A stretch of DNA of 64,000 bases from positions 248,001 through 312,000 of the forward strand of contig NZ_QWGG01000001.1 in the NCBI RefSeq assembly GCF_003730195.1, read 5' to 3'. The notes under the pieces were generated by a model, which was given only the letters and a program-made list of their open reading frames with translations, did no database searches and was not told the origin of the DNA. The DNA comes from Halosimplex salinum. Lineage in GTDB: Archaea; Halobacteriota; Halobacteria; Halobacteriales; Haloarculaceae. Made by a program: the position numbers and the translations under genes. Below, piece after piece: positions 1 through 64,000 of the stretch (its first letter is position 1; each line of letters starts with the position of its first letter).

Positions 1-75
1 CCCGAGAGCTGTGACAACAACTACGCGTTCACCAAGGACCCGGATGGGCACGAAGTAGAAGTCGTCACGTCGTAG
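1..75 (+). CDS. VOC/glyoxalase-family protein, C-terminal fragment (5' end outside window)
   Basis: Only the last 24 residues are in the window. They end in a K-D-P-D-G-H-E-V-E-V pattern, which is the usual closing strand of vicinal-oxygen-chelate (glyoxalase/bleomycin-resistance) proteins, where the Glu is often a metal ligand. The substrate cannot be inferred. The stop is TAG at 73-75. A second, diverged copy of this tail follows about 100 bases downstream. Family assignment rests on this short motif alone. Confidence 0.55.
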   Translation, partial: PESCDNNYAFTKDPDGHEVEVVTS

Positions 76-112
76 AAGGGACTGAACGGGCGCGAGCGAA
101 GCGAGCGGCCGC

Positions 113-131
113 TTTTTTGCCCCATCTTTTT
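113..131 (+). terminator. T-run terminator after the VOC gene
   Basis: Two T-runs (six T at 113-118, five T at 127-131) follow a GC-rich palindromic stretch. Oligo-T after GC-rich DNA is the usual form of haloarchaeal transcription termination. This is inferred from sequence only. Confidence 0.35.
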
Positions 132-171
132 GCCGCGAGCGGTGTGCGAAGCACTCCCGAGCGGGAAAAAG

Positions 172-222
172 GTGGTCGGGAAGGATCCGGACGGCCACGA
201 AGTGGAAGTCCTCACGTCGTAG
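172..222 (+). pseudogene. Duplicated 3' tail of the VOC gene
   Basis: Bases 181-222 match the last 42 bases of the upstream VOC gene (34-75) at 37 of 42 positions, including the stop codon. They encode the same K-D-P-D-G-H-E-V-E-V tail with one conservative change before T-S-stop. The sequence upstream of 172 no longer resembles a VOC domain and has no plausible start, so this is a relic of a tandem duplication or a recombination scar. The changes include silent differences, so the copy is not very recent. Confidence 0.5.
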
Positions 223-520
223 TCAGGTGTCGTGCGTCCGCGGACGGTAGAAGGATGCGGAGCGACCTGAAGATCGAGCGGCGAGAATCACACTACTCGC
301 GGTCGACTGTGCTCGGCGCAGTGACAGTCGACCCGGTCGAACCCATCTACACGGTCGGTAGGCTGTGCTTACGGCCCCGGTTTCGGTATTTAATATCCCG
401 CCAGTCAGCCGCCCGTAAGACAGGTGTCTGACACGTGGTCGAGGGTGCGGTAACCAGTCACAAACGGGTTCTACGTGGGGTTCTGTGCCACGAACGGACC
501 GTTCATCCCGCGGACGTGAC

Positions 521-679
521 CACAAAGCATTTATTACATCCGATGGTGGTTCGTACCGTACCCCTACCCATGGCTGCAGTATTGAGTATCCCGCTGTCGG
601 TTCGGCGCGGCCGACTATCGGTCGCGTGTCCGCGCGGTTTGAAAGCTACTGTGGCCGCTGATAGAAGATCCAACAAACT
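521..679 (+). promoter_or_regulatory. S-layer gene promoter and long leader
   Basis: Bases 223-520 hold nothing I can call a gene. A TATA-like, AT-rich word (about 528-537) lies roughly 145 bases upstream of the S-layer start, which implies a leader of about 120 bases. A leader of similar length is known for Haloferax csg. The leader contains a short ORF that overlaps the S-layer start (570-683). Confidence 0.45.
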
Positions 680-683
680 ATGA
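570..683 (+). other. Mini-ORF in the S-layer leader (37 aa), ATGA overlap with csg
   Basis: ATG at 570 opens 37 codons that stop with the TGA inside the ATGA at 680-683. The S-layer start codon therefore overlaps this stop. An in-frame ATG at 543 would give 46 residues. The peptide is basic (several Arg/Lys, few acids), unlike haloarchaeal proteins, which argues for a cis role or no role rather than a stable protein. It may couple translation to csg. It could also be chance, because GC-rich DNA has few stops. Confidence 0.3.
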
Positions 684-3600
684 CAGGAACTAACGACAAA
701 CTTCGCAGTTTGTTCCTGACGGTGCTGATGGTCGTCTCCGTGTTCGGAGGCACCGTCGCATTCGCAGGAACAGCCGCTGCGGCTAACACGGACCCTGGCG
801 TAACGAGCGCTACAGAGTCCAACAACGCCATCACGGTTGAGTTCAACCGTAGTGGTGTCGAATCGCTCAACTCAGAAGCGGGCGACGTCGCCGCTGAAGA
901 CGTCGAAGTCTACATCCGGAGCGCCGGTAGTGGTGAGTTCGTCAACTACAGTACGGACTCGGCCGCTGACTTCGACCTGACCGACGTCACTACTGACGAA
1001 ACCGCTGGCGAAAACGCCGAGGTCGTTCTCGGTACCGGCAACGGTTGGGGCAACCTGAGCCCGGCCGACGAGGTGAAGGTGCAGTTCAACAACCTCGTCA
1101 GTACGGGTTCGAGTGACGGGCTGTACAACACGGGGAACGTCTCGGTTGACCTCTCCGCAGCAACGCTCGCTTACTCGAATAACGACTACAACACCGAAGG
1201 TAGCGCCCAGCGCGTCTACCAGGGTACCCCGATAACCATCGACGCATCGGGGTCCAACACCGAAGACGGATCCGCTGACAACACGCCGTTCCTCTTCCAG
1301 AACGCGGACACCAACTCCACGATCCTGGAAGGGTCGACCGGCGAGGACGCTCAGCGATTCGTCTTCAACACCGACCGTCTGTCCTCGGGCGACACCTACC
1401 GACTGGTGTTCAACCCGACCAGCGGTGCGCAGGACATCGACAACACGGGCGACCGTAAGGTCAAGTACATCACGATCGACTCGCTGCAGCTGTCCGCGTC
1501 CCTCGACCAGGACGGTTCCCTGTTCGAGCACAACGAGGACGTCGAGCTCGACGTGAGCGGGGACGCCATCCGTGGCAACTCCCGACTCGCCGTGACCATC
1601 GACGGTCCGTCCACCAAGTACGAGGAAGCACGTCTCGACAACGGCGGTAACATTGTCGACGCGAGCTACTCGTACTCCCCGAGTGACGTCGACGCTGGTG
1701 ACTACACGGTCACCGTGACCGACGTCAAGACCGGCGTCGACGTGACCGCCGGCGAATTCTCGGTCGACGAATTCCCGTCCGCTAGCTCCGCCTCCTTCGG
1801 TGGCGGTGTCTTCGAAGAGGAACGCGGTGACGTCGTCGAGATCCCGATCAACCTTCAGAACAGCGAAGAAGGCGCTCAGGCTACCGTGCAGGTCGGTAGC
1901 AAGAGCGAGACCAACTACGTGACGAACGTGACGGTTGCTGACGAGGACGGCGACGGGCAGGTCGTCCTCGAATGGAACACGTACATGACCGGTACGAACA
2001 TCTCTGAGCGGATCTTCTCCGCCCAGGGTGACGACAACGTCACGAACTTCGGTAACGAGTCCGGTGCGTTCATGCAGGACCTGCGTCAGGCCGCAGCTGA
2101 CAACGGTCAGCTCGGCTTCACTGACGTCGCGAACGCGCCCGACTCCCACATCGACTACGCAGCAATCGCTACGATCGACGCGGCCTCGTACGACCTCGCG
2201 GTCGTCGCGAACGACGAGGACGATGACCTGAACAACTTCAACTTCACCGAGGTCGACGAAGACGACGTCGGTGCAGTGTCGATCAACTCTCGTTCGACCG
2301 AAAGCAGCGACGTGTGGGTTGTCCCGGCCGGTAAAACGGACCAGGTCGACCTCCAATTCATCGACGAGAACACCGACAACACCGAGGATGACATCGACGG
2401 CAACCTGACCCAGTCCGACCAGGCGACCGAGGGTGAACTCATCGTTCACCAGGTCTCCGCCTCGGGTCTGGAAGGTATCCTCCGCAACCGCACGGACGCG
2501 GGCACGAACGCCACGCAGGCGTTCCTGAACGAGGAATCCAACTACGTCGAGAACAACGCCAACATCGGGAACCTGTTCCCGACGTTCACTGCAGCCTTCG
2601 AGGAGCTCGAACCGCAGGCTAACCGTCAGCCGCGGACGTTCGACCTCGACACGACGAACACGGTAGTCATCCCGGACTACCAGAACGACACCTACTACAT
2701 CGCTGTGAAGCTCAGCGGTGTGGATGAGGACAAGCTCGTCGACAACGACGCCTGGAACGCCAGCTTCGGCTTCGAAGAGTACGACGCGATCGGCCCGGTC
2801 CTCGGCGGCGAGGGCGGCGGCACGGTCGACTCCGAATGGACGTACTACGACGCTGAAGCCAACCTCCAGACGAACGCCGACGACGAGGTCATCATCCGCA
2901 ACGAGGACAGCCAGACTATCCGCGGCGACACGAACGTCGCTCCGGGTACGAAGCTCGGCCTCCGCATCAACAGTCAGGAGGACACCAGTCCGTTCCTGAC
3001 CACGCTGAACACCCACGTGAGCGAGGACCGCACCTTCGCCGCCTCCGGTGACTTCAGCCAGCGCGGTGCGGGCATCAACTTCACCGTTAACGTTCGCCGC
3101 GGCGGCGACCGCATCGGTGGCCCGTACGACGGTCGCATCCTCGGTGAGGCGACTGCCTCGGTCACCTTCAACGACCAGGCAGTCCCCGAGGAGAACCAGG
3201 AAGTTCGCGTCGAGTCCGCGACGCTCTCCGACGGTGGCTTCATCGCCATCCACGAGGGTAGCGCGAGCGGCGACGTGATCGGCACCAGCCGCTACCTCGA
3301 GCCGGGTCAGCACTCCAACGTGCGCATCGACCTGGACGAGGATGTCTCCGAGACGACCACGCTGGTCGCCATGCCGCACCTCGACGACAACTCGAACAAC
3401 CTGTACGACTTCCCCGAGGCCGACGCGCCGTACACTGCCGACGGTGGCGCAGTGACTGACAGCGCGTCCGTCTCGCTGGACGTCGACACTCCGACGCCGA
3501 CCCCGACGGCGACGCCGACGGACACCCCGAGCCCGACGCCGACCCCGACGGACGAGCCGACGGACACGCCGACGGACGAGCCGACGGACACGCCGACGGA

Positions 3601-3739
3601 CGAGCCGGCTGACGAGACCGACGAGCCTGAGGACACCCCGACGCCGACCACCGAAGACGACGGTGCCGGCTTCGGTGTCGCAGTCTCGCTCATCGCCCTG
3701 CTCGGTGCCGCGCTGATCGCAGCGCGCCGCCGCGACTAA
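680..3739 (+). CDS. csg: S-layer (major cell-surface) glycoprotein
   Basis: 1019 residues. Residues 1-35 match the haloarchaeal surface-glycoprotein signal peptide (N-D-K-L-R-S-L-F then a hydrophobic core ending in A-A-A). The body is a very acidic, beta-rich series of Ig-like modules with about 14 N-X-S/T sequons for N-glycosylation. Next come a Pro/Thr/Glu-rich stretch of T-P-T-P and D-E-P-T repeats, a likely O-glycosylated cell-wall spacer, and a C-terminal hydrophobic helix ending R-R-R-D. The sorting triad expected as P-G-F reads A-G-F (996-998). The next gene is archaeosortase A, the enzyme that processes such tails. The ATG at 680 is directly followed by the signal peptide. High-abundance structural protein of the cell envelope. 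Confidence 0.93.
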   Translation: MTGTNDKLRSLFLTVLMVVSVFGGTVAFAGTAAAANTDPGVTSATESNNAITVEFNRSGVESLNSEAGDVAAEDVEVYIRSAGSGEFVNYSTDSAADFDLTDVTTDETAGENAEVVLGTGNGWGNLSPADEVKVQFNNLVSTGSSDGLYNTGNVSVDLSAATLAYSNNDYNTEGSAQRVYQGTPITIDASGSNTEDGSADNTPFLFQNADTNSTILEGSTGEDAQRFVFNTDRLSSGDTYRLVFNPTSGAQDIDNTGDRKVKYITIDSLQLSASLDQDGSLFEHNEDVELDVSGDAIRGNSRLAVTIDGPSTKYEEARLDNGGNIVDASYSYSPSDVDAGDYTVTVTDVKTGVDVTAGEFSVDEFPSASSASFGGGVFEEERGDVVEIPINLQNSEEGAQATVQVGSKSETNYVTNVTVADEDGDGQVVLEWNTYMTGTNISERIFSAQGDDNVTNFGNESGAFMQDLRQAAADNGQLGFTDVANAPDSHIDYAAIATIDAASYDLAVVANDEDDDLNNFNFTEVDEDDVGAVSINSRSTESSDVWVVPAGKTDQVDLQFIDENTDNTEDDIDGNLTQSDQATEGELIVHQVSASGLEGILRNRTDAGTNATQAFLNEESNYVENNANIGNLFPTFTAAFEELEPQANRQPRTFDLDTTNTVVIPDYQNDTYYIAVKLSGVDEDKLVDNDAWNASFGFEEYDAIGPVLGGEGGGTVDSEWTYYDAEANLQTNADDEVIIRNEDSQTIRGDTNVAPGTKLGLRINSQEDTSPFLTTLNTHVSEDRTFAASGDFSQRGAGINFTVNVRRGGDRIGGPYDGRILGEATASVTFNDQAVPEENQEVRVESATLSDGGFIAIHEGSASGDVIGTSRYLEPGQHSNVRIDLDEDVSETTTLVAMPHLDDNSNNLYDFPEADAPYTADGGAVTDSASVSLDVDTPTPTPTATPTDTPSPTPTPTDEPTDTPTDEPTDTPTDEPADETDEPEDTPTPTTEDDGAGFGVAVSLIALLGAALIAARRRD

Positions 3740-3748
3740 GGGTAACCC

Positions 3749-3787
3749 ATCGGGCTGACGCCCGATTCGACTCATTCGACATTTTTT
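3749..3787 (+). terminator. S-layer transcript terminator
   Basis: A perfect 7-bp stem (ATCGGGC and GCCCGAT, 3749-3766) with a four-base loop lies just after the csg stop, followed by six T at 3782-3787. It is well placed to separate the highly expressed S-layer transcript from artA. Confidence 0.55.
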
Positions 3788-3866
3788 GGACGCTACACCG
3801 GACAGCGACAGCGCCACCCACCGGCGGGTTCGGCGCTCGTGCGCGTGCCCGACACCTAACGACAAA

Positions 3867-3876
3867 GCATATACTT
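3867..3876 (+). promoter_or_regulatory. artA TATA-like element
   Basis: AGCATATACT lies about 35 bases upstream of the artA ATG at 3905, the spacing expected for a transcript with a leader of only a few bases. artA can therefore be expressed apart from csg. Confidence 0.4.
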
Positions 3877-3904
3877 GCGATCCGATTAGGGATGACAACG
3901 ACAG

Positions 3905-4930
3905 ATGTTAGACGCCGTACTCGCCGGACTGGAGTGGGCCACGCAGTTCTCGGACCCGCTGGCGTGGCTGACGCTCGCGGCGTTTCTCGTGACCGCGGTT
4001 CTCGACTGGCAGGGCGAGCGGGAGTACGCCCGCTCCGTCGGGGTTGCGGGCTGGGCGCTGTTCGGCGTCTTCTGGTTCAGTCTCCTGTATCACTTCGCGT
4101 TCGTCCAGAAGAGCGTCATCGAAGGTGTGGGCGCACTCGTCGCCGTCCCCGCCGCGTTCTACGTCGGCTACCTGCTCTGGCAGGGACGGGACTCCCTGTT
4201 CGTCCTCTCGCGTGCCGTCGTCGTGATGGGTGCGATATTCTTCCCGTTCGAGACGATTCCGGTTCTCCGCCAGTTCCTCGTCGAGGCGGTCGCCGCGCAG
4301 ACGGACCTGCTCATCTCGCTCGTCGGATCGAACCCGGAGCTGGTTCGGGGACACGAAACCGTCGTCGGCGGCGAACGCGTCGTCGTGTACGACAATTACA
4401 TCATCGGCGAGAAGGAGCACCTCTACGAGAACACGTTCGCATTCACCACCGACGGGCACACGATCTTCTACTCGATCATCATCGCCTGTACCGGCATCGG
4501 GAGCATGGCGATCTTCGGCGGCCTGATAGCGGCAGTCGAAGCGCCGCTACGCCGCAAGCTCCGCGCCCTCGCGGTCTCGATCCCGGTCATCTACGGACTG
4601 AACCTCGGCCGGAACGTCATGATCGCCGTCGGGTTCGGCGAGCAGCGCTTCGACGTCTTTCCCGACCTCGTGATGTCGATATTCTCGCTGGAAGACCCGT
4701 ACATGGTCTCGTACATCGTGGTCGACCGCATCATCGCTCAGGGGCTCTCGGTGGTCGCGCTCGTGGGGATCACCTACCTCGTCGTCCGGGAACTCCCGGA
4801 GGTCATGGGGATAATCGAGGACCTGCTGTTCGTCGTGACGGGGTCTGAGTACGACCTCCGGGCGGCCCTCGACGTCCAGCCGGTCGCGGCGGACGGCGGC
4901 GACGGCGACGGCGCTCGGTCAGACGACTAG
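3905..4930 (+). CDS. artA: Archaeosortase A
   Basis: 341 residues, multi-pass membrane protein (about eight hydrophobic segments). It is the archaeal exosortase-family transpeptidase that cleaves PGF-CTERM tails and allows lipid attachment of S-layer and other surface proteins. The catalytic Cys is in A-C-T-G-I-G-S (Cys195), with Arg236 in L-N-L-G-R-N and Arg275 in V-V-D-R-I. The spacing of 41 and 39 residues equals that of Cys173/Arg214/Arg253 reported for Haloferax volcanii ArtA (from memory). The C-terminal soluble tail is short and acidic. It lies directly downstream of its likely main substrate gene. The end overlaps convergent dphB by 12 bases. Confidence 0.92.
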   Translation: MLDAVLAGLEWATQFSDPLAWLTLAAFLVTAVLDWQGEREYARSVGVAGWALFGVFWFSLLYHFAFVQKSVIEGVGALVAVPAAFYVGYLLWQGRDSLFVLSRAVVVMGAIFFPFETIPVLRQFLVEAVAAQTDLLISLVGSNPELVRGHETVVGGERVVVYDNYIIGEKEHLYENTFAFTTDGHTIFYSIIIACTGIGSMAIFGGLIAAVEAPLRRKLRALAVSIPVIYGLNLGRNVMIAVGFGEQRFDVFPDLVMSIFSLEDPYMVSYIVVDRIIAQGLSVVALVGITYLVVRELPEVMGIIEDLLFVVTGSEYDLRAALDVQPVAADGGDGDGARSDD

Positions 4931-5701
4931 TGCTTCCAGCGCGTCCGCCGGCGCACCGCCGAGTGCGGCGAGCGCATCGCGTTCCATGAGATGGAGGTCT
5001 CCGGGCACGACCAGTAGATGGAGCGGATCGCCGAACGACTCCTCGGCGAGCACGGAGAGGTAGTCGGCGCGGACGACGGGGTCAGGGCTCCCTGCACGGG
5101 CGACGACCACGCCGAGCACGTCGTCGTCCGAGGCTTCGACGAGGCGAGCGGCCGCCTCGTCGGCGCGCATGTAGTCGTCGTTGGCGGCGTCGATGTCGAG
5201 GAAGACGAGCGTGTGGAGGCCGCGCTGGCGGTTCTCGTCGACGGTGTCGAGGACGCTCTGCGGGAGCGCGTCGCCGGCGTGTGACCGCTCGAAGGGGAGC
5301 GTGGTCGCCTTCCCGAAGCGGTAGTTCTGGAGGCCGGTGAGCGCGCTCGCGGCGGCCTGGGCGGTCGTCCCGTGGACGACGCGGGTCTCGACGTCCCGTT
5401 CGTGAGCGCGCAGTCGGAGGTCGGTGTGGGTGGTGGAGATCATCGTGTCCCCCGCGGTGAGGAAGACGACGTCGGAATCGGCGGCGTCGTCGAGGATGTC
5501 TCCGGGGGACTGTTCGACGCCGGCGCGGTCGCGGACCTCGATGTCGGTGTCGTGGTACGCTTCCAGGTCGTCGAGCGTCGCGCCGGCGAGTTTGCTGGTG
5601 TAGAACTCGGCGACGACGCGGTCGGCAGACCGGATGGCGTCGCGGCCGGCGACGGTCACCGACCGCTCGTCGTAGAGTCCGAGTCCGACGAATGTGAGCA
5701 T
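4919..5701 (-). CDS. dphB: Diphthine synthase (diphthamide methyltransferase)
   Basis: 260 residues, the normal length for DphB/Dph5. It starts M-L-T-F-V-G-L-G-L and carries T-A-G-D-T-M-I-S-T-T-H, the SAM-binding loop of the tetrapyrrole-methylase fold. It methylates the precursor of diphthamide on elongation factor aEF2 in the cytoplasm. The later segment with F-L-D-I-D-A and V-V-A-R-A-G-S matches the family. Its 3' end overlaps artA by 12 bases on the other strand, so the two messages are partly complementary. Confidence 0.93.
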   Translation of the reverse strand: MLTFVGLGLYDERSVTVAGRDAIRSADRVVAEFYTSKLAGATLDDLEAYHDTDIEVRDRAGVEQSPGDILDDAADSDVVFLTAGDTMISTTHTDLRLRAHERDVETRVVHGTTAQAAASALTGLQNYRFGKATTLPFERSHAGDALPQSVLDTVDENRQRGLHTLVFLDIDAANDDYMRADEAAARLVEASDDDVLGVVVARAGSPDPVVRADYLSVLAEESFGDPLHLLVVPGDLHLMERDALAALGGAPADALEALVV

Positions 5702-5821
5702 GGGGTGACTCTCGCCCCCAGCGGATTAAGCCTCGCGAACCGAGGCCGAGCGCGGTCGAATCCGGCCACCTTCCACGCCGGAAGCGTCAGGCTTACCGCG
5801 GGACAGCGACCTACTCAAGGT

Positions 5822-6808
5822 ATGGAAGTCCCCTGCGTCCGGGTGCCCCGCGAAGACGGAGAGGCGACGAGACGCAGGCTCGCCGACGCCGACCTGATCG
5901 CGGAGGACTACGAGATCGAGGTCGCCGACGGCGCGCTGTTCGTCCCCGTCAGCGACCCGGAAGCGGTTCCCGACGAGTTCGCGGTCGTCACCCGCGAGGC
6001 CGCCGCGCGGGAGACGCAGACGATGCCGGCGGACGTGCTCTCGTTCGACCCGACGTACGAGCGGCTTGGCGACGTGGTGATCGTCGACGAGGACGACCCG
6101 GAGCGGGCGCGGGCGCTCGCCGACGCCATCGTCGACTCCGACCTGCCGGTCAAGACGGTCGTGAACCGCGCGTCGAAAGTGAAGGGAACCGAGCGAATCC
6201 GCGACTGGGACGTGCTGGCCGGCGAGAGCACCGAGGCGGTCCACCGCGAGTACGGCTGTGAGTTCGCGCTCGACCTCTCGACGGTGTACTTCTCGCCGCG
6301 CCTCGCGACGGAGCGCCACCGCGTCGTCGAGCAGGTCGACCCCGGCGAGCACGCCTTCGACATGTTCGCGGGCGTCGGGCCGTTCGTGATCCCGTTCGCG
6401 AAGCGCGGCGCGACGGCCGTCGGCGTCGACATCAACGACGCGGCCATCGAGTACCTCCGTGAGAACGCCCGCCGAAACGGCGTCGAGGACAGCGTCACGG
6501 GCATCTGCGGGGACGTGCGCGAGGTCGCGGCGGAGTACGAGGGCTGGGCCGACCGACTGGTGATGAACCTGCCCCACAGCGCCGACGAGTTCCTCGAGAC
6601 GGCTGTCGCGCTGGCGAGCGACGAGTGCGTCGTGCACTACTACGACATCCAGCACGAGGACGACCCGTTCGGCCCGGGCGAGCGGGCTATCCGCGAGGCG
6701 GCGGAACCGGAGTACGACGTGAGCGTCGAACGGCGCCACACCGTCCGGTCGTACGCGCCGCACGAACTGAACGTCTGTCTCGACGTCCGCCTGACGCGGG
6801 TCGACTGA
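5822..6808 (+). CDS. trm5: tRNA (guanine37-N1)-methyltransferase Trm5
   Basis: 328 residues from ATG 5822. The open frame extends further upstream, but that stretch lies across the dphB promoter and has no Trm5 features. The C-terminal half holds a Rossmann methyltransferase domain of the Met-10+/Trm5 type: F-D-M-F-A-G-V-G-P-F (SAM loop I), G-V-D-I-N-D-A-A (acidic loop) and the catalytic M-N-L-P-H-S. The N-terminal part is the D1/D2 region that recognises the tRNA. It makes m1G37 next to the anticodon. The stop abuts the stop of the convergent halocyanin gene with no gap. Confidence 0.9.
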   Translation: MEVPCVRVPREDGEATRRRLADADLIAEDYEIEVADGALFVPVSDPEAVPDEFAVVTREAAARETQTMPADVLSFDPTYERLGDVVIVDEDDPERARALADAIVDSDLPVKTVVNRASKVKGTERIRDWDVLAGESTEAVHREYGCEFALDLSTVYFSPRLATERHRVVEQVDPGEHAFDMFAGVGPFVIPFAKRGATAVGVDINDAAIEYLRENARRNGVEDSVTGICGDVREVAAEYEGWADRLVMNLPHSADEFLETAVALASDECVVHYYDIQHEDDPFGPGERAIREAAEPEYDVSVERRHTVRSYAPHELNVCLDVRLTRVD

Positions 6809-7438
6809 TCACCCGCTGAACTCGTCGTAACTGACCGAGCCCTGGTCGACGATCGTCTGGCTGTCCGGGAGCTCTCCGTCCGGCGCGCTGCCTTCCCCTC
6901 CGGGGCCACCGGGTTGGCCGACGACGAGACGCCCGACCATGCCCAGGCTCTTGTGCGGCCCGCAGAAGTAGTCGTACGTGCCCGGCGTCTCGAGCGTGTG
7001 CTCGAACGTCGCGTCCGCTTCGCTCAGGATGTCGCTGTTCCACGGTTCCGCGTCGGAGGGGATTCGCGTGGTCTCGGCCTGATCGTTCGATTCGGCGTAG
7101 GCGACCGTCGAGTGCGCGCCCGAGACGTTGATCCACGTGACGGTCGTGCCGGGTTCGACGAACAGACCGATCGGGTCGAAGTAGTACTCGTCGTCCTCGG
7201 TCACCATCTCGACTTCGCTCGACCCGCCTGCCGCCGTCTCGCCGTCGGCGTCGGTCTCCCCGTCTCCGCCGTCGGGTTCCGTCGTGTCGTCCGCGCCGTC
7301 GCCGGCCGGCGTGTCGTCCTCGTCGGCGGCGGTGTCTTCGTCCGCGCCGCCGCCCGGCGCACCTCCGCACCCGGCGAGCGCGACCGAGAGGCCAGTCACT
7401 GTCGATCCGACGGTCGCGAGATACGTGCGTCGTCTCAC
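6809..7438 (-). CDS. Halocyanin-like blue copper lipoprotein
   Basis: 209 residues from GTG 7438, chosen because it begins directly at the R-R-R-T-Y-L twin-arginine motif. A longer in-frame start at 7567 would put 43 odd residues before the signal. A lipobox (L-A-G-C) follows, so the protein is probably Tat-exported and lipid-anchored outside the membrane. A long Asp/Glu/Gly linker precedes a plastocyanin-type domain with His in G-A-H-S-T-V and Cys, His and Met in Y-F-C-G-P-H-K-S-L-G-M, the four type 1 copper ligands. It is likely a mobile electron carrier of the respiratory chain. Confidence 0.88.
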   Translation of the reverse strand: MRRRTYLATVGSTVTGLSVALAGCGGAPGGGADEDTAADEDDTPAGDGADDTTEPDGGDGETDADGETAAGGSSEVEMVTEDDEYYFDPIGLFVEPGTTVTWINVSGAHSTVAYAESNDQAETTRIPSDAEPWNSDILSEADATFEHTLETPGTYDYFCGPHKSLGMVGRLVVGQPGGPGGEGSAPDGELPDSQTIVDQGSVSYDEFSG

Positions 7439-7665
7439 ACCGGTGATTACGCGGGGATCCGCTTGTGGAGCGGGCTTGCGATAGCCGTATTCGGAGTCTC
7501 GGGGGGCGACGGGCCGGGCGCCGCTGCGGTCCACGTGAGACCGCCACAGACGCGCCTCGATTCGCAATCCTTATTGCGGTTATCGGCGGTACGATAAAGT
7601 GAAGCGAGGACGCGCCGGAGTCCTGCGAAGCGGCGCAGGGCGTGGCACACGAGGGCATCGAGTGT

Positions 7666-7739
7666 GCCGGTGTAGCTCAGACTGGTAGAGCGAATCCTTC
7701 GTAAGGATTAGGCCAAGGGTTCAAATCCCTTCACCGGCT
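7666..7739 (+). tRNA. tRNA-Thr (anticodon CGU)
   Basis: A cloverleaf folds cleanly. The acceptor stem pairs GCCGGTG (7666-7672) with CACCGGC (7732-7738) and the discriminator is T. The D-arm is GCTC/GAGC. The anticodon stem AATCC/GGATT closes a loop TTCGTAA with anticodon CGT. The T-arm is AAGGG/CCCTT around TTCAAAT. There is no intron and CCA is not encoded. The CGU anticodon reads ACG threonine codons. Confidence 0.95.
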
Positions 7740-7779
7740 TGCTTCTGCGACGAACTGACGTGAGGAGCGAAGCGACTAC

Positions 7780-7842
7780 GTGAAGGGATTTGAATCAGGG
7801 AGGAGCTCCGCTCCGACCGTGGTTCAAATCCCTTCACCGGCT
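7780..7842 (+). repeat. Direct and inverted copies of the tRNA-Thr 3' end
   Basis: Bases 7821-7842 repeat exactly the last 22 bases of the tRNA-Thr gene (7718-7739: T-arm 3' part plus acceptor strand). Bases 7780-7794 are a 15-base exact inverted copy of part of the same sequence (against 7823-7837), so the region can fold into a 15-bp stem with a 28-base loop. Duplicated tRNA 3' ends are the hallmark of integrase attachment sites, but only about 80 bases separate the copies and no integrase is present. Confidence 0.75.
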
Positions 7843-7931
7843 CTTTCTCTCGACGTTGCACGGGTAGCAGGCGGTCCGGATCTGATCGCACGACCGGTAC
7901 CATGAAGCCGGTTCGGGCGGTCGTAGGGAGT

Positions 7932-8108
7932 ATGCGGTCAGAGGACGACATCCGGGAACGGATCGCCGAGCTCGAGGACGCGTACGACAGACACGACCCG
8001 CCCTCCTCGGAGCTCGAGGACGAGGCGGAGGTCGCAATCCTCCGGGCCATCGAGGAACTGGAGTGGGTGCTCGGAGAGCACGAGGCCGAATCAGGGTTCA
8101 CGACCTGA
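7932..8108 (+). CDS. Small conserved-looking haloarchaeal protein
   Basis: 58 residues from ATG 7932. An in-frame ATG at 7902 would add ten residues that look non-coding. It is a highly acidic helical protein (R-E-R-I-A-E-L-E-D and a D/E-rich centre) with no membrane segment and no recognisable domain. It resembles the many short acidic helical proteins of haloarchaea of unknown function. It stands alone between the tRNA repeat region and a small membrane protein gene. Confidence 0.6.
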   Translation: MRSEDDIRERIAELEDAYDRHDPPSSELEDEAEVAILRAIEELEWVLGEHEAESGFTT

Positions 8109-8182
8109 CGCGGCGCGCCGGACGACACGAACCGACGCGACAGTCCTGAACCTATTTCTCCGTCCGACACCCTGACACGGCC

Positions 8183-8536
8183 GTGGACACGTGGACCAGG
8201 GACGCACTGCTCGCGACCGCGAGCGGCGGCGCACTGCTCGCTTCCCTCGCGATTACGGAGTCACTGTCGCTGCTCGGTCGACCGGCCGTCGCCGTGGCGG
8301 GTGTCGCGGCGGCGCTGGCCGTCGAGACGCTGTTCGTCGCGGACACGCCGGCCGCCGAGCTGTGGGAGCGTGCGCCGGTTCGCACGGCGAGCGTCCTGCT
8401 GATCGTGGGTGCCGGGGCGCTCGCAGTGCGGGCGGGCGGCCTGTGGCTCGTCGCCGCGGCTTGCTGGGGGCTGGCGACGTACTTCGTCCTGCTGGGACTG
8501 TTGGTGACCGGTCTCTGGCGTCCGGCCGAGTCCTGA
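8183..8536 (+). CDS. Small membrane protein, four predicted helices
   Basis: 117 residues from GTG 8183. Alternating hydrophobic stretches (A-L-L-A-S-L-A-I, A-V-A-V-A-G-V-A-A-A-L-A, V-L-L-I-V-G-A-G-A-L-A-V, F-V-L-L-G-L-L-V) predict about four short transmembrane helices. I do not recognise a family. It has no signal peptide and no conserved polar residues that would suggest catalysis. Start choice: no ATG lies near, and GTG is common in haloarchaea. Confidence 0.6.
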   Translation: MDTWTRDALLATASGGALLASLAITESLSLLGRPAVAVAGVAAALAVETLFVADTPAAELWERAPVRTASVLLIVGAGALAVRAGGLWLVAAACWGLATYFVLLGLLVTGLWRPAES

Positions 8537-8555
8537 GCGAGAGCGGAACGGGGAC

Positions 8556-8798
8556 TCAGTGAGTGAGGAGGAGTAGCTGGTCGTCGGTGCGGACCACGCA
8601 GAACGGGGCACCGGGGTCGCCGAAGGTGTGCTGCCGTTTCTCGGAGACGAACAGGTGCTCGAACACCTCGCGACAGGCGGGACAGACGAACTCGTTTCGG
8701 TTCTCGAGGTGCATCGTCTCCCGCTCCTGGGTGCGAAGCTTCAGGCCGTGGCGGTAGTCGTGGACGTCGAACCCGTCCTCGACGTCGAGCGGTTCCAT
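8556..8798 (-). CDS. Small zinc-finger-like haloarchaeal protein (DUF7385 type)
   Basis: 80 residues. It has V-C-P-A-C followed by a conserved end with F-C-V-V-R-T-D-D-Q-L-L-L-L-T-H, the form I associate with the small haloarchaeal family DUF7385 (from memory). The CPxC pair could be half of a zinc site. Molecular function is unknown. It is convergent with the small membrane protein gene. Confidence 0.7.
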   Translation of the reverse strand: MEPLDVEDGFDVHDYRHGLKLRTQERETMHLENRNEFVCPACREVFEHLFVSEKRQHTFGDPGAPFCVVRTDDQLLLLTH

Positions 8799-8838
8799 AC
8801 CCCCTGATGGGGAGAAGACGTCTTGAAACTCCCGGCGC

Positions 8839-9708
8839 TCAGGCGCCGATCTCCGCGCCGACGTAGAGGACGACGACGAGGAAGATCCAGACGACGTCGA
8901 CGAAGTGCCAGTACATCGAGGCGGTGCTGACGGAGGTGTGTCGCTCCGCGGAGTACTGGCCCTTCAGGGCGCGCACGAAGACGATGCCGAGCAGGACGGC
9001 CCCGAGGCTCACGTGCAGGCCGTGGAGACCGGTCAGGCCGTAGAACGCCGACCCGAACGCGCCCTCGGTGAGGGTGAACCCCTCGTTGACGATGAACTCG
9101 TAGTACTCGTACACCTGCCCGCCGATGAACACGATCCCGAGCGTGAGCGTTACGGCCATCCACTGGAGGAACCGGGACCGGTTGCCCTTCCGGAGTGCGA
9201 CGTGACCGAAGTGGAGGGTGAAACTGCTGAGGACGAGAATCGCCGTGTTGATGACGATGAGACTGCCCAGCAGGTGCGGGAGGTTCTCGGGCGGCCAGGC
9301 GCCCGCCCGGATGAAGAAGTAGTAGACGAAGCCGGCGCCGAAGGTGGCGACCTCCGACCCGAGGAAACAGATCATCGCGAGCCTGAGCGTGTGGGCGCTG
9401 TGGTGGTCGGTGCCCCGCTCCCAGAAGTTGACGACGAACGCGTGGTACAGCCAGCCGTACAGGCCTGCGAGGAAGAGCACGATGCTTGCGACCGTGGCGG
9501 CCGGGCCGACCATCGGTCCGACGAGCGGGTCTTCGGCCCGTCCGAGCACGAAGAGCGCGGCGGCGACGTAGATGCCCGCCGCGCCGACGGCGGTGATGAA
9601 CGGCCACCAGCTCGCCTCGCCGAACCCGCGCGGCCAGTCCTCGACCGCTGGCAGGTGGTGACCGCCGTGGTCCCCGTGGTCCTCTGTCGTATCGTCCGCG
9701 AGACTCAT
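8839..9708 (-). CDS. Heme-copper terminal oxidase subunit III
   Basis: 289 residues from ATG 9708, which sits about 28 bases from a TATA-like TTTTTAG (9730s), so the message is probably leaderless. After a His-rich N-terminus (H-G-D-H-G-G-H-H) there are seven hydrophobic helices. Family signatures are visible: F-L-G-S-E-V in helix III, F-T-L-H-F-G-H, and G-L-H-G-L-H-V near the end. Subunit III stabilises the oxidase and its proton entry. No subunit I or II gene is in the window, so it is split from the rest of the oxidase. Confidence 0.9.
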   Translation of the reverse strand: MSLADDTTEDHGDHGGHHLPAVEDWPRGFGEASWWPFITAVGAAGIYVAAALFVLGRAEDPLVGPMVGPAATVASIVLFLAGLYGWLYHAFVVNFWERGTDHHSAHTLRLAMICFLGSEVATFGAGFVYYFFIRAGAWPPENLPHLLGSLIVINTAILVLSSFTLHFGHVALRKGNRSRFLQWMAVTLTLGIVFIGGQVYEYYEFIVNEGFTLTEGAFGSAFYGLTGLHGLHVSLGAVLLGIVFVRALKGQYSAERHTSVSTASMYWHFVDVVWIFLVVVLYVGAEIGA

Positions 9709-9892
9709 ACGGGACGCTTGCGCCAGCAACACTAAAAAGCCTCTCAAACCGTCCTCGGCCGTCCGGTATCGCCCGATCGTTCGTGTGGGACGCCGAACGT
9801 GTTCGCGCCGACGGACGAAGCGACGCGAGTCGACGGCGGTCCGCCGCTCGGCTTCGATACTTTCACCGGGTGGGGCACCTAAGCCCCGACAG

Positions 9893-11293
9893 ATGGACCG
9901 ACGACGGCGGTCGATACGGCGGTCGGTGCGGCGGACGCTCCCCGCGGGAGTCACGGCGCTCACACTCGCCGCGCTGGCGCGGCCCGTCCTCGCCCACGGC
10001 GGGTCGCTGGGCGGTGCGGCCCGCGAGTCGCTGTCCGTGCCGACGTGGCTGATGCTGGCCACCGGTGGCGCCGTCGTCGGGGCCTCGTTCCTGCTCGCCA
10101 GCTTCGTGACCGACCGCTCGGCGCTGGACTGGCTGGTCGAGCGTCGCCGGCCGGTCGGGCTCCCCGGCGAGCGGACGCTGCGCTGGGCTGTCGGCGCGCT
10201 CGGCGTCGTCGGCCTGGTCGGCGTCGTCGTGACGGGGTTCGTCGGCCCGACCGACCCGCTCTCGAACCCGGCGGTCGTGATCGTCTGGGCGGGGTGGTGG
10301 GCCGGATTCGCGATGAGCACGTATCTCGTCGGCAACGCCTGGCCGGCGCTGAACCCCTGGCGGACGATCGGTGCGGCCCTCCCCGACCTGGGCCGGCGCT
10401 ACCGCTGGCGCTTCGGCGCCTGGCCCAGCGTGGCCGGGCTGCTCGTCCTCGTCTGGGTCGAGGTCGTCAGTCCGCTGGCCGACGAGCCGCGCGTCCTCGC
10501 GCTCACGGTGGTCGCCTACTCTGTCGTGACGCTCGCCGGCACGGTCGTCTACGGGCCAGACACGTGGTTCGGGGCGGTCGACCCGGTGGCGCGGGTGTTC
10601 CGCTACTACGGCGCCGTGGCGCCGGTCGGCCGCGACGCGGACGGGTCGCTCGCGCTTCGGTTCCCCGGCGCCAGGCTCTCGACGGACCTGCTCGACGGCG
10701 TCGACGAGGCCGCGTTCGTCGTCGCGCTCCTCTGGGTGACGACCTTCGACGGCTTCGTCGCGACGCCCGCGTGGCGGGACCTCGCCCGCGGCCTCGTCGG
10801 CCTCGGGTTCCCACCCATCCTCCTCTACCCCGGTGCGATGGTCGCCGGGTTCGCCCTCTTCTTCGGGGTCTACCTGCTCGCCGCGCGACTCTCGCGTCGG
10901 ACCGCCCCGACTTTCGTCGCGAGCGCGACGCTCGCCCGCCGATTCGCGCCGCCGCTGCTGGCTATCGCCGCCGGCTATCACGTCGCGCACTTCCTCGGCT
11001 ACTTCCTCTCGCTGACGCCGGCGCTCGCCGCGGCGGTGACGGCGCCGCTGGCGACCGTCGACCCGCCCCTGCTCGTCGTCCCGGGCTGGTTCGGCGGCGT
11101 CGCCATCGCGGGCGTCCTCGGCGGGCACCTGCTGGGCATCCTCGCCGCCCACACGACGGCCTTCGACCTCTTCCCGGGCCGCCTGCAGGCAATCCGCAGC
11201 CAGTATCCGTTCATCGCCGTCATGATCTTCTACACGATGGCGAGCCTCTGGATCGTCACCCGACCGGACGTGCCCCTCCCCTACCTCCCATGA
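9893..11293 (+). CDS. Large polytopic membrane protein beside cox subunit III
   Basis: 466 residues from ATG 9893. About 11-12 hydrophobic segments follow an Arg-rich N-terminus. Conserved-looking loops include the W-P-A-L-N-P-W-R and Y-G-P-D-T-W-F motifs and several His in membrane segments (Y-H-V-A-H-F-L-G, G-G-H-L-L-G). I do not recognise a characterised family. Its divergent position next to oxidase subunit III and its membrane His residues are compatible with a respiratory or metal-related role, but that is a guess. It overlaps the next gene by an ATGA. Confidence 0.75.
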   Translation: MDRRRRSIRRSVRRTLPAGVTALTLAALARPVLAHGGSLGGAARESLSVPTWLMLATGGAVVGASFLLASFVTDRSALDWLVERRRPVGLPGERTLRWAVGALGVVGLVGVVVTGFVGPTDPLSNPAVVIVWAGWWAGFAMSTYLVGNAWPALNPWRTIGAALPDLGRRYRWRFGAWPSVAGLLVLVWVEVVSPLADEPRVLALTVVAYSVVTLAGTVVYGPDTWFGAVDPVARVFRYYGAVAPVGRDADGSLALRFPGARLSTDLLDGVDEAAFVVALLWVTTFDGFVATPAWRDLARGLVGLGFPPILLYPGAMVAGFALFFGVYLLAARLSRRTAPTFVASATLARRFAPPLLAIAAGYHVAHFLGYFLSLTPALAAAVTAPLATVDPPLLVVPGWFGGVAIAGVLGGHLLGILAAHTTAFDLFPGRLQAIRSQYPFIAVMIFYTMASLWIVTRPDVPLPYLP

Positions 11294-11562
11294 GACACGA
11301 CAGCCCCGAGCCGGCCTACGACGTACCGCCCGACCGAACGGCCGTCGAGTGTCGCCACTGCGGACGGCCCTTCGACAGCGAGTTCCTGCTCGCGCTCCAC
11401 CGCGGACGGTCCCACCCCGACGCCGTGGACGACGACGAGCGGCAGGCGTACGAGGAGGCGTACGACGCCGAGACGAGCAGGCTCGGCCGCTTCCGACTGA
11501 AGGCGGTGGCGCTGCTCGTCCTGCTCTACTTCGGGTTCCTGATGGTGTACGCGGTGGTCTGA
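11290..11562 (+). CDS. C2H2 zinc-finger protein with C-terminal membrane helix
   Basis: 90 residues. A classical C2H2 finger ([22 protein letters not shown]) spans roughly residues 21-42. An acidic linker follows, then a single hydrophobic helix ([15 protein letters not shown]) at the very end. The finger would face the cytoplasm, tethered to the membrane. Translation is coupled to the upstream polytopic membrane protein through ATGA, which suggests the two work together. Confidence 0.8.
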
Positions 11563-11635
11563 CGGTCGTCACGTCGGTGTGACCCGCTCCCGTCGTAACG
11601 TAAGTTTGATGCGCGCGAGCGCGCTGGATACGGGT

Positions 11636-11920
11636 ATGGAACTTCGGGTCATCGAGAAAGAGCCGACGATGATCTCTATCGAGATCGCGGGCGAAGACCA
11701 CACCTTCATGAACGTGCTGAAGGGTGCACTGCTGGAGAGCGAGGGGATCACCGCGGCGACGTACGACGTGAACCCCGAGCAGTCCGGGGGCCAGACCGAC
11801 CCCGTGCTGACGATCAAGACCGAGGAGGGGGTCGACGCCCTCGACGCGCTCGAGGACGGCGCCCAGCGCGTCGTCGACAAGTCCGACTCCTTCCGCGAAG
11901 CGTTCGAAGCGGCCGCCTGA
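11636..11920 (+). CDS. rpo11: DNA-directed RNA polymerase subunit L (Rpo11)
   Basis: 94 residues from ATG 11636. An in-frame ATG at 11609 also exists but would add residues not seen in the family. The typical RpoL/Rpb11 sequence is visible: [10 protein letters not shown], then a Y-D-V-N-P segment and D-P-V-L-T-I-K-T, followed by a terminal helix. It forms the assembly platform of RNA polymerase with Rpo3. Confidence 0.95.
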
Positions 11921-12017
11921 CCGGAACTCCGTTCTCTCCGCTCTCACCACGTCCGCGAGCCGTCGCGCCCGGTCGCGCGTGAGTACCCTTTTTGTCCGCT
12001 CGCCCGTCGACCCGGGC

Positions 12018-12638
12018 ATGGGCACCGAACGGGACGATACGTCGGACGCGAGTGGCGGAACGACGTCGGCACGCGCCGACGGGGGGCCGACCGATCCCGA
12101 ACCGGAACCCGACATCGACGACGTCCTCGACGACCTCGAGACGCTGGAGGACATGGTCGACTCCCCCGAGGAGCGCGAGCAGGTCCGCGAGGCGATGCGT
12201 ACGGCGCGCCGCGCGGGGACGCCCCGGGTGTTCGGGCGGATCCGCGACTCCTTCGACCTGCGGGACGCGGGCGAGGCGGTCGTCGGCGCGTTCGTCTTCG
12301 GCATCCCGATGATCGTCGAGGGCGGTACGCTGGAGATCGGCGAGGACATCGCCTATTCGGTCCCCGCGCTCGCGGTGACGGCGCTGTTCGGACTCGCCGT
12401 CGTGCTGGGCATCCTCTACGCCGCCCGGTTCGAGGAGGTCGAGTCGGACATGATCGCCGGGGTGGTCCCCCGGCGACTGATCGGCATCCTCGCCATCGCC
12501 TCGGGGATGTCGATCGGCCTCATGACAGTCTGGCGCCGGGTGGACTGGAGCGACCCGTCGGTCGCGTTCGCCCAGTGTCTCGTCACCGGCGTCGTGATGG
12601 CCGTCGGCGCGTCGCTCGGGGACGTCCTCCCCGAGTGA
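12018..12638 (+). CDS. DUF2391 family membrane protein
   Basis: 206 residues from ATG 12018. A long acidic N-terminus (D-I-D-D-V-L-D-D-L-E-T-L-E) and a basic segment precede four or five hydrophobic helices, beginning A-F-V-F-G-I-P-M-I-V-E-G-G and ending V-M-A-V-G-A-S-L-G-D. This matches the haloarchaeal DUF2391 proteins, which have no known function. The gene converges with a DUF502 gene four bases away. Confidence 0.8.
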   Translation: MGTERDDTSDASGGTTSARADGGPTDPEPEPDIDDVLDDLETLEDMVDSPEEREQVREAMRTARRAGTPRVFGRIRDSFDLRDAGEAVVGAFVFGIPMIVEGGTLEIGEDIAYSVPALAVTALFGLAVVLGILYAARFEEVESDMIAGVVPRRLIGILAIASGMSIGLMTVWRRVDWSDPSVAFAQCLVTGVVMAVGASLGDVLPE

Positions 12639-12642
12639 GCGA

Positions 12643-13314
12643 CTATCGATCCGGGTCGGCGACGACGGGCTCGTCGTACTCGTCGTACGCGTCGATGGGG
12701 TCCGCCTCTTCGCCGCCCATGCCGGTCGTGACGACCATCCGTAGCCCTTCCCGGACGCTCATGTCCGTCTCGTGGATCTGCGACTCCGGGACCATCACGA
12801 GGCGGCCGGCGGTCGGGTTCGGGCTGTTGGGCAGGAACACCGAGTACGCTCGTTCGCCGGCCACCTCGTCGATGCTCGACCGCCCTTCGCCGGTCACCAG
12901 TCCGATCGAGTAGACGTCCTCCCGCGGGTACTCGACGAGGACGGTGCGCTCGAACTGCGACCCGCTCTCGACCAGCGAGGTCGCGACCTGTCGGACGCTC
13001 CCGTAGATGGTGCTCACGAGCGGGACGACGTTGATCGTCCGCCCGAGGTTGCCGAACAGGTGTTTCCCGACCGACCACTGCGCCACCAGTCCGAGGAGCG
13101 TGATCACCGACACGATCAGCGCGACGGCGATGCCCTGCGCGGCGAGTTCGACGTTCGCCGCGGTCTCGACGAGTCCGAACTCCACGACGATCGGATTGAC
13201 GAACTGGAGCGACCACGAGACCAGGATCCGAAGGACGTAGAGCGTGACCGCGAGCGGCGCGACGAGGATCAGTCCCGCGACGAAACTCTCCTTGAGACGA
13301 CGGGTCACCCGCAT
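12643..13314 (-). CDS. DUF502 family membrane protein
   Basis: 223 residues. Two N-terminal transmembrane helices (G-L-I-L-V-A-P-L-A-V-T and A-L-I-V-S-V-I-T-L-L-G) flank an extracellular loop, followed by a conserved soluble domain with V-P-L-V-S-T-I-Y-G-S-V-R-Q and Y-S-V-F-L-P-N-S-P-N-P-T-A-G. This is the pattern of DUF502 (COV-like) proteins, found in archaea, bacteria and plants. The function is not established. Confidence 0.85.
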   Translation of the reverse strand: MRVTRRLKESFVAGLILVAPLAVTLYVLRILVSWSLQFVNPIVVEFGLVETAANVELAAQGIAVALIVSVITLLGLVAQWSVGKHLFGNLGRTINVVPLVSTIYGSVRQVATSLVESGSQFERTVLVEYPREDVYSIGLVTGEGRSSIDEVAGERAYSVFLPNSPNPTAGRLVMVPESQIHETDMSVREGLRMVVTTGMGGEEADPIDAYDEYDEPVVADPDR

Positions 13315-13663
13315 ACTCCGGGGTGGTCCCGCGAAATGAAAAACCTGTGGCCGACGAGAACGACGACGCTACCGAGGGTAGTCGTCACGTTCCCGTCGGT
13401 TGGCGCCAGCCATACTTCGGTCGAGCAGCGGTCGGCGCGTCGACGGCCAGTGACGCGGCCAGTGGTAGTGACGCGGTCAGTGGAGGATCGCCGTGCGCAG
13501 TCCGTGGGCCGGTTTCCGGGTGTTACTCGGATATTCGTGACTAGTACTACGCTGTTACGTCGTGAACAGTCGACCCCGTTCAAGAGCGTCGAGTGACTTG
13601 ACCGTAGCGACTGTGACACGAGACCGTTCCCACCAGCGGGGTGAATCGAACTTTCGGGCGTGG
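13315..13663. other. Intergenic stretch with an 18-bp tandem repeat
   Basis: No convincing gene. Two adjacent 18-base units (13448-13465 and 13466-13483) share 16 of 18 bases, reading around AGTGACGCGG-CAGTGG. A GTG-initiated frame at 13562 runs into the HTH_63 gene, but its first 34 residues look non-coding. Confidence 0.5.
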
Positions 13664-14161
13664 ATGCGATCGGCCAGCGACAGTTTCGCGACCGCGGACC
13701 GGCGACACGTCGACGTGTTCGTCCGCTCGATGCTCCCGCCGCTGGGAGTGAAAGCGACACAGGAGACGCTCATCTCCAGGCTCGACGAGCTCTCGGAGGA
13801 GTCCACGATCGACGGCGTCTCCGTGAAGGTCACCGGCAACCGACTCTGTCTCTGCGGAACCTGCACGGAGACGGACGCCGAGGCGGCGCTCCTCGACCGC
13901 TTTCGCGAACTCGACGAGTGGGGCGACGAGTTCGACGCCTCCACGAGTCCCTTCTTCGAGACGCGGACGCTCGACTCGAGCATCACGAACGAGACGGCGC
14001 GCGCGCTGGTCCCGCCCCGCGTCACTGTCGCGTTGTACTGCGACGGCACGCTCACCGGTGTCTTCCCCTGTGAGATGGACGATTCGTCGTACACCGTCGG
14101 GGACTTTATTTCGGCCCTCGACACGCTGAGTGAGGGCCAGCAACTCGTCGCCGAGCGATAA
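13664..14161 (+). CDS. HTH_63-type haloarchaeal protein
   Basis: 165 residues from ATG 13664. A longer frame from GTG 13562 lacks family-like sequence at its start. The protein runs H-V-D-V-F-V-R-S-M-L-P-P, then a predicted helix-turn-helix with I-S-R-L-D-E-L, a short Cys pair (L-C-G-T-C) and F-F-E-T-R-T-L-D-S-S-I. This is the pattern of a large haloarchaeal family whose N-terminal part is modelled as helix-turn-helix (I believe PF20575). Roles are unknown; DNA binding is possible but not shown. It lies just upstream of the glycan region. Confidence 0.65.
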   Translation: MRSASDSFATADRRHVDVFVRSMLPPLGVKATQETLISRLDELSEESTIDGVSVKVTGNRLCLCGTCTETDAEAALLDRFRELDEWGDEFDASTSPFFETRTLDSSITNETARALVPPRVTVALYCDGTLTGVFPCEMDDSSYTVGDFISALDTLSEGQQLVAER

Positions 14162-14245
14162 CGGGCCGCTATCGGCAGATTCAGACGTCGGCGTCGTCCC
14201 GCCATATCCGCTCCCTACTCGCCGCGGCGGGGCGAAAGCCGAAAC

Positions 14246-14252
14246 ATAACAA
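14246..14252 (+). promoter_or_regulatory. ATAACAA promoter word, glmS
   Basis: ACATAACAATAC context. The first A of ATAACAA is 33 bases from the ATG of the mini-ORF at 14279, the spacing of a leaderless start. It is one of nine such words in the region. Confidence 0.5.
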
Positions 14253-14278
14253 TACCGTACTCGTCGCTCTTCGAGGGT

Positions 14279-14356
14279 ATGGTAGAGCCGCCAGTCGCGC
14301 GACGTCACGCGACCGCAACCGACGGATTCGACTCGTTCGCCGCGGGGTGGGAGTGA
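14279..14356 (+). other. Leaderless mini-ORF (25 aa) overlapping glmS
   Basis: The ATG at 14279 is 33 bases from the promoter word. Twenty-five codons end in TGA at 14354-14356, giving a TGATG junction with glmS. The peptide starts M-V-E-P-P-V-A-R-R-H and has no recognisable domain. A purine-rich GGGGTGGGAG just before the junction could aid re-initiation. If the transcript begins where the promoter predicts, glmS can only be reached as the second cistron. Confidence 0.4.
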
Positions 14357-16167
14357 TGTGCGGAATCACCGCTGCCGTCGGCGCGGACGACGCCGTATCG
14401 ACCCTCCTGACCGGCCTCCAGAACCTCGAGTATCGGGGGTACGACTCGGCGGGCGTCGCCGTCGCGAACGGCGACGGCGTCGAGGTCGTCAAGCGCGAAG
14501 GGCAGGTCGACGACCTCGAGGCCCTCCTCTCGCGCAGACCGCTCGTCGGCCGCGTCGGTCTCGGACACACCCGCTGGAGCACGCACGGCGCACCGACGAA
14601 CGCCAACGCCCACCCACACACGGACTGCTACGGTGACCTCGCAGTCGTCCACAACGGGATCATCGAGAACCACGCGACACTCAGAGAGCGACTGCAGAGC
14701 GCCGGTCACACGTTCACCAGCGAGACGGACACCGAGGTGGTTCCCCACCTCGTCGAGGAGTACCTCGACTCCGGTGCGAGCGTCGAGACGGCGTTCCGGC
14801 TCGCGGTCGACGACCTCTCGGGGAGCTACGCCGTCGCGCTCGTCCACGAGGACGAGGAGGCCGTCTACGCCGCTCGCGAGGGCTCTCCGCTCGTCTTCGG
14901 GCGGGGGACGGAGGCGTACCACCTCGCCAGCGACGTCCCCGCGTTCCTGGAGTTCACCGACGACGTGGTGTACCTCGAAGACGGCGACGTGATCCGGGTG
15001 ACGCCCAGCAGCTACGAGATCACCGACACCGAGGGATCGCCGGTCGAGCGTCCTATCGAGTCCATCGACTGGAACTCCGAGGACGTCGAGAAAGGGGCGT
15101 TCGACCACTACATGCGAAAGGAGATCGACGAACAGCCGACGGCGATCGCGCAGGCGGTGCGGGGCCGCACGGACGGCGGAGCGGTCGCCCTCGAATCGCT
15201 GCCCGACGGGGCGTTCGCGGACGTGGACCGCGTCCAGTTCGTGGCCTGCGGGACGAGCTATCACGCCGCGCTCTACGGCGCGCAGCTCCTCCGCGACCGG
15301 GGCGTCCCGGCGCGGGCTTTCCTCGCGAGCGAGTACGCGATGACGGCGCCACCGACGGAGGCGGGGACGGTCCTCGTCGGCGTCACGCAGAGCGGCGAGA
15401 CCGCGGACACGCTGGCCGCGCTCAGGCGCGGCGCCTCGGAGGGGCTGCGGACGCTCGCGGTCACGAACGTCGTCGGGTCGACGGCGGCGCGCGAGTGCGA
15501 CGCCGCGGTCCTGATCCGGGCCGGGCCCGAGATCGGCGTCGCGGCGACGAAGACGTTCTCCTCTCAGGTGGCGACGCTGACGCTCCTCGCCGAGCGCATC
15601 CGCCGCGACGTGCGAGGGGACCACAGCGACAGCGCGCCGGCGCTCCTGTCGGCGCTCGACCGCCTCCCGGACGACGTCGAGTCGGTGCTGTCCGAGACGC
15701 GGGCGCCGTCGTTCGCGCGGCGCTACGACGACAGCGACGCGTACTTCTTCGTCGGTCGGGGGACCGCCCACCCGGTCGCGCTCGAGGGGGCGCTCAAGCT
15801 CAAGGAGATCTCCTACGAACACGCCGAGGGGTTCCCGGCGGGCGAGCTGAAACACGGGCCGCTGGCGCTCGTGACGCCGTCGACGCCGGTGTTCGCCGTC
15901 TGCACGGGCGCGCACACGGAGAAGCTACTCGGGAGTATAGAGGAGGTGAGTGCCCGCGGGGCACCGGTCGTGGCGGTCGCCCCGCGGTCGGAGAAGTCGG
16001 TCGCCGAGGTCGCCGACGACGTGTTGTGGGTGCCGGAAACCCATCCCGAACTCGTCGGCCTCCTCGCGAACGTCCAGCTACAACTCCTGTCCTATCATAC
16101 GGCGACGCTACTCGACCGGCCGGTCGACAAGCCGCGCAACCTGGCCAAAAGCGTCACCGTGGAGTGA
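14356..16167 (+). CDS. glmS: Glutamine-fructose-6-phosphate aminotransferase (isomerizing)
   Basis: 603 residues. It begins M-C-G-I, so after Met removal Cys1 is the glutaminase nucleophile, and this fixes the ATG at 14356 over the GTG nine bases earlier. The N-terminal class II amidotransferase domain has R-W-S-T-H-G and G-I-I-E-N-H. Two SIS domains follow (V-A-C-G-T-S-Y-H-A, S-Q-S-G-E-T-A-D-T), ending in K-P-R-N-L-A-K-S-V-T-V-E. It makes glucosamine-6-phosphate, the entry to UDP-GlcNAc needed by the downstream sugar genes. A 25-codon ORF overlaps its start. Confidence 0.96.
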   Translation: MCGITAAVGADDAVSTLLTGLQNLEYRGYDSAGVAVANGDGVEVVKREGQVDDLEALLSRRPLVGRVGLGHTRWSTHGAPTNANAHPHTDCYGDLAVVHNGIIENHATLRERLQSAGHTFTSETDTEVVPHLVEEYLDSGASVETAFRLAVDDLSGSYAVALVHEDEEAVYAAREGSPLVFGRGTEAYHLASDVPAFLEFTDDVVYLEDGDVIRVTPSSYEITDTEGSPVERPIESIDWNSEDVEKGAFDHYMRKEIDEQPTAIAQAVRGRTDGGAVALESLPDGAFADVDRVQFVACGTSYHAALYGAQLLRDRGVPARAFLASEYAMTAPPTEAGTVLVGVTQSGETADTLAALRRGASEGLRTLAVTNVVGSTAARECDAAVLIRAGPEIGVAATKTFSSQVATLTLLAERIRRDVRGDHSDSAPALLSALDRLPDDVESVLSETRAPSFARRYDDSDAYFFVGRGTAHPVALEGALKLKEISYEHAEGFPAGELKHGPLALVTPSTPVFAVCTGAHTEKLLGSIEEVSARGAPVVAVAPRSEKSVAEVADDVLWVPETHPELVGLLANVQLQLLSYHTATLLDRPVDKPRNLAKSVTVE

Positions 16168-16225
16168 CCCGCCGTCGCACTCGTCGCACTCGCCGTCGGT
16201 CGACGAACGCTCGACCGCCGTCGCC

Positions 16226-16498
16226 TCATCGCTTGTCCGTCAGATCACACACCGAACTCTCCGACGAGACGATGAACGCGTCGTCCCGGAGCTGCTCTTC
16301 CGAGTTCGGGAGGAAGATGACCTGATCCGGGTTGTCCACGACGTTGATCTTCTCCCACGCGATCAGCTCGTATCCGAGGTTCTCTTCGAGGTCGGGGTCG
16401 ACGGGCTGGTCGCGCCAGTCCGTCGGGAGGTCGGATCCCCCGCGCGACGTCGTCTGTTCATCCGTCCACATATCGGCGTTATCGTTTTCTTCGGTCAT
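16226..16498 (-). CDS. Small acidic haloarchaeal protein of unknown function
   Basis: 90 residues. It has an acidic, disordered N-terminus and then a compact segment: L-G-Y-E-L-I-A-W-E-K-I, N-P-D-Q-V-I-F-L-P and D-A-F-I-V. It ends near a single Cys in S-V-C-D-L. The distribution of hydrophobic residues suggests a small beta fold. I do not recognise it with confidence. No membrane segment or signal. Confidence 0.65.
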   Translation of the reverse strand: MTEENDNADMWTDEQTTSRGGSDLPTDWRDQPVDPDLEENLGYELIAWEKINVVDNPDQVIFLPNSEEQLRDDAFIVSSESSVCDLTDKR

Positions 16499-16776
16499 TG
16501 TTCATCGTCCCGTGCCGGCCGGCCGTCGCCCGCCACGACTCGGGGTCACGTTTCCGGTAATGCCCACCTACTCGTATAACGCTACTGTCGGTTTGGGACG
16601 AATTTCCCCGTAGAAACGCGCTGTTCGGTTACCAATTACTTGCGGTGTAGTTGCAGCGGGCCGTGGTACCGTGAGCCACGCATCCGCCCGGGAACGCACG
16701 ACGTTTGCCGTCGCTTACCCGGGGGATCGATAGGGCAACCGCCGATAAGCTCCTCTTACCGCCCGAATTCGGCCCG

Positions 16777-17760
16777 TTACGAGAGGACGGTCGAGACGAC
16801 TGCCGTGAGATGTTCGTTCGAGCGCTTGTCCAGCGCCATCGCGACCAGGAGGAAGAGCAGACCGAACCCGAACAGCGCCGGTGCGGGGACGGACACGTCG
16901 GACACGAGTCCGAGGAATCCGCCCAGGACGCCCGCGACGAGTCCGCCGCCGCCCAGCGCGTAACAGAGCGCGACCGGGTGGAGGCGCTCCTCGACGTACT
17001 TCGCGCGGAGGCGCCAGAGGAAGTTACGGAACAGCATACCCGAGACGCGGGGGATGTACGACGAGTAGCTGATGTGACTCTCCTCCTCGCCGTACACGGC
17101 CGGTGTCGGCACGTCGACGACGCGCATGTCCGCGACGTTCAGTTTGACGAGGAGGTCGTTGCAGTAGCCGTAGAACTCGTACATCTCGTCGATGTCGGCG
17201 GCCTCGAGCGCCCGGTCGGAGATCGCGGTGTAGCCGTTCTGCGGGTCGCCGAGCTCCCAGTAACCGCTGGCTATTCGAGTCAGATACGTCAGAGCGACGT
17301 TGCCGACGTACCGGAAGCGCGGCATCGAGTCGTAGTGGTCGCCGAGGAGGAGGCGGTTGCCCTTGGCGTAGTCGGCGCGGCCGTCGACGACGGGGTCGAT
17401 GATCCGGTCTATCAGGTCCGGGTCCATCTGGCCGTCGGCGCCCATGACCGTGACGACCTCGATGCCGTCGGCGAGGGCGTGCTGGTAGCCGGTCTTGATG
17501 GCGCCGCCGACGCCGCGGTTCTCGCTGTGCTGGATGGGGACCACGCGTCGTTCGGTTCCCCCGTCACCGACCAGCTCCGGTGTCGGGGTGTTCAACTTCT
17601 CGGCACGTTCGCAGATCTCGTCCCACGTCTCGTCCGTCGAGGCGTCGTCGACTGCGTAGATCCTGTCCACGAACTCCGGGATCGTGTCGATGACGTCGCC
17701 GACGAAGCCCGCTTCGTTGTACGCCGGCACGACGACGCCGATTGTCGTATTCTGATACAT
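16777..17760 (-). CDS. Family 2 glycosyltransferase with two C-terminal membrane helices
   Basis: 327 residues. A GT-A domain with V-V-V-P-A-Y-N-E-A at the N-terminus, V-D-D-A-S-T-D, R-G-V-G-G-A-I-K-T-G and the metal-binding M-G-A-D-G-Q. This is the dolichol-phosphate-mannose-synthase-like subgroup of GT2. The C-terminal third has two transmembrane helices. It probably transfers a sugar from a nucleotide donor to dolichol phosphate on the cytoplasmic face, as AglJ or AglD do in Haloferax N-glycosylation. The acceptor is not known. ATG 17760 has a short leader after its promoter. Confidence 0.88.
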   Translation of the reverse strand: MYQNTTIGVVVPAYNEAGFVGDVIDTIPEFVDRIYAVDDASTDETWDEICERAEKLNTPTPELVGDGGTERRVVPIQHSENRGVGGAIKTGYQHALADGIEVVTVMGADGQMDPDLIDRIIDPVVDGRADYAKGNRLLLGDHYDSMPRFRYVGNVALTYLTRIASGYWELGDPQNGYTAISDRALEAADIDEMYEFYGYCNDLLVKLNVADMRVVDVPTPAVYGEEESHISYSSYIPRVSGMLFRNFLWRLRAKYVEERLHPVALCYALGGGGLVAGVLGGFLGLVSDVSVPAPALFGFGLLFLLVAMALDKRSNEHLTAVVSTVLS

Positions 17761-17803
17761 ATGCGTGTCTGGTCGCCTATCGCTCCTAGGGACACGTCGG
17801 GTT

Positions 17804-17810
17804 TTGTTAT
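17804..17810 (-). promoter_or_regulatory. ATAACAA promoter word, GT2 gene
   Basis: CCATAACAAAACC on the minus strand. The first base (17810) is 50 bases from the ATG at 17760, implying a leader of about 20 bases. No ATG or GTG lies in between, so there is no mini-ORF here. Confidence 0.45.
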
Positions 17811-17844
17811 GGCCGGCATACGGCCGAAGGGCCAGGTTTGGGGC

Positions 17845-18810
17845 TCACTGCCGGCCGACTCGCCCGGGGACAGCGGCCCGGTCGTCGTCGACCAGCGTCT
17901 CCAGTCCCTCGCCGAAGGAAACTGTCGGCTCGTATCCGAGTTCGCTCCGCGCGCGTCCGATCGACGCCCGACTGTGCTGGATGTCGCCCTCGCGGCGGTC
18001 CCCGTGGACGATGTCGCTGTCGGAGTCGAGGACCCGCGTCACCCGCTCGGCGACCTCTCGCACGGCGACCCCAGTCCCGGTCCCCACGTTGTACGCCCGG
18101 CCGCTCGTTTCGGTAGTCGCTGCGCGGAGGTTGGCCTGTACGACGTCGTCGACGTGGACGAAGTCGCGCGTCTGGGTCCCGTCGCCGTGGACCGTCAGGA
18201 CGGCGTCCGATCGGGCCCGGTCGAGGAACGCGCTCACGACGCCGCTGTCGGGGCCGTCGGTCACGCCCGGCCCGTAGACGTTGAAGTACCGCAGGGCGAC
18301 GGTCGGGAGGCCGTACAGGTCCGCGAAGGCGCGGGTGTACTGGTCGGCGGCGAGCTTGTCGATCCCGTACGGGGTGGTCGGGGCCGTCCGGTCGGACTCG
18401 TGGATCGGGAGCGCGTCGGGCTGACCGTACACCGCCGCGCTCGACGCGGTGACGACGCGCGCGTCCTCGCGTCTGGCCGCCTCGAGCACCTTCACTGTCC
18501 CCGATGCGGTGCGGAGGTTCCCCTCCACGGGCGAGCGGAGGGATGTCCGCACGTCCGCGAGCGCGGCCTGGTGAAACACGACGTCCGCGCCGTCTATCGC
18601 GCTCTCGAGGTCCGCCGGGTCGCGAACGTCGCCCCGGATCAGTTCGGCCCCGGACGGGACGCGCTCCGCGTCACCCCGCGAGAGGTCGTCGAGCACGGTC
18701 ACCTCGCAGTGGTCGGTCAGCGCTGCTGCAAGGCGACTCCCGATGAAGCCCGCACCGCCGGTCACGAGGACCGACTGTCCCACGAGGTCGGCACCGAGTT
18801 CAGTCGACAC
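17845..18810 (-). CDS. NAD-dependent sugar-nucleotide epimerase/dehydratase (extended SDR)
   Basis: 321 residues from GTG 18810. The frame stays open upstream, but those residues are not family-like. N-terminal V-T-G-G-A-G-F-I-G-S binds NAD. D-D-L-S-R-G, T-A-S-S-A-A-V-Y-G (catalytic Ser/Thr region) and Y-G-I-D-K (catalytic Tyr and Lys) are all present, followed by R-Y-F-N-V-Y-G-P. This is the UDP-glucose 4-epimerase-like subgroup. The substrate is probably UDP-GlcNAc or UDP-glucose. A mini-ORF occupies most of the leader and overlaps the start by 11 bases. Confidence 0.88.
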   Translation of the reverse strand: MSTELGADLVGQSVLVTGGAGFIGSRLAAALTDHCEVTVLDDLSRGDAERVPSGAELIRGDVRDPADLESAIDGADVVFHQAALADVRTSLRSPVEGNLRTASGTVKVLEAARREDARVVTASSAAVYGQPDALPIHESDRTAPTTPYGIDKLAADQYTRAFADLYGLPTVALRYFNVYGPGVTDGPDSGVVSAFLDRARSDAVLTVHGDGTQTRDFVHVDDVVQANLRAATTETSGRAYNVGTGTGVAVREVAERVTRVLDSDSDIVHGDRREGDIQHSRASIGRARSELGYEPTVSFGEGLETLVDDDRAAVPGRVGRQ

Positions 18811-18916
18811 GACGGCCCACCCCTTCGACCCGTGCACGGTCGCCCGGCTGTCGGCCGTCACCGTCTCGTTCGGCTCCCGCCGCTCGCGCCCGGCCCGCTG
18901 GCTCTGACACACACAT
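18800..18916 (-). other. Leaderless mini-ORF (38 aa) overlapping the epimerase start
   Basis: ATG at 18916 lies 34 bases from the promoter word. Thirty-eight codons stop at TGA 18802-18800, eleven bases into the epimerase gene. The peptide is Arg/Gly/Ala-rich. A GGGGTGGG run precedes the epimerase GTG and may act as a ribosome binding site for coupled initiation. Confidence 0.4.
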
Positions 18917-18943
18917 CGGTCCGAGTAGCGGGGACCGCGCTCT

Positions 18944-18950
18944 TTGTTAT
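18944..18950 (-). promoter_or_regulatory. ATAACAA promoter word, epimerase gene
   Basis: GAATAACAAAGAG on the minus strand. It lies 34 bases from the mini-ORF ATG (18916) but 140 bases from the epimerase GTG (18810), so the annotated start would need a long leader. Confidence 0.5.
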
Positions 18951-19031
18951 TCGTCTCCTGACTCGTCCATAGCCGCCGCTTTCGCGAGTATCAGCGACTG
19001 AAACGCCCGATTGCGTCGAGTCAGCGCCCCC

Positions 19032-19952
19032 TCAACGCACGCGCGCCGCTCGCTCGCGCCTCGCCACGTCGGCCATCGTCTCGACGGGGACCTCGTCGCG
19101 GCGGGCGTCGATCGCACGGAGGACGGATTCGATCCGCTGTCGCTCGGGCTCGCCGACGAGGTTGTTCGGATGGAGCCAGAGGTGGAGGACGCCGTCCTCC
19201 TCGGCGGCGGCGTCGAGCCCACGCTCGACGAGTTTCACGACCGGGTCGCCCACGGCGTGACGGGCGGCCCGTAGCGCCACTCCCTCGAAACTGTAGAGGA
19301 ACAGCGACGCCGGAATGTTCACGAGACCGCTGTCGTGGATCTGCGGGGTGACCAGCGGCGGATGGCCGCCGCCGTAGGCGACGGTGCGGAGCTTCTCCGT
19401 CAGGGACCGTCTCGGAACCGGGCGCTGCCCCCGGTAGGATTCGAACCCGTACTCCGACAGGAGGTCGACGTGGCCGACGTTGTTCCGCGGGAAGACGAAC
19501 GACCGGGGGTCCAGTCCGAACGCGTCCATCACGCCGCGAGCGCGTTCGAGCTCGGCGGCGGCGGTGTCCCGGGTTGTCCCGGGGTCGCCGAACTCGACGT
19601 GCGAGTACGTGTGGCAGCCGATGTCGTGGTCCGGTCCCGACGCCCTGACCCGTTCGACGAGGTCAGGGGCACAGGTAACGTCCCGACGGTCGGCCCACGC
19701 TCCGCGTTCGGGCGCGAACCAGTCCGAGCCGATCGGGTGGTCCAGGTGGCGCCCGTCGCAGGCGTCGTGCAGGAGGTGGCCGACGACGGCCCACGTGGCC
19801 CGCAGGTCACGTTCGTCGAGCAACCGACAGAGCGTCTGCCACCCCGAGCGACCGCTCGCGACCCTGTCCTCGGGCGGGGTCTCGTAGTCGACGAACCCCC
19901 AGCCCAGTTCGGCATCTATCGAGAGGACTACCGATCCCACGCGTCGATACAC
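19032..19952 (-). CDS. NodB-like polysaccharide deacetylase family protein
   Basis: 306 residues from GTG 19952. GTG 19940, just before G-S-V-V-L-S-I-D-A-E, is an equally likely start. The S-I-D-A-E segment supplies the acidic residue of the first NodB motif and I-G-C-H-T-Y-S-H-V-E-F carries the metal-binding H-x-x-x-H. Later motifs (F-V-F-P-R-N-N, L-W-L-H-P-N-N) fit. It probably removes an acyl group from an amino sugar. No signal peptide, so it likely acts in the cytoplasm, on a lipid- or nucleotide-linked sugar. Located among sugar genes, transcribed alone. Confidence 0.85.
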   Translation of the reverse strand: MYRRVGSVVLSIDAELGWGFVDYETPPEDRVASGRSGWQTLCRLLDERDLRATWAVVGHLLHDACDGRHLDHPIGSDWFAPERGAWADRRDVTCAPDLVERVRASGPDHDIGCHTYSHVEFGDPGTTRDTAAAELERARGVMDAFGLDPRSFVFPRNNVGHVDLLSEYGFESYRGQRPVPRRSLTEKLRTVAYGGGHPPLVTPQIHDSGLVNIPASLFLYSFEGVALRAARHAVGDPVVKLVERGLDAAAEEDGVLHLWLHPNNLVGEPERQRIESVLRAIDARRDEVPVETMADVARRERAARVR

Positions 19953-19960
19953 CCGTTCAC
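19928..19960 (-). other. Very short leaderless ORF (10 aa, GTG) over the deacetylase start
   Basis: GTG at 19960 is exactly 33 bases from the promoter word. Ten codons (V-N-G-C-I-D-A-W-D-R) end in TAG at 19930-19928, within the first codons of the deacetylase. It is short enough to be chance by itself; the spacing is what makes it notable. Confidence 0.25.
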
Positions 19961-19986
19961 GTCACGACGGACGCTACTCGGAGTGA

Positions 19987-19993
19987 TTGTTAT
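19987..19993 (-). promoter_or_regulatory. ATAACAA promoter word, deacetylase gene
   Basis: GTATAACAATCAC on the minus strand, 41 bases from GTG 19952 and 33 bases from GTG 19960. Confidence 0.5.
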
Positions 19994-20500
19994 ACCGTCG
20001 CTACCCGCCGACCGGCCCGGACGGACCGGGGCCTGTCCCCACGGCCGTCTTCCGCGATTCTCCGTTCGGACAAGACGAATTCCTTAGTAACATAGTTTCG
20101 AGGTAATTCAGTTTCATAGAACTGTATGTGTGAAATGTGCGGTTGGTCGCAGAGCCGCGGTATATGGGCATTCTCGGGCGAGAATCCGACGATCCTGTCT
20201 CACGAGCCGGTTCGAATCGATCCGCGGCCCTGCAGATGCGAGACCGAAACAGGACGTCGAGACCGTTCCAAACTACCGGAAACGTTGCGTCTGCGTTCGA
20301 TGTGGGTTGCCGGTCGATCGCCGGTCGATCGTGCGATCTGTAGACAGTATTCTGTCTTATCACGGCTCGTATCTGATATCGAATACGAAATCTCCGCGCT
20401 CGATTGACACGGTGACCGGGCGGTCCGATTCGCCGTGCGGGGCGGGGACATTCGGTCGCTATCGACACTGATATCGGAGCGCGAACAGTTCAGGGAGCCA
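19994..20500. other. Gene-free divergent intergenic region
   Basis: About 500 bases between the deacetylase and the asparagine-synthetase-like gene. Bases 20070-20150 are locally AT-rich, with a small inverted repeat (CAGTT, six-base loop, AACTG at 20109-20124). A 93-codon frame from 20126 is not haloarchaeal in composition. I see no gene here. Confidence 0.5.
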
Positions 20501-20507
20501 ATAACAA
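20501..20507 (+). promoter_or_regulatory. ATAACAA promoter word, asparagine-synthetase-like gene
   Basis: CAATAACAATACCC. The first A is 33 bases from ATG 20534, so here the leaderless start is the gene itself. This case calibrates the spacing used for the mini-ORFs. Confidence 0.55.
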
Positions 20508-20533
20508 TACCCGGGTGCGGCCACGCTCGGTCT

Positions 20534-22288
20534 ATGACGGGACTGATCGGTACCGTGTCGGGGGACGGACGGCTCGACGAGATGGCGGCGGCGCTCTACC
20601 GGGAAGACTGGTACGAACTCGACCGGGCGAGCGACGGATCGGCCGCGTTCGGCGTGCTGGAACACGCCAGCCGGGACCCGGACGCGAACGTCGTCTGGCG
20701 CAGCGAGGGACTGATAGGGGTCGTCTACGGGGTAGTCTCGAACCGGGACCGACTCGGCCTCTCCTGGGGTGAGCTGTTCCGCGGCGTCGTCGACGACGGA
20801 CGGGAGACGCTCGCACGACTCGACGGCCCGTTCGCGCTCGCGTGCGTCGACACCCGCGCCGACGTGGTCCACCTGGCGACCGACAGGGCGGGGAGCCGAC
20901 CGCTCTACTACGCGACCGGTGACGGGATCGACTTCGCGTCCGAACTGAGTCCGCTCCTCTCGTGCGTCGACGACCCGGCGCTCGACCCGCGTTCGGTCGC
21001 CGACCTGCTCTCGTTCGGCGGGGTCCTCGGCGAGCGGACGCTGGTCGAAGGGGTGAAGAGCCTCCCGCCGGCGACCCACCTGGTCTTCGACGGCGAGGCG
21101 CGGACGGAGCGCTACTGGGAACCGACGTCGGAAGGACTCGCCCCGTCGGGCTACCCGGACCGCTGGCTCGCCGACTACCGGCGGGCGCTCGTCGACGCGG
21201 CGACGACGGCCGCGGACGGTTCCCTGTGGTTCCCGGGAGACGGAGACAGTCGGATCGCGGCGGGCGTGCTCGCCGACGAGTCGGTCCCGGTCGAGACGCT
21301 GACCTGTGGCCACCGGACTGCGGGTGACCGCGAGTCGGCCGCGCAGGTCGCCGCCTACCTGGACGTCCCGAACAGACAGGTCCACGACGACCCCGACCGC
21401 CATCTCGTCGACGCCGTCGCCGACGCCGTCGAAGCGACCGACGCGATGGTCCCGTGGACGACGGTCGACGCACTCTCCTACGCCACGGGCCGACTCCACG
21501 ACGACGCCGACACGCTGCTCTACGGCGACCCCGGATTCGGCGTCGCGCCCTGGGCGGGGACGCTCCAGGCCGGCGACTCGGCCGCCGCCGCGCTCTACGA
21601 ACACGAGCGACTGCTCCCCGCGGACGCGGTCCGTGACCTCCTGACGGTGGCCGTCGACCCGCTCGACGCGGCCACCGAGACCGTCTCTGCCTGCGTCGAC
21701 GGCCCGAGCGAACGGACGGCGGTCGACGCCGCCCGGACGCTCCGGGCCGCCACCGACCTCCGGGGTCGTTCGGTCCAGCGGAGTCAGGTCGGGACCCGGA
21801 GCCTCACCGCCGAGTCGCTGCTCGACACCACCGCGCGGATGCCGGCCTGTTACCGCGTGGGGACGCGCCCCCTCTCGGACCCCGTCGCGGGCGGTCAGCC
21901 GCCGATCCGCCGGGCGGTCGTCCGCCGGCTCGACCCCGAACTGGCCCAGATCCCCACCGGAAACGGGAGCGGCGGGACCTCGCGACCGGACGTCCGGGGC
22001 GGGGGCACGACGGCCGAGGCCGCGTCCCTGGCGACCGACGGTGACGCCTACCTCGGCCGGTACGCGACCGACGACCGCTTCCGCCGGTTCGTCGACGACC
22101 TGCTGGAACGGGTGGGTGAACGCGACGTCGTCGACGCCGACGGCGTGACGGCGCTCCACGACGCGCTCGCCGCCGGAGAACTCTCCACGTTCACGCCGGT
22201 CGCCGCGCTGACGGGGATAGAGCTGTGGGCGCGAACGCACCTCGACGGCCGTGGCCGATCTGTCACTCGTCGCGCAGTCGAAGTCTGA
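20534..22288 (+). CDS. Asparagine-synthetase-like protein with degenerate active sites
   Basis: 584 residues from ATG 20534, probably leaderless. The overall plan is that of AsnB: an N-terminal class II amidotransferase-like domain (M-T-G-L-I-G, then R-L-D-G-P-F-A-L-A and D-R-A-G-S-R-P-L-Y-Y) followed by an ATP-pyrophosphatase domain. The second residue is Thr, not the nucleophile Cys of M-C-G-I. The S-G-G-x-D-S loop reads P-G-D-G-D-S. Glutaminase activity is therefore unlikely and ATP binding is doubtful or altered. It may have a scaffold role or use ammonia for a sugar amidation. It sits alone, convergent with the DegT gene. Confidence 0.8.
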   Translation: MTGLIGTVSGDGRLDEMAAALYREDWYELDRASDGSAAFGVLEHASRDPDANVVWRSEGLIGVVYGVVSNRDRLGLSWGELFRGVVDDGRETLARLDGPFALACVDTRADVVHLATDRAGSRPLYYATGDGIDFASELSPLLSCVDDPALDPRSVADLLSFGGVLGERTLVEGVKSLPPATHLVFDGEARTERYWEPTSEGLAPSGYPDRWLADYRRALVDAATTAADGSLWFPGDGDSRIAAGVLADESVPVETLTCGHRTAGDRESAAQVAAYLDVPNRQVHDDPDRHLVDAVADAVEATDAMVPWTTVDALSYATGRLHDDADTLLYGDPGFGVAPWAGTLQAGDSAAAALYEHERLLPADAVRDLLTVAVDPLDAATETVSACVDGPSERTAVDAARTLRAATDLRGRSVQRSQVGTRSLTAESLLDTTARMPACYRVGTRPLSDPVAGGQPPIRRAVVRRLDPELAQIPTGNGSGGTSRPDVRGGGTTAEAASLATDGDAYLGRYATDDRFRRFVDDLLERVGERDVVDADGVTALHDALAAGELSTFTPVAALTGIELWARTHLDGRGRSVTRRAVEV

Positions 22289-22336
22289 AAGCGACCTGCA
22301 GAAGAGTCCGCGCTTCTCCGCGACCGACCTTCGGCG

Positions 22337-23440
22337 TTACTGGATCTGGTACATAGCGACCGCGTCGACGACCGCGTCGCGGTCGGCCTCCGTGAGCCCC
22401 GGGTGGACCGGCAGGGAGAGCACCTCCGTCGCCGCCCGCTCGGCGACCGGGAACCGCTCGTCGACGCCGTCGTACGCGGGCTGTTCGTGGATCGGCGTCG
22501 GGTAGTAGATGCCGGTGCCGACGCCCTTCTCTTCGAGGTGGTCGGCCAGTCGGTCGCGGTCCGGCGCTCGGACGGTGTACTGGTGGAAGGCGTGGTCGAG
22601 CCCGTCGGGAACGGTCGGCGGATCGAGCGGCGTATCCTCGATGACCTCGGTGAGCGCGGCCGCGTTGTCGCGCCGCGCGCGGACGAACCGCGAGAGTCGC
22701 TTCAACTGCACGCGGCCGATGGCCGCGGCGACGTTCGTCATCCGAAAGTTGTGTCCGAGTTCGACGTGCTCGTACCGGTCGTTGCGGCCGTGGTTGACGA
22801 ACCGCGCGGCGCGGTCAGCGATCTCGGCGTCGTCGGTGACGACCATCCCGCCCTCGGCGGTGGTCATGTTCTTCGTCGGGTAGAAGGAGAACGTGGCCGC
22901 GTCGCCGAACGACCCGACCGGTTCCCCGTCGTAGCGAGCCCCGTGAGCCTGCGCCGCGTCCTCGATCAGCGCCGCGTCGTACTCCTCTGCCAGGGCGCAC
23001 AGCGCGTCCATCTCCGCGGGCAGCCCGTAGAGGTGGACCGGCAGGATCGCGTCCACGTCGCCGCCGCGGATCTCGATGGCCTCGCGGACGGAGGCGGGGT
23101 CGAGGTTGTACGTCTCCGGGTCGATGTCGGCGAAGACGGGCTCGGCGCCGCAGAAGCGGACGGCGTTGGCGGTCGCGACGAAGGAGAACGGCGTCGTGAG
23201 GACGGTGTCGCCCTCGCCGATGCCGCAGGCGCGGAGCGCGGTGTGGAGCGCGGTCGTCCCGTTGGAGGTCGCGACGCCGTGGTCGACGTGGCAGGTCGTC
23301 GCGAACTCCCGCTCGAACGCGCGGACCTCCTCCCCGTCGGCGAGCATGCCGCTGTCGAGCACGTTGTCCACCCGTTCGCGTTCCCGCTCGCCGATCGCGG
23401 GCGCGGCGATCGGGACTTCGCGGTGGTCTTCGAGACTCAT
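22337..23440 (-). CDS. DegT/DnrJ/EryC1 sugar aminotransferase (WbpE-like)
   Basis: 367 residues. PLP-dependent aminotransferase of nucleotide sugars: T-S-N-G-T-T-A-L-H near the N-terminus binds the cofactor phosphate, I-E-D-A-A-Q-A-H-G provides the ring-stacking region, and F-S-F-Y-P-T-K-N-M-T-T-A-E-G-G holds the Schiff-base Lys. It adds an amino group to a keto-sugar nucleotide. The start overlaps the upstream acetyltransferase stop by four bases, so the acetyltransferase is translated first and the two are coupled. With the Gfo/Idh and UDP-sugar dehydrogenase genes it would complete a WbpB/A/E/D pathway. Confidence 0.9.
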   Translation of the reverse strand: MSLEDHREVPIAAPAIGERERERVDNVLDSGMLADGEEVRAFEREFATTCHVDHGVATSNGTTALHTALRACGIGEGDTVLTTPFSFVATANAVRFCGAEPVFADIDPETYNLDPASVREAIEIRGGDVDAILPVHLYGLPAEMDALCALAEEYDAALIEDAAQAHGARYDGEPVGSFGDAATFSFYPTKNMTTAEGGMVVTDDAEIADRAARFVNHGRNDRYEHVELGHNFRMTNVAAAIGRVQLKRLSRFVRARRDNAAALTEVIEDTPLDPPTVPDGLDHAFHQYTVRAPDRDRLADHLEEKGVGTGIYYPTPIHEQPAYDGVDERFPVAERAATEVLSLPVHPGLTEADRDAVVDAVAMYQIQ

Positions 23441-24036
23441 GGTAAATCGTTCCCCCCGCGGAGTTCCTCGGGAAGCGGTGCGTGTTCGGCGGGAGCGCCC
23501 ACCGCGAGCGTGTCCGCCGGCACGTCCTCGGCGACGACGGCGCCGGCGGCGACGAAGGCGTTCTCGCCGACGGTGACCCCGGGGAGGATCGTCGCGTTCG
23601 CGCCGACGGAGACGTCGGATTCGAGCGTGGCGCCGACGAGTTCGCTCGTCGACCGGACGGGGTACGGGTCATTCGTGACGACGGCGTGGGGCCCGAGGAA
23701 GACGTCGTCGCCGACGGTGGTCTCGGGCGGGAGGTAGACGCCGGTCTGACAGCTCACGCCCGACCCCACGTCGAGGTCGCCGTCGAGGACCGTGTGGCTG
23801 CCCACGAGGACGTCGTCGCCGATAGTCGTCCCGTCGCGGACGAGCGCGTGGTGTCCGGTCGAGAAGCCGTCGCCGATCTCGACGTCGGTGTAGACGATCG
23901 TGCCCCCGCGGATGGTGGCGTCGTCGCCGATCCGCGTCCGGCCGTCGCTCGCGTCGTGGGGTTCGCCGACGACCGCCGTCTCGGCGATGTCGCAGCGCTC
24001 CCCGGTCTGGACTGTCTGGAGGTCGTGCTCGCTCAT
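23437..24036 (-). CDS. Left-handed beta-helix N-acetyltransferase (WbpD-like)
   Basis: 199 residues from ATG 24036. The longer GTG at 24057 lies upstream of the predicted transcription start. Hexapeptide repeats run through most of the protein (I-G-D-D-A-T, I-G-D-D-V-L, V-G-D-D-V-F, V-G-A-N-A-T, V-G-E-N-A-F), giving a trimeric left-handed beta helix. The end A-V-G-A-P-A resembles sugar O/N-acetyltransferases of the WbpD/VioB type. It likely acetylates the amino group installed by the downstream aminotransferase, using acetyl-CoA. Confidence 0.88.
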   Translation of the reverse strand: MSEHDLQTVQTGERCDIAETAVVGEPHDASDGRTRIGDDATIRGGTIVYTDVEIGDGFSTGHHALVRDGTTIGDDVLVGSHTVLDGDLDVGSGVSCQTGVYLPPETTVGDDVFLGPHAVVTNDPYPVRSTSELVGATLESDVSVGANATILPGVTVGENAFVAAGAVVAEDVPADTLAVGAPAEHAPLPEELRGGNDLP

Positions 24037-24067
24037 GTGACGGTCGACTGTCGGCACGGACCGTCCT

Positions 24068-24074
24068 TTGTTAA
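24068..24074 (-). promoter_or_regulatory. TTAACAA promoter word, acetyltransferase-aminotransferase operon
   Basis: CATTAACAAAGGAC on the minus strand, a one-base variant of the word. The first base is 38 bases from ATG 24036. No mini-ORF. Confidence 0.5.
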
Positions 24075-24105
24075 TGAGGACCTGTCAGTGCAGGCTCCGT
24101 GACGC

Positions 24106-24588
24106 TCAGTCGGGCGAGAACTGCTCCATCGCGAGTTCGAGATACGGGACCGCGACCGCCGTCGCCTCCGTCGACCGGACTGTCTTCTCCGAAGCGTCGT
24201 AGTCGGCGAGCCCGGCGTCGTCGAGTTTCGGCAGGTTCGAGTGGACGAGTCGCGTCGCGATCTGGTCGCGGAAGTCGGCGGTCGTGATGCCGTCGGGCGT
24301 CCCCCCTCGCTCGATCACCGACTCGACGAGTTCGTCGAGCGGAACGACTCCGTCGGTACGGACGAGATACGCGAGCGCGTATCGGTTGCCCGGGTGCGCC
24401 AGGAGCTCGAAGAGGTCGTCGACCGACACCTGACTCGCTTCCCCGGAGACATGGCCGCGACCCCGCTGCTCGTTCGATACCCCGTCGGCCCCCGACCCGT
24501 CGCCCGACCGCGAGTCTCCCCCCGAAGACTCGCGTCGCTGCCGGTCCGGGTCGGTCTGCCGACTCTCCTGTGGGTGCTCTGACCCCAT
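24106..24588 (-). CDS. DUF7344-type winged-helix regulator
   Basis: 160 residues from ATG 24588. A perfect TATA-like ATATATAAC about 25-30 bases upstream supports a leaderless start and rejects the longer frame from 24720. The N-terminal 55 residues are a polar, disordered segment. The domain then starts D-D-L-F-E-L-L-A-H-P-G-N-R-Y-A-L-A-Y-L and ends with H-S-N-L-P-K-L-D-D-A-G-L-A-D-Y-D, the hallmark of the haloarchaeal winged-helix family I know as DUF7344. No membrane segment. It probably controls neighbouring surface genes; there is no direct evidence of target. Confidence 0.8.
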   Translation of the reverse strand: MGSEHPQESRQTDPDRQRRESSGGDSRSGDGSGADGVSNEQRGRGHVSGEASQVSVDDLFELLAHPGNRYALAYLVRTDGVVPLDELVESVIERGGTPDGITTADFRDQIATRLVHSNLPKLDDAGLADYDASEKTVRSTEATAVAVPYLELAMEQFSPD

Positions 24589-24861
24589 ATCTGGACCTTC
24601 TCGTTCGATAGTTATATATTCTCGCCCGGGTCGTCGGGGGTACGTTCGGTATAACTGATCCCGGCAGGAGGCGCCGGCACGCAGCCACGACCCTCCCGTG
24701 TCAGGCGGTAACTGCCGCAAATACGTTCCACATTGTCACATTTCGCGTTCTAACTTTCTGAACGAGTGTTCGGCATCTGGGGATGGGGCGGCCAACTCGC
24801 GGTTCGTCGGCCGGGCCGTGATCCGGAGCGGTGCCCTCGGCCTCCCGACCCGCCGGGCGGA

Positions 24862-25440
24862 TCACAGTTTCTTCACCCGGCTCGCGCGCAGCGGCGTCCA
24901 CTCGAGTCCGGGGCTGCCGTCGAGGAACCAGACCCTGACCGCGACCGCCAGGAACAGGAGTTCGCTCACCAGGTAGACGGCCCCGAGCGGGGTCGAGAGG
25001 AAGGCCGCGAACAGTTCGACCAGTTCGAAGAAGTGCGGGAGGACCGCGGACGGGCCCGATCCGGGCGCGGGCGTGAGCGGCCAGAGCAGGAACCACAGTT
25101 TGGGGTCGCCGCCGAGGACGACTGGATACAGGACGTCCCCCGGGAGATGACTCAGGTAGCCGACGGCGAACGCGACGGCGAGCCGTCCCCGTCCCGTCGG
25201 GACGGCGACCAGGAGGACGAGCAGGCAGAGCGGGACCGCGGTCAGCAGCGAGTGGGCGACGGTCGTCCCGCCGGGGACGACGCCGAGCCACCAGCCCAGC
25301 GGCTTGTCCACGAGGTCGGGGAACTGCGTGCCGAGGGCGACCGCGACGGCGCCGCCGGTAGTCGGCGGGGCTCGGAAGACGAGTCTACTGAGCGCGGTGT
25401 AGGCGAGGTAGCCGACCGCGAGGTGTTCCCAGGGCCACAT
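24862..25440 (-). CDS. DUF457-type membrane-bound metal-dependent hydrolase
   Basis: 192 residues. The N-terminal W-P-W-E-H-L-A-V-G-Y-L and the T-Q-F-P-D-L-V-D-K-P and H-S-L-L-T-A motifs, plus S-H-L-P-G-D, supply the His and Asp residues of the YdjM/DUF457 family. Four or five hydrophobic helices. Predicted hydrolase of unknown substrate at the membrane. The start is preceded by a five-codon ORF that ends one base before the ATG, and by an ATAACAA promoter word. Confidence 0.82.
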   Translation of the reverse strand: MWPWEHLAVGYLAYTALSRLVFRAPPTTGGAVAVALGTQFPDLVDKPLGWWLGVVPGGTTVAHSLLTAVPLCLLVLLVAVPTGRGRLAVAFAVGYLSHLPGDVLYPVVLGGDPKLWFLLWPLTPAPGSGPSAVLPHFFELVELFAAFLSTPLGAVYLVSELLFLAVAVRVWFLDGSPGLEWTPLRASRVKKL

Positions 25441-25441
25441 A

Positions 25442-25459
25442 TCAGCGGATCCTGTTCAT
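25442..25459 (-). other. Five-codon leaderless ORF before the DUF457 gene
   Basis: ATG at 25459 lies 33 bases from the promoter word and encodes M-N-R-I-R. TGA is at 25444-25442, one base before the hydrolase ATG (25440). Tiny, but at the spacing seen in the other cases. Confidence 0.3.
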
Positions 25460-25485
25460 GCGCGGGTGGGGGGAAGCCTGCCGGA

Positions 25486-25492
25486 TTGTTAT
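25486..25492 (-). promoter_or_regulatory. ATAACAA promoter word, DUF457 gene
   Basis: CCATAACAATCCGG on the minus strand, 33 bases from ATG 25459 and 52 bases from the hydrolase ATG. Confidence 0.5.
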
Positions 25493-25733
25493 GGTCTCGT
25501 TACGGCTTCGGCCGGGGAGTCAGCCTCGGCGTTCTTCGGGCGGTAATCGCGGTACGGAAAGCGAAATATCTGGAGCGTCGAAACCTCTTTACGTGGTAGC
25601 CGACTCGGTGTGAGTACAGCGGAAACTGGGACGCAAGCGGGTCCCACAGACAACAGCCGTGTGAGTACCCGGTTACCGACCTGGTGTGGGTCGCAGGCGT
25701 TCACACCGTATCCCGCAACTTCCGCATTCAACA

Positions 25734-26009
25734 ATGAGCACAGATTGGGACGACGTCAGCTTCGTCATCAGTTCGCGCTACCGTGTCGCGGTCCTCAAGC
25801 GACTCGCAGACGGCCCCTCGACGCCGTCGCAGATCGCTTCCGACGAGGACGTGGGCATCGCACACGTCTCGCGGGCGCTCCAGCGCCTGCGAGAACGAGA
25901 GCTCGTAGACCTCCTGGTCTCCGACGACCGGAAGAAGGGCCGCGTCTACGGGCTCACCGAGCAAGGACGCGCCGTCTGGGACAAGATCGAAGCGGAGAAC
26001 ATGGTCTGA
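25734..26009 (+). CDS. Winged-helix (ArsR/MarR-like) transcriptional regulator
   Basis: 91 residues from ATG 25734. A compact winged helix: S-S-R-Y-R-V-A-V-L-K-R-L, then T-P-S-Q-I-A-S-D-E-D-V-G-I-A-H-V-S-R-A-L-Q-R-L-R as the recognition unit and a wing ending V-Y-G-L-T-E-Q-G-R. No ligand domain. Single-domain regulators of this kind are common in haloarchaea. The nearest TATA-like word (about 25563) implies a leader of about 140 bases, which is unusual and may itself be regulatory. Confidence 0.85.
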   Translation: MSTDWDDVSFVISSRYRVAVLKRLADGPSTPSQIASDEDVGIAHVSRALQRLRERELVDLLVSDDRKKGRVYGLTEQGRAVWDKIEAENMV

Positions 26010-26570
26010 CCCAGCCGCCCCCGTCGCGACTGCCGACGAAGCGACCGCCACCGCCGGCTGCCCCGTCCCGAGCCCTCTTCTTCGAAATTCGCCGAGTAAG
26101 CTGATTCAAACGACGGTAACGCCCCCATATACCGCCCGTGTCAACCGACTCGTCGCCCGACGTGACCCGCCCGCGGGCAGCCCACTTTACAGGCATAGGT
26201 TTGTAATGCTTTCTGGCGGGTAAGAACAAGTTAGGGTCCACCGGATCGCAGGAACGGGGTCCATTCCGCGGGCGGTCGCTCGCGCTCGCGAACCGTGGTC
26301 GAGGTCGGCGAGCCCAGCGACGTGTGTCCGTCCGATACGAGAGGATCTGGCATCGTTCGTCGGTGCTGCGGGCCAGTGGAGGCGGTTTCTACCCGATTGC
26401 GGGATTCCGGCGACCGGCGTGCCGACTACCCGGCAGGGACAGTCGTGATAGGGGCGATCGATTCCCGGATACGTGCCGAGCAGTGGCCGAACAGGCGCTG
26501 TTCGACCGCGTATCGCGAAGCGGCTTTAGGGGATGGATTACTATGGAGTCGTAGGACCACCGATCAGTCG
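26010..26570. other. Gene-free intergenic region
   Basis: About 560 bases. The centre (26190-26245) has an AT-richer word, TTTACAGGCATAGG, followed by a T-G rich stretch, which could be a promoter or a small-RNA gene. No protein-coding frame has haloarchaeal composition. Nothing else is recognisable. Confidence 0.4.
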
Positions 26571-26684
26571 ATGACGGAACATCTCTCCGACAGTGATCTG
26601 GAGCGGATCGCGCAGTTCGCGGACACTCCAGCGTACAAGCGGGACCCTGAACAGCTGCTCCCCGAAGACGTCGCCGAGGACTGA
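26571..26684 (+). CDS. Possible 37-residue acidic protein
   Basis: ATG 26571 opens M-T-E-H-L-S-D-S-D-L-E-R-I-A and continues with F-A-D-T-P-A-Y-K-R-D-P-E-Q-L-L-P-E-D, ending in acids. The composition is clearly haloarchaeal and the sequence looks like one compact helix plus tail, as in several conserved micro-proteins of this class. No promoter is obvious. Function unknown. Confidence 0.5.
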   Translation: MTEHLSDSDLERIAQFADTPAYKRDPEQLLPEDVAED

Positions 26685-26908
26685 CTGCGGGCGTCCGTTC
26701 GAGCGACAGCCGCTGGTTTCTGGCGGCCGCGATTGCGACCACGTAGTCTCGACCACCGCCCGACTCGGGCGACGCTCGCCACGCGCAGCGGACAGCGCGG
26801 CGTCTCGTCGGCGTCGTCTCGAGCACCGACACTTCGGGTGTCGGCGACGGTCGAAGCGTCGTGTGGCGCCGCTCAGGCGGTCCGAGACCCACTGGCTGTC
26901 CTCGCCGG

Positions 26909-27454
26909 TCACGCCTGACGACGCAGGTCGTCCGGGACCTGACGGCGGTTCATCGCCCAGACGACGATGTGTGCGCCGACGGTGAGGAGGAAGCCGGAAA
27001 AGATGATGACGCCCAGCGTCACTTCGGTCATGTCCGCGAAGATCCAGACGTTCAGGTTCGACAGAGCGACCAGCGAGATCCCGAGGATCGCGAGCGGCAG
27101 ATAGAGGTACTGCCACGGGACCTCGCGCTCGCTGGGGTTCAGGTACTGGTCGACGTCGTTGGCGGCCGACGTAAGCTCGACCTCGCCCGTGTCCTGGTCG
27201 TACTCGACGAGGCCGGCGTCCTCGAGTTTCGGCACGTGCGTCTGGTACAGCGAGACGTACACGCGTTTGCGCTGCTGTTTGGTCAGTTCTTCGACAGTCG
27301 TGTCGTTCTCCCAGGCCGCGACGTCCTCGGCCAGCTCGGTAAGCTCGACCGGAGCGTCTTCGGTGCGGAGTAAGTAGAGAACGTACCGTCGTCTCGCGCT
27401 ACTCAAGATGTCGAAGACGACGTCCTGGGTCAGGGTCTCGTCCTCTATCGACAT
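26909..27454 (-). CDS. Membrane-anchored DUF7344 regulator
   Basis: 181 residues. The N-terminal winged-helix domain (V-F-D-I-L-S-S-A-R-R-R-Y-V-L-Y-L-L-R, ending Y-Q-T-H-V-P-K-L-E-D-A-G-L-V-E-Y-D) is the same family as the 24106 and 31315 genes. A linker is followed by two transmembrane helices (Y-L-P-L-A-I-L-G-I-S-L-V and V-I-I-F-S-G-F-L-L-T-V). Such proteins could regulate from the membrane. The leader contains a 22-codon ORF and a GTAACAA promoter word. Confidence 0.85.
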   Translation of the reverse strand: MSIEDETLTQDVVFDILSSARRRYVLYLLRTEDAPVELTELAEDVAAWENDTTVEELTKQQRKRVYVSLYQTHVPKLEDAGLVEYDQDTGEVELTSAANDVDQYLNPSEREVPWQYLYLPLAILGISLVALSNLNVWIFADMTEVTLGVIIFSGFLLTVGAHIVVWAMNRRQVPDDLRRQA

Positions 27455-27460
27455 CCCCGA

Positions 27461-27529
27461 TTAGCCCCCGCGCCGTTCTGTCAGCGGATTGCCACATATC
27501 GTGGCCCCGTCGTTGTCGTATCTCGACAC
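27461..27529 (-). other. Leaderless mini-ORF (22 aa, GTG) before the DUF7344 gene
   Basis: GTG at 27529 is exactly 33 bases from the promoter word. The ORF ends in TAA at 27463-27461, six bases before ATG 27454. A GGGGGC stretch near its end and TCGGGG after the stop are purine-rich enough to help re-initiation. Confidence 0.35.
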
Positions 27530-27555
27530 AGGCAGGCAGATTAGTGGGTATCACT

Positions 27556-27562
27556 TTGTTAC
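27556..27562 (-). promoter_or_regulatory. GTAACAA promoter word, DUF7344 gene
   Basis: TCGTAACAAAGTGA on the minus strand, a one-base variant. It is 108 bases from the DUF7344 ATG and 33 bases from GTG 27529. Confidence 0.4.
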
Positions 27563-27703
27563 GAACCGGTTACTCCGGCGGGGTGTAGAGGAACGGAGAA
27601 TTTGAGCGGAGAGACGGCCGCTACGACCGAAATCTGCGATGTCGCCCCTCCGGTCGTCGCCCCACGCTCCCCGTAACAGCCCGCTACTAGTCAAAGGAAA
27701 CGC

Positions 27704-27710
27704 ATAACAA
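27704..27710 (+). promoter_or_regulatory. ATAACAA promoter word, Gfo/Idh operon
   Basis: GCATAACAAAGCCG. It is 39 bases from the mini-ORF ATG (27743) and 206 bases from the enzyme ATG (27910). A GTG at 27736 is at spacing 32 in another frame. Confidence 0.5.
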
Positions 27711-27742
27711 AGCCGACTCTCAGCGCTACCACCGGGTGATTC

Positions 27743-27913
27743 ATGAGCCAGGGACGGCCGACTCCGGCAGCCACACTATCGCCGCGGAACGACGGGCTAC
27801 GTTCGCCGAGCCAGCCCTTGACGCGGGTCGACGCGCAGCAGCCGTGCGGGGGCGCGCGACGAGATCGGGTTCGAACGATCCGTGAGACCGGTCGACGCGG
27901 GGGGAATCGATGA
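27743..27913 (+). other. Mini-ORF (56 aa) with ATGA overlap into the Gfo/Idh gene
   Basis: ATG 27743 opens 56 codons that end with TGA at 27911-27913, sharing ATGA with the next start. The peptide is rich in Arg, Pro and Gly and nearly free of acids until the end, unlike its neighbours. A GGGGGG run lies just before the junction. A second possibility is GTG 27736 in another frame, which would stop about 20 bases short of the enzyme. Confidence 0.35.
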
Positions 27914-28893
27914 CGGACAGGGTTCGAGCCGGCGTCGTCGGCGTCGGAAACATGGGGCGTCATCACGCTCGCGTGTACAGTGAACTCCACGACGTCGACC
28001 TGGTCGGTGTCACGGACGTCGACCGCGAACGAGCCGACTCCGTGGCCGCCGAGTTCGACACTCGCGCCATGAGCCGGGACGAACTGCTCGCACGGACGGA
28101 CGGCGTCTCGGTCGCCGTGCCGACGCGGTTTCACGAGGCGGTCGCCCGCGAGGCCATCGACGCCGGGACGAACATACTCGTCGAGAAGCCGTTCGTCGCC
28201 GACCCCGAGGTGGGACACGACCTGCTCGCGGCGGCGCGCGACCGCGGCCTCGTCGTCGGCGTCGGTCACATCGAACGGTACAACCCCGCGATCGTCGCGC
28301 TCCGGGACGTGATGGTCGACGCCGACCCCATCGCGTTCGCGGCCCGTCGACAGGGTCCGCCGGTCGACCGCGACAGCGTCGACAGCGTGGTCTTCGACCT
28401 GATGATCCACGACATCGACGTGATCTGCTCGCTCACCGACGAGGCGGTCACCGACGTGTCCGCCGTGGGCGCCGCGGACGGCGGCCACGTCGTCGCCCAA
28501 CTCGAGTTCGAAGACGGACTCGTCGCGTCGCTCACGGCCAGCCGCGTCACCCAGGAGCGGGTGCGCGACCTCGCCGTGACCGCCGAGGACTGCCACGTCG
28601 AGGTCGACTACATGGACCAGTCGGTGCAGATCCACCGCCACTCGCTCCCCGAGTACGTCGCGACCGACGGCGACGTGCGCTACCGACACGAGAGCGTCAT
28701 CGAACGCCCGACCGTCGAGACCGGCGAGCCGCTGAAAAACGAGCTCTCGTCGTTCGTGGAGTCCGTCCGCGACGGCACCGAGCCGCGGACGACGGGCGAA
28801 GACGGGATCCGCGCCGTCGAACTGGCGGCCCGGATCGAGGCGGCCGCGGAGGGCGACGCGGACACGACCCCGACCGAGGTGCCGAACCCGTGA
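27910..28893 (+). CDS. Gfo/Idh/MocA-family sugar-nucleotide dehydrogenase (WbpB-like)
   Basis: 327 residues. An N-terminal Rossmann fold (G-V-V-G-V-G-N-M-G-R-H-H) binds NAD. The E-K-P-F-V motif carries the family Lys, and the C-terminal alpha/beta domain includes G-H-I-E-R-Y-N-P and L-M-I-H-D-I-D. It likely oxidises the C3 hydroxyl of a UDP-sugar acid to a ketone, the step before transamination. It overlaps the UDP-sugar 6-dehydrogenase gene by GTGA, so the two enzymes are made together. Confidence 0.88.
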   Translation: MTDRVRAGVVGVGNMGRHHARVYSELHDVDLVGVTDVDRERADSVAAEFDTRAMSRDELLARTDGVSVAVPTRFHEAVAREAIDAGTNILVEKPFVADPEVGHDLLAAARDRGLVVGVGHIERYNPAIVALRDVMVDADPIAFAARRQGPPVDRDSVDSVVFDLMIHDIDVICSLTDEAVTDVSAVGAADGGHVVAQLEFEDGLVASLTASRVTQERVRDLAVTAEDCHVEVDYMDQSVQIHRHSLPEYVATDGDVRYRHESVIERPTVETGEPLKNELSSFVESVRDGTEPRTTGEDGIRAVELAARIEAAAEGDADTTPTEVPNP

Positions 28894-30260
28894 AGCCCCA
28901 GCGCTCTGAGCCGACGCGACTCCACGGAGCGGAGGCGCCCGAAGCGACGCAGCGCCGGGCCTTCACCGGCGGGTCGGTCCCGGTCGCGGTGTACGGCCTC
29001 GGGAAGATGGGCCTCCCGCTCGCCGCCGTCTACGCCGCCGTGTCCGGTAACGTGACCGGCGTCGACATCGACGAGGACGTCGCTCGCGCGGTCGACGCGG
29101 GCGAGTGTCCGGTCGAGGGGGAGCCCGGTCTCCCGGAGACGGTCCGGCGACTCGTCGCCGACGGGTCTCTCTCGGCGACGACCGACGCGACGGCGTCGGC
29201 CGCCGCCGCGAGCGTCCACGTCGTCATCGTCCCCACCCTCGTCGAGGACGACCAGCCGGACCTCTCGACGCTCGAGGCCGCCGTCCGGTCGGTCGGCGCG
29301 GGCCTCGACGCCGGCGACACGGTCGTCATCGAGTCGACGGTCCCGCCCCGGACCTGCCGCGACCGCGTCGGCCCGTGGCTCGAAGCCGAGAGCGGCCTCG
29401 AACTCGGGGAGTTCGGCCTCGCGTTCTGTCCCGAACGGACGATGAGCGGCCGCGCCCTGCGGGACATCCGCGGGAGTCACCCGAAGGTGGTCGGCGGCGC
29501 GGACGACGAGAGCGCTCGCGTCGCCGAACTGATCTACGGCGAGATCACCGACGCCGAGGTGATCACCGTCGACGACTGCACGACGGCGGAGTGCGTGAAG
29601 GTGTTCGAGGGGCTCTACCGCGACGTGAACATCGGGCTGGCGAACGAACTCGCCACCCTCTCCGGGGAGTTCGGCGTCGACGTGACCGAGGCGATCGAGG
29701 TCGCGAACACCCAGCCGTTCTGCGACATCCACGACCCCGGTCCCGGCGTCGGCGGCCACTGCATCCCGTACTACCCGTACTTCGTCATCTCCGAGTTCGA
29801 ATCGGCGACACCGCTCCTCCAGACGGCCAGGCACGTCAACGAGTACATGCCGGAGTACACCGTCGATCAGGCCGTCGACGCGCTATCGGACCAGGGGCGA
29901 GACCTGGGCGATAGCACCGCCGCGGTGTTCGGCCTCACCTATCGGCCGGGCGTCGACGAGACGCGCGCGTCCCCGGGAGTCGACGTGGCCGAACTCCTGG
30001 CCGACCGCGCCGACAGCGTCTACGCGGTCGACCCCGTGTGCACGAGTTCACCGCCGTCGGGCGTCGAACGGGTGTCACTCGACGAGATCGGCGCGAGGGA
30101 GCTGGACCTTGCGGTGATCGCCACCGCTCACGACGAGTTCGTCGAGATCCCGTGGGAGGCGTTCGACGACCTGGTGGTCGTCGACGCGCGACGCCAGTTA
30201 GACGCCGATGCCGTACCACACCCCGTGTCGCGACTCGGAGACGGGTCCGACGAGCGCTAG
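28890..30260 (+). CDS. UDP-sugar 6-dehydrogenase (UDP-GlcNAc/ManNAc dehydrogenase type, WbpA-like)
   Basis: 456 residues from GTG 28890 (GTGA overlap). The Rossmann motif Y-G-L-G-K-M-G-L-P-L-A begins near residue 35, so the first 30 residues are an extension. P-T-L-V-E-D-D, F-C-P-E-R-T and G-V-G-G-H-C-I-P-Y-Y-P (catalytic Cys) are the UDP-glucose/GDP-mannose dehydrogenase signatures, and the pattern favours N-acetylhexosamine substrates. It oxidises C6 to a carboxylate with two NAD. It would produce the UDP-N-acetylhexosaminuronate that the upstream Gfo/Idh enzyme uses. Confidence 0.9.
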   Translation: MKPQRSEPTRLHGAEAPEATQRRAFTGGSVPVAVYGLGKMGLPLAAVYAAVSGNVTGVDIDEDVARAVDAGECPVEGEPGLPETVRRLVADGSLSATTDATASAAAASVHVVIVPTLVEDDQPDLSTLEAAVRSVGAGLDAGDTVVIESTVPPRTCRDRVGPWLEAESGLELGEFGLAFCPERTMSGRALRDIRGSHPKVVGGADDESARVAELIYGEITDAEVITVDDCTTAECVKVFEGLYRDVNIGLANELATLSGEFGVDVTEAIEVANTQPFCDIHDPGPGVGGHCIPYYPYFVISEFESATPLLQTARHVNEYMPEYTVDQAVDALSDQGRDLGDSTAAVFGLTYRPGVDETRASPGVDVAELLADRADSVYAVDPVCTSSPPSGVERVSLDEIGARELDLAVIATAHDEFVEIPWEAFDDLVVVDARRQLDADAVPHPVSRLGDGSDER

Positions 30261-30574
30261 CCTGAGTCGACCGTTCTGACGAGGATGTCGCCGTCCGCGT
30301 GGACGGTGACTTCGTGGTCGCCGAGTTCGAAGACGACGCGTCCGCCGACTGCGGTCTCGGCCTGGCCCGTGAACAACTGGTCGAGCGCGTCCGGGTCGAC
30401 CACGTCGTAGAGCGGTTCGTCCATCTCGACGGGTTCGACCCCACGCGCCTCGGCCAGCACTTCGATCACGGCGATGCTGATATCCGTCTCGTCCTCACGC
30501 TCGGCCGCTGTCGAGTAGACGACCTGCGTAGAGTCGGTCCCACCGCCCTTGCCGTCGGTCGTTCGGTTCGACAT
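30257..30574 (-). CDS. HalOD1 output-domain protein
   Basis: 105 residues from ATG 30574 (an in-frame ATG at 30607 would add 11). The sequence I-S-I-A-V-I-E-V-L-A-E-A-R-G-V-E-P, P-L-Y-D-V-V-D-P-D-A-L-D-Q-L-F and a closing beta hairpin (V-F-E-L-G-D-H-E-V-T-V) match the HalOD1 domain, found alone or at the end of haloarchaeal signalling proteins. Likely a stand-alone signalling output module. Its stop overlaps the end of the UDP-sugar dehydrogenase gene by four bases. Confidence 0.82.
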   Translation of the reverse strand: MSNRTTDGKGGGTDSTQVVYSTAAEREDETDISIAVIEVLAEARGVEPVEMDEPLYDVVDPDALDQLFTGQAETAVGGRVVFELGDHEVTVHADGDILVRTVDSG

Positions 30575-31237
30575 CGTCACGAACCCCGGCCCCTGTCGTC
30601 CTGGCATGCAGAATCCATTCGAATTCACTCCGAAGGTCTGGACGGGGTAGTAAGAATCTTCGGGTCCGTAACTGAGGGTCACCAAGTACGTTCCCGCCAC
30701 CGGCGACCATCGAGTCCGTCGCAGACACCGTAAGCGATGCCCGACTGCTGCGCGCCATCCGTTCCATCTACTTACACGTCTGATAACGGACACATCCCGC
30801 CGACGGTAAGTGTCGGTTGTCTCGCGGGCGAGCCGAAATCGGACGACGTGTCGACGGCCGAACCGTTCGGTAGGGTGTGACGATAGTCACACGTCGGCGT
30901 TCGTCCGGGAGTGGCGCCGACAATCGGTCGAAATGGGTCCATTACCTCGGGAACGGCCCCCCTAATCGAGGAGTTTCGGTGGCAACCACTCACTACTGCC
31001 CTGCGAAAACTGAGGGCGTCCGGTAATGAGATCGTTATTTGCGCGGTCGGGATTGTTCAATCAAGAAAGATTAAGTGTCCGTGACTCGTCACGGACGGAC
31101 GGCGCAACACACTCTGTGGAGGGGTCTCCAGCGCCGGGGGTACGGACACATGAATGCAGACATATCCCACGAATCGGACACGAATCGACCATCAACTGTT
31201 TCCCGGGGACGAGCAGACACGTTCCAGCGGGCGAACG
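30575..31237. other. Intergenic region with two perfect inverted repeats
   Basis: No gene seen. GTGTGAC-GATA-GTCACAC lies at 30875-30892 and GTCCGTGA-CTCG-TCACGGAC at 31077-31096, each with a four-base spacer. The second sits immediately after a TATA-like AAGATTAAG (31066-31075). Both look like operators or RNA hairpins. Confidence 0.55.
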
Positions 31238-31315
31238 ATGAGTAATCGTTTCCACGGCGGATCGACCGATCGAACTCCGCCCGAAGAGCGCCCGCTCCTG
31301 GAGGTGAGGGGCTGA
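31238..31315 (+). other. Mini-ORF (25 aa), TGATG overlap with the DUF7344 gene
   Basis: ATG 31238 opens 25 codons starting M-S-N-R-F-H-G-G and ending in TGA at 31313-31315, which shares TGATG with the regulator start. A strong Shine-Dalgarno-like GGAGGTGA (31300-31307) sits about seven bases before the regulator ATG. No ATAACAA word is seen here. Confidence 0.35.
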
Positions 31316-31929
31316 TGTCGTCCACGTCCCAGCGTGCAGACGACCAGGACCTCCTCCCGGAGGAAACCGACGAGCAGTCGGAAGCCAGCGAGGCGGAAGC
31401 GGCCGCCGCGAGCGCGGCGGAGGAGCCGGAGACGAGCTCGGAACTGCCGCTCGACCACGTCTTCGAGATCCTCAAAAACGAGCGACGCCGGACGGTGTTG
31501 CACTATCTCAAGGAACACGGCGGAACCGTGTCCCTCGGAGAGCTCGCGGAGCACGTCGCCGCCGTCGAGAACGGCACGACAGTCGCTCAGGTGACGTCCA
31601 ACGAACGCAAGTGCGTGTACGTCGGGCTCTACCAGTGCCATCTGCCGAAGATGGACAACATGGACATCGTCGAGTTCAACCAGAACCGCGGCCGTATCTC
31701 GCTCGGTCCGAACGCCGAGCAGCTCTACGAGTACCTCGAGGAGTCCGACGAGGTAGACCGGCCGTGGCCGCTGTACTACGGCTCGCTGACCGCCGCCGGC
31801 ACGCTGTTGCTGGCCGCGAGCCAGCTCGGTGTCGCACTGCTCACGCCGACCCTCGTTTCGGTCGTCGTGCTGTTCGGCATCGTCGGCGTCGCCACCGCGC
31901 AGTCACTCGACCAGCGCCAGACCGACTGA
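31315..31929 (+). CDS. Membrane-anchored DUF7344 regulator
   Basis: 204 residues from ATG 31315. The acidic, Ala/Glu-rich N-terminus (about 45 residues) is followed by a winged-helix domain (V-F-E-I-L-K-N-E-R-R-R-T-V-L-H-Y-L-K) with the H-L-P-K-M-D-N-M-D-I-V-E-F ending. Two C-terminal membrane helices follow (L-T-A-A-G-T-L-L-L-A-A-S and L-V-S-V-V-V-L-F-G-I). It is a paralogue of the gene at 26909. A strong ribosome binding site precedes the start, unusual in a class that often lacks leaders, and fits its second-cistron position. Confidence 0.85.
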   Translation: MSSTSQRADDQDLLPEETDEQSEASEAEAAAASAAEEPETSSELPLDHVFEILKNERRRTVLHYLKEHGGTVSLGELAEHVAAVENGTTVAQVTSNERKCVYVGLYQCHLPKMDNMDIVEFNQNRGRISLGPNAEQLYEYLEESDEVDRPWPLYYGSLTAAGTLLLAASQLGVALLTPTLVSVVVLFGIVGVATAQSLDQRQTD

Positions 31930-32018
31930 CATCCGGTCCGTCCTCCGATTTTTTCACGCTCCGTCACCGGACGGTGTTCAACAATCAGCTCGAAAAGAGA
32001 GCGTCGCTACCGGTCGAC

Positions 32019-32216
32019 TCAGCGCACCGCACCGAGTTCGACGAACGACGGTTCGGTCGCCGAGATCCAGGTCGCCATCCGGGTGTGGTCGTCGACGCCC
32101 GCCGGGTAGATGGTGCACTGGTCCGGCTCGTCGTCGTACCGCTCCACCACCGCCCGCAGTTCCCACGTCGGCGCTTCGCGATCACTCTGCCACTGACCGG
32201 TCCTTTCCGTCGACAT
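32019..32216 (-). CDS. DUF7511-like small protein
   Basis: 65 residues from ATG 32216. The core R-Y-D-D-E-P-D-Q-C-T-I-Y-P-A-G followed by T-R-M-A-T-W-I-S-A is a conserved haloarchaeal module I associate with DUF7511 (from memory). A paralogue lies at 60513 with Y-D-D-R-P-D-R-C-T-I-H-P-A. Function unknown. Confidence 0.7.
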   Translation of the reverse strand: MSTERTGQWQSDREAPTWELRAVVERYDDEPDQCTIYPAGVDDHTRMATWISATEPSFVELGAVR

Positions 32217-32326
32217 ACGACGACAATCACCCCAGCTACCCATTGTAATTGGTCGTCTACAGAATCCGTAGCGGGCCTATACACTCGAAACTCGATGCAA
32301 CCGTCGCAACTGTCCCCGTCACGCGA

Positions 32327-33493
32327 TCACTGACAGCGGTACACTTCCTCGCCGGCCACGAACGCTCTCGACACCGTCGGAACGGGGTCCGGATCGACGA
32401 CGACGAGGTCCGCACGCGCGCCCGGTGAGAGTGTGCCCCGGTCGTCGAGGCCGGCGACCGCTGCCGGCTCGCTCGTGACGCGGGCGACGCGCCGTTCGAG
32501 CGGTTCGCCGGTGTCGACGAACACCGACGCGAGCAGGGCCTGCGGGCGATAGTCCGAGCAGAGCAGGTCGACGACGCCCGCGTCGATCGCTTCCCGGGCG
32601 TCCAGATTCCCCCAGAGGCTCCCGCCGCGAACGAGGTTCGGGGCGCCCATCGCCGTCGCTGCGCCCCGGTCGGTGGCCCGGCGGGCGGCCGCGAGCGACA
32701 CGGGATACTCGCAGAGTTCGACGCCGTGGTCGACGGCGTCGTCGACGGCGGCCGGGTCGCCGTCGTCGTGGGTGGCGAGCAACACGTCGGTGCTCGCGAG
32801 GTCGGTAGCCAGGTCGGCTACCCGCTCGCGGACGGTGGCCTCGGTCACGTCACGCCGTTCGCGCCCGACCCGGGCGGCCTCGTCGGTCGCGGCGCCGCGC
32901 CCGTCCGCGTAGCGACTGGCGAAATCCGTCTCGTCGGCGAACTGACCGCGGCCCGGCGCGTGCGCCATCAGCGAGACCACGTCGACGACCGGTCGGTCCG
33001 CCAGATCGCCCACGGCGGCGACCGACGCCGCGTCAGTGACCTCACAGCGCGCGTGGACGCGATGGTCGGCCAGGAGTCCCTCGTCGGCCGCGACCGTCTC
33101 CAGGAGCTCGCTCGCGCCCTCGATCGACCGGTTCTTCTCGGGCGCGTCCTCGAACGCGATCGCGTCGAACTTGGTGGTCACGCCCGCGGCCATGGTCAGT
33201 CTGTCGGCGGCCGCGAGCGCCATTCGCGTGTCGACGCGCTCGCCGGAACGGGGGTACAGGTACCGCTCGACGTCGTCGCCGTGCAAGTCTATCAGTCCCG
33301 GCAGGACGACCTGGCCGGTCGCGTCGACCCGACGGCTCGCGCCCGTCGGCTGGTCGGTGCTGTCGGCCGGCGCGTCGACGGCGAGGATCTGATCGCCGTC
33401 GAGGACGACTCGCCCGCCCTCCAGCGCCGTGTCGGGGGTGACGACCGTCCCGCCCTCGACGACGACGCGGTTCTCGTCGGTCGGTTCACTCAT
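32327..33493 (-). CDS. phnM: PhnM-like ribose 1-methylphosphonate 5-triphosphate diphosphatase
   Basis: 388 residues, amidohydrolase superfamily. L-P-G-L-I-D-L-H-G-D-D-V-E is the PhnM form of the first metal motif. T-K-F-D-A-I-A-F-E-D, L-A-T-H-D-D-G-D and C-S-D-Y-R-P follow in the usual order. In bacteria PhnM acts in C-P lyase degradation of phosphonates. No phnGHIJKL gene is near, so its role here is uncertain. ATG 33493 sits 37 bases from a CTATAAC promoter word. Confidence 0.85.
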   Translation of the reverse strand: MSEPTDENRVVVEGGTVVTPDTALEGGRVVLDGDQILAVDAPADSTDQPTGASRRVDATGQVVLPGLIDLHGDDVERYLYPRSGERVDTRMALAAADRLTMAAGVTTKFDAIAFEDAPEKNRSIEGASELLETVAADEGLLADHRVHARCEVTDAASVAAVGDLADRPVVDVVSLMAHAPGRGQFADETDFASRYADGRGAATDEAARVGRERRDVTEATVRERVADLATDLASTDVLLATHDDGDPAAVDDAVDHGVELCEYPVSLAAARRATDRGAATAMGAPNLVRGGSLWGNLDAREAIDAGVVDLLCSDYRPQALLASVFVDTGEPLERRVARVTSEPAAVAGLDDRGTLSPGARADLVVVDPDPVPTVSRAFVAGEEVYRCQ

Positions 33494-33992
33494 CGTAGTC
33501 CACCGTAACGGGCGACAGCGATAGTTATAGGTGGGCTAAGGTCTGCGATACGACCGGTTCGGGCAGTTCCGACCGTCCTCGCCGGTCGCGATCGGTATCC
33601 GGGCGTCGAAAGAACGAACGGGGCCGGTTCGGGGCGGCCGTCGCCGCTTCCCGTCGAGCGGTCGGGGCGGCGAACTCCGGGTCGGCGGAACATGGCATCC
33701 GAACGGGGTCCACCACGTCTCCCTCTCCCCGACTGAGCGGACGGTCAGTCGACACTTGGTTATACGTCGCATATGCCGGCATAGGAGCGGGAACACGGCG
33801 GTATGGCCGATCGAGGCGTTCCGGAGGTTTCGGACGTTGACGGCCGTCGCGTCGACCGATCGATTCGATATCCGCAGCTCTGGAGCGTCGAGCGGGGAAA
33901 CGACCGGTTGTCTCGCCGTAGCCGGCCTTTACCGCGTTCGCTCCCTCGTGAACGATTGTGGCCGTTTAACAGTCTCTCACCCCACACTTCGG
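33494..33992. other. Gene-free intergenic region
   Basis: About 500 bases after the PhnM promoter (CTATAAC on the minus strand at 33524-33530). Frames here lack haloarchaeal composition. A TTTAACAG word near 33964-33971 may be the promoter of the small frame that starts at 33993. Confidence 0.4.
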
Positions 33993-34190
33993 ATGCCGTC
34001 GACCCAACGACCGGCACCACCTGACACGCCCGAACCCCTGTGCATCGCCGACGAGGCTCCCGTTCCCGTCGGCTTCCCAGCCCACCGGTCGGCCGCTCCT
34101 TCGGTGTGGCGCCCCGCACGGGGCGTCACACGGGAAGACGGCTGCGTCTACCAGCGGTCCGTGGACGTCCGTCGGCTCGACCGCCCGTGA
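33993..34190 (+). CDS. Possible 65-residue protein
   Basis: ATG 33993 lies about 27-29 bases from a TTTAACAG promoter-like word, so it could be leaderless. The peptide is Pro/Arg-rich (M-P-S-T-Q-R-P-A-P-P) and not acidic, with moderate third-position GC, so coding status is doubtful. No domain is recognised. Confidence 0.25.
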   Translation: MPSTQRPAPPDTPEPLCIADEAPVPVGFPAHRSAAPSVWRPARGVTREDGCVYQRSVDVRRLDRP

Positions 34191-34319
34191 CCCGAACGAG
34201 CCGGCGCGGGCGTCCATCTTCGACGTACGACACCGCTCAGCGACGGTTTCGGTCCCCTCCGGCACGAACATGATCTCGCACCGATAGGTGTAAGTCGGAG
34301 CCGTGAGTGAGACCTTGAC

Positions 34320-34976
34320 ATGGGTTCGGACGCTACGACGCGGAGCAAGGTCGCCCGACTCATCGCCGAGTACGACCTCGACGGGATGGGCGATCGGCTG
34401 GAGGCCCGCTGGACCGGTGCGGGCAGGTCGCGGACGAGTCTTCGAGACCTGGCCGACGAGTTCAACGAGGCGCTCCTCCGCACCGCGATGCGCCGGGCCG
34501 ACGGGAGCCCGACGGAGCGCGTCGTCGAGCGGACCTACGAGACGCTGACCGAGCCGGACGTGAGCGAGGGGCGGAAAGCCGAGGTGCGCAACGAACTCGC
34601 GCGGAGCGGGGTGGACGTCGACGCGCTCCGCGAGGACTTCGTCTCACACCAGTCGATCCACACGTATCTCACGGAGGTCCGCGAGGCGTCGTCGCCCTGT
34701 GATGGCGCCGACCCGGTCGACACGGACGTGGAGACGATCCAGCGACTGCTCGGGCGGACACAGACCGTCGCCGAGGGGACCCTCGAGCGCCATCGATCGG
34801 CCGACCGGATGACGCTCGGCGACTTCGACGTCTTCCTCGACCTCAGAGTCCGCTGTCACGACTGCGGCGCCGACCGCGAGGTGGTCTCGCTCCTCCGCGA
34901 CGCCGAATGCGACTGCTCGGGATCAGGTGAGGGCAGCGACGGTCACGGTCGAAAATCCGAGTCGCGCGACCAGTGA
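34320..34976 (+). CDS. rdfA: Rod-determining factor RdfA
   Basis: 218 residues. It begins with K-V-A-R-L-I-A-E-Y-D-L-D-G-M-G-D-R-L-E-A-R-W-T-G, followed by R-D-L-A-D-E-F-N and G-V-D-V-D-A-L-R-E-D-F-V-S-H-Q, a sequence I recognise as the RdfA family. RdfA is needed for the rod-shape programme in Haloferax and probably works with DdfA/CetZ-linked shape control. The C-terminal C-H-D-C-G-A-D and C-D-C form a likely zinc site. Cytoplasmic. Transcribed alone. Confidence 0.85.
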   Translation: MGSDATTRSKVARLIAEYDLDGMGDRLEARWTGAGRSRTSLRDLADEFNEALLRTAMRRADGSPTERVVERTYETLTEPDVSEGRKAEVRNELARSGVDVDALREDFVSHQSIHTYLTEVREASSPCDGADPVDTDVETIQRLLGRTQTVAEGTLERHRSADRMTLGDFDVFLDLRVRCHDCGADREVVSLLRDAECDCSGSGEGSDGHGRKSESRDQ

Positions 34977-35259
34977 GCCGGTGTTCGCGGGCCGGACTCG
35001 TCCGAAGGGGCCAGTTCTGGGCTCGTCCGAACAGGCGGGGCCGTCTCCGGTCGGAGCGTCGAACGGCCGGGTCTGGCAACCGTCGGGTCATGGGGACGAA
35101 CGTCCGTCCAGTCATCGAGACGAACGTTCGTCGATGGCCCGGACCCGACGGTGAGTGCGACGGAGTAGCTCTCGAGGCAGACGCGGTGGGATCGGGCGCG
35201 CGTTCGACCGCGTCAGGGAAATCTCGGCGGCGGTGATTCGGGTTCGGAGTCGTCGTCGC

Positions 35260-35529
35260 TCACGCGTGCCTCCGTCGCTCGAGCAGGTCGGCGTCGTCGG
35301 TCAGCTCTATGCGCTCGTTCGTGCTCTCGGCGACGGTCCGTCGGTCGATGGTGAGCGTCGACCGGGACGCGCCGGCGTCGGTGGGGCCGACGTCCCGGTG
35401 CTCCGCGCGCTCCGGGTCGAGCAACACGTGCGCCCGGTCGCCGTCGACGCGGACGAGCGTCCCGACTGCCGAGCCGTCGCCGCTGATCACGCGCTTGCCT
35501 CGGTCCGTCCCCTTGAAGTTCCGTCTCAT
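35260..35529 (-). CDS. Small PRC-barrel-like protein
   Basis: 89 residues. The G-K-R-V-I-S-G-D-G-S-A-V-G-T-L-V-R-V-D-G pattern, followed by a Val-rich strand and a late I-E-L-T-D-D, resembles PRC-barrel or DUF2171-like small beta proteins of haloarchaea. No signal or membrane segment. Function unknown. The 34977-35259 stretch before it holds nothing I can identify. Confidence 0.55.
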   Translation of the reverse strand: MRRNFKGTDRGKRVISGDGSAVGTLVRVDGDRAHVLLDPERAEHRDVGPTDAGASRSTLTIDRRTVAESTNERIELTDDADLLERRRHA

Positions 35530-36033
35530 GCTGGTGCTCCGATCCGCCGTCCACAGGCCTGCGGACGCGGAATCGTCCCTGTATAGCCGATTCTATCGTA
35601 TAAACCCGGACGCCTGTCCCGACAGGTGCACCACTCTCCCGACCGTTGCACTGGGGTTACGAGTCCGGTAAGCCGGTCGTACCGACCCACACTGGGTGGC
35701 CCACAGCCACCCGAGCACCCCGTCGAATCCGACCGAGATGGTCCGCCCCCGACATATATCTACAATCAGTACGGTCTTCCAAACGATCGAAGTTCGGTAC
35801 TGTTCGTCTAAGCGACTCGCTCCTGACCCGATACTATTCCGTTTCTCTACGCGGTTTTCCTCGAGCACCCTATTTCGATCGCCGCTCGAAAACGACGAAT
35901 CGGCGGGAGAAGAGCTACTTCCACCGCTCTACCCGACACTCGGCCCGAAAACTGTCTGCCGATTCGTATATTGTTCGAGTGATGTACGAATTTATGGTAC
36001 TTTGAGTGACGGTGCGCCGGTCGGCGGCCGGAG
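35530..36033. other. AT-richer gene-free region
   Basis: About 500 bases with clearly lower GC than the rest of the window, especially 35740-36005. No frame has haloarchaeal composition. No transposase fragment or terminal repeat was found. It could be foreign or decayed DNA. Confidence 0.5.
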
Positions 36034-36354
36034 TCAGGGGGCGCCGGCGAGGACGAACGTGCTCTCCGAGCTGCCGTTTACGATCTGGCGTTCTTCCTCG
36101 GGGTCGATCCGGAGGGCGTCGCCCGCCGTCATCGAGACGTCTTCGCCGTCGACGGTGACTGTGGCCGCACCCTCGACGAGTACGTACACCTCTTCCTGTC
36201 CGTCCTCGGCGTGGTCGTGTGGTTTGCCGGTCCAGTCGGGGTCACACTCCAGCACGGAGACCCCGAGGTTCTCGCAGTCGAGGTCGTCGCGCAGGAAGTG
36301 CAGGCCGCCGCCGACCGGGTCCACGTCCGCGTAGTTGACTTTGGTAGGTGCCAT
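36034..36354 (-). CDS. Single-domain cupin protein
   Basis: 106 residues. The two cupin motifs are visible: P-H-D-H-A-E-D-G-Q-E-E-V-Y-V-L-V-E-G (with two His and a Glu for metal) and P-E-E-E-R-Q-I-V-N-G near the end, where the usual His is not obvious. Small cytoplasmic beta barrel; the substrate is unknown. Confidence 0.85.
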   Translation of the reverse strand: MAPTKVNYADVDPVGGGLHFLRDDLDCENLGVSVLECDPDWTGKPHDHAEDGQEEVYVLVEGAATVTVDGEDVSMTAGDALRIDPEEERQIVNGSSESTFVLAGAP

Positions 36355-36498
36355 CGGCCGACACTATGTCAGCGAATCCGTAATAAACTTCGCCGGTTCG
36401 CCACCGGACCGACGGCGCGACAGACGGCCCGGCGGAGAGACACCACGGTCCAGCGGCGCGAGACACCACGCGGTCCAGCGGCGGCGGGCCGCGCTCGC

Positions 36499-38316
36499 TC
36501 AGTCGTCGGCGAGCACGTCGGTCGCGACCGTCGAGTTCCCGCTCAGAGAGTCGAGCGGGACGGTCTCGGTGCCGGCCGGCGTCTCGATAGTCGCGGTGAC
36601 GGCGACTTCCATCGCCGAGGACTCGCCGTTCCGCACGTGGCGGACCCACCACTCGTCCATCCGCGAGTTGTCGAGTTCCATCGTGAACTCGACGGCCCGC
36701 GACTCGCCCGGCGGGACGGTGTAGCTCTCCGGGACGGTCCGGTTCGCGAGCACCACGCCGCCGAGTGTCACCCGGTAGTCGATGGCGGTGACGGTCACTT
36801 CCTCGCGCTGCTGATTTTCCAGGGTCGCGCGCACGTCGACCGGTGCGGTCTCGGGCGTCGCCGTCCCCCACGCGACCGATCCCGGCCGGACGACGAGCGT
36901 CTCCCGCCCGCCGACGGTGACCGTCTCGGACTCCGCGTCACCGATCCCGGCCAGCACGTCGGTCTCGAACTCGCTCGTCCGGTCGGGGACGGACACGTCG
37001 AACTGCGTGAACCCGAGGTCGGCACGAACCGTCGGGATAGTCCGGATCGTCGACCGCTCGCCGCCGTTGATGTGACGCGCCCACCACGACGGCACGCGGG
37101 AGTTGTTCATCGCCGACGCGAGCTCGAACTCGGACCGACCGGCGTCGAGACTCGCGACCCGCCGGTGGCCGCTGGCGACCGGGACGCCGTTGATCTCGGT
37201 TCGCTGCGACACGTCGAGCGCGAGCAGGTCGTTTATCGCCGCGTCGCTGTTGGTGTTGTTCAGCGCGACCGTCGTCAGCACCTCCGTGGTCGCGTCGGTG
37301 ACCTCGCCCCACTCCCGGTCCGCGTCCGCGACCTCCGGGCGATCGAACGAGACGTCCTGCGCCGGCGGCTCCCGGGCAGTCACGCCCGTCGCCCCGCCGC
37401 CGAGCACGTCGGTCTCGAGGTCGAGCGACCGCTCGTAGATCCGGAGCGGGACCCGCTCGTACTCGCCGTCGCGTTCGACGAGGCCGTAGAGTCGGACGGA
37501 GACCTCGCTCCGCTCGCTGTCGTTCACGTGGTTCGCCCACCAGTCGGCCATCTTCGCCGAATCGAGCGCCATCCGCACGTCGAGCGTCCCCGTCTCGCCG
37601 GGGTCCACTGCGACGCCCGACAGCCGACGGTCGTCGGCCAGCGTCACGTCGTTCATCTCGACGGTGTACTCGACGCCGTCGAGGGTCACCGGGTAGTCGT
37701 GGACGTTCTCGACCGTCGAACTGACGGTCAGCGGCGTCACCGACTCGTCGGCCTCGCCCCACTCCGCGGTCTGGCCTCGCACGCGGAGGAACGGTTCGCC
37801 CTGGAAGTCGACCGTCCGCTCGCCGTCGCCGGCGAAGCCGCCCAGCAGGTCCGTCTCGACGGTCGAGCGCTGGGCGGGCACCTCCCGGGAGAACCCCGGA
37901 CCGGAGACCGTCGCCTCGACGCGCAGCGTCGACCGCTCGTCGCCGTTGACGTGGGTGACCCACCAGTCCGCGATCCTCGTGTTGGACATCTGCGTCGAGA
38001 GTCGCAACTCGCTCGTTCCCGTGCCGAAGCCGACGCCAGTCTCCTCGCCGCGGGCGAGGACGACGTCGTTCAGTCGGGCCGAGTACGCCACGTCGACCAC
38101 GCCCGGCACGCCGACCGGGTTCGGGTTGTCCACGGTCGCGGTCGTCCTGATCTCCGTCGTCTCGCCGGTCACCGTCCCCCACTCGCTCTCGACGCCCGAG
38201 ACCGACGGCTCCGAGAGGACGCCCGTCCCGACGAGCACGCCGACGGCGACCGCCGACAGCAGCACGACTCCGAGAGATATCGCGACGACCCGCTTGATCC
38301 GGCGGCGAGAAAGCAT
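36499..38316 (-). CDS. LEA14-like (WHy-domain) membrane protein with four repeats
   Basis: 605 residues from ATG 38316. An N-terminal membrane helix (V-V-A-I-S-L-G-V-V-L-L-S-A-V-A-V-G) is followed by four tandem beta-sandwich repeats. Each contains N-x-N-type loops and the same W-W-x-x-H-(V/I)-N motif, at about residues 118, 259, 411 and 556, so the period is about 146. This is the LEA-2/water-stress-and-hypersensitive-response fold. The repeats face outside. A role in desiccation or envelope stability is inferred from the family only. Confidence 0.85.
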   Translation of the reverse strand: MLSRRRIKRVVAISLGVVLLSAVAVGVLVGTGVLSEPSVSGVESEWGTVTGETTEIRTTATVDNPNPVGVPGVVDVAYSARLNDVVLARGEETGVGFGTGTSELRLSTQMSNTRIADWWVTHVNGDERSTLRVEATVSGPGFSREVPAQRSTVETDLLGGFAGDGERTVDFQGEPFLRVRGQTAEWGEADESVTPLTVSSTVENVHDYPVTLDGVEYTVEMNDVTLADDRRLSGVAVDPGETGTLDVRMALDSAKMADWWANHVNDSERSEVSVRLYGLVERDGEYERVPLRIYERSLDLETDVLGGGATGVTAREPPAQDVSFDRPEVADADREWGEVTDATTEVLTTVALNNTNSDAAINDLLALDVSQRTEINGVPVASGHRRVASLDAGRSEFELASAMNNSRVPSWWARHINGGERSTIRTIPTVRADLGFTQFDVSVPDRTSEFETDVLAGIGDAESETVTVGGRETLVVRPGSVAWGTATPETAPVDVRATLENQQREEVTVTAIDYRVTLGGVVLANRTVPESYTVPPGESRAVEFTMELDNSRMDEWWVRHVRNGESSAMEVAVTATIETPAGTETVPLDSLSGNSTVATDVLADD

Positions 38317-38671
38317 CACCGGAGGGGAACCCCTGCAACGGGAAAAGGGTTCGGCTCGAGTCGGTGAACTCGGCAGGACGTCGACCGGATCTGCGTAACT
38401 GTCGATCGGAAGTCGTGAGTTACGGTCTCGCCAGTGACAGGGATCTGCGTGGGTCGCCACCGATTTTCACCGCGGTCTCGGTCCTCTTCTCCGTACCTCG
38501 GTTCTCTTCTCCGTGCCTCGGTGACTCTCACCGCGGTCTCCGTCGAACTCGTCGCACCGCCGGAGCGAGCGGTCCTCGAACCGTGTAAGCGCGATCTACC
38601 GTGCGTAACTCCGGGTATCGATCCCGATGGCGCCGAATAATTAACTCGACGACACGAAAAGGTCGCGGCGG
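38317..38671. other. Intergenic region with tandem repeat
   Basis: Two 20-base units (38477-38496 and 38497-38516, CTCGGT-CTCTTCTCCGT type, two differences) are flanked by an exact 13-base direct repeat, TCACCGCGGTCTC, at 38467-38479 and 38528-38540. No gene seen. Confidence 0.5.
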
Positions 38672-39301
38672 ATGAAACGACGAACACTGGTCAGACTGCT
38701 GGGCGGTGCGGCCGTCGTCGGCACCGCCGGTTGTCAGACCGACGACGGCGGTGCCGGGGGACCGGCCGCCACGACGGACGGTTCCCCGACGCAGACAGAT
38801 CCCGCCGCGCAGACGGGGTCGCCCACGCAGACAGCGTCCCCGGCCCAGACCGACACGCCCACGGAGACACCGATGACATCCGAGACCGACCAGACAGCGA
38901 CAGAGGACGTATCGCAGGCCGACGGGGTCGTGACCATCACCGCCGATGAGAGCGTCGAAGCGACCGTGGACCGGATCGAGAGCGACGGTGAGGACGGCCC
39001 GCTGACGCTGATGACGACTGTCGACCACGCGGAGAACGCCGCGTCAGTCGACGAGGAACTCCCACCGACCACGCTCCTGATATTCGGCAACCCCGCCGTC
39101 GGGACGCCGCTGATGCAGGCCAGCAGGACGGTCGCGATCGACCTCCCGCAGAAGCTGCTCGTCTGGGAGGAGGACGGACAGACGAGAGTGGCCTACAACG
39201 ACCCGGAGTATCTCGCCCGGAGACACGGCATCGAGGGCCAGAGCGACCGGCTCGAACAGATCCGGTCCGCGCTCGACGGGCTCGCGTCGGGCGGCGAGTA
39301 G
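38672..39301 (+). CDS. DUF302-domain lipoprotein
   Basis: 209 residues. It starts M-K-R-R-T-L-V-R-L-L-G-G with a twin-Arg signal and lipobox T-A-G-C, so it is lipid-anchored outside. A long Thr/Pro/Gln linker (S-P-T-Q-T-type repeats) precedes a DUF302 domain: D-H-A-E-N-A-A-S-V, L-L-I-F-G-N-P-A-V-G-T-P-L-M-Q, and Y-N-D-P-E-Y-L-A-R-R-H. DUF302 proteins form small dimeric domains, function unknown. Confidence 0.88.
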   Translation: MKRRTLVRLLGGAAVVGTAGCQTDDGGAGGPAATTDGSPTQTDPAAQTGSPTQTASPAQTDTPTETPMTSETDQTATEDVSQADGVVTITADESVEATVDRIESDGEDGPLTLMTTVDHAENAASVDEELPPTTLLIFGNPAVGTPLMQASRTVAIDLPQKLLVWEEDGQTRVAYNDPEYLARRHGIEGQSDRLEQIRSALDGLASGGE

Positions 39302-39340
39302 CCCGTCCCGCCAGACGGGACCGGCCGACTTCGATCCCGA

Positions 39341-40084
39341 TCAGAACGTCTCGGGGACGTCGGGGTCGAGTCCGCCCTCGTCTCCGTCGCCCTCCTGATC
39401 TTCGTCGAACAGCGTCCCGCCGTAGGGGCGGAAGTCGAACCCGTAGGCGTTCGTGACCGTCTCCAGTTCGTCCTCGCGGCGAGCGATCTGGCCGGTGTCG
39501 AACGCCGAGTCCTCGACCGCACCGACGAGTTCGTCGTCGTCGATCCGGCCCTCGGCGTAGGCGGCGGCCACCCCGTCGCGGAAGGCGTCGGCGTTGCGAC
39601 GGAGGCGTTTCGCCTCGTCGAAGGCCGACCGGATCTCGGGGGTGGGTTCGCTCTTGTTGGTCTTGATGCGCTCCAGTTCGTCGGTCGCCCGCCGGTCGTA
39701 CTCGGCGGCCCGGTCGAGCACTTCGACGGTCTGTTCGGCGGCCGAGAGCTCGTCCCAGGCGTCGCGGGCCTGGGGCGCGACCAGCAGGTCGACGATGTCG
39801 GCCCAGCTCGTCGTCCGCTCGGGGTCCTCGAACGCCTCCGCGACGAACGCGCCGACGTGTTCCTCGGGGATCGGGACGCCCATCACCTCGTCGTCGGCCG
39901 GTTCTCCGTCGGTGCGGTCGGCCGCTCCGGCTCCGTCGCCGCCTCCGCGGTCGGTCGCTGCGGGCTGTGCACCGAGCGAGTACGTCTCGCCGTCGGTCGA
40001 TGCGTTCGAGCGGTCAGTCGATGTGTTCGGACGGTCGGTCGATCCGTTCGAGTGGTCAGTCGGTGGGTTCGAGTGGTCGGTCAT
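39341..40084 (-). CDS. Helical accessory protein of the molybdoenzyme operon, with heptad repeat tail
   Basis: 247 residues from ATG 40084 (four-base overlap with the HEAT-repeat gene). Residues 2-36 are five near-identical 7-residue repeats, T-D-(H/R)-S-N-x-(P/S) type, encoded by 21-base repeats. The rest is a soluble helical domain with R-R-A-T-D-E-L-E-R-I and G-V-A-A-A-Y-A-E-G-R-I-D-D-D-E-L. No known domain is recognised. As the last gene of the operon it may be an assembly factor; this is a guess from position. Confidence 0.6.
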   Translation of the reverse strand: MTDHSNPPTDHSNGSTDRPNTSTDRSNASTDGETYSLGAQPAATDRGGGDGAGAADRTDGEPADDEVMGVPIPEEHVGAFVAEAFEDPERTTSWADIVDLLVAPQARDAWDELSAAEQTVEVLDRAAEYDRRATDELERIKTNKSEPTPEIRSAFDEAKRLRRNADAFRDGVAAAYAEGRIDDDELVGAVEDSAFDTGQIARREDELETVTNAYGFDFRPYGGTLFDEDQEGDGDEGGLDPDVPETF

Positions 40085-41112
40085 GAGTTGTCGGAGTCGC
40101 CGTGGTTCGAACGGTCGTCTCCGTCGCTCGATTCCGCGCCGGCGTGCGAGTCGCTGTCGTACCGGGTCGGCGACTCGCGGTGTCCCTGCGGCCGCGGGTC
40201 GGGGCCGGGATGCGAGCCCACCTGGCCGGTCACGCCGTCGACCGGCGCGGCTCCCGGTTGCGGTGCGCCCGGGCCGTCGTCGAAGCGACCCGGCGGCGCG
40301 TCGGACCCGCCGGGCGGTTTCGCCCGGTCGGTTCCGGTCCGGGCGCCCGGTGCGGCTGGATCCGAGCCCTGCGAACCGCTGGTCACGTCGAGTTCCTCGG
40401 GCTCGACGCCGCGCGAACGGGCGAGCGCCTGCTCGGCGGTCCGGCACACGTCGTCGCTCCGGTCCTCGATCCCGTGGCGCTCCAGCGCTTCCTCGGCGCG
40501 GTCGGTCCCGAGGTCGCCCAGTCCCTCGGCGGCCTTCGCACGGACGAACGATCCCGGGTCCCGCGCGAGCACCGCGGCGAGCAGGCGAACCGCCCGCTCC
40601 GTCTCCGCCTCGTCGGGCAGGAACTGCGCGGCGTACTCGCGGACCGCGGGGGCGGGGTCGTTCTTCAGCCGGTCGACCAGCGTCTCGGCGTCGCCCTCGA
40701 CTCGCGCGAGGGCGATGAGCGCGTTCCGGCGGACGGCCGGGTGGTCGTCCGTCAGGGCGTCGCGCAACGGTACAGTCGCGCCCGGTGCCGTCCGCGAGAG
40801 GGCGACGACCGCCTCCGCGCGAACCCACTCGTCGGGGTCGTCCAGCGCGTCCGTGATCGTCTCCCGCTCGCGGCCCGCGACGCCGAGCGCCTCGACCGCG
40901 AACTGTCGCGTCTTTGCGTCGTCGGCCGAGCGGGCGAGGCCGACGAGGGCGTCGACGGTCGCGTCGGCGAGTCCGGCTTCGGCCTCGTCGACCAGCGCGA
41001 GCGCGGCCTCGCGCTTCTCCGGCTGTTCGCCCTCCAGCGCCGCTTGGAGTCCGGCCTCGTCCTCGGCCGGCGCGCGGCCGCGGGCGCTCCAGTTGGCGTA
41101 GTCGTCGGTCAT
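40081..41112 (-). CDS. HEAT-repeat protein, molybdoenzyme operon 1
   Basis: 343 residues. The first 215 are HEAT repeats with V-R-A-E-A-V-V-A-L, A-V-R-R-N-A-L-I-A-L and V-R-E-Y-A-A-Q-F-L; the C-terminal 120 are Gly/Asp/Pro-rich and probably disordered. A clear paralogue is in the nitrate reductase operon (58174). Both operons encode one, so the protein is probably a dedicated scaffold for building this enzyme type rather than a general protein. Confidence 0.8.
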   Translation of the reverse strand: MTDDYANWSARGRAPAEDEAGLQAALEGEQPEKREAALALVDEAEAGLADATVDALVGLARSADDAKTRQFAVEALGVAGRERETITDALDDPDEWVRAEAVVALSRTAPGATVPLRDALTDDHPAVRRNALIALARVEGDAETLVDRLKNDPAPAVREYAAQFLPDEAETERAVRLLAAVLARDPGSFVRAKAAEGLGDLGTDRAEEALERHGIEDRSDDVCRTAEQALARSRGVEPEELDVTSGSQGSDPAAPGARTGTDRAKPPGGSDAPPGRFDDGPGAPQPGAAPVDGVTGQVGSHPGPDPRPQGHRESPTRYDSDSHAGAESSDGDDRSNHGDSDNS

Positions 41113-42173
41113 CAGGTCATCCTCCAGTAGGCGACGAACCAGACGAGGACGGCCGAGAGGACGAGCCCGCTGATGAACCCGGGGAGCGCGAGCGTGCGCC
41201 CGTCCGGGGCCCCGCCGCCGCCGGATTCGCCGTCTCCGACCTGGAGACTGCCTCCGTCCCCGGCCCCGTCGCCGCCGCTGTCGGGGAGGGTGAGGTCAGC
41301 GGTATCGGGGTCCATCGTCGAGTACTGGAGCGTGATCGATTTCTGGCCGTTTACCTCGTCGGCGCTCCCGTTCCAGACGGCGAAGGCGACGTACACCTGC
41401 TCGTCCGTGACCGCCGCGTCGTACTCTCCAGCGCCCGTGCGCTCGCGGACGAAGGTGACCTCCCAGCCGTCGTCGGTCCGCTCGCCGCTCGCCCGGACCG
41501 GCTGGGCGGACGCGTGGCTCAGCGACCCGAAGCCCTTCGCGTAGTAGTTCTGCGCGCCGTTCTCGTACTCCGGCCCTGACAGCGGGTTCCCGGCCTGCTG
41601 CCCCGGTCGGGTCACCGAGTCGTCGTGCGGGTAGGCGTACATGTCGCCGGCGCCCTCGCTCTGTTCGGGTCCGTGACGCCAGCTCGCCCGCCAGTACCAG
41701 ATGTTGACCGGGTCGCCCGCGGCGCCCATCGTGATCGGGGGCTGATTGCCGGTCCGTAGCATCACCGCCGCGCCGTCGCTGAAGTTGGTCGGCTCCGCGA
41801 TGTCGGCGTCCCGCGTCGGGTCCTCCCACGACAGGCGGACCGCGACGTGGCTCTCGTTGGCGACCGTCTGCACGTCGAGTTCGTCGACGCTTCCGCCGCC
41901 GAACGGCGGCGCCATCTGCTGTTTGGACAGCGAGACCGTCCGGGTCTCCGCGTCCTGCCACTCGACCGCCGACGGCTCGCTCGGGACGCTGTCGACGCTC
42001 TCAAGCGGCTGGGCGCCGCCCGTGACCGCCGCGACGACCGCGGCCTGCCCGACCAGTAGCACCGCGACCGTCACGACGGCGAGCGTCGTCGCGGTCTTCG
42101 CCGCCTGCCCGTCGAGCGGGAGCCGCTTCGCCAGGCGAGACAGCGTCGCGTCGCCGCCGTCGTCACTCCGCAT
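41112..42173 (-). CDS. Heme-b-binding subunit (EbdC/DdhC-like), operon 1
   Basis: 353 residues. An N-terminal membrane helix and a C-terminal membrane helix flank an extracellular domain with W-E-D-P-T-R-D, P-P-I-T-M-G-A-A-G and N-I-W-Y-W-R-A-S-W. This is the ethylbenzene-dehydrogenase gamma family that binds one heme b with Met and Lys ligands. It would take electrons from the Fe-S subunit to the chain, or the reverse. A paralogue is at 55697 in the nitrate reductase operon. Confidence 0.82.
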   Translation of the reverse strand: MRSDDGGDATLSRLAKRLPLDGQAAKTATTLAVVTVAVLLVGQAAVVAAVTGGAQPLESVDSVPSEPSAVEWQDAETRTVSLSKQQMAPPFGGGSVDELDVQTVANESHVAVRLSWEDPTRDADIAEPTNFSDGAAVMLRTGNQPPITMGAAGDPVNIWYWRASWRHGPEQSEGAGDMYAYPHDDSVTRPGQQAGNPLSGPEYENGAQNYYAKGFGSLSHASAQPVRASGERTDDGWEVTFVRERTGAGEYDAAVTDEQVYVAFAVWNGSADEVNGQKSITLQYSTMDPDTADLTLPDSGGDGAGDGGSLQVGDGESGGGGAPDGRTLALPGFISGLVLSAVLVWFVAYWRMT

Positions 42174-43020
42174 CGTCGCTCACCTCCGTCGACGCGCCGG
42201 CGTCCGCATGGTCGGCGTCGCTCGCGTCGTCCGTGTCGCCGTCCGCCCGGCTGTCGGCGTGGTCGCGTCTGACCAGGTCGGCGGCGAGCGTCGCACTCGC
42301 GCGATAGGCGCGTCTGCCCGGTCCGTCGTCGTCGCCGACGGTCCGCTCAACGTCGTGGGCGAACGCCGGGACGAACTCGACGAGGTGTTCGTCCAGCACG
42401 GTCGCCTCGGCGTCGGCCAGTCGCTCGGCAGCCGTCCCGTCGCCCTCGTGGATCGCGACCGCGCGCTGGGCCGTGATCACCTGCATCAACTCCAGTTCGG
42501 CCGCGACGTGGTCCTGCCGTTCGGCGAACGACTCGCCGGGCTCGACGCCGAACGTCTCCATCAGCCCGACGACGGTCGCGATCCGGCGCTGGGACTCGCC
42601 CACGTCCGACCCGGTCGTGTAGTGGGCCTCGTAGGGTACGACGGGGTACTCGCCCCCGTCCGGGAGGCCGAACAGCGCGTTGTACGCGGATTCGAGGTCG
42701 GACACCGAGGCGTCGGCGACGGCGTCGAGGAACCGCTCGGCCTCGGCGCGGAGTCCGAGTCGCTCGGCGGCCTGCAACACGCCGTCGCGAGCGTCGTCGT
42801 CGGTCAGCGTCGCGCGCATCGCTTCGTCGGGATAGCAGAAGGCGCCGCCGACAGCCCCGTAGAGCGTCGCCCGCGACGCCTGGAGCGCCTCGGCGGCCGC
42901 CGGGTCGCGGACGCCGTCGTCGACGCCGGCAGCGTCGACCCTGGCACCGTCTCCGCCGGTCGGTCGTGCGTCGGTGCCTGTCGTGGCGGACGTACCGTCC
43001 GCTTCGTCGAGTCTCGTCAT
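42163..43020 (-). CDS. TorD/DmsD-family chaperone, operon 1
   Basis: 285 residues from ATG 43020 (four-base overlap with the Fe-S subunit gene). The helical NarJ/TorD fold has L-Y-G-A-V-G-G-A-F-C-Y-P-D-E, Y-N-A-L-F-G-L-P, P-Y-E-A-H-Y and a late D-H-V-A-A-E-L-E-L-M, the E-x-x-x-P-x-D-H equivalent. It binds the alpha-subunit Tat signal and helps insert the molybdenum cofactor. The polar tails at both ends are haloarchaeal extensions. Confidence 0.85.
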   Translation of the reverse strand: MTRLDEADGTSATTGTDARPTGGDGARVDAAGVDDGVRDPAAAEALQASRATLYGAVGGAFCYPDEAMRATLTDDDARDGVLQAAERLGLRAEAERFLDAVADASVSDLESAYNALFGLPDGGEYPVVPYEAHYTTGSDVGESQRRIATVVGLMETFGVEPGESFAERQDHVAAELELMQVITAQRAVAIHEGDGTAAERLADAEATVLDEHLVEFVPAFAHDVERTVGDDDGPGRRAYRASATLAADLVRRDHADSRADGDTDDASDADHADAGASTEVSDDAE

Positions 43021-44192
43021 GGCTGGTTGGTCCACTGCTCGCCCTCGCGGACTTCGAGTTCCTCCTCGAAGGGGAGGTCCGCGACCTTCTCGCCCTCGCG
43101 GTTCCACCCCTTGACGCGGTGCTCCGTGACCTCGTAGGTCTCGATGAGCTCCGTCGTCGCACCGAACAGCTGGAGGATGCCGAGGACGTGATGCGACGGG
43201 TTACGCACGCGGTCCTGGACGATCTCGATCGACTCCCGGTACGTGTCGCCGGGCCAGTCGTTCAGTTTGACCTCCGTGTTGGGCGTGAACATCTGCGTGA
43301 GGAACTCCGGCGGCACGTGATACGGCGGCATGTAGAACACCTGCGGGCGCGTGCCGAACTGCGGATAGAGGGGCAGCGCCACCTTCTCGTCGGAGTGGAC
43401 GAGGTAGTTGATCGGCGACCGGCCGCCGGGGGCGTCGCCACCCGGTGACTCGGCGTCGGGCCCCCGGTTGATGTTGCCGTGCAGGCGCGTCTTCCCGATA
43501 CACGAGGAGACACATCGCGGGACGAACCCCTCCTCGATGCGGGGGTAACAGCCGACGGGCTTTTCTGAAACTCCGGTCTCGGGGTTGTACATCGGCTTGT
43601 GGTACGGACAGCCCTTCACGCACCGTCGATACCCGCGACAGCGCTCCTGGTCGAGCAGGACGATGCCGTCCTCCTCGCGCTTGTAGATGGCCTGGCGCGG
43701 ACAGGCCGCGAGACAGGCGGGGTTCTTGCAGTGGTTGCAGAGTCGCGGCAGGTAGAACTGCCAGATGTCGTGGTGCTTGCCCTCCTCTAAGTCGCTCTCG
43801 ACGACCTCGCCCGTGGGGTACTCGCCGTGGACCTGGTCGTCGCCGAGCGCGGGGTACTCCCACTCTTCCTTGTCGGCGATGTAGCCCCGGACCTTCTCGC
43901 CCTGTTCGGCGGCCTCGAAGATGGTCTGGCCGGCGTCGAGGTCGTCGAGCAGGCGCATGTCCCAGCCCATCGGGTAGCCGCCGTAGGGCTCGGTCTCGAC
44001 GTTCATCCACCACATGTACTCCTCGCCCTTGCCGCTGGTCCAGGTGGACTTGCAGGCGAATGAGCAGGTGTTGCAGTTGATACAGCGGTTCGTGTTGATG
44101 ACCATCCCCCAGTGGTAGTCGCGCTCTTCCTCGCGGCGTTCGTAGGGGTAGTCGTGCTCCCGGCCGAGTTGTGGATTTTTCACCTGTGGCAT
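43017..44192 (-). CDS. Fe-S (beta) subunit of operon 1 molybdoenzyme
   Basis: 391 residues. Four Fe-S cluster motifs can be traced: C-I-N-C-N-T-C-S-F-A-C-K, C-N-H-C-K-N-P-A-C-L-A-A-C-P, C-R-G-Y-R-R-C-V-K-G-C-P, and later Cys pairs (C-Y-P-R and C-V-S-S-C). Tyr replaces one ligand in C-R-G-Y, where NarH has Trp, so one cluster is probably 3Fe-4S. No Tat signal of its own; it would be exported with the alpha subunit. Its start overlaps the alpha stop. Confidence 0.92.
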   Translation of the reverse strand: MPQVKNPQLGREHDYPYERREEERDYHWGMVINTNRCINCNTCSFACKSTWTSGKGEEYMWWMNVETEPYGGYPMGWDMRLLDDLDAGQTIFEAAEQGEKVRGYIADKEEWEYPALGDDQVHGEYPTGEVVESDLEEGKHHDIWQFYLPRLCNHCKNPACLAACPRQAIYKREEDGIVLLDQERCRGYRRCVKGCPYHKPMYNPETGVSEKPVGCYPRIEEGFVPRCVSSCIGKTRLHGNINRGPDAESPGGDAPGGRSPINYLVHSDEKVALPLYPQFGTRPQVFYMPPYHVPPEFLTQMFTPNTEVKLNDWPGDTYRESIEIVQDRVRNPSHHVLGILQLFGATTELIETYEVTEHRVKGWNREGEKVADLPFEEELEVREGEQWTNQP

Positions 44193-47100
44193 CAGTCGTC
44201 ACCTCCGCTCGCGGCGCCGTCCTGCAGCGACCCGCCGACGTAGCTCTGGAAGGCGTCGTCCTTCCGGGCGTCGGCCGGTTTCCAGTCCGCTTCCGCGTAC
44301 TTCTCGACGTCGACGAGGTCGTCGCGGTTGGTCCCCGTCGGCGCCCAGACGGTCTCCTCGTAGCCGTGTTCGAGCTCGGCCCCGTGCCAGGCGATCTCCT
44401 CGGGGACCTCCTCGGAGACGTTCGGGTCGCCGAACACCGCCTTGTGGACGAGGTCGTCGGTCTCCTGGAGCGGGTCGAGCCAGATGTTCGTCGTCGTGTT
44501 GTACCCCTTGATCCCGTCGGGGTCCTCCTCGTCGTCCGGGAAGTGCTGGGGCCACCAGCCGTGCCAGATCGTCAACTGGCCCATGTCTCCTGCAGAGCGG
44601 GGCCGCTGTCGTTCGCTGACCATCGCGCGGACGACGAGGTCGCCGCGTTTGCCGGAGATGCGGACGTAGTCGCCCGTCTCCACGTCGATGTTCGCGGCGT
44701 CTTCGGGGTGGATCTCGACGAACGCCTCGCCGAGCGGGGGCGCGTCCTCCGTCTCGCCGTCGCCCGTCGGGAACGAGAAGTCGTCGACGAGTCGTTCGGT
44801 CCCCTCGGGGTCGGCGTTGACGCTCCCGAAGTCACGGGCCGACCAGATGAGGTTCCAGTCGGTCATCCCCCACGAGGAGTGGGTCCGGTACTTCGGATGG
44901 GGCGTGTTGTAGTAGAACTGCTTGTCCTCGTCGTGATAGAGGGGGTTCTCCTCGTCTTTCGCGTCCTCCCACTTCTGGTTCACGCCGTAGGGGGTCCCCT
45001 CGACGCTCTCGACGTGGTCGAGGTCGTCGCGACCGAGTTCGAGGAACCGGTCTTCCTCCTTGTGGAACTCCATCCGGCCGGTCTTGGTGTAGAACGGTCG
45101 GTCCTCGTGGATCTGCGAGTAGAAGGGGATCCGCGGGTAGGTCTTCATGTTCAGGCGCTCGGGGCCGTCCCAGAGGTCGTCGACATTGATTCCGCGGGTC
45201 GTCATCCCCCTGTCGAAGGTGTCCTGGATGTAGTTGGTCACGTCCCCGTCCTCGTCGAGGAACTCCGCGAAGTACTCGCGGTAGGAGTCGACGTTGCGCT
45301 CCTCGGGCGGGATCTTCTCGTCCAGTTTCTCGGCCACCATCGCGACGGCCTCCCCGTCCTGTTTCGTGTCGTAGATGGGGTCCATCACCCCGTGGTCCAT
45401 GTGGACGAACGGGTTCTCCGGGCCGACGGTGATGTCCGGGTACTCACACTCCAGCCAGGAGGGGACCGGGAGCACGATGTCCGCGTGCCGGGCGGAGTAG
45501 GTCATGTGCATGTCAGAGACGATGAAACACTCGTTGCCGGTGTCCGGGTGTTTCACGAAGTTCTCGATGACGTGCTCCTGGTGTTTGGTCTGGTTCAGGA
45601 GGTTGCAGTTCATCGTCCACAGGATCTCCGGCCGGGACATCGTGTACGACTCGGCGTTGGTCGGCATCACCGGCTCCTCGGCGTCGCCCTGTGGGACGAG
45701 CTCCAGCTCGCGGTCGAAGTCGCCGCGCACCTCGTGGGGGTCGAGTTGCTCGCCGCCGAAGAAGGCGAAGGCGTAGCCCGGGTACATCCCGTGGGCCGCG
45801 TGGCCGTCCGGGTTGACGTAGTGGGGATACCCGTCCAGCAGTTCGATCTTGTACTGGCCGGAGTAGTTGTAGTAGCCCTGGCCCACGTCGCCGATGTTGC
45901 CGAGCATCGACTGAACGAAGAAGATGGCCCGCTGGAGCGAGTCGTTGGAGTGGAACCAGTGGTTGATCCCCTCGCCCGTGAACCACTGCCCCTTCTCCGC
46001 CTCGGCGAACTCCCGCGCGGTCTTCTTCAGCGCGTCGGCCGGGATGGTCGTGATGTCCTCGACGGTCTCGGGGTCGTAGCGCTCCATCACGTTGTCGCGC
46101 TGGCGCGCGAAGTCGGTCCGCACCGAGACCGTCGAGCCGTCGGTCAGTTCGACGTCTCGCTCGGCGTCCAGCTGCGCCGTCGTGGGCGTCTCCTCGCCGA
46201 CGTCCTCGCGAGTGACCGCGACCAGTTCGCCGTCCTCGCCGACGGCGACGAAGTCGCCCCAGTCGTTCTCCTCGTGCTGGTGCTCGGGGTCCTCGGGCGG
46301 CGCCTCGTGGTCCTCGAACACCTCGTGAGCGCGGAGGTACTTGCCGTCGTCCTCCCGAACGAGGAGCGGCAGGCTGGTGAACTGCCGCATGAAGTCGGCG
46401 TCGTACAGTTCCTCGTCGATAATGACGTAGGCGATACCGAGCGCGAACGCGGGGTCACTGCCCGGTCGGACGGGGAGCCAGCGGTCGCACTTCTGGACCG
46501 TCGGCGCGTAGTCCGGGTAGACGCCGACCATCTTCCCGCCGCGCTCGCGGGTCTCCTGCAGGAAGTGGTTGTCAGCGAGCTTGTTGTGGATGAGATTTTT
46601 GCCCTGGATGATGGTGTAGTCGGCCTGTCGCCACGCCGATGCGTCGGAGTCGGAGGTCTGGTAGCCGGTCGTGATGACGTGTCCCGGCGGCAAGTCGGCG
46701 TACCAGTCGTACTCGGTCCACTCGCAGCCACCGAAGATGGAAGCGAGTCGGCGGCCGGAGCCGTGGCGCGTGAACAGGCCGTCGGACTTGATCGCGTTGA
46801 AGATGTGGAACCGCTTCTCGTCCTCCAGGTTCGCCATCTTCTCGGCGATGAGGTCGATCGCCTCGTCCCACGAGACCCGCTCGAACTCGTCCTCGCCGCG
46901 GCCCTCGGGGTTGGGGTCGTCGGGGTCCCACCCCTTGCGGACCATCGGGTACTTGATCCGCGAGGGCTCGAACGTCCGACGGTGGAGCGTCAGGCCCTTC
47001 ATACACCCGCGCGGGTTCCAGTGCTGGGTCACGCCGGCGTCCTCGTAGCCCGAGGGGCCGACCGAGGGGTCCTCGTTGTGATAGACCTGCTCGGCCCGGA

Positions 47101-47359
47101 TCGGGACGCCGTTTTTCATGTAGAAGTTCAGCGCACACGACTGGGTACAGTTGGGGTGACAGACCGTCCAGTCTACCTCGTCGTAGTCGTAGATGTCGTG
47201 GTACACCTGCTCCCAGTCGCGATTCGGGTACGACTTGAGCGGGTTCTCGACCGACGTGACGGGGTCGACCGCCTGGGTCGCTCCCCACGCCGTCCCGACC
47301 AGGGCGCCGACGCTCCCGGCGCCGGCGGCCGCCAGGAAGTCGCGTCGCGACAGCGTCAC
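44192..47359 (-). CDS. Molybdopterin (alpha) subunit, type II DMSO-reductase family, unknown substrate
   Basis: 1055 residues from GTG 47359. S-R-R-D-F-L-A-A-A-G is a Tat signal, so the enzyme faces outside. Cluster FS0 ligands are C67-x3-C71-x3-C75 and C119, where nitrate reductases start with His. Y-D-W-Y-A-D-L-P-P (Asp222) is the Asp molybdenum ligand of type II enzymes. The rest follows the NarG/DdhA/SerA plan. Candidate substrates are DMSO, TMAO, (per)chlorate, selenate or dimethyl sulfide. The divergent regulator at 47676 fits a DmsR-like system, favouring S- or N-oxides. Confidence 0.9.
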   Translation of the reverse strand: MTLSRRDFLAAAGAGSVGALVGTAWGATQAVDPVTSVENPLKSYPNRDWEQVYHDIYDYDEVDWTVCHPNCTQSCALNFYMKNGVPIRAEQVYHNEDPSVGPSGYEDAGVTQHWNPRGCMKGLTLHRRTFEPSRIKYPMVRKGWDPDDPNPEGRGEDEFERVSWDEAIDLIAEKMANLEDEKRFHIFNAIKSDGLFTRHGSGRRLASIFGGCEWTEYDWYADLPPGHVITTGYQTSDSDASAWRQADYTIIQGKNLIHNKLADNHFLQETRERGGKMVGVYPDYAPTVQKCDRWLPVRPGSDPAFALGIAYVIIDEELYDADFMRQFTSLPLLVREDDGKYLRAHEVFEDHEAPPEDPEHQHEENDWGDFVAVGEDGELVAVTREDVGEETPTTAQLDAERDVELTDGSTVSVRTDFARQRDNVMERYDPETVEDITTIPADALKKTAREFAEAEKGQWFTGEGINHWFHSNDSLQRAIFFVQSMLGNIGDVGQGYYNYSGQYKIELLDGYPHYVNPDGHAAHGMYPGYAFAFFGGEQLDPHEVRGDFDRELELVPQGDAEEPVMPTNAESYTMSRPEILWTMNCNLLNQTKHQEHVIENFVKHPDTGNECFIVSDMHMTYSARHADIVLPVPSWLECEYPDITVGPENPFVHMDHGVMDPIYDTKQDGEAVAMVAEKLDEKIPPEERNVDSYREYFAEFLDEDGDVTNYIQDTFDRGMTTRGINVDDLWDGPERLNMKTYPRIPFYSQIHEDRPFYTKTGRMEFHKEEDRFLELGRDDLDHVESVEGTPYGVNQKWEDAKDEENPLYHDEDKQFYYNTPHPKYRTHSSWGMTDWNLIWSARDFGSVNADPEGTERLVDDFSFPTGDGETEDAPPLGEAFVEIHPEDAANIDVETGDYVRISGKRGDLVVRAMVSERQRPRSAGDMGQLTIWHGWWPQHFPDDEEDPDGIKGYNTTTNIWLDPLQETDDLVHKAVFGDPNVSEEVPEEIAWHGAELEHGYEETVWAPTGTNRDDLVDVEKYAEADWKPADARKDDAFQSYVGGSLQDGAASGGDD

Positions 47360-47675
47360 GCTCGGTCACCTCCCGTTACTCTGCTCGCCAGTGTCTGGCG
47401 CATATCTACCCGTGAGTAATCCCCGCCACCTCAACCCGTAAGCCCGTTCCCAGCCCCGGGAAACGGGGGCGAAAGTGTTCCCCCCGTCTTTCAGTCAGGT
47501 GCGCCACGATACTGCGGGCGTTCAAGTCCCCTCTCGGAATCACGTGGGGGCGGACGGGGTCGCCGACGACGGGGCCGTATCGGTGACTTAAACGACGCGA
47601 ACAGGTTCGAATGAAATTCCCAACCTCTGAGAGCGCCGAAAGGGGTTCTTAATGGGGGACGGCGTTCGCCCGACT
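47360..47675. promoter_or_regulatory. Divergent control region of operon 1 and the regulator gene
   Basis: A TATA-like AGATATG on the minus strand (about 47402-47408) lies some 45 bases from the alpha start. For the regulator, TTCTTAAT (47646-47653) lies about 25 bases from ATG 47676, so that message is probably leaderless. Between them is the CGAA-N4-TTCG inverted repeat at 47598-47609. Confidence 0.5.
47598..47609. promoter_or_regulatory. CGAA-N4-TTCG inverted repeat (site 1)
   Basis: CGAACAGGTTCG, a perfect palindrome around a four-base spacer. The same motif precedes the nitrate reductase operon at 48470-48481. A motif of this form has been reported for haloarchaeal denitrification promoters (from memory). 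Likely operator of the adjacent regulator. Confidence 0.5.
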
Positions 47676-48332
47676 ATGGGAGCTGAACCGACAGGCGGAA
47701 TCCAGGTCAGGCTCGCCGTGGAGGCGGCAGACGCGTGCCCGGTGGCGGCGTCGACCGGGGGCGACACCATCGCCCGGTCGGCGACGTGGAGTCGCCGGGG
47801 TGACGACGGCCGGGTGGTCGAGGAGTACGACATCGTCGGCGACTACGACGACTCCGAACTCCCCGACGACGCGTCGGTCGTCTTCGAGACCGACAGGTCG
47901 GAACGGGTACGGTTCACCCGTGACGGGAGCGACTGCATCTGCGAGGCCGTCGAGGCGCTCGGGACGCCCGTCAGCGACGTGACCGCGTCGCGGGGGACGC
48001 TCCGACTGAGTTTCCACGCGACCGACGTCGAGACTGTCCGCGCGGCCGTCGACGAACTCGACGAGATATACGGGTCCGTCCGTATCGACCGCCTCGCCCG
48101 AACGGGCGACGGCGAGACCGACGACATGGTCCTCGTCGACCGCGGCAGACTCACCGATCGCCAGCAGGAGGTGCTCGAGACGGCGATGGAGATGGGCTAC
48201 TTCCAGCGGCCGCGCTCGGCCAACGCGACGGAAGTCGCCGACGAACTCGACATCAGCCCGTCGACGTTCGCCGAACACCTCGCCTCCGCCCAGTCGAAGG
48301 TGCTGGACTCGCTGCTGGAGGGGTCGGCGTGA
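47676..48332 (+). CDS. Bat/DmsR/NarO-type HTH-10 regulator
   Basis: 218 residues from ATG 47676. The C-terminal HTH-10 domain (L-T-D-R-Q-Q-E-V-L-E-T-A-M-E-M-G-Y-F-x-x-P-R, then A-T-E-V-A-D-E-L-D-I-S-P-S-T-F-A-E-H-L) is that of bacterio-opsin-activator-like regulators. The N-terminal domain has A-C-P and D-C-I-C-E-A-V, three Cys of the four-Cys motif described for NarO (C-xn-C-x-C-x7-C). The fourth position reads Thr. It lies between the two molybdoenzyme operons and may sense redox or oxygen and control both. Confidence 0.85.
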   Translation: MGAEPTGGIQVRLAVEAADACPVAASTGGDTIARSATWSRRGDDGRVVEEYDIVGDYDDSELPDDASVVFETDRSERVRFTRDGSDCICEAVEALGTPVSDVTASRGTLRLSFHATDVETVRAAVDELDEIYGSVRIDRLARTGDGETDDMVLVDRGRLTDRQQEVLETAMEMGYFQRPRSANATEVADELDISPSTFAEHLASAQSKVLDSLLEGSA

Positions 48333-48469
48333 GCGGTCTCCTCTCCCCCGGGCGGACCGCCAGCCGCTCGCCGAGCGGGACTGCGGTCGAGCGGCCACGG
48401 GCCGCTTCCTTCGGCGGTCCGGCTCGCCTGATTGTCACGCAAGTTACTGGCAGTCAAAAGAACGTTTGC

Positions 48470-48481
48470 CGAATCTATTCG
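48470..48481 (+). promoter_or_regulatory. CGAA-N4-TTCG inverted repeat (site 2)
   Basis: CGAATCTATTCG, ending 11 bases before the ATG of the first nitrate reductase operon gene (48493). At this spot it overlaps the expected transcription start or early leader, which would suit repression or a downstream control site. Confidence 0.5.
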
Positions 48482-48492
48482 AAGGTGTGACA

Positions 48493-49119
48493 ATGCGTAC
48501 CAGGACACTCGTCGTCGTACTGGTAGTGCTCGCCGTGCTGGTGCCGACGTGGTACGTCGCGATGCAGGGCGAGCCTCCTTCGGAGGAGATCGCGATCGAC
48601 CACAGCGTCAGCGAGATCCGGCCGCTCGACGGCTTCGTCGACACGCCGACGAAGCTCTCGCCCAGCCAGGTCGGCGTCATCGTCTGGGTCGCCCTGCTGG
48701 CGCTGCTGGGCGTGCTGGCCTTCTTCCATCGGTTCATGGACCGACTGGCCAGACCGCCCGAGGGAGAGTCGGCGGCCGTGACCGACGGCGGGGAGCCGAG
48801 TGGAGCGAGGCGACCCTCGTCAGAGCCCCGGTCTGACGGTGGGGTGATAACCTTCCCGTGGATCGAGACCGACGACCGCTGGGTCGTCGAGTATCACGAC
48901 GCGAGCGACGCGAAAGAGGGGCTCCTCGCGATGGGCGGACTGACGGTTCTGACCATCGCCTTCGCCGCGCTGTTCACCGGCGAGTACCTCACGCTCGCGC
49001 GAACGCAGTTCTTCGGCATCTACGCGTTCGGGATGTTCATGTCGCTGACCGGGCTGACCGTCTCCTACTACGCCTGGTTCATGCCGCACGTCGAAGTCGC
49101 CGAACGGAGGGACCACTGA
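48493..49119 (+). CDS. NarA-like membrane protein of the nitrate reductase operon
   Basis: 208 residues from ATG 48493 (an earlier in-frame ATG at 48466 lies upstream of the palindrome). An N-terminal hydrophobic helix (V-V-V-L-V-V-L-A-V-L-V-P), then three further helices, with V-G-V-I-V-W-V-A-L-L-A-L and M-F-M-S-L-T-G-L-T-V. This matches the first gene (narA) of haloarchaeal nar operons, of unknown role. It overlaps the Rieske gene by TGATG. Confidence 0.72.
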   Translation: MRTRTLVVVLVVLAVLVPTWYVAMQGEPPSEEIAIDHSVSEIRPLDGFVDTPTKLSPSQVGVIVWVALLALLGVLAFFHRFMDRLARPPEGESAAVTDGGEPSGARRPSSEPRSDGGVITFPWIETDDRWVVEYHDASDAKEGLLAMGGLTVLTIAFAALFTGEYLTLARTQFFGIYAFGMFMSLTGLTVSYYAWFMPHVEVAERRDH

Positions 49120-49838
49120 TGACGGACGACACGCCCAGACCGGACCTCGACGACGTCGACCTGACGGCCGACTACCCGCTGGCAGACGGTGCCGGCGGCG
49201 AACCGTCCGAGGAGTGTTGTCCCTGCGGGAGCGGCGGGACCGCGGAGCGACCGAGCATCTACCAGGAGTTCTGGGGCGACGCGCGCGCCGAGATGGAACG
49301 GCGCGACTACGCCAAGGCACTGGCGACGGTCGGCGGGCTGACGGCGCTCGGGAGCCTCGCCGCGCCGCTCGCGAGCCTCACTCGCGTGTTCGAGCGGGGC
49401 TACTCCGGGCCCGTCTACTCCGACGGCGTCCCGCTGGTCGACGAGAACGGCGAGCGGATCGAGGAAGGCCGCCTGAGCGAGGGCGAACTGCTCACCGTCT
49501 TCCCGGAGCCCAGGCCCGGCATCGACAGGGCACCGACGCTGCTCGTCCGCTTCGCCGAGGACGCCTACGGCGGCGAGACGCGGATGGAGTCCACCGTCGG
49601 CGGCTACGCCGCGTACTCGAAGGTCTGCACGCACGCGGGCTGTATGGTCGCCAACAGGGACGGACAGACGCTGGTCTGTCCGTGTCACTCCGGCCGGTTC
49701 GACCCGCTGTCGGGCGCGTCCGTCACCGGCGGACCGCCGGCCCGCGCGCTCCCGCAACTCCCCATCACGCTGTCGAGCGAGGGGTATCTGGTCGCGACCG
49801 GCGACTTCGAGGGGCCCGTCGGCCCCGGAGGTGAGTGA
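49119..49838 (+). CDS. narB: Rieske iron-sulfur protein of the nitrate reductase operon
   Basis: 239 residues. C-T-H-A-G-C and C-P-C-H-S-G-R-F-D are the Rieske ligand boxes for a 2Fe-2S cluster. One hydrophobic helix ([12 protein letters not shown]) anchors it, with the cluster domain outside. An unusual C-C-P-C-G-S-G-G lies near residue 33. With the next gene it forms a bc1-like module that feeds quinol electrons to NarGH, as known for Haloferax. Confidence 0.88.
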
Positions 49839-51310
49839 TGAGCCGACTCGACCCGCTCTATCGCACGTACGACTGGGCCGACGCCCGGCTCGGCCTGACC
49901 GACGAGCAGTCGCTGCTGGGCAAGGCGTTCCCCGCCGAGGACTCGTTCCTGCTCGGCGAGGTGGCCCTGTTCTGCTTCCTGATCCTCGTGCTGACGGGCG
50001 TGTTCCTCGGCTTCTTCTTCGAGCCCTCGACCTCGGACGTCGAGTACGACGGGAGCGTCGCCGAGTACCAGGGCGAGGAACTCCCGGAGGCGTTCGCGAG
50101 CGTCCTCAACATCACCTACGACGTGCCGTTCGGCATGCTGATCCGCCGGATGCACCACTGGGCGGCCCACCTGTTCGTCGCCTCGATGGCGCTGCACATG
50201 TTACGGGTGTTCTTCACCGGCGCGTATCGCAACCCGCGCGAGCCGAACTGGCTCGTCGGCACCGGGCTCGCCGGGATGTCGATGTTCGCGGCCTACACGG
50301 GCTACGCGCTCCCGTTCGACGAGTTCGCGAGCACCGCCGTGGGCATCGGTTACAACGTCGCGCTGTCGGTGCCGCTGGTCGGCGACCTGATCGGCAAACT
50401 CGTCTTCGGGGGTGAGTTCCCCTCCAGCGCCACGATACCGCGGTTCTACTTCCTCCACGTGTTCGTGATACCGGTGGTCATCGCGGGGCTGATCGCCGTC
50501 CACATGGTGATCCTGATGCGGCAGAAACACACCGAGGACACTCGTGAGGCGGACGTGGGCGGTCGCGAGACCGTCGACCGCGACGACGACAGCGTCGTGG
50601 TCGGTCTGCCGGCGTTCCCGAACCAGGCGGCGGTCAGCGCCGTCGTCTTCTTCCTGACCCTGGCGACGCTGTCGCTGCTCGCGGGGTTCCTGCCGGTCCA
50701 CAACATCGCCGAGTACGGACCCAACGACCCCGCCTCCACCCCGGCGCTCATCATGCCCGACTGGTTCCTGATGTGGGGCTACGGGTTCCTGAAGCTCGTC
50801 CCGTCGTGGATGAGCTTCGACCTGCTCGGCGTCCACGTCAGTTCCGAGTTCGTCGGCGGGCTCCTCCTGCCGGGGCTGGTGTTCGGGGCCGTCGCGCTCT
50901 GGCCCTTCGTCGACTACCACGACGACCCGGTCCACTTCACGGCCGACCCGATCGAGCGGCCCTGGCAGACGGCCGTCGGCATCGCCGGTGTCACGTTCAT
51001 CATGGTCGCCTCCATCGCGGGGATGGACGTCATGGTCGCGGACGTGCTCGGCACGTCGACGGACGCTATCAAACCGCTCCTGATCGGCGCGCTCGTCGGT
51101 GTGCCCATCGGTTCGGGCCTGCTCACCTACGCGACGCTGGGCGGGTTCGGCGACGAGCCCTCGGGCGGCGGCGGGTCCGCCGACGTCGAGCTGGCGAACG
51201 GCGGTATCGCGGGTGATGCCTCGTCGGACCAGGAGTCCGACGGGAGTAACGACGAACCGGCCGACGGCACCGAATCGGCCGACGACGCGCCGGAGGAGGG
51301 CGACCGATGA
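49838..51310 (+). CDS. narC: Cytochrome b of the nitrate reductase complex
   Basis: 490 residues from ATG 49838. About eight or nine transmembrane helices. Heme ligands are in [19 protein letters not shown] and A-V-H-M-V, two per heme b. P-D-W-F-L-M-W-G is close to the quinol-site P-E-W of bc complexes. The N- and C-terminal cytochrome b halves are fused in one chain. A Ser/Asp/Glu-rich tail follows. Translation is coupled to the Rieske gene. Confidence 0.9.
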
Positions 51311-51501
51311 GCGACGAGGTGCGACACGCCGTCACGATGTCCGCGCGTCGATACCGCTGGCTGGACAGGCTCACGAAACTCGCCGGCGTCGCGCTGATAG
51401 CCGCGGGGCTGGAGGTCGGTGGCGACACGCTCCCCGGCGTCGCGCTCGCGGCGCTCGGCGTCGCACTCGGACTCGCGACCGTGCTGATCTCGAAGCAATG
51501 A
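51307..51501 (+). CDS. Small membrane protein of the nitrate reductase operon
   Basis: 64 residues with two hydrophobic helices ([11 protein letters not shown] and [12 protein letters not shown]). It overlaps genes on both sides by four bases (ATGA). It may be the small ORF between narC and narG known from Haloferax nar operons. It has no recognised domain; it could be a subunit or an assembly protein of the membrane part. Confidence 0.7.
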
Positions 51502-54500
51502 CCGACGATTCCCACATGACCGACGAACACGACACGACCGAGGTCGAGACGACTGGTATCGACAGCGAAGCGACCGACCGTGCCGAGACTGACGGCGGCG
51601 CGGACATCGACGTCTCCCGCCGCGACTTCCTGAAGGGCGTCGGCGCGGCCGGCGTCGCCGGCGCGGGGGCCTCCCAGACCGGGCTCGCACAGGACTTCCT
51701 CCAGATGACGCGGCTGCAGGTCGTGAACGACCCGATCGGTGACTACCCCTACCGCGAGTGGGAGGACCTGTACCGCGAGCAGTGGGACTGGGACTCCAAA
51801 CACAGGTCGACCCACTCGGTCAACTGCACCGGGTCCTGTTCGTGGAACGTCTACGTCAAGAACGGGCAGGTCTGGCGCGAGGAACAGGCCGGCGACTACC
51901 CGAACTTCGACGAGAGCCTGCCCGACCCCAACCCGCGCGGCTGTCAGAAGGGCGCCTGTTACACGGACTACGTCAACGCCGACCAGCGCATCAAGTACCC
52001 GATGCGCCGCACCGGCGAGCGCGGCGAGGGCAAGTGGCAGCGCATCTCCTGGGACGAGGCGCTGACGGAGATCGCGGAGCACGTCGTCGACGAGGTCGAG
52101 GCAGGCCGGTACGACGCCATCTCGGGGTTCACGCCGATTCCCGCGATGTCGCCCGTCTCGTTCGCTTCGGGGTCTCGACTCGTCAACCTCCTCGGAGGCG
52201 TCAGTCACAGCTTCTACGACTGGTACTCCGACCTGCCGCCGGGTCAGCCGATCACCTGGGGGACCCAGACTGACAACGCCGAGAGCGCCGACTGGTACAA
52301 CGCCGACTACATCATCGCGTGGGGGTCGAACATCAACGTCACGCGCATCCCCGACGCGAAGTTCTTCCTCGACGCCGGCTACAACGGGACCAAGCGCGTC
52401 GGCGTGTTCACCGACTACTCCCAGACGGCGATCCACACCGACGAGTGGATCTCCCCGCAGGGCGGCACCGACACCGCACTTGCGCTCGGGATGGCCCAGA
52501 CCATCGTCGACGAGGAACTGTACGACGAGGCCCACCTGAAAGAGCAGACCGACATGCCGCTGCTCGTCCGCGAGGACACCGGCAAGTTCCTCCGCGCGAG
52601 CGAGGTACCGGGCCTCGGCGCGGACGTCGACCGGCCGGAGAAGGCGTTCGTGATGGTCGACGGCGACGGGGCCCTGCGGCTGGCTCCGGGGTCGCTGGGC
52701 GACCGCGACGGCCAGCACGACTCCGAGGCGAGCATCGAACTCGACTTCGACCCACGACTGGCCGTCGAGCGGTCGGTCGACCTGTCCGAAGACGCGGACG
52801 GGGACACCGTCGAGGTTCGGTCGGTCTGGGAGAACCTCAGGGACGAACTCGCGGAGTACACCCCCGAGACGGTCCACGAGGAGACGGGCGTCGGCGAGGA
52901 GACGTATCAGCGGATCGCTCGCGAGTTCGCCGAGGCGGGCAAGGCGAAGATCATCCACGGCAAGGGCGTCAACGACTGGTACCACAACGACCTCGGGAAC
53001 CGCGCTATCCAGCTACTGGTCACCCTCACCGGGAACCTCGGGGAGCAAGGGACCGGCCTCGACCACTACGTCGGGCAGGAGAAGATCTGGACGTTCCACG
53101 GCTGGAAGACCCTCTCCTTCCCGACCGGGAGCGTGCGCGGCGTGCCGACGACGCTGTGGACCTACTTCCACGCGGGCATCCTCGACAACACCGACGAGGA
53201 CACCGCCGACAAGATCCGCGAGTCCATCGACGAGGGGTGGATGCCCGTCTACCCCGAGGAACGCGACGACGGCTCCCGCCCGGACCCGTCGACGATGTTC
53301 GTCTGGCGCGGGAACTACTTCAACCAGGCCAAGGGCAACGTCGCCGTCGAGGAGACCCTGTGGCCCAAACTCGACCTCGTCGTGGACATCAACTTCCGAA
53401 TGGACTCGACGGCGCTGTACTCGGACATCGTCCTCCCGGCGGCGAGCCACTACGAGAAACACGACCTCTCGATGACGGACATGCACAGCTACGTGCACCC
53501 GTTCACGCCCGCCGTCGAACCGCTCGGCGAGGCCAAGACCGACTGGGAGATCTTCCGCCTGCTCGCCGAGAAGATACAGGAGGTCGCCACCGAGCGCGGC
53601 GTCGAACCCATCGACGACCGGAAGTTCGACCGCGAGATCGACCTGCAGTCGATCTACGACGACTACGTCCGCGACTGGGAGACCGGCGAGGAGGGAGCCC
53701 TCGCCGAGGACAGAGCGGCCTGTGAGTACATCCTCGAACACTCCGAAGAGACCAATCCCGAAGGGAGCGACGAGCAGATCACGTTCGAGGACATCGACGA
53801 ACAGCCCCAGCGGTTCCTCGCGTCCGGGGACCACTGGACCTCGGACATCGAGGACGGGGAAGCCTACACGCCGTGGAAGCAGTACGTGCAGGACAAGGAG
53901 CCCTGGCCGACGTTCACGGGGCGCCAGCAGTACTACGTCGACCACGACTGGTTCCTCGAACTCGGCGAGGAACTGCCGACCCACAAGGAGGGGCCGGAGA
54001 ACACCGGCGGGAGCTACCCGCTCTCGTACAGCACGCCGCACAGTCGGTGGTCGATCCACTCGACGTGGCGGGACAACGAGACGATGCTCCGCCTGCAGCG
54101 GGGCGAACCCACGGTGTTCCTCAACCCCGAGGACGCCGAGGAGCGCGGTATCGAGGACGGGGACACCGTCGAGGTGTTCAACGACCTCGGGAGCGTCGAG
54201 GTGCAGGCGAAGATCTACCCGTCGAGCGAACCCGGCACGGTCAGACACTTCTTCTCCTGGGAGAAGTTCCAGTACCCCGGCCGGGACAACTTCAACACGC
54301 TCGTCCCGATGTACATGAAGCCGACCCAGCTGGTCCAGTACCCCGCCGACACCGGCGAGCATCTCTACTTCTTCCCCAACTACTGGGGGCCGACGGGCGT
54401 CAACTCCGACGTGCGCGTCGACGTGCGCCCGGCCGACCAGGGCGAGGGAGAGAGCGAGGACGACGCCGAGGCCGACGTGCGGTTGACTGACGGCGGAGAA

Positions 54501-54575
54501 CCTGTGGCGGACGGCGGAGAACCCGTGGCGGACGACGGAGAACCCGTGGCGGACGACGGAGGTGATGCCGCGTGA
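51498..54575 (+). CDS. narG: Respiratory nitrate reductase alpha subunit
   Basis: 1025 residues from ATG 51498. A Tat signal (S-R-R-D-F-L-K-G-V-G, from residue 40) directs it outside. FS0 ligands are H106-x3-C110-x3-C114 and C149, the nitrate reductase pattern. Y-D-W-Y-S-D-L-P-P (Asp245) gives the molybdenum ligand. The K-G-V-N-D-W-Y-H and later regions agree with archaeal pNarG. It reduces nitrate to nitrite with NarH. The C-terminus carries three G-G-E-P-V-A-D repeats from a 21-base tandem repeat. It overlaps narH by GTGA. Confidence 0.94.
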   Translation: MTDDSHMTDEHDTTEVETTGIDSEATDRAETDGGADIDVSRRDFLKGVGAAGVAGAGASQTGLAQDFLQMTRLQVVNDPIGDYPYREWEDLYREQWDWDSKHRSTHSVNCTGSCSWNVYVKNGQVWREEQAGDYPNFDESLPDPNPRGCQKGACYTDYVNADQRIKYPMRRTGERGEGKWQRISWDEALTEIAEHVVDEVEAGRYDAISGFTPIPAMSPVSFASGSRLVNLLGGVSHSFYDWYSDLPPGQPITWGTQTDNAESADWYNADYIIAWGSNINVTRIPDAKFFLDAGYNGTKRVGVFTDYSQTAIHTDEWISPQGGTDTALALGMAQTIVDEELYDEAHLKEQTDMPLLVREDTGKFLRASEVPGLGADVDRPEKAFVMVDGDGALRLAPGSLGDRDGQHDSEASIELDFDPRLAVERSVDLSEDADGDTVEVRSVWENLRDELAEYTPETVHEETGVGEETYQRIAREFAEAGKAKIIHGKGVNDWYHNDLGNRAIQLLVTLTGNLGEQGTGLDHYVGQEKIWTFHGWKTLSFPTGSVRGVPTTLWTYFHAGILDNTDEDTADKIRESIDEGWMPVYPEERDDGSRPDPSTMFVWRGNYFNQAKGNVAVEETLWPKLDLVVDINFRMDSTALYSDIVLPAASHYEKHDLSMTDMHSYVHPFTPAVEPLGEAKTDWEIFRLLAEKIQEVATERGVEPIDDRKFDREIDLQSIYDDYVRDWETGEEGALAEDRAACEYILEHSEETNPEGSDEQITFEDIDEQPQRFLASGDHWTSDIEDGEAYTPWKQYVQDKEPWPTFTGRQQYYVDHDWFLELGEELPTHKEGPENTGGSYPLSYSTPHSRWSIHSTWRDNETMLRLQRGEPTVFLNPEDAEERGIEDGDTVEVFNDLGSVEVQAKIYPSSEPGTVRHFFSWEKFQYPGRDNFNTLVPMYMKPTQLVQYPADTGEHLYFFPNYWGPTGVNSDVRVDVRPADQGEGESEDDAEADVRLTDGGEPVADGGEPVADDGEPVADDGGDAA
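54492..54554 (+). repeat. Three 21-bp tandem repeats at the narG 3' end
   Basis: Units at 54492-54512, 54513-54533 and 54534-54554 differ by only one or two bases and encode (G/D)-G-E-P-V-A-D three times. They make a flexible acidic tail beyond the folded part of NarG, so copy number could vary between strains. Confidence 0.85.
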
Positions 54576-55642
54576 GCACCGACGACGCGCAGGAGGAGGA
54601 CACGCACATCGACATCGCGGACGGCGTCGACCACCAGGTCGCGATGGTGATGGACCTGAACAAGTGCATCGGCTGTCAGACGTGTACGGTCGCGTGCAAG
54701 ACGCTCTGGACGGAGGGCGGCGGCCGCGAGCACATGTACTGGAACAACGTCGAGACCAAGCCCGGCGAGGGCTACCCCGAGGGCTGGGAGGATTCGGGCG
54801 GCGGCTGGCAGTCCGACGACCACAGCGAGCGCCAGCCCGGCGAGATCCCCGGTCAGGAGGAGTACGGCGGCGACTGGGAGTTCAACCACGAGGAGATATT
54901 CTACGACGGCAGCGACGAACCGCTCGCCCCCCAGAGCGACCCCGAGTGGGGGCCGAACTGGGACGAGGACCAGGGCGCGGGCGAGTACCCCAACAGCTAC
55001 TACTTCTACCTCCCGCGGATCTGCAACCACTGCACCCACCCCTCCTGCGTCGAGGCCTGTCCGCGGAAGGCCCTCTACAAGCGCGAGGAGGACGGCATCG
55101 TCCTCGTCGACCAGGAGCGCTGTCGGGGCTACCGCTACTGCGTCGAGGGCTGCCCCTACAAGAAGGTGTACTACAACGCCGTCTCGAAGAAGTCGGAGAA
55201 GTGCATCTTCTGCTTCCCGCGCCTCGAGGGCGAGGGGCCGGACGACACGGTCCACGCGACCGCCTGCGCGGAGGAGTGTCCGCCACAGCTCCGGCTGGTC
55301 GGCTACCTCGACGACGAGGACGGCCCCATCTACAAGCTCGTCGAGGAGTACGAGGTGGCGCTGCCGCTCCACCCGGAGTTCGAGACGGTGCCGAACGTCT
55401 ACTACATCCCGCCGTACGCGCCGCCACAGCACTCCGAGGACGGCGAGACCCTCGAGTCCGTGGACCGCATCCCGAACGACTACCTCGAAGAGCTGTTCGG
55501 CGACCGCGTGAACGACGCGCTGGACACGATCGAACGCCACCGCGACCGCGTGCGTCGCGGCGGCGAGAGCGAACTCATGGAGATGCTCCAGGACAAGAAT
55601 CCGGCACAGCAGTACAGACTGGAGGTGTTCGACGATGAGTGA
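54572..55642 (+). CDS. narH: Respiratory nitrate reductase beta subunit
   Basis: 356 residues from GTG 54572. Cluster motifs: C-I-G-C-Q-T-C-T-V-A-C-K, C-N-H-C-T-H-P-S-C-V-E-A-C-P, C-R-G-Y-R-Y-C-V-E-G-C-P-Y-K-K, and C-I-F-C-F-P-R with C-A-E-E-C. Three 4Fe-4S and one 3Fe-4S clusters are expected. It passes electrons to NarG. The 3' end shows a 61-base duplication scar: without it, L-E-V-F-D would be followed directly by a TGATG junction with the next gene. Confidence 0.93.
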   Translation: MSTDDAQEEDTHIDIADGVDHQVAMVMDLNKCIGCQTCTVACKTLWTEGGGREHMYWNNVETKPGEGYPEGWEDSGGGWQSDDHSERQPGEIPGQEEYGGDWEFNHEEIFYDGSDEPLAPQSDPEWGPNWDEDQGAGEYPNSYYFYLPRICNHCTHPSCVEACPRKALYKREEDGIVLVDQERCRGYRYCVEGCPYKKVYYNAVSKKSEKCIFCFPRLEGEGPDDTVHATACAEECPPQLRLVGYLDDEDGPIYKLVEEYEVALPLHPEFETVPNVYYIPPYAPPQHSEDGETLESVDRIPNDYLEELFGDRVNDALDTIERHRDRVRRGGESELMEMLQDKNPAQQYRLEVFDDE

Positions 55643-55694
55643 GCGAAGCGAACGAACGTCGAGCTCGCCAGAGCTCGCTCTGGAGGTGTTCGAC
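55619..55694 (+). repeat. 15-bp direct repeat around the narH stop
   Basis: CTGGAGGTGTTCGAC occurs at 55619-55633 and again at 55680-55694. The 61 bases gained contain AGCGAAGCGAACGA-type sequence and an inverted CGAGCTC-GAGCTCG element. They give narH a new stop and separate it from the next gene by 54 bases. Confidence 0.75.
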
Positions 55695-55696
55695 TG

Positions 55697-56524
55697 ATGG
55701 CGCGCGAGGGGCCCGCCCAGTCGTGGCTCGCGGTCACCGCCCTCGTCGTGCTCGCGATAGCCGTCGCGGCGGTCGTGCCGTCGCTGACGAGCGCGCGGCC
55801 GGCCAACGAGGTGCCCGTCGGCGACGTCGGTGCGAACGCGTCGGACCCGGCCGCGGAGTCGTGGACGACCGTGCCGAGCGTCGAGATGGCGCTGTCGAGC
55901 GCGCCGAGCGGCCTGCCCGAGGCGGGTAACGTGTCGGCGGACCACGCGCGGGTCCGCGCGGCGACCAACGACTCGCACGTCTTCGTCCGCGTGTCGTGGG
56001 ACGACGCGACGGCCGACCGGAACACCTCGGGGCCGCGCGCGTTCGCCGACGCCGTGGCGGTCCAGTTCCCGGAGAACGAGAGCGCCCGACCGCCCATCGC
56101 GATGGGCGGGACCGACAACCGCGTGAACGTCTGGTACTGGACCGGCGACGAGCGGACCGAGGAACTGCTCGCGGGCGGCGCGGGCACGACGACCGACTTC
56201 GAGCGGACGACCGTCTCCACCGAAGCGGTCCACGAGGAGGGCGAGTGGCACGTCACATTCACCCGCGAGGCCGCCGCGGCGGGCAACCGGACCGCCCTCT
56301 CCGGCGAGCAGGACATCGACCTCTCCATCGCGGTCTGGAACGGGTCGTACGACGAACGGGCCGGTCGCAAGGCCGTCAGCGAGTGGCACTACCTCGCCAT
56401 GGGACCGGGACCGCAGGGCCCGCCCTACGAGACCATCCTCTGGACGGTCGCCGGACTCGCCATCCTGCTCACGACCGTCGTGACCATCGAGGGTGTGCGC
56501 CGAACGCGGGGTGAGCCCACGTGA
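55697..56524 (+). CDS. Heme-b-binding gamma-like subunit, nitrate reductase operon
   Basis: 275 residues. Membrane helices at both ends (L-V-V-L-A-I-A-V-A-A-V-V and L-A-I-L-L-T-T-V-V-T-I) and a middle domain with V-S-W-D-D-A-T, P-P-I-A-M-G-G-T-D and N-V-W-Y-W-T-G-D, the same heme-b family as the 41112 gene. The distance between helices puts the heme domain outside. It may link the cytochrome b/Rieske part to NarGH. It overlaps the chaperone gene by four bases. Confidence 0.82.
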   Translation: MAREGPAQSWLAVTALVVLAIAVAAVVPSLTSARPANEVPVGDVGANASDPAAESWTTVPSVEMALSSAPSGLPEAGNVSADHARVRAATNDSHVFVRVSWDDATADRNTSGPRAFADAVAVQFPENESARPPIAMGGTDNRVNVWYWTGDERTEELLAGGAGTTTDFERTTVSTEAVHEEGEWHVTFTREAAAAGNRTALSGEQDIDLSIAVWNGSYDERAGRKAVSEWHYLAMGPGPQGPPYETILWTVAGLAILLTTVVTIEGVRRTRGEPT

Positions 56525-57225
56525 GCGACGCCCCGACCGAGCGGCCGCCGGCCGACCCCGCCGAACCGCCGACGGACGCGGACCGCGACGCCGCCGCGCG
56601 CGGCGCGCTCTACGCGCTCCTCGCCCGGGCGACGACGGAGCCCGACCCCGAACTGTACGAGGCGTTCGCGTCGGGCGCGCTGGACCGCGAGTGTCGGCGC
56701 CTGCTCGACCGCACGGATCTAAACGTGGCGCCCCCGGACCTGTCGACCGAGGACGACCGCGAGACGGTCTCGGCGCGGTTCAACGACCTGTTCGTCGTCG
56801 GGCACACGACGGTCGAGGACCGCACCGACGGCACTATCGACGCCGAAGGACCGACGGTGTCGCTGTACGAGTCGGCCTACCGCCCGGAGGCGTCGTGGAA
56901 CGACGTGAACCTCGACCTCGCGAGAGCGTACGACTACTTCGGCGTCGAGGTCGACACGGAGCGCCGCGAGAACCACGACCACCTGCGGCTGGAACTGGAG
57001 TTCGCCGGCTACCTCTGTCGCCGCGAGGCGGCGGTCGACGCCGACGCGGCCCGCGCACGCCTCGACTTCCTCGACCGCCATCTGGCGGAGCTCACCGAGG
57101 GAGTCGCCGCCGCGATAGCGGACGAGCCGGGCACGGGCGTCTACGGCGAACTCGCCGACTTCTGCCGGCGACTGGTCGCCGCCGACACCGACGACCTGGC
57201 CGACCGGCTGGAGGCGGAGCCGTGA
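56521..57225 (+). CDS. narJ: NarJ/TorD-family chaperone
   Basis: 234 residues. All-helical chaperone with A-L-Y-A-L-L-A-R-A, F-N-D-L-F-V-V-G-H, L-Y-E-S-A-Y-R-P and E-N-H-D-H-L-R-L-E-L-E-F, the E-x-x-D-H-L type signature. It guards the NarG Tat signal and molybdenum insertion. It is paralogous to the chaperone of operon 1, and each operon keeps its own copy, in line with substrate-specific pairing. Confidence 0.88.
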   Translation: MSDAPTERPPADPAEPPTDADRDAAARGALYALLARATTEPDPELYEAFASGALDRECRRLLDRTDLNVAPPDLSTEDDRETVSARFNDLFVVGHTTVEDRTDGTIDAEGPTVSLYESAYRPEASWNDVNLDLARAYDYFGVEVDTERRENHDHLRLELEFAGYLCRREAAVDADAARARLDFLDRHLAELTEGVAAAIADEPGTGVYGELADFCRRLVAADTDDLADRLEAEP

Positions 57226-58181
57226 GTCGACCGACCGCTGGCCGCGCCGACGTGGCCGGCGCTCGACGGCGCGGCGAGGGCGGACTGCCGGTCTCCGTCG
57301 CGACGCTCCTCGGGGCGCTCGCGCTGGCCCCGACGGTGGGCGTCCTCGTGCTCCGAGTGCTCCGAAACGCACCCGCCACGCTCCCACCGGTGCTGCGCGG
57401 GTCGACGCCGACGATGGCGACGATCGCAGCGTTCGTGCCGGCGTTCGCGGTGATCGGACTCGCCGCGGCGACCGACCGACGGGCCGAGCGGGTCGCCCTC
57501 GCCGCCGTCGGGGTGTTCGCGCTCCTGGGTGCCGTCGACGCCGCGGCGTGGCTCCCGGCGGCCGCCGCGACCGTCGCGGGCGCGAGTGCGGTGCTCGCTA
57601 TCGAATTTCGTGGGCGCGCTGGCCACTCCACTCGACCGCTCTCGCGCGCCACGCTCAGCCGGATCGCCCGGCCCGCGCTCGTGACCGGCCTCGGCGTCGC
57701 CGCGCTCGCCGTCTCGCTCGCGGCGTCGGCCGGCGTCGCGACCGCGACGCTCCGACCGGCGGGCGCGACGCTCGCGTTCGCGACGCTGGCCGCACTGCCG
57801 ATCGCACGCGCCCTCGACGGGGTCGACCTCGGCCTGTGGGTCGTCGCCGCGTTCGCCGTGACCGTCGGCGCGGTGAGCGCGCCGTTCGTCGCAGGCGCCG
57901 TCGTCCTCGTGGCGTTCGGGGCCGGTTCGGTCCCGTTCGTCCTCCTCGCGCTCGGTATCGGCGGCGCTCTCGCGACGACGGTCGCGGACGCCCGCCGAGG
58001 CGCCCTCGGCCCGGCAGTGGCCGCGGCGCTCCTGCTGTCCGCCGGCGTCCCGGCGACGCTCCCCCGCGCCGTGGCGTTCGCGTTCGGCCTCGTCCTCCTC
58101 GCCCGCGAGTGGGGACCGATGGCCGGAGATATCCATTCCGACGGGACCGCTCCGTCCGCGGGAGGTGTCGCCGATGCGTGA
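57222..58181 (+). CDS. Polytopic membrane protein of the nitrate reductase operon
   Basis: 319 residues from GTG 57222 (GTGA overlap with narJ). It is Ala/Val-rich with about nine hydrophobic helices and short Arg-rich loops. There is no transporter motif I can name, and it does not show the conserved loops of NarK. Operon position suggests a role in nitrate respiration or enzyme assembly, but its sequence gives no function. Confidence 0.75.
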   Translation: MSRPTAGRADVAGARRRGEGGLPVSVATLLGALALAPTVGVLVLRVLRNAPATLPPVLRGSTPTMATIAAFVPAFAVIGLAAATDRRAERVALAAVGVFALLGAVDAAAWLPAAAATVAGASAVLAIEFRGRAGHSTRPLSRATLSRIARPALVTGLGVAALAVSLAASAGVATATLRPAGATLAFATLAALPIARALDGVDLGLWVVAAFAVTVGAVSAPFVAGAVVLVAFGAGSVPFVLLALGIGGALATTVADARRGALGPAVAAALLLSAGVPATLPRAVAFAFGLVLLAREWGPMAGDIHSDGTAPSAGGVADA

Positions 58182-59013
58182 CCCCGAGGAGGCGACCGAC
58201 GGACCGACCGACCCGCGGGTCCACCCCGAGCAGAGTCCCGGGTTCGGCGCCGACCACGCCGGGCTGGAAGACATCGAAGTGAGCCGCGAGGGCGTCGAGA
58301 TCGGCGAGGCGACCCCGCGGGAACTCGCGGCGACCGACGTCTCACTGATCGCCAGCGACACCGCCGAGGAGAAGCTCGAACGGCTCGCGACCGGCGACGC
58401 CGTCGAGCGCCAGCGGGCCGCGCTCGCGCTCGCCGAGGAGGAGCGCGACCCGGCCATCGTCGAGGCGCTCGTGACCGCCGGGCTACACGACGAGGAGTCG
58501 GACGTGCGCCAGTTCTCGGTCGAGGCGCTCGCGAAACTCGGCGGGGAGCAGGCCGAGCGAGCGGCGCTGCAGATCACCGAGGACGACGACCCGTGGGTCC
58601 GCGCCGAGGCGGTCGTCGCGCTCGACCGACTCGACCGCGAGCGCCACGCCGACCGCATCGAGGCGGCGCTCGACGCGGACCACCACGCTGTCCGCCGGAA
58701 CGCGCTCGTCTCCGTGTTCAAGCGCCGCGGCGAGGACGCCCTCGAACCGCTGCTCGACGCGGTCGACGACGAGAGCGAGCGCGTCCGCGAGTGGGCGGTC
58801 CACCTGCTGGCGGGCGTCGACGACGACCGCGCCCGCGAAGCGCTCCGGGAGACCGCGGCCGACGAGTCCGAACCGCGGATCGTCCGCGGGACCGCCGCGC
58901 GGGCGCTGGAGGCCGATCCCGGCCGCTTCCGGCGGCAGTTCACCGGCGCGCTCGACCGCGGCGACACGACCCTGCCCGGCGAGGACCACCTGAATCGCCA
59001 GCCAGACCTCTGA
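58174..59013 (+). CDS. HEAT-repeat protein, nitrate reductase operon
   Basis: 279 residues from ATG 58174 (an in-frame GTG at 58165 is possible). Residues 70-260 hold HEAT repeats including V-R-Q-F-S-V-E-A-L-A-K-L-G, V-R-A-E-A-V-V-A-L-D-R-L and A-V-R-R-N-A-L-V-S-V-F. The repeats align with the operon 1 protein at 40081. Unlike that protein it lacks a long disordered tail but has a polar N-terminal extension. Probable assembly scaffold. Confidence 0.82.
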   Translation: MRDPEEATDGPTDPRVHPEQSPGFGADHAGLEDIEVSREGVEIGEATPRELAATDVSLIASDTAEEKLERLATGDAVERQRAALALAEEERDPAIVEALVTAGLHDEESDVRQFSVEALAKLGGEQAERAALQITEDDDPWVRAEAVVALDRLDRERHADRIEAALDADHHAVRRNALVSVFKRRGEDALEPLLDAVDDESERVREWAVHLLAGVDDDRAREALRETAADESEPRIVRGTAARALEADPGRFRRQFTGALDRGDTTLPGEDHLNRQPDL

Positions 59014-59091
59014 CCGCCGCGGCGACCGCTCGACCGACAGGTCAGAGACCGCGACACGCCATCGACGTTCGACGACGCTGTCCACCCCACA

Positions 59092-60402
59092 ATGTCCGAA
59101 TATAACGACCCCGACCGAACCGAGTCCGACGCAGACGGTACCGACCAGGAAACGCCCGACGCCGCCCTGAAAGAGCAGGTCGAAGCCGCCCTCCGGCAGG
59201 TCCGCGACCCCGAAGTCGGCAAGGACGTCTTCGAGGCCGGACTCGTGACGGACGTGGCCGTCTCCGATGGCGCCGTCACGGTCGTGGCCGACCTGGGCGA
59301 CTTCGACCCGCAGGGCGGCGAACAGGTCACGACCGCGATGATCCACGCCGTCTCGGACGTGCCCGGCGTCGACCACGCCCACGTCGAACAGGCGACGGGA
59401 TCCGTCGACGAGGACCGGACGCCCGGCCTCGCGGACGTGGACCGCGTCGTCGCCGTCGCCAGTGCGAAGGGCGGCGTCGGGAAGACGACCGTCGCGACCC
59501 ACCTCGCCTGCGCGATGGCCGGCGCGGGGCTGGACGTGGGCCTGTTCGACGCCGACATCCACGGCCCGAACGTCCCGGACGTGCTGGACGTCGGCGGCCC
59601 GGTCTACTCCGACGACGACGGCAACCCGCTCCCCGTGGAGGCGGGCGACCTCGACGTGATGAGCGTCGGGCTGATGCAGGACGGCGCGCCGCTGGCCTGG
59701 CGCGGCGCGATGGCCCACGACGCACTCTCGGAGCTGTTCGAGGACACCGCGTGGGGCGACCTCGACACGCTGGTCGTCGACCTCCCGCCGGGAACCGGCG
59801 ACGTTGTGCTGACGACCCTGCAGGAGGTCCACCTCGACGGCGTCGTCTTCGTGACCACCCCCTTCCACGCCGCGGTCACGGACACCGCTCGCTCGCTCGA
59901 ACTGTTCCGGGAGAACGACGTGCCCGTCCTCGGCGTCGCCGTCAACATGGCGGGGTTCACTTGCCCGTCCTGCGGCGACGAACACGACCTGTTCGAGCAC
60001 GGCGACCCGCTGGACGACCTCGACGCGCCGGTCCTCGCCGAACTCGACTTCGATCCGAGCGTCCAGGGGACGCCGCGGTCAGGCGACCTCCCCGAACAGA
60101 TGCGGGAACTCGGCGAGGACGCGGCCGACCGCGTCGAGGAGGTCTGGGCGGTGGACGTGCCCGAGGACGCGGTCGATCTGCGCGGCGTCCCGGCGGACGA
60201 CCGCCACGACCTCGTCCGCGAGGCCGTGGCGGCGACCGACCGGGGCGAGCAGTTCGCACTCGTCAGCGATCGCGACCCCTCGCCCGTCCGCTCCTTCATC
60301 GCCTCGGTCTCGGAGGGGGCCGACGACCCGGCAGACGTGTCCCCGTTCGACGTCGAGCAGGCGAACCCCGAGACGTGGGTGCTCCGAACGGTCAGACCGT
60401 AG
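59092..60402 (+). CDS. Mrp/NBP35-family ATPase fused to a DUF2249 domain
   Basis: 436 residues. An N-terminal MIP18/DUF59 domain (residues 25-100, with V-R-D-P-E-V) is followed by a deviant Walker P-loop A-K-G-G-V-G-K-T-T and D-L-P-P-G-T-G-D of Fe-S carrier ATPases, with a C-P-S-C pair. From about residue 360 the protein has V-D-L-R-G-V-P-A-D-D-R-H, a Phe-x-Leu-V-S-D-R-D-P-S-P segment and W-V-L-R-T, the DUF2249 pattern. It probably delivers Fe-S clusters to NarH or the Rieske protein. The DUF2249 call is mine and needs a profile search. Confidence 0.85.
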   Translation: MSEYNDPDRTESDADGTDQETPDAALKEQVEAALRQVRDPEVGKDVFEAGLVTDVAVSDGAVTVVADLGDFDPQGGEQVTTAMIHAVSDVPGVDHAHVEQATGSVDEDRTPGLADVDRVVAVASAKGGVGKTTVATHLACAMAGAGLDVGLFDADIHGPNVPDVLDVGGPVYSDDDGNPLPVEAGDLDVMSVGLMQDGAPLAWRGAMAHDALSELFEDTAWGDLDTLVVDLPPGTGDVVLTTLQEVHLDGVVFVTTPFHAAVTDTARSLELFRENDVPVLGVAVNMAGFTCPSCGDEHDLFEHGDPLDDLDAPVLAELDFDPSVQGTPRSGDLPEQMRELGEDAADRVEEVWAVDVPEDAVDLRGVPADDRHDLVREAVAATDRGEQFALVSDRDPSPVRSFIASVSEGADDPADVSPFDVEQANPETWVLRTVRP

Positions 60403-60512
60403 CGACGGCCGTCCCCGGCGTTCGGGGTCGACTCGTCACACCTACGTTGTGCTATATGACGTTCATAGCAGCCCTCTTCTGGTGCAGTTCCGTCCGTTCA
60501 CGTGACCAACAG

Positions 60513-60749
60513 ATGTCCGGACGCACGCGCTCGGACGACGGACCCGCTCCCGAGACTCAGACGCCGTCGATCGCCGACGGGCAACCCGGGCGGTCGAACG
60601 CGCCGGTGCTCGAACTCGCGCTCGTCAGGTACGACGACCGGCCGGACCGGTGTACGATCCACCCGGCGGACGCGACCGGCGTCGAGCGCATGTCGACGTG
60701 GATCTCCGTCGACCGGAGCCTCGTGGTCGACGGCGAATCGATGCGGTGA
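60513..60749 (+). CDS. DUF7511-like small protein, second copy
   Basis: 78 residues from ATG 60513. The core R-Y-D-D-R-P-D-R-C-T-I-H-P-A-D with M-S-T-W-I-S-V repeats the sequence plan of the 32019 protein. The N-terminal 30 residues are polar and probably disordered. Function unknown. Position between the nar operon and moeA is not obviously meaningful. Confidence 0.68.
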   Translation: MSGRTRSDDGPAPETQTPSIADGQPGRSNAPVLELALVRYDDRPDRCTIHPADATGVERMSTWISVDRSLVVDGESMR

Positions 60750-60830
60750 CCGGCGCGGCGAGCGGTCGGTGAACGGGGCGGGACCGGCCGGTCCGCGGCG
60801 TTTTTGTCCGTCGGCGCTGAACGGCCGACA

Positions 60831-62021
60831 ATGGGACACGACGGCTTCGCGGACGTGACGCGCCTCGCCGCGGCGCGCGAGGAGTTGCTGTCGGCGGTCG
60901 ACCCGCCCGAGGACGCGGACTCGGTCGCCGTCGCCGACGCGGACGGGCGGACGCTCGCCGAACCGGTCGCCGCCGAGCGGGACGTGCCGGGCTTCGATCG
61001 CGCCGCCATGGACGGCTACGCCGTCGTCGCGACCGACACCCACGACGCCAGCGGACACTCGCCCGTCGACCTCGCGGTCGTCGACGGCGCGGTCGACCGC
61101 CGACAGGCGCGCTACGTCCACACCGGGAGCCCGATGCCCGAGGGCGCGGACGCCGTCGTCAAGGTCGAGGAGACCGAACAGCGCGGCGACCGGATCGAGG
61201 TCTTCGCGGCGGTCCCGCCCGGGGAGAACGTCGCACCGGCCGGCGAAGACGTCGAGACCGGCGACGCGCTCTTCGAACCGGGTAGACGACTCCGGCCCTC
61301 GGATCTCGGCCTCCTCAAGGCCGGCGGCCACCGCACCGTCCCCGTCCGGCCGCGCCCGCGGGTCAGCGTGATCCCGACGGGCGAGGAACTGGTCGACTTC
61401 GACCCCGGCTACGGCGAGACGACGGAGACCAACGGGCTGACCGTCTCCAGACTGGTCGAGCGCTGGGGCGGCGCGGCGACGTACCGAGACATCGTCGGCG
61501 ACGACGAGGCGGCGCTCCGCGAGGCGGTCTCCGGTGACACCGACCACGACGTCGTGGTGACGACCGGCGGCTCTTCGGTCGGCGAGCGAGACCTGATCGC
61601 GGACGTGGTCGCCGACCTGGGCGAGGTGCTGGGTCACGGCGTCGCGCTCAAGCCCGGCCACCCCGTCGGCTACGGCGTCGTCGACGGAACGCCGGTGCTG
61701 ACGCTCCCCGGCTATCCCGTCTCGTGTCTCGTGACCGCGGTCCAGTTGCTCCGTCCCGCGGTCGCCCGCGCCGGCGGGTTCGAACCGGAGTCGTTCCCGG
61801 CGTTCGAGGCGACGCTCGACCGGAAGGTAGCGAGCGAGGTCGGCGTTCGATCGTTCGTCAGAGTCCGCGAGACCGGCGACGGGACGGTCGAGCCGGTCCG
61901 CGGCGGCGCCGGCGCCCTCTCGTCGGTCGCCGCGGCCGACGGCTGGGTCGTCGTCCCTGAAAGTCTGGAGGGCGTCGCCGCAGGCGAACCGGTGGTCGTC
62001 CAGCGCTGGGAGTCGCAGTGA
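60831..62021 (+). CDS. moeA: Molybdopterin molybdotransferase MoeA
   Basis: 396 residues from ATG 60831. Signatures: D-R-A-A-M-D-G-Y-A-V, T-G-S-P-M-P-E-G-A-D-A-V-V-K, G-E-D-V, P-T-G-E-E-L-V, T-T-G-G-S-S-V-G-E-R-D and L-P-G-Y-P-V-S-C. It inserts molybdate into adenylated molybdopterin. The gene lies just downstream of the nitrate reductase operon. Single MoeA of haloarchaeal size without the PBP domain. Confidence 0.94.
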   Translation: MGHDGFADVTRLAAAREELLSAVDPPEDADSVAVADADGRTLAEPVAAERDVPGFDRAAMDGYAVVATDTHDASGHSPVDLAVVDGAVDRRQARYVHTGSPMPEGADAVVKVEETEQRGDRIEVFAAVPPGENVAPAGEDVETGDALFEPGRRLRPSDLGLLKAGGHRTVPVRPRPRVSVIPTGEELVDFDPGYGETTETNGLTVSRLVERWGGAATYRDIVGDDEAALREAVSGDTDHDVVVTTGGSSVGERDLIADVVADLGEVLGHGVALKPGHPVGYGVVDGTPVLTLPGYPVSCLVTAVQLLRPAVARAGGFEPESFPAFEATLDRKVASEVGVRSFVRVRETGDGTVEPVRGGAGALSSVAAADGWVVVPESLEGVAAGEPVVVQRWESQ

Positions 62022-62118
62022 CGGGCCGACCGCTGGCGACGGCCAGTGCGGAGAGTCCCACCTCGCCGAGTCAGTCGACGACGGTATAGATTTACTCTGT
62101 CACCACGAACGACGCGGT

Positions 62119-62505
62119 ATGGACTCTCCCGAAGCCGACACCGGTACCGATCAGTTCTTCGATAGCCGGGCCGGGATCGCGGCTCTCGGGGCCGCGTTTC
62201 TGGGCGTCGGAATCGGGCTGTTCTACAGTCTCGTCACGGACTCGATGGCGGTGTTTCGGGTCGTTCTCGTCGCTATCCTCGTTCTGGTGGCGCTGTCGCT
62301 GTATATCCTCTACAGGCGGGAAGGGTTGCTGACCGCCGAGAACAGACTCGTCGGCGGCTTCGTTCTGCTGGCCATGGCGCTCCTGTTCGGACTCTCCGAA
62401 CTCACGTCGCTCCCGTCGGAAGTCGTGATGGGGGTCGTCTTCCTGGTCGGAGTCATCGTCCCCGGGTTGCTCCTGCAGTACACCGAGTACGGGAGCCCCG
62501 GCTGA
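62119..62505 (+). CDS. Four-helix membrane protein of unknown function
   Basis: 128 residues from ATG 62119, about 33-38 bases after a TATAGATTTA word. Four hydrophobic helices (A-L-G-A-A-F-L-G-V-G-I-G-L, V-L-V-A-I-L-V-L-V-A-L, F-V-L-L-A-M-A-L-L-F-G and V-V-F-L-V-G-V-I-V-P-G). No motif of known families. It separates moeA from the mob genes on the other strand. Confidence 0.65.
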   Translation: MDSPEADTGTDQFFDSRAGIAALGAAFLGVGIGLFYSLVTDSMAVFRVVLVAILVLVALSLYILYRREGLLTAENRLVGGFVLLAMALLFGLSELTSLPSEVVMGVVFLVGVIVPGLLLQYTEYGSPG

Positions 62506-62577
62506 ACGAGACGAAGGTCGCGTCCCGGACGCACTCGACCACTCAGCAACGGCGTCGACAGGGGACAGATCGGTTTC

Positions 62578-63411
62578 CTACTCCGGGCGCTCGTGCGACC
62601 AGAAGGCGTCGTCGACGGTGACCTCCTTCTTGAACAGCGGCACTTCGTCTTTCAGCCGGTCGATGCCGTCCTCGACCGTCTCGAAGGCCTCCCTGCGGTG
62701 GCCCGCGAGGACGACCACGAAGACGATGTCCTCGCCGGCCTCGACGACGCCGGTCCGGTGGTGCATACGGACCTCGTGGACGCCGTCCCGGGCCTCCAGT
62801 TCCGACCGGATGGTCGCCAGTCGCTCCTCGGCGACGCCGTCGTACTTCTCGAACTCGAGGTGCTCCGTCGGCTCGTCGTCGGCGTCCTCCTGCGTCCGAA
62901 CGCGGCCCGTGAACGTCGCGATAGCGCCGGCGTAGCGGGCGTCGGGCGACGCTTTCACCTCGGCGACGAGCGAGCCCAGCGACTCGTAGGGTTCGAGCGC
63001 GTCGACGGCCGCGACGACCTCGTCGAGGTCGACCGCGTCGGCCTCCGGCGCGGTGGCGACCGTCTCGCCGGCGTGGTCGCGGCCGCCGAGGGCGACGGTC
63101 GGGAGCGGACTGGCGCTGTACCCCTCGACGAGCGCGTAGTCGGCGTCGGCGGCGACCTCGTCGAGGGTCTCGTCGAGCGAGCGGTCGGCGCCGGTGGCGA
63201 ACCACCCCGCGTCGTCGGTGATCCCGAACGTCACGGCCGCGCCGGCGGCGCGGTGGCGGGCGGTGTCTTTCCCCTCGGTGTCGACGGTCGGCTCCGTCTT
63301 GAGGTGTTTGACCGTCGCGACCCGCCCGTCGCCCGAGAGTCGTTCGGCGAGGCGTTCGACCAGCGTCGTCTTGCCCGAGTCCGACGGTCCGACGATCCCG
63401 AGGACCTGCAT
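62578..63411 (-). CDS. MobB-MoaE fusion (molybdopterin guanine dinucleotide protein B and molybdopterin synthase catalytic subunit)
   Basis: 277 residues from ATG 63411. Residues 1-130 are MobB-like, with G-I-V-G-P-S-D-S-G-K-T-T-L as P-loop. Residues 150-277 are MoaE-like, with I-A-T-F-T-G-R-V-R, H-H-R-T-G-V-V-E and L-F-K-K-E-V-T-V-D-D-A-F-W. The fusion joins the dithiolene-forming step with a GTP-binding helper of the nucleotide-attachment step. A divergent mobA starts 120 bases away. Confidence 0.92.
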   Translation of the reverse strand: MQVLGIVGPSDSGKTTLVERLAERLSGDGRVATVKHLKTEPTVDTEGKDTARHRAAGAAVTFGITDDAGWFATGADRSLDETLDEVAADADYALVEGYSASPLPTVALGGRDHAGETVATAPEADAVDLDEVVAAVDALEPYESLGSLVAEVKASPDARYAGAIATFTGRVRTQEDADDEPTEHLEFEKYDGVAEERLATIRSELEARDGVHEVRMHHRTGVVEAGEDIVFVVVLAGHRREAFETVEDGIDRLKDEVPLFKKEVTVDDAFWSHERPE

Positions 63412-63531
63412 ACCCGTTCTCGTGGTTCCTCGGGCTTGAACGTTCCTCATGACCTGTTCGGCCGTTCGTCCGGTCGAGCGCCTCGTCGCGATGGGACAGT
63501 ACCATATCCCGCGCCGCCCTAGGCAGAGAGA

Positions 63532-64000
63532 GTGACCGACACCGGATCGGACCGAGTCCGTGGCGTCGTCCTCGCCGGCGGCCGGAGCACCCGCTTCGGC
63601 GACGGCGACAAGGCGCTGGCGACGCTCGACGGCAGACCGCTCGTCGCTCGCGTCGTCGACGCGGTCGCGGACGCGACCGAGACCCCCCCGGTGCTCTCCG
63701 TGGCGACCGACGAACAGGCCGAGCGACTCCGAGACGCCCTCGGCGACCGGCCCGTCGAGACGGTCGCCGACAGCCCCGGCCGTTCCGGCCCGCTCGCGGG
63801 CCTCGCGGCGGCCGTCGACGTCGTCGACGCGCCCTGGCTGTTCGTCTGTGCCTGTGACATGCCGCTGGTCTCGCCCGAGAGCGTCGACGCGTTGCGGTCG
63901 CGGCTGCACGAGTCCGGAGGCGACGACTCCGATGCGGACGGCGCCGCGACGGCCGACTCCACGACCGTCGACGCCGTCGTGCCGGTCGTCGACGGCTTCG
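63532..64000 (+). CDS. mobA: Molybdenum cofactor guanylyltransferase MobA (5' part, runs off the window)
   Basis: 156 codons from GTG 63532 with no stop before the edge. G-V-V-L-A-G-G-R-S-T-R-F-G-D-G-D-K-A-L is the nucleotide-binding signature, and F-V-C-A-C-D-M-P-L-V supplies the metal-binding Asp. It attaches GMP to molybdopterin, the final cofactor form (bis-MGD) needed by both molybdoenzymes above. TATA-like ACCATATCC lies about 30 bases upstream. Confidence 0.9.
   Translation, partial: MTDTGSDRVRGVVLAGGRSTRFGDGDKALATLDGRPLVARVVDAVADATETPPVLSVATDEQAERLRDALGDRPVETVADSPGRSGPLAGLAAAVDVVDAPWLFVCACDMPLVSPESVDALRSRLHESGGDDSDADGAATADSTTVDAVVPVVDGF

Follow-up and report, generated by a model that had tools for sequence, protein, structure and literature searches.

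A deep haloarchaeal branch of type II molybdoenzymes with a four-cysteine FS0 motif: a candidate exported nitrate reductase

Introduction

What reaction is carried out by a type II molybdoenzyme whose FS0 cluster lacks the histidine described as common to this group? Passages of PMC8301774 and PMC8840923 state that every type II enzyme keeps the FS0 histidine ("fully conserved" in PMC8840923). The question is raised by a gene at 44192..47359 (minus strand) of a 64,000-nucleotide stretch of the Halosimplex salinum genome, which we call the window. An initial annotation of this DNA correctly located the reading frame, recognised the 1055-aa product as a type II (Asp) molybdoenzyme without the FS0 histidine, likened its FS0 motif to that of DmsA, called the four-cysteine FS0 with aspartate-ligated molybdenum an odd mix and left the substrate open. 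Here we describe the operon, the ligands, the phylogenetic place and the distribution of this enzyme, hereafter the target, and weigh the reactions that it may catalyse.

Results

The target is the catalytic alpha subunit of a compact operon

The alpha gene begins with GTG and its product with a twin-arginine (Tat) signal: MTLSRRDFLAAAG. It is followed on the minus strand by the gene for a 391-aa Fe-S (beta) subunit (43017..44192), whose start overlaps the alpha stop, by an assembly chaperone of the TorD/NarJ type (42163..43020; TIGR03482, PF02613; the frame opens at 43107 and the start was placed at an internal Met), and by a gamma subunit, a haem b protein of the ethylbenzene dehydrogenase type (41112..42173; PF09459). 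Aligned with 7b04_C, the gamma subunit retains the Met and Lys haem ligand positions, and it has hydrophobic segments near both ends. A HEAT-repeat protein (40081..41112), a conserved member of the operon, and a conserved hypothetical protein (39341..40084), the last gene of the operon core in the window, complete the order; in most other genomes a P-loop NTPase of the Mrp type comes after the latter. No gene for a quinol-oxidising subunit was seen among the operon members. Two further genes adjoin the operon, encoding a DUF302 protein whose start resembles that of a lipoprotein (38672-39301, plus strand) and a LEA_2-domain protein (36499-38460, minus strand).

Divergent to the operon lies the gene of a DmsR-type regulator (47652..48332, plus strand; PF24277 and HTH_10), which separates it from a second operon encoding an ordinary haloarchaeal NarG with the FS0 histidine (51501..54575, plus strand) and its NarH (54572-55642). 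The genome to which the window belongs (G000) encodes four PF00384 proteins: the target, two of the NarG type (L001, L002) and one other.

Rough dN/dS values of the alpha gene, 0.10 and 0.13 in comparisons with Halosimplex aquaticum and Haloarcula japonica, indicate that it is under purifying selection, and together with the conservation of FS0 described below they rule out an artefact or a pseudogene. An AlphaFold2 model of alpha built from a 32-row alignment reached a mean pLDDT of 56.5 and was left out of the argument.

FS0 combines a cysteine of the NXR type with a cysteine of the NarG type

The FS0 segment of alpha reads VCHPNCTQSC, placing Cys67, Cys71 and Cys75 three residues apart from one another, and a fourth cysteine, Cys119, lies in NPRGCMKG; position 1 is thus Cys67 in place of histidine. 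The segment YDWYADLPPGH supplies the molybdenum ligand, Asp222, which aligns with the aspartate of NarG, of nitrite oxidoreductase (NXR) and of a PcrA-like protein. The string CHPNCTQSC is unchanged in all 20 named orthologs and in 38 of the 39 ortholog loci read; the 39th, L063, is a split gene represented by its C-terminal half only.

Among 55 NXR-like relatives, 42 were parsed as Cys/Asp at FS0 positions 1 and 2 and 12 as Cys/Cys, while one (L156), which carries Thr for the Asn before the second cysteine, escaped parsing and is Cys/Cys by eye. Kuenenia NxrA itself has C67, D71, C75 and C115, as given in a passage of PMC8387239. FS0 is His/Cys in haloarchaeal NarG, in the NarG of E. coli and Thermus and in ClrA, and Asn/Cys in the PcrA-like L202. 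The latter (L202 5881-8427), with Asn at the FS0 histidine position, is encoded on an Alisedimentitalea plasmid and adjoins a chlorite dismutase gene. Given this survey, the target has the NXR state at position 1 and the NarG state at position 2. The remaining active-site positions are divided in a similar manner. Asn70 lies at the substrate position; Tyr220 is as in NarG, whereas NXR-like rows have His; His467, the proton position, is found in NarG and in some NXR-like rows, others having Gln; and Tyr503 at the gate position is as in NXR-like rows, whereas the NarG rows aligned have Glu. Passages of PMC8301774 give the gate residue as Trp in PcrA and as Glu in haloarchaeal NarG.

A four-cysteine FS0 with an Asp-type molybdenum site also occurs in NXR-like alpha subunits of Chloroflexota, UCB2 and Poribacteria (L146-L155, L157, L158); for one of them, L148, the match to Kuenenia NxrA (7b04) reaches 1616 bits. 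The combination, rightly noticed as out of the ordinary, is therefore uncommon and yet not unique, and the statements in passages of PMC8301774 and PMC8840923 that the FS0 histidine is universal need qualifying. PMC8301774 names in one passage two haloarchaeal 'NarG' without this histidine, which we take to be members of the NxrA-like clade from a remark on longer NarG in part of PMC8400030.

The comparison with DmsA was not supported. Haloarchaeal DmsA-type proteins do contain C-x3-C-x3-C, as in CSPNCRGKC and its variants, but a cysteine at the histidine position is the rule in the NXR half of the type II enzymes (55/55, one by eye), and a pattern scan of the haloarchaeal DmsA-type rows saw no Asp motif in them. 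Neither the Asp motif nor the profile scores place the target alpha with DmsA-type proteins: it scores 427 bits to TIGR03479, the NCBIfam model of the type II alpha subunit, and 183 to TIGR02166. The former value is under the curated cut-off of 984.75, as are the 219-249 bits of the NXR-like haloarchaeal proteins.

The target clade is sister to the NXR-like clade

For all three subunits the best match of solved structure is Kuenenia NXR (7b04): 416 bits for alpha (PcrA 258, NarG 177, EbdA 150), 293 for beta (PcrB 196) and 81 for gamma (EbdC 54). As had been suggested, we placed alpha in a family tree. In a careful tree of 40 rows, taken from the 62 rows of a quick tree that agrees with it, a split supported at 100/100 sets the target and NXR-like clades apart from NarG, haloarchaeal NarG, ClrA and the PcrA-like protein, and each of the two is supported at 100/100 by itself; the stem of the target clade is long (0.97 changes per column). 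The root is a midpoint root only, and in the absence of EbdA, SerA, DdhA and solved PcrA that side of the tree consists of ClrA and the PcrA-like protein, both long branches, a plasmid search with ClrA for further type II references having added none. The sets A1 and A2 comprised 8 and 32 chosen sequences, respectively. The NXR-like clade is anchored by L167 of NC10, whose 1960 bits to Kuenenia NxrA mark it as a close relative. With these few outgroups the target clade appears as sister to the NXR-like clade; membership in periplasmic NXR was rejected, as the target lies beside the clade rather than inside it and differs from it in the Cys/Cys FS0 and in Tyr220. By sequence, then, the target represents a deep, haloarchaea-only branch that falls neither inside the NXR-like clade nor with haloarchaeal NarG.

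The beta subunit lacks one cysteine of FS2

The beta subunit carries a change that the initial annotation missed and that is odder than FS0. Where other type II beta subunits read EKC or QKC, the target clade reads EKPVGC (EKPIGC in two). In the window the residue is Pro214; by alignment it takes the place of Cys244 of E. coli NarH, which we take to ligate FS2 with C26, C247 and C259 in the usual two-cluster ferredoxin pattern. Proline stands here in 59 of 59 beta rows of the target clade (rows that overlap in genomes), and in the alignment 4/4 target rows have Pro and 29/29 other rows Cys, one of the 29 (L169_501) being another ferredoxin-type protein. In the beta subunit of the window there are 14 cysteines in total, one at each of the 14 remaining conserved ligand positions.

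With three cysteines, FS2 is probably a [3Fe-4S] cluster, the simplest expectation, or one altered in some other way. A possible, though clearly less probable, arrangement is an ordinary [4Fe-4S] cluster held by a non-cysteine ligand or by a cysteine from elsewhere, leaving the electron wire functionally unchanged; it concerns the mechanism and not the substrate. With all 14 cysteines occupied there is no spare one in beta, and proline is an unusual cluster ligand, both of which count against such a cluster. Non-cysteine ligands are known, however, at FS0 of the family (His, Asp; passages of PMC8387239). Part of PMC8840923 lists FS2 potentials of about -400 mV (EbDH), -337 mV (DMS dehydrogenase), -336 mV (selenate reductase) and -420 mV (NarGHI), and calls FS2 a potential barrier; a natural clade without one FS2 ligand lets this role in type II enzymes be tested.

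Carriers of the target are rich in denitrification genes

Orthologs with at least 77% identity are present in 36 of a sample of 391 genomes of the class, including that of the window, and below this value identity falls to about 38%. The 36 include two carriers with split genes and exclude a decayed remnant in G176. In the split cases, G034 (Natrinema pallidum) and G091, the alpha gene lies in two frames, and in G176 only an apparently decayed piece is left; either true decay or sequencing error may account for these. A scan of named genomes (best 80 of 293 matches, 75 loci) gave 20 named orthologs, from Halosimplex, Haloarcula, Natrinema, Halostella, Halorussus, Halomicroarcula, Halobaculum and Natrialba, the closest being from Halosimplex (94 and 92%); after a gap that starts at 78%, the next matches are NXR-like proteins from many phyla, at 32% and below. 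The literature searched, which comprised open-licence papers, gave no description of the clade or of its FS2 substitution, and three Halobaculum plasmids carry copies annotated only as 'molybdopterin-dependent oxidoreductase'.

qNor (PF22085) is encoded in 35 of the 36 carriers versus 170 of the 355 other genomes (Fisher p ~1e-9), or, counted by genus, in 11/11 carrier genera versus 42/75 (p ~0.005), and nirK in 32/36 versus 178/355 (p ~5e-6); none of these p values takes phylogeny into account. Judged by coordinates, 12 of the 36 carriers, representing 6 of 11 genera, have narG, nirK or norB within ~15 kb of the target (G000, G325, G128, G031, G053, G374, G146, G297, G088, G266, G351 and G231; in G088 the linkage was counted across the origin of a circular plasmid), and the same linkage is seen at the named Natrialba locus and at two of Halorussus. 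Like the co-occurrence, the linkage counts are correlational and not phylogenetically independent.

Half of the 36 carriers (18) also encode an ordinary NarG that passes the family cut-off, indicating that the target is not simply a replacement of NarG. Of the other 18, 14 have no type II match at E 1e-40 besides the target, two have in addition only a DmsA-type protein, and the last two an NxrA-like protein. It is the sole PF00384 protein of the genome in G374 and G266, with norB ~5 kb away in both and nirK ~7 kb from it in G374 and on another contig in G266. Halocyanin genes lie within ~10 kb of the target in several genomes. On two Halobaculum plasmids (L071 and L072, 6-11.8 kb) the operon adjoins a halocyanin and an rSAM-partnered candidate RiPP, and two radical-SAM-type proteins (TIGR04053, TIGR04347), a MoaD-like protein and a formate/nitrite transporter are also encoded nearby.

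Two Natrinema species reported to grow on nitrate without NarGH carry the target

Part of a 2021 survey (PMC8400030) names seven haloarchaeal species with anaerobic growth on nitrate but no narGH. The target is present in Natrinema altunense and N. versiforme, both on that list; it is the only type II enzyme of N. versiforme and is joined in N. altunense by one of the DmsA type. The other molybdoenzymes of the two species are of the Fdh type, NasA and this one DmsA-type protein. At least four of the seven listed there, namely two Halobacterium species, Halorhabdus tiamatea and Salinirussus salinus, gave no ortholog in the best 80 of 293 matches. In a table from PMC11052009, N. altunense strains are coded with the narG and narH KOs (digit order as interpreted), suggesting that automatic annotation may already call the target gene narG. 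Natrinema J7-2 is coded there without these KOs, and no Nar is reported in the portion of its genome paper considered (PMC3402447).

Discussion

From the sequence, operon, ligand residues, phylogenetic place and distribution observed here we think it rather likely that the target complex is a Tat-exported, membrane-anchored alpha-beta-gamma molybdenum nitrate reductase of a haloarchaea-only clade sister to the periplasmic NXR and NXR-like enzymes. Tat export together with the hydrophobic segments near both ends of gamma suggests that the complex sits on the outer face of the membrane. Mo-bisMGD, with Asp222 as ligand and Asn70 serving the substrate, would be the site at which extracellular nitrate is reduced to nitrite. 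Electrons, probably donated by a high-potential carrier (halocyanin, for example), would be taken up at the gamma haem b and pass through the beta clusters to FS0; as the operon has no quinol-oxidising subunit and halocyanin genes lie nearby, a copper carrier is a possible partner. FS0 would be bound by four cysteines and FS2 by three, the latter probably as a [3Fe-4S] or otherwise altered cluster. The substrate, which had been considered open, is not established, but the context and distribution narrow it to nitrate or nitrite, short of proof.

As Kuenenia NXR works both ways, reducing nitrate and oxidising nitrite (passages of PMC8387239), the direction of the target is unreadable from its sequence. 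It is conceivable, though we regard it as unlikely, that in air the complex oxidises extracellular nitrite to nitrate, passing electrons from haem b to halocyanin and on to a terminal oxidase. That NXR is the nearest characterised structure for all three subunits, that the gate Tyr is as in NXR-like proteins, that the operon lacks a quinol-oxidising subunit and that NarG is also encoded in half of the carriers, so that the target could have a different role, would all fit such a function. Yet the target stands outside the NXR-like clade, lacks at FS0 the Asp of most NXR and has a NarG-like Tyr at position 220, its distribution tracks denitrification genes, and a nitrate reductase is the more sensible role for the sole PF00384 enzyme beside norB in G374 and G266; nor did the literature searched contain a nitrite-oxidising haloarchaeon. 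The denitrification context as a whole (qNor, nirK, the linkage, G374 and G266, and Natrinema) favours an extracellular nitrate reductase, against which stand the presence of NasA in both Natrinema species and the loss of activity of E. coli NarG upon exchange of its FS0 His for Cys, noted in a passage of PMC8301774.

Another acceptor, whether chlorate or perchlorate, selenate, DMSO or TMAO, strikes us as an improbable main substrate. In its favour are the frequent promiscuity of type II enzymes, the reduction of chlorate and perchlorate by haloarchaeal NarG (part of PMC8301774) and the DmsR-type regulator gene divergent to the operon; on the other hand DmsA-type proteins appear to be a separate family, the gate residue is Tyr and not the Trp reported for PcrA in PMC8301774 (in part), and the tie to nirK and norB is strong. 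A (per)chlorate reductase in particular was rejected, as the target does not group with ClrA or the PcrA-like protein but lies on a different branch, and the 58 ortholog loci and the window gave no match to chlorite dismutase. More speculatively still, and with little probability in our estimate, the clade may form a separate class of reversible nitrate/nitrite oxidoreductase, intermediate at FS0 between the NarG and NXR types, that has lost the low-potential barrier of FS2 and acts as nitrite oxidoreductase in at least some aerobic haloarchaea.

As a candidate nitrate reductase, the target would be well suited to be the nitrate-respiring enzyme that several relatives seemed to lack, and its operon is a concrete candidate for the nitrate respiration of N. 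altunense and N. versiforme without NarGH. A clade that branches between the NarG and NXR types and has a mixed FS0 also bears on the evolution of NXR.

Among known systems, the target has in common with periplasmic NxrABC (Kuenenia 7b04; L167 of NC10) the Cys at FS0 position 1, Asn70, His467 and the gate Tyr, as well as the Asp molybdenum ligand, a beta subunit, a gamma subunit of the EB_dh type with the Met/Lys haem ligand positions and Tat export; it differs in having Cys and not Asp at FS0 position 2, Tyr220 and not His, and Pro and not Cys at FS2, is ~90 aa shorter and is 33-37% identical to NXR-like rows. The NXR-like proteins of Chloroflexota, UCB2 and Poribacteria share with it the four-cysteine FS0 and the Asp-type molybdenum motif, but belong to the clade of the Kuenenia-type NXR, with His at 220 and the FS2 Cys in the beta rows read.

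Within haloarchaea, the long 'NarG' of Natrialbaceae and some others (L073-L081, L092-L094, L104, L184, L190, L197) are NxrA-like, with an FS0 of C-x-P-N-D-T-H-N-C; one of them, L077, aligns end to end with Kuenenia NxrA at 721 bits, and Halobiforma nitratireducens (G363, L184) has two of them and no NarG over the cut-off. Those of Natrialbaceae (~1200 aa) resemble the target in being exported, in the Cys at FS0 position 1 and in the company of denitrification genes, whereas their FS0 position 2 is Asp, their molybdenum motif is SWHTD or SFHTD, they fall inside the NXR-like clade and they are 33-35% identical to it. With haloarchaeal NarGH (pNar; 51501-55642 in the window) the target shares the molybdenum motif YDWY-x-D-L-P-P, Cys at FS0 position 2, an EB_dh-type gamma subunit, a TorD-like chaperone, HEAT and Mrp neighbours and export. 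In contrast, haloarchaeal NarG has His at FS0 position 1, Glu at the gate and Asp at the proton position, where the target has Cys, Tyr and His; it is ~35% identical and belongs to a different clade, and the haloarchaeal NarGH has complete FS2 cysteines, while the target operon is without Rieske or cytochrome b genes.
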